This document shows, piece by piece, positions 1-9,052 of a DNA stretch of 9,052 nt (the stretch's first letter is position 1; each line of letters starts with the position of its first letter). The notes under the pieces are model-generated. The model had not been told where the DNA came from and made no database searches. It saw only the letters and a list, made by a program, of their open reading frames with translations. Origin of the DNA: Candidatus Eiseniibacteriota bacterium (lineage in GTDB: Bacteria > JAFGKV01); assembly GCA_025453925.1 (NCBI GenBank), contig JALOPK010000114.1, forward strand, positions 1-9,052. Reading direction: 5' to 3'. Both the position numbers and the translations under genes were made by a program.

Positions 1-897
1 GCCCGTGAGCCAGATCGCCAGCAGGAGACCTCCCGCGACCTGCCGCATCGCCGAGGGCAGGGCACTTCCCCTGGGTACGAGCGGATTTCCAAGCCATGAC
101 AGGTAATAGGCGGCCGCTGCCGACGGGTCGTTCAGGGCACAGGAGAGCGGAGGCTTCCCGGCAGGCGTGTGGTAGTGGTGGAAGTAGAATCCGATCGAAA
201 CCGCGGCCGCCAGAGTGTACCAGACGAGCGCTGCCAGCGTTCGCGCATCCCGTGTGGCCCGTGGGGTGACGAGCGCCAGGAATGCTGGCGGCGCGATGAG
301 TAGCCAGAGGATCATCCCATTGGCGAACGAGTAGGTGGCGATGAATGCAAGGACGCTGTTGAGAATCGACTGCGCCCAGAGGGGCAGTCGGGAGGTGTTC
401 ACCACCAGCCCTGCGACCAGCATCAGCGGCGGAATGAAGGCCACCATCTGAATGCCCCACAGCCAGTTCTCCCACTGCACTGGCGAGAACATGAGGAGGC
501 TCATCAACAGCAGAAGCACCTGCCGCCGCAGCGATCGCTCCGAAATCGAGCGCCGCAGCAGGAGCCACAGCCCCCAGAAGGTGAGGGCCGCGAGGATGAG
601 GCTCACGCACATCTGCCATCGCATGTCCCACTTGCTCAGGAGACTCAGTCCAACGGTGATCAGGCGGGGAAAGAGCTTGCGGCTCTCATTGTGCTGAGCT
701 ACGAGATACTTGAGCTGGAGGGTGCCTTCGTGGTAACGGGAGATAGTGTCGGACAAGGCCCAGTCGTCCATGTACGGGACGTCCACCCAGTTGTGTGACA
801 CCAGCACGACGAGCGCAAGGGGGGCCAGGACGGTCAGAGCCCGGAGGAGCAAAGTGGCCGCGAAACCAGCGCGGCGTCGATAAGGGGTCGGGGCCAC
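1..897 (-). CDS. Partial polytopic membrane protein, GT-C glycosyltransferase-like (N-terminal 299 residues)
   Basis: The minus strand stays open for 299 codons from a GTG at 897-895 to the window edge, so the C-terminus is missing. The start is chosen because an in-frame TAG (the mtgA stop) lies 9 bases upstream and the first membrane segment begins by about residue 13. No good ribosome-binding site is seen, so translation may be coupled to mtgA. Visible hydrophobic segments lie at about 13-34, 94-114, 124-138, 150-166, 178-204, 220-238 and from 286. The first outer loop has PYMDDW (41-46), then AQHNESR (67-73) and FPRL (76-79). Later come QWENWLWG (141-148) and SFANGM (190-195). An acidic pair just after the first membrane helix is typical of lipid-linked-sugar GT-C enzymes, and the other motifs recall a widespread family of uncharacterised membrane proteins. 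Sugar transfer to a lipid-linked or cell-surface acceptor is inference; the substrate is unknown. Confidence 0.72.
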   Translation of the reverse strand, partial: MAPTPYRRRAGFAATLLLRALTVLAPLALVVLVSHNWVDVPYMDDWALSDTISRYHEGTLQLKYLVAQHNESRKLFPRLITVGLSLLSKWDMRWQMCVSLILAALTFWGLWLLLRRSISERSLRRQVLLLLMSLLMFSPVQWENWLWGIQMVAFIPPLMLVAGLVVNTSRLPLWAQSILNSVLAFIATYSFANGMILWLLIAPPAFLALVTPRATRDARTLAALVWYTLAAAVSIGFYFHHYHTPAGKPPLSCALNDPSAAAAYYLSWLGNPLVPRGSALPSAMRQVAGGLLLAIWLTG

Positions 898-906
898 CCG
901 CAGGCG

Positions 907-1605
907 CTACATGCCTTTCACGTATGCGGTCCCACCCAGATGCGCCATCTGGCCCTGGATCCAGGCGACTCGTTGTTCGACATAGGCGGAGGGACGGTCG
1001 GGATGCATGCGGAGAGGGCTGGGCAGGACCGTCGCCAGCAGCGCCGCGTCGCGCTCGGTGAGCCGGGAGGCCGGCTTCCCGAGGAAACGCTCACTGGCCG
1101 CACCGACGCCGAAGGTGCCCTTTCCGAACTCAGCGACGTTCAGATAGACCTCCAGGATTCGGCGCTTTGGCCACAGAAGCTCGATGAACACCGTGTAGTA
1201 TGCCTCGAGACCCTTTCGGACAAAGCTCCTCCCGGACCATAGGAAGAGGTTCTTGGCCACCTGCTGGGTGATGGTGCTGGCGCCGCGGGGCCGTTTGCGG
1301 GTCTCCCGCGTCTCCCATGCATCCTCGATGGACTCCACGTCGAACCCGTTGTGGCCCATGAACTTCTGGTCTTCGGCCGCGATCACCGCCAATGGTGCGT
1401 TGGGTGAGATGCCACGCCAAGGCACCCAGCGGTAGTGCAGCGCAAAGGCCTTGTCGTGCTTCTTGCGGGCCTGGAGCTGCCGCTGGAGCATGAACGAGGA
1501 AGTGGGAGGCGGGAGCCACCGCAGGTAGGCCAGGGGGAGAAGCGTTGTCGCCGCAAAGAGGATGAGGAACAGCCTCAGCGCCAGCGGCAGGCGGCGGCGC
1601 CTCAT
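907..1605 (-). CDS. mtgA: Monofunctional biosynthetic peptidoglycan transglycosylase (GT51)
   Basis: This protein polymerises lipid II into glycan strands on the periplasmic face of the inner membrane, without a transpeptidase domain. The ATG at 1605 gives 232 residues, the normal MtgA length. It is preceded by GAGG (1614-1617) with an 8-base spacer. The reading frame stays open up to 1797, but those extra 64 codons are low in family likeness and would push the membrane anchor inward. A single N-terminal anchor (about 8-28) follows a run of arginines, which favours N-in orientation. GT51 motifs are all present: ISP (66-68), EDQKFMGHNGFD (78-89) with the catalytic Glu78, RGASTITQQVAKNLFL (107-122), RKGLEA (130-135) and KRRILEVYLN (147-156). 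No key residue is missing. It is followed after 9 bases by the membrane protein gene, so the two are probably co-transcribed, and is separated from ppgK by 222 bases. Confidence 0.95.
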   Translation of the reverse strand: MRRRRLPLALRLFLILFAATTLLPLAYLRWLPPPTSSFMLQRQLQARKKHDKAFALHYRWVPWRGISPNAPLAVIAAEDQKFMGHNGFDVESIEDAWETRETRKRPRGASTITQQVAKNLFLWSGRSFVRKGLEAYYTVFIELLWPKRRILEVYLNVAEFGKGTFGVGAASERFLGKPASRLTERDAALLATVLPSPLRMHPDRPSAYVEQRVAWIQGQMAHLGGTAYVKGM

Positions 1606-1641
1606 GGTGTGTGCCTCAGCCGATGGGTCGATGTATGTTCG

Positions 1642-1660
1642 AATCGGATGGCGACCGATT
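1642..1660. promoter_or_regulatory. Short inverted repeat upstream of mtgA
   Basis: AATCGG (1642-1647) and CCGATT (1655-1660) are perfect inverted copies separated by 7 bases, centred about 46 bases upstream of the mtgA ATG. The palindrome TTCGAA lies next to it at 1638-1643. The geometry would suit a small operator or leader hairpin, but six base pairs can occur by chance in GC-rich DNA. I see no convincing -35/-10 pair beside it. Confidence 0.22.
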
Positions 1661-1752
1661 TCGCATTCGGAGGGAAGGGACCCCGAGTCGCTCCCACCGG
1701 GGGCACGCTGCTGAGCGGCGTGGCGACAGCGGGGCGGCCACCCTCGTCCTCG

Positions 1753-1775
1753 CCTTCTCCCACCGAGGGAGAGGG
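1753..1775. repeat. REP-like hairpin in the ppgK-mtgA gap
   Basis: CCTTCTCCC (1753-1761) and GGGAGAGGG (1767-1775) pair over nine positions, with one G-T wobble and a 5-base loop ACCGA. Part of it, CTCCCACCG (1757-1765), recurs at 1691-1699 in the same gap. Short palindromes built on CTCCC/GGGAG are common as dispersed intergenic repeats in many GC-rich genomes, so a REP-like element is the best guess. No T-run follows on either strand, so it does not look like a classical terminator. The rest of the 222-base gap (1606-1827) shows no gene. Confidence 0.4.
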
Positions 1776-1827
1776 GATGCCGCGCCGTTTCGTCCATCGT
1801 CCCATCAGTGCACTACTCCATTCCGCA

Positions 1828-2574
1828 TCACCCTGACCTTCCCGCTTCTGCGGCCGCGACCGCAGCACCGATCATCCCGGCATTGTTCAGCAGGGCAGCG
1901 GGGGCAACAGGCGTGCGGAGCACCAGTGAACCGGAGAACTTCTCGAACCTCTTGCTGGCGCCTCCGCCGATGATGATCAGATCGGGCCAGAACAAGTTCT
2001 CCAGATGACGCAGGTACTCGCTGAACCTGCTTCCCCACTCCTCCCACGGGAGGTCCAGCCGTTTCCGGACCGCATCGGAGGCATAATGCTCAGCCTTCAT
2101 GTCGTGAAGAAACACGTGACCGAGTTCGGAGTTCGGCACCAGCCGGCCATGGGTGAACAGCGCGGTGCCCAACCCCGTGCCGACGGTCACCATGAGCACC
2201 ACTCCTCCGGCGCCGCGCCCCGCGCCGAAGCGCATCTCGGCCAGGCCCGCCGCGTCGGCATCGTTGAGCACGACTGCCGGACACCCCGTGGTCTCAGAGA
2301 TCAGGTGGGCCGCATCGGTTCCGATCCACGTCGAGTCGATGTTGGCGGCAGTGCGCACGATGCCGTCCCGCACCACCGCGGGAAAGCCGCAGCCGATAGG
2401 CCCGCTCCACTGGAACGAGCGGGCGATCTGACCGATCGCCTCCGCAACTGCCTGGGGAGTGGCAGGCTCGGGAGTAGGGATACGGAGGCGCTCCATCTGT
2501 GGCACCCCGGTGTCGGTCTCAACGGGGAACCCTTTGACTCCGGATCCGCCGACGTCAACTCCCAGAACTTGCAT
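1828..2574 (-). CDS. ppgK: Polyphosphate glucokinase (ROK/hexokinase fold)
   Basis: This 248-residue cytoplasmic kinase phosphorylates glucose to glucose 6-phosphate, using polyphosphate and often also ATP as donor (EC 2.7.1.63 family). The first phosphate-binding motif DVGGSGVKG is at 7-15. The family signatures [12 protein letters not shown] (29-40), GFPAVV (63-68) and TAANID (75-80) follow. LNDADAAG (103-110) contains the likely catalytic Asp105, [12 protein letters not shown] (129-140) is the second phosphate motif, SELGH is at 149-153 and IIGGGASKR at 201-209. The cysteine-rich zinc motif of classical ROK proteins is absent, as is usual in PPGK. The ATG at 2574 is chosen because the first kinase motif begins at residue 7 and GGAGG lies just upstream; the frame is open to 2964 but only as a shadow of the upstream gene. 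The start lies inside the end of the cyclase-ATPase gene (20-base overlap), which suggests one mRNA and translational coupling. Confidence 0.92.
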
Positions 2575-5500
2575 GGTCGTCCTCCGATCGGTGGGGCGGC
2601 GCACCGCCCGAAGATGTTCCACCGGTATGCTGTTCCTCGTCGTCAGTGTCTCCCGGCTCATCGCTGCCGCCGTCATCCGTAGCGTCGTGAAGCCCCGCCG
2701 TCGGCGTGGCCGCCGCACCGTTGTGCTCGCGGTAGATTGCGAGCAGGCGGTTGGTCGTATTGGCGCTGAGGTAGGATGCGCGTAGCGCGGGGTCCTTGAT
2801 GCGGTCCGCGATACTCTGCACTCGCTGCCATGTGGCGCCGAGAGCGGCCTCCGCGTCGTGGCTGCCCGACTCCCGCAGCACCTGGTAGCGGGCGAGCATG
2901 ACCCATGTGGGGTCATCAGCTCGTCCGACCTCATGGCTGTCGAGGGCGCCGATCCGCTCGGCATACATCAGGGCCTCAACAAGATCTCCTCGGGCACGGT
3001 GCAGGAGCGCAAGCCCGGCAGTGGCCTCAGGCACCACGGCAGCCTCCCCGGCGGACAGCGCACCGCAGAGGAGCTCTCCGGCCGAGTCGTACATGCGCCG
3101 TTCCATTCGAACGCGGCCAAGGTAGGTTGACATGTGCGCCACCAGGTGGTTCGCGGATAGCTGGCGAGCCAGAGTCAGACCCTCGACAAAGTACGGTTCG
3201 GCTTCCTCAAACCGACCCTGCGCGAGGTAGACCAGACCCAGGTTCCCCAGGACGATGCACTCCGCATTCCGGTTCCCGACCCTACGGTGGGTTGCCAACG
3301 CTTCCTCGAGGCACTTCCGTCCCTGCTCGAACTGGCCTATTGACCTGAACTGGTCACCAAGATTGGCCAGAGCCGTGCTTGTGCCGACAGGGTCCTCAAT
3401 GCTCCGGGAGATCTCGAGACTCGCCTGCTGGTATCGCAATGATGACTCGAGCTCTCCGCGATCGCATTCTACGTTGCCGAGACTCGTGAGCACCCGGCTC
3501 TGGCCGCGACGGTCACCGATCTCGCGTCGCAACTCCAGCGAACGCAGCAGGTGCTTTAGGGCCTCCTCGGCATTGCCCATGTACCAGGCAAGATTGCCGA
3601 GGTTGTTCAGCGCCGAGGCCTCGCGCGCCACATTGCCGCTGGCCTGCGCTAATGCCAGCGCCTCTTCCTCGAGTTCCATCGCTTCGGCATACTTGCCCTC
3701 ATGGGCGTTGATGAGTGCGAGCGCCTCCAGGCAGTTCGCCCTGAGGCTCCAGTCGTCGTTACGGTGCGCGAGTTCCAGCCCGCGCGTTCCCGCGCTTCGG
3801 GCCCCCGCGTAGTCGCCTCGCCGCCATAGCACCTTCGCGCGCACCGTGTTGGCCTCTCCCTCGACGCCCGCGAGACCGAGTGCTCCCGCAAGTTCCCGTG
3901 CGGCGTCGGCGGCCGTCAGAGCAGCGTCAAAATCGGCGGTCACATAGGCGTGGTGCGAGGACCTGAGTGACACGACGGCCATTCGTGCCTGGTCACCAAG
4001 GTCGCGGGCAAGGCCGGCGAGGAGACGGAGATCCTCGGCCTGAGAGGGCCGGTCAGCCGTGACCTTGTGGACATCCTCGCGGTTGAGGAGGGTTTCAAAC
4101 CGGAGGTCCCGTTCATCATCTGCAGCGAGGGTGAGGGCCTTCTCCAGGAGCCGAAGGGCGTCGGCATTGGCGAAGCGCATGGCCGCATGCTTGCCCGCAC
4201 GCAGGTACCAGCGTGCTGCATCGGGGGATGCGGCACGCTCCAGGTGGTGCGCGATGACGGCCGCGAACTCATCGGACCTGCCCGCGCGGGAAGCCGCTGA
4301 CTCGAGCCATCGGGCCGTCCGTTCGTGGAGAGGCGCCCGGTCGCGCCTGAGCACCGTCTCGTAGGTCGTTTCCTGAAGCAGAGCGTGCTTGAAGATGAAC
4401 TCATCGGTTCCCTCGAATGTCGAATACGGTCTTCGAAACACCAGTTGCCGCCTGACCAGCGATTGCATGAGATCGCCGGGGACCTTCGAGTCGGCCAACG
4501 GAGTTTCCGCAGCTCTGACGAACTCCAGAGCGCTGCGCCAGAAGACCCGACCCACCACCGATGCCTGCTGAAGGATCGATTTTTCGGGCGGCGGGAGGCT
4601 ATCGAGCCTCGCCTGCAGGACCCCGATCAGGGTCGTCGGGATCATCGCGGACACGTCATCGGATCCCGTCGGTGAGGACTCGGCGAGAGTTGTCGCCCGC
4701 TCGCCCAGCATCCGCAGAAGCTCCTCGAGGAAGTACGGGTTGCCCTCCGCGCGCCGGACCACGAGAGCCAGCGTTGCTTCGGCGATGGTGGGCGTTGATC
4801 GGAGGATGTCGGCTGCCAGCAGGCGGGTATGCTCGTTCGAGAGCCGGTCAAGGTCGATCCGGTCGAAACGGTCCGGCAGGAGCGCTTCTCCGGACAGCAG
4901 TTGGCCCGGCTGATCGGCCTGCGAAGGCCGTGTGAGGGCAATCACGAGGAACTTCCCCTCCGTATGCCGGAGGGCATGCCCCAACGCCGCGAGCGACTGG
5001 CTGTCACTCCAGTGGGTGTCATCCAGCGCGATCACGAGGCGAGCGCCAAACGCCATGCCGCCCAATAGCTCGGCCAGATACGACAAGGCGCGGTCGCGGA
5101 GTTGTTCGGGATCATCGCGGAGCGAGGAGATGTGCGGACTGTGGAAATCATACCCAAGCCACGCTCCCAGCATGGGAGCCTTCACCTCCGGGCGGTCGAG
5201 AAAGAAGGGCGCCGCCCCCCGTTCGAACTTGGCCCGCGCCGCAGCGGCCGAGTCGCTCTCAAGAATCTCGAAATGGGAGGCGAATACACTGCGCAGCAGC
5301 GCGTATGGCACCGCGCGCGTGTGGGGGAAAGCGCGCCCCTTCATCCAGACGACCCCGGGGTCCTCCTGTTCCATGCGGTGGGCGAACTCCAGAAGCAGCC
5401 GGCTCTTCCCGACCCCGGTCTCTCCGGTGATGAGCACCAGCCGGTTACCTTGGGCCCATGTGTCCTGGTAGGCCCGCCGCAGTGCCTCCAGCTCGGGTTC

Positions 5501-6259
5501 CCGGCCCACGAAGCGCGTGTCGACGCCATCAGGTCCCCGCACGGAAGACTCGAAGGTCCGCGGTCTCGCACGGAGGATCAGGTGCGCCCGCAGCAATTCC
5601 GTCTTCCCTTTGATGGCCTGGGGTGACAGGTCTTGTGTTTCAAACAGGCCGCGAACGTGGGTGTGCGTGTCGTGGGATACCAGCACTCCTCCGGGCGGGG
5701 CAATACTCTGGAGACGGCTGGCCACGTTCACCGTGTCGCCCACGGCGACGAATTCGCCTTCCCTCCGATCCGCCAGTTGTGAGACCACCACCACGCCGGT
5801 GTGGATGCCCACGCGCATGGCGAGATCCACCCTCCGCGCTCTCAACCCGTTGTTCAGTTTCTCCAGCTCACCCCCCATGGCCAGCGCGGCACGAACGGCG
5901 TTCTCGGCGTCGTCCTCACATGCGGCCGCCAGGCCGAACACCGCCATGACCGCGTCGCCGATGAACTTCTCGACGCGTCCGCCATAGTGTTCGATCTGAG
6001 TCTTCCATCGCCCGAAGTAGGCGCTCATGATCTGCTGCACGTCTTCGGGGTCCAACCGGTCAGATAGCTCGGTGAAGCCGGCGAGATCCGCGAACAGCAC
6101 GGTCACGAGCCGCCGCTGCTGGGTGACCGGCAGGCCTTTGAGCCGATCGACCTCGGCCCGCAACGGCCCCAGGGCCGAATCCACCACCTCGTCGCCCAGT
6201 ACGTGGCGCTGGGCCTCCATGGCGGCGATGGCGCGGGTCAGGCGCTCCAGGTCATCCAT
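2555..6259 (-). CDS. Class III nucleotide cyclase – STAND/AAA-type ATPase – TPR signalling protein
   Basis: This is a 1234-residue multidomain soluble regulator. Residues 48-230 form a class III cyclase domain with metal-binding Asp58 (LFADLAGFT) and Asp102 ([11 protein letters not shown]), base-contacting Lys98, and transition-state residues Asn178 and Arg182 (GDTVNVASR). The usual second base-selecting Asp/Thr is Val171. Residues about 248-660 are an AAA_16/STAND-like ATPase: FVGRE (250-254), Walker A GETGVGKS (279-286), Walker B region ALDDTHWSD (411-419), [10 protein letters not shown] (505-514) and [12 protein letters not shown] (623-634). From about 680 to 1175 there are helical TPR repeats, then a disordered acidic Ser/Gly tail (1178-1234). 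ATP hydrolysis and TPR-mediated partner sensing probably control the cyclase; the ligand and the cyclic nucleotide are unknown. The frame also opens with GTG at 6289, but the ATG at 6259 gives the family-typical beginning. No Shine-Dalgarno is visible for either start. The stop lies within ppgK. Confidence 0.9.
2581..2585 (-). promoter_or_regulatory. Ribosome-binding site of ppgK inside the upstream gene
   Basis: GGAGG on the minus strand ends 6 bases before the ppgK ATG and lies within the last codons of the cyclase-ATPase gene. It is the strongest Shine-Dalgarno match in the window and fixes the start at 2574 rather than at the longer open frame. Ribosomes finishing the upstream gene would cover or expose this site, so ppgK translation is probably linked to that of its neighbour. 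Confidence 0.7.
3020..3979 (-). repeat. Eight tandem 40-residue TPR units (120-base period)
   Basis: Within the cyclase-ATPase protein, residues 761-1080 divide into eight units of exactly 40 residues without insertions or deletions. A Gly recurs at the same position of six successive units (815, 855, 895, 935, 975 and 1015), usually followed within five residues by Ala. Three of the central units carry a shared LGN or LGD near their start. This is the long form of TPR (40 rather than 34 residues), as in kinesin light chain and LGN-type arrays, and probably forms a superhelical peptide-binding surface. The units are diverged at DNA level, so this is an old array and not a recent expansion. 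Confidence 0.8.
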
Positions 6260-6267
6260 CGACGTGG

Positions 6268-6287
6268 GCGGGGTTCGGATCCCCCGC
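6268..6287. promoter_or_regulatory. Hairpin just upstream of the cyclase-ATPase start
   Basis: GCGGGG (6268-6273) and CCCCGC (6282-6287) are perfect inverted copies with an 8-base loop, ending 8 bases before the ATG at 6259. On the mRNA this would put a stable stem where a ribosome-binding site would normally be, and no Shine-Dalgarno is seen outside it. It also spans the alternative GTG start (6289-6287) and the codons after it. It could restrain translation, or be a chance product of GC-rich DNA. Confidence 0.3.
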
Positions 6288-6305
6288 ACGGCTGACGCGG
6301 CGGGA

Positions 6306-6347
6306 CGGCCGGGGAGGGGGAGGATTTCCTCCGCGCAACCCCGGCCG
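6306..6347. repeat. Nested inverted repeat between the transporter and cyclase-ATPase genes
   Basis: CGGCCGGGG (6306-6314) and CCCCGGCCG (6339-6347) form a perfect 9-base-pair GC-only stem. The 24-base interval holds a second palindrome, GGAGGATTTCCTCC (6319-6332). A weaker 5-base-pair repeat (GCCGG/CCGGC, 6359-6373) lies nearby. No T-run follows the stem on the minus strand, so an intrinsic terminator for the transporter is doubtful; a regulatory site or leader structure for the cyclase gene is equally possible. Nothing else is seen in the gap 6260-6405. Confidence 0.4.
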
Positions 6348-6405
6348 GGTCACTCGCGGCCGGCGGTTCCGGCACGCAGGGACGTGAGGGTTCAGGAGCC
6401 TCTCC

Positions 6406-8517
6406 CTACGCGGCCGCACCGCCTGTCCCGTGGGTACGGGCGTACTGCTTGTACCTGGCGTCGAGGTACACCTTGCGCAGGAAGGTCGCCAGGAAGAAGC
6501 TGACGATGATGGCGGCGATGGGATCCAGGTGCGCTCCGACCATCAGTGCCGCGAAGAGCACCGTGCCGAAGGTCAGAGTGACGCGATTGATCGCTCGCAG
6601 CATTGCCGGCGGGAGAACCTTGAAATGCTCGGGCCCGATCAGGTAGTCGCCGGTGTCCTCGACGGCCTGGGTGTGCTTGCGGTCAGGCAGCATGCGCACG
6701 GCGACGAAGCTCAACAGGTAGGCCATCGATCCGACGAAGATCAGCAAGGCGATGGACATAGTATCGCCGGGTTTCGACGGAATCGAGAACAGCGTTGCCT
6801 GGAGAGTCCGCAAGATCCCGAGATTCAGCCCGTTGTCGTAGAGCCAGGATCCGCTGGCGTACGAGAACGAGTAGGCGAGGTTCGCGACGGACATGAAGCC
6901 CGCGAAGAGGGAACCGGCGGCGGCGACCGGGATCACGGCCCCGACCAGGCTGAACGTGCTCATGCGAATGAAGGAGACAAGAATCGACATGAAGAAGTTG
7001 TACACGGCGTAGTAGCCCCACCGGACGGCCGAGAGACGCCCGCCAGGGACCGTCATCTTCGTCAGGCGGGTGCGTTCCGCGTCGCCATCTTTCTGGCGGT
7101 GCAGGTTGTATCCGTAGCAGGCGGCTTCTCTCTGGGTGGTCCAGCGGACGGTATCGGCCCCTGCGGCGCCCGGCGTGACCGAGATGTGGAGCGGACCTCC
7201 ATCGCTCTGCGGGATGTCGAGTTCGGCAGATCCGGCAGGAAGCGTCGCGGCGAGAGTAGTCGCGCTGGTATCCACGCTTGCGGCCGTGCTGTCGGCGGGC
7301 AGTGCCGCACCCGGTGCGGCGGAGTCTGCCGGCGGCGAGACCACCGCCAGCGGGCCGAAAGTCTGACTCGTCCCGTCAGTCCCTATCCGCTCCAGCCAGT
7401 ACCGGTAGAGCCCGGGCTTCCCCTCCTCGGCGACCTGTTCGTAGTCACGGGCCTTGGACCACGTTCCTTCCCCGGGAAGCGCGGCATGGATCCCGGTGGT
7501 GATCTTCGAGAACCATGGTTCAACCAACGCGTACTGGGTCAGGTTCACGCAGATGCTCAAAATGATGAACACTCGGAACACTGCCTTGAGGCCGAACTTG
7601 TCCTGCCACCTGACGCCCTTTTTCGCGAACCAGAGGACGCCCAAGAAGTATCCGGCATAGGCGATGCCGTCGGCGTAGCCGATACTGGTCTGGGAGAAGC
7701 CGATAGTCGAAATCAGGTAGTTGGTCCACAAGGCGCCCAGGGCGGGCTGGAAGTGGAAGAGGAAGTAAAACACGACGATCCACAGGATGGGACCCGTGTT
7801 GAGGCCGTCCCAGAAGTTGAGGACGGATTTCTTGATCGGTATCGAGTGGGCCACGTCTTTCGGCAGGCGCAAGGCCACGAGGAGCACGATGATCGGCACG
7901 GCGGCCAGGCCGAAGAGCAGATACTTGATGGGTACGTTGTCGGCGATCCACCCTCCCGATGCGCCGCCAAAGATGCTCGTGCCGTAGATCGCGGCCCAGC
8001 AGATGGCCTGGTTGAGACCGACGGTGGCGGCCTTCGATCTCCCCGAGGTCTTGCTCTCTTCGTCGCCGGTGATGACGGTCGCCCGGTCCACCGCGACATC
8101 CGTGCAGGCGAAGAAGATCGAGAGAACGAACATCAGCCAGAAGAACACCACGGCCGAGGTGTCGAAGAATGGCGTGACGGCGTAGAAGAGCGCACCTGAA
8201 GCCAGGAGGAGGACCAGCGCCACCTTCGTCTTCCCGAAGGCGTCCATGAAGAACCCGATGACTGGCTTGAAACTCCAGGCGAGGTACGAACGCGAGAACA
8301 TGGCCTGGGTGTCGGCTGCGCTCAGCCCGTACGTGAAGTGGAAGTGCCGGAAGAAGGACTGGTACGTGATACCCTGGAAGGGATTCGCCAATCCCTGGAG
8401 CACATACTCCATGGCGAACAACACCTTGTAAGGATTCCAGCCGAAGATCGTCTTCATCTTCGGGGCGGGACCTGAGGGCTGACTCTGGGAAGCCTTCTGC
8501 GCGGGGGTCTCGGGCAT
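6406..8517 (-). CDS. BT1/folate-biopterin-type MFS transporter with periplasmic FN3-like insert
   Basis: This is a 703-residue inner-membrane transporter. The ATG at 8517 follows AGGAG (8525-8529) with a 7-base spacer. The N-terminal half looks like the BT1 branch of the major facilitator superfamily: NPFQGITYQSFF (45-56), LAWSFKPVIGFFMDAFG (79-95) and ACTDVAVDRATVITG (137-151). Membrane segments lie at about 30-50, 68-90, 97-114, 121-138, 168-185, 197-216, 243-263, 277-297, 311-332, 500-520, 524-556 and 585-607. Residues about 340-495 interrupt the fold between helices 9 and 10, a loop predicted to be periplasmic. They hold FN3-like sequence and an Ala/Ser/Thr/Pro-rich linker. After helix 12 come a soluble stretch (610-640) and two more hydrophobic segments (643-661, 665-682). 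The usual family length is about 450-550 residues. The substrate cannot be told: family members carry folates, pterins and other solutes. The neighbours do not settle it. Confidence 0.82.
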   Translation of the reverse strand: MPETPAQKASQSQPSGPAPKMKTIFGWNPYKVLFAMEYVLQGLANPFQGITYQSFFRHFHFTYGLSAADTQAMFSRSYLAWSFKPVIGFFMDAFGKTKVALVLLLASGALFYAVTPFFDTSAVVFFWLMFVLSIFFACTDVAVDRATVITGDEESKTSGRSKAATVGLNQAICWAAIYGTSIFGGASGGWIADNVPIKYLLFGLAAVPIIVLLVALRLPKDVAHSIPIKKSVLNFWDGLNTGPILWIVVFYFLFHFQPALGALWTNYLISTIGFSQTSIGYADGIAYAGYFLGVLWFAKKGVRWQDKFGLKAVFRVFIILSICVNLTQYALVEPWFSKITTGIHAALPGEGTWSKARDYEQVAEEGKPGLYRYWLERIGTDGTSQTFGPLAVVSPPADSAAPGAALPADSTAASVDTSATTLAATLPAGSAELDIPQSDGGPLHISVTPGAAGADTVRWTTQREAACYGYNLHRQKDGDAERTRLTKMTVPGGRLSAVRWGYYAVYNFFMSILVSFIRMSTFSLVGAVIPVAAAGSLFAGFMSVANLAYSFSYASGSWLYDNGLNLGILRTLQATLFSIPSKPGDTMSIALLIFVGSMAYLLSFVAVRMLPDRKHTQAVEDTGDYLIGPEHFKVLPPAMLRAINRVTLTFGTVLFAALMVGAHLDPIAAIIVSFFLATFLRKVYLDARYKQYARTHGTGGAAA

Positions 8518-8606
8518 GGGTGCGCTCCTGTACTACCGGGGTACCGTGCCGAGTGTGGGAAACGCGCCGGGGCGTCTCACGCACCGGCCGGGAGAACGGA
8601 TGCAGG

Positions 8607-8635
8607 ATTCAGGACTGACCGGTCGCGCTTGTCAA
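8607..8635 (-). promoter_or_regulatory. Candidate sigma-70-type promoter for the transporter gene
   Basis: TTGACA on the minus strand (8635-8630) matches the -35 consensus perfectly and overlaps the TGA stop of the flavin reductase gene. CTGAAT (8612-8607) follows after 17 bases and is a weak -10 match (three of six). Transcription would begin near 8600, about 80 bases before the transporter ATG. The spacing is ideal, but the poor -10 makes this tentative. Confidence 0.3.
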
Positions 8636-9052
8636 GGCTGCGGCGCGGTGGGAGTCGCTGCCGGCGTTCGGTGCCCCTCCGTGCCCCATGCGGCCACGAT
8701 CTCCCCGAAGTACGCCGTGTGGTAGTCTTTCTGGGGGTACTCGTCGTCGATGGAGTGGTCCAGGAAGTGCGCGGGGTCGAACTGATTGCGGTAGATGGTT
8801 CGGCATTCCAGGATCAGCTCCGCCTCTTGGAATGAAGGCGCCATGACCGCCGACGATGGTACGGGGGTCAGGCCACAGCCCGGAAGCTTGTCGCCATCGC
8901 GACCAGACAGCGTCCCAAGGCGGACGAGGGCCGGCCGGTGGGCCTCCGAGAAGGCGGAAAGCGTGAAGGTCGGGTAGCGCTCGATGAACCCGTGGGTGTG
9001 GCGGGTCGGCCTCACGACTACTTGAGCGAACGGACGGTTCCACATCACCCCG
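8632..9052 (-). CDS. Flavin reductase-like protein (FMN-binding split barrel), N-terminus outside window
   Basis: The minus strand is open from the window edge to a TGA at 8634-8632, giving 139 codons. GTG and ATG codons at 9048 and 9045 are unlikely to be the start: in this family GVMWNRP is an internal segment following the first flavin-binding strands. Family features seen, numbered from the first full codon (9051-9049), are VVRPTRHTHGFIE (12-24), FTLSAF (29-34), GTLSGRDGDKLPGCGLTP (46-63), ILECRTIYRNQ (80-90) and FLDHSIDDEYPQKDYHTAYFGEI (96-118). Proteins of this type bind FMN and reduce flavins or act as flavoredoxin-like electron carriers in the cytoplasm; the exact partner is unknown. 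The end is a short Ala/Pro/Thr-rich tail that looks unstructured. The transporter gene starts 114 bases downstream, and that gap holds a candidate promoter and the transporter ribosome-binding site but no gene. Confidence 0.8.
   Translation of the reverse strand, partial: GVMWNRPFAQVVVRPTRHTHGFIERYPTFTLSAFSEAHRPALVRLGTLSGRDGDKLPGCGLTPVPSSAVMAPSFQEAELILECRTIYRNQFDPAHFLDHSIDDEYPQKDYHTAYFGEIVAAWGTEGHRTPAATPTAPQP

Follow-up and report, generated by a model that had tools for sequence, protein, structure and literature searches.

The window (the whole stretch of DNA that was analysed, 9,052 nucleotides from Candidatus Eiseniibacteriota bacterium) contains a gene for a BT1-family MFS transporter in which a surplus segment separates TM9 from TM10. 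The features of the gene and its surroundings are listed in Table 1. Over its helical core the protein scores 46.4 bits with the BT1 model, whose cut-off is 22, in line with the assignment as a BT1-type transporter in the sequence-only reading of this DNA. A weaker match to MFS_1 is found as well, and both models are matched by all eight of the eight aligned homologues. With TIGR00788, the curated folate/biopterin subfamily, the score of 40 bits is far from the cut-off of 216, and the protein is thus not placed in that subfamily. Beyond TM12 the protein continues in a C-terminal extension with more hydrophobic stretches, which all aligned homologues have.

The BT1 subfamily represented by the homologues L021–L026 and L063 shows a patchy distribution, with one or two matches per ~300–400 sampled genomes in each of three phyla. 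Across phyla its members are still 51%–63% identical, and one of them is present in an assembly labelled as an archaeon. Taken together, these properties suggest a spread of the subfamily by horizontal transfer.

A flavin reductase-like open frame (PF01613) is located upstream of the transporter, near the contig end. Downstream and on the same strand are a large protein with guanylate cyclase, AAA_16 and TPR motifs and a ROK kinase. The order transporter, cyclase/AAA/TPR protein, ROK kinase is kept in the sister species (L020), and the three genes possibly form a functional unit, which is perhaps sugar-related. A 589-aa open frame that is antisense to the transporter is probably a by-product of GC-rich codon usage.

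Table 1. Features of the transporter gene and neighboring open reading frames (nucleotide positions are those of the window; aa positions are those of the transporter).
Feature	Position	Strand	Description	Basis
Flavin reductase-like open frame	8632..9048	(-)		PF01613
BT1-family MFS transporter gene	6406..8517	(-)	703 aa	PF03092, 3.1e-12
TM1–TM9 half	7483..8433	(-)	aa 29–345; native loop end ..HAALP	alignment with insert-less homologues; dN/dS 0.08
A-half of insert	7336..7482	(-)	aa 346–394; C-terminal half of FN3 (strands E, F, G), comes first	profile positions 51–99, 36.5 bits; AF2 strands
Left P-G-x-G loop motif copy	7468..7479	(-)	aa 347–350, LPGE; codons CTT CCC GGG GAA	overlaps native transporter LP
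Linker, Ala/Pro/Ser/Asp/Thr-rich	7198..7335	(-)	aa 395–440; old C-terminus (strand G) to old N-terminus (strand A)	composition; 36% identity; pLDDT
B-half of insert	7036..7197	(-)	aa 441–494; N-terminal half of FN3 (strands A, B, C, C'), comes second	profile positions 16–57, 22.8 bits; AF2 strands; dN/dS 0.29
Right loop motif copy	7036..7050	(-)	aa 490–494, VPGGR; codons GTC CCT GGC GGG CGT	overlap of profile matches at positions 51–57
TM10–TM12	6685..7035	(-)	aa 495–611	homologue alignment; dN/dS 0.05
C-terminal extension after TM12	6409..6684	(-)	aa 612–703	
Open frame antisense to transporter	6430..8199	(+)	589 aa	
Guanylate cyclase/AAA_16/TPR protein	2555..6289	(-)		
ROK kinase	1831..2739	(-)		

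The surplus segment between TM9 and TM10

Alignment with homologues shows a surplus of ~147 residues, which starts behind P348 and ends at about R494. The insert sits between LP (aa 347–348) and SAVR (aa 496–499) of the window protein. An extra stretch between helices 9 and 10 had been proposed from the letters of the DNA, and its place is confirmed by the alignment; its size had been put too high, at about 155 residues. The motifs quoted at that time, YRYWLERIGTDGT (aa 371–383), FGPLAVV (aa 387–393) and VRWTTQREAACYGYNLHRQ (aa 457–475), are found at these positions.

Six aligned homologues of other phyla (L021–L026, 51%–63% identical to L024) do not have the insert. Their TM9–TM10 loop consists of LP or xP, a handful of residues, and then VR or IR; LP or a similar pair is native in these insert-less proteins. 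The match of a seventh homologue, L063, extends over the insert-less length. Since the homologues of other phyla are without it, the insert is, as judged by this alignment, a derived feature. A search for further insert-bearing homologues in ~1,025 genomes of four phyla, one of which is represented by eight genomes, yielded only this seventh, insert-less homologue in addition.

The same insert, with the swapped order that is described below, is found in the one other genome of the genus that was searched, which comes from a separate assembly (G001, Candidatus Fermentibacteria; contig JAFGKV010000036.1). The two transporters display 75%–77% identity over the whole protein and the downstream gene order is conserved. 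It should be noted that both species from which the insert is known are represented by metagenome draft assemblies, and the source assembly of the window is fragmented into 502 contigs, a state in which two unrelated contig pieces might be joined by error. The presence of the arrangement in another assembly, at this level of identity and with the same genes downstream, refutes an assembly artefact, and the chance of one is negligible.

The loop had been predicted to be periplasmic. With TM limits set by hand, the numbers of K and R residues in the inside loops before TM3, 5, 7, 9 and 11 are 1, 3, 3, 4 and 0, and those in the outside loops other than the insert are 1, 0, 0, 0 and 2. The TM2–TM3 loop holds the segment GFFMDAFGKTK, which we take to be similar to motif A of MFS transporters. 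Because of this segment and of the positive-inside counts, which support an external loop, the TM9–TM10 loop is most likely on the outside (periplasmic).

Order of the two half-domains

A search of the phylum's three genomes (G000, G001 and G002) with the transporter protein reveals a domain of ~100 residues in apparently secreted proteins. Its consensus in normal order is VPVELxSFxA...VxLxWxTxSE...GFxxxR...IPGxGT...YSYVD...YRYWLEQVDxxGxxxxFGPVxV. A profile of 102 positions, made from 13 normal-order domains from other proteins, detects 47 normal-order copies in the three genomes (~92–101 profile positions covered, E below 1e-24), together with a tail of weaker copies. In the proteins examined, the domain is followed by a FlgD-like/T9SS-type tail (e.g. 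L014, aa 450–549), and among these proteins it is never found in a membrane transporter. Pfam and NCBIfam have no model for either half of the insert or for the normal-order domain; neither the transporter nor the insert nor any of the normal-order domains is matched by Pfam fn3 or another curated FN3 model, and a PDB sequence profile search gave no significant match. This abundant FN3-like domain (PVEL...W.T.SE...IPGxGT...YWLE...GP) has the appearance of a module that secreted proteins use throughout the phylum.

Each half of the insert is homologous to this domain, with roughly 30%–48% identity per half. The domain of the secreted proteins has the normal strand order and is near the C-terminal end, whereas the insert is swapped and lies inside a transporter. 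Profile positions 51–99 match aa 346–393 of the window protein, and positions 16–57 match aa 454–495 (bit scores in Table 1). In the sister-species transporter the matches are to positions 48–99 and then to positions 18–55. Genome-wide, the two half matches have E-values of 7e-10 and 1e-5 for the window protein and of 6e-6 and 2e-4 for its sister-species counterpart, and the best of 5,000 shuffled inserts scores 7.3 bits; the order reversal is thus far above chance. Insert-less homologues show no significant profile match. Only the two transporters have out-of-order pairs in the three genomes.

The strand order along the insert is E-F-G-linker-A-B-C-C', and not the normal FN3 order A-B-C-C'-E-F-G. 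The second half-domain is thus ahead of the first, with the cut at the protodomain boundary. The overlap of the two half matches is limited to the IPGxGT loop (profile positions 51–57), which places the cut in the loop between C' and E; each outer end of the insert carries a copy of the motif of this loop (LPGEG and VPGG). Both ends thus belong to one and the same C'-E loop, which brings the insertion points together. A doubled profile gave no single match spanning both halves, since the linker is long.

The suggestions that the halves are swapped, that their order is that of a circular permutation and that the insertion points are close together are borne out by these data, with one profile and in both species. 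The two parts match one domain family rather than unrelated folds, and no homologue with the insert in normal FN3 order was found. The circular permutation itself is regarded as very probable.

A back half, a linker and a front half in this order are also what an out-of-phase cut through a tandem FN3 array gives. The halves would then pair between two transporters as a domain-swapped dimer; as a review points out, a circular permutant is what the middle of a tandem swap amounts to (PMC6863430). The best single matches of the halves differ (A-half, L008/L009; B-half, C454), as an array piece would allow. However, each donor-type protein examined has one domain with a FlgD-like tail and no tandem array, the linker is unlike that tail, and the halves overlap exactly at one loop. 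The single-chain model described below also closes on its own. We consider an array piece unlikely and a permuted single domain the better reading.

Predicted structures and selection

AlphaFold, with an alignment of 30 copies, models the normal-order domain of contig C454 with a pLDDT of 94.4. The PDB matches of this model are overwhelmingly FN3, the highest being Ihog FNIII (TM 0.79); VIA-align gives Z 11.4 and rmsd 2.4 for 98 residues. Thus the normal-order relatives are predicted to fold as FN3, and the insert, which is homologous to them in both halves, fits the FN3-like domain that had been suggested for it.

The insert was modelled as aa 336–500. The MAFFT alignment contained the two transporter sequences and separate half-domain fragments from normal domains; A-half fragments that retained the PG motif were trimmed. 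Because no alignment row held a whole normal domain, AlphaFold was given no information on how the halves meet, and the contact between the halves in the model rests on the two full-length sequences, since the other rows are half-domain fragments. The model has a pTM of 0.70, with strands at aa 357–365, 369–379, 384–394, 431–435, 443–448, 454–461 and 467–476. Block pLDDT is about 81–96 in both halves (strands of the A-half about 90–93, strands of the B-half 86–96), and values below 50 are confined to the tails and to aa 411–423 of the linker. The outcome of this structure prediction is a beta-sandwich, and it is probable, on the model, that the insert closes into one compact sandwich made from both halves.

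In its own chain order the insert can be superposed along its full length on Ig V sandwiches of the PDB (TCR V; Z 10.6, rmsd 2.6, 110 residues), where a Z near 10 against many sandwiches indicates fold class and not kinship. Foldseek matches are weak (best E 0.04, to sandwiches), as is expected because the chain is permuted. FN3 is not among the insert matches listed, and this absence counts as no evidence against FN3.

Selection was estimated from the two species. The dN/dS values of the helical segments and of the B-half are given in Table 1; pN/pS is 0.31 for the A-half and 0.64 for the linker, which is 36% identical between the two species. All of these values are rough, as synonymous sites are near saturation. 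By these ratios both halves are clearly under purifying selection and the linker is much less constrained. Residues kept in the insert are W459, T461, E464, G469, R474, G492, Y359, Y373, G382 and G388-P389, which lie at columns that vary little or not at all among the normal-order domains. An Asp of strand E (YSYVD) that is almost invariant there has been lost.

The loss of this Asp, the low-complexity linker and the faster divergence of the insert relative to the helices would agree with a decaying remnant, or with a disordered spacer without a fold that is kept as the loop tolerates an insert. Such a remnant is nevertheless quite improbable: both halves have dN/dS of about 0.3 with W459, T461, E464, G469, R474, Y359, Y373, G382, G388 and P389 kept, neither of the two species has an interrupted reading frame, and the structure model is confident.

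The reading we prefer, with a probability of roughly 0.78, is that the TM9–TM10 loop carries a circularly permuted FN3 domain, with strands E-F-G followed by strands A-B-C-C' and a flexible linker of ~45 residues that joins the old ends.

Inverse domains, origin and possible role

Ig-type folds, FN3 included, are made of two pseudo-symmetric half-domains, AB-CC' and DE-FG, and the FN3 halves superpose at 1.8 A; the inverse Ig domains found in a structural search resemble regular Ig domains in their own order, with little identity in sequence (PMC8470474). The superposition of the insert on Ig V in its own order is thus what an exchange of pseudo-symmetric halves predicts. Because the cut falls at the half-domain boundary, closure into an Ig-like sandwich is still possible for the swapped chain.

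The inverse Ig of CD19 (DE-FG followed by AB-CC') has the same half-domain order as the insert and is equivalent to a domain that has been circularly permuted where the protodomains meet (PMC8470474). It arises, however, by folding between two normal-order Ig domains, whereas the insert is swapped within one gene segment. Judged by the profile matches, the insert is a gene-level circular permutant, i.e. an "inverse" FN3. A published sequence search for the inverse order found none outside CD19 orthologues, and the engineering of such domains was proposed (PMC8470474). As far as the literature searched shows, the insert seems to be a case of this kind that exists in nature and at the level of the gene.

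The domain closest to the B-half is that of an FG-GAP-like protein encoded by contig C454 in this genome, with a z of 27, whereas the domains that come next reach about 16 at most. For the A-half several relatives score nearly equally, and C454 is one of them. From these scores one donor for both halves is plausible, and this donor may have been a secreted FN3-tailed protein encoded in the same genome, e.g. the C454 protein. Joining would have taken place at a shared Pro-Gly stretch, LP in the native loop and IPG in the loop of the normal domain. A circularised or tandemly duplicated FN3 segment may have integrated by crossover at this short shared stretch, and such a crossover would yield the permuted order as well as the motif copies at the two ends. 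In the sister species CCC GGC is present at both ends of the insert.

The ends of an FN3 domain lie at opposite poles, and a normal FN3 is for this reason a poor loop insert. The new ends of the permuted domain are side by side, so that it can hang from the short TM9–TM10 loop without spreading the helices. The permutation, together with the ~45-residue linker, would remove the obstacle that end distance poses to loop insertion. In inserted domains the two ends are as a rule near each other (median 14 A versus 30 A), and such domains may be permuted (PMC13114784). Circularly permuted inserted domains, i.e. insertion and permutation together, are known in RNA polymerase according to that source (PMC13114784). 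The likeness to the present insert is in the combination of insertion and permutation; the host protein differs.

A comparable placement is known in the mammalian transporters PepT1 and PepT2 (SLC15), which have two tandem Ig-like domains between TM9 and TM10, where one three-helix repeat of the C-terminal bundle is connected to the other (PMC4597091). These domains bind trypsin, and PepT2 without its Ig-like domains shows normal transport (PMC4597091). Ig-like sandwich material is thus located at the same place of an MFS transporter in both cases. PepT1 and PepT2 have two Ig-like domains in tandem, whereas one permuted FN3 sandwich is predicted here, and they belong to the animal POT family, whereas the host of the insert is of the bacterial BT1 family; the likeness is in position and fold class, and homology is not implied. 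The analogy suggests that the TM9–TM10 loop may be a preferred docking site of MFS transporters.

Capture of substrate or contact with the envelope had been suggested as possible roles of the inserted domain. By the same analogy, it may serve on the outside as a platform to which a partner protein or the envelope docks, similar to the Ig-like domains of PepT1/PepT2, and the helices would transport without needing it. The most likely role, to which we give a little less than even odds, is that of a docking module on the periplasmic side that would hold a partner (an envelope protein or secreted enzyme, or the wall) close to the transporter, and transport would be independent of it. It is considered reasonably likely that the insert is a natural "inverse" FN3 which was formed by a protodomain swap in the coding sequence through Pro-Gly-loop joining, was selected for adjacent ends that enable loop insertion, and represents a bacterial convergence with PepT1/PepT2.

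If this is true, the insert would be a sequence-level counterpart of the inverse Ig, which the published sequence search found only in CD19. Permutation by which both ends meet is a possible natural solution for the insertion of a domain whose ends point apart. The insert also supports the view of Ig-type sandwiches as two exchangeable half-domains, with donor-type domains and the product present in one genome.
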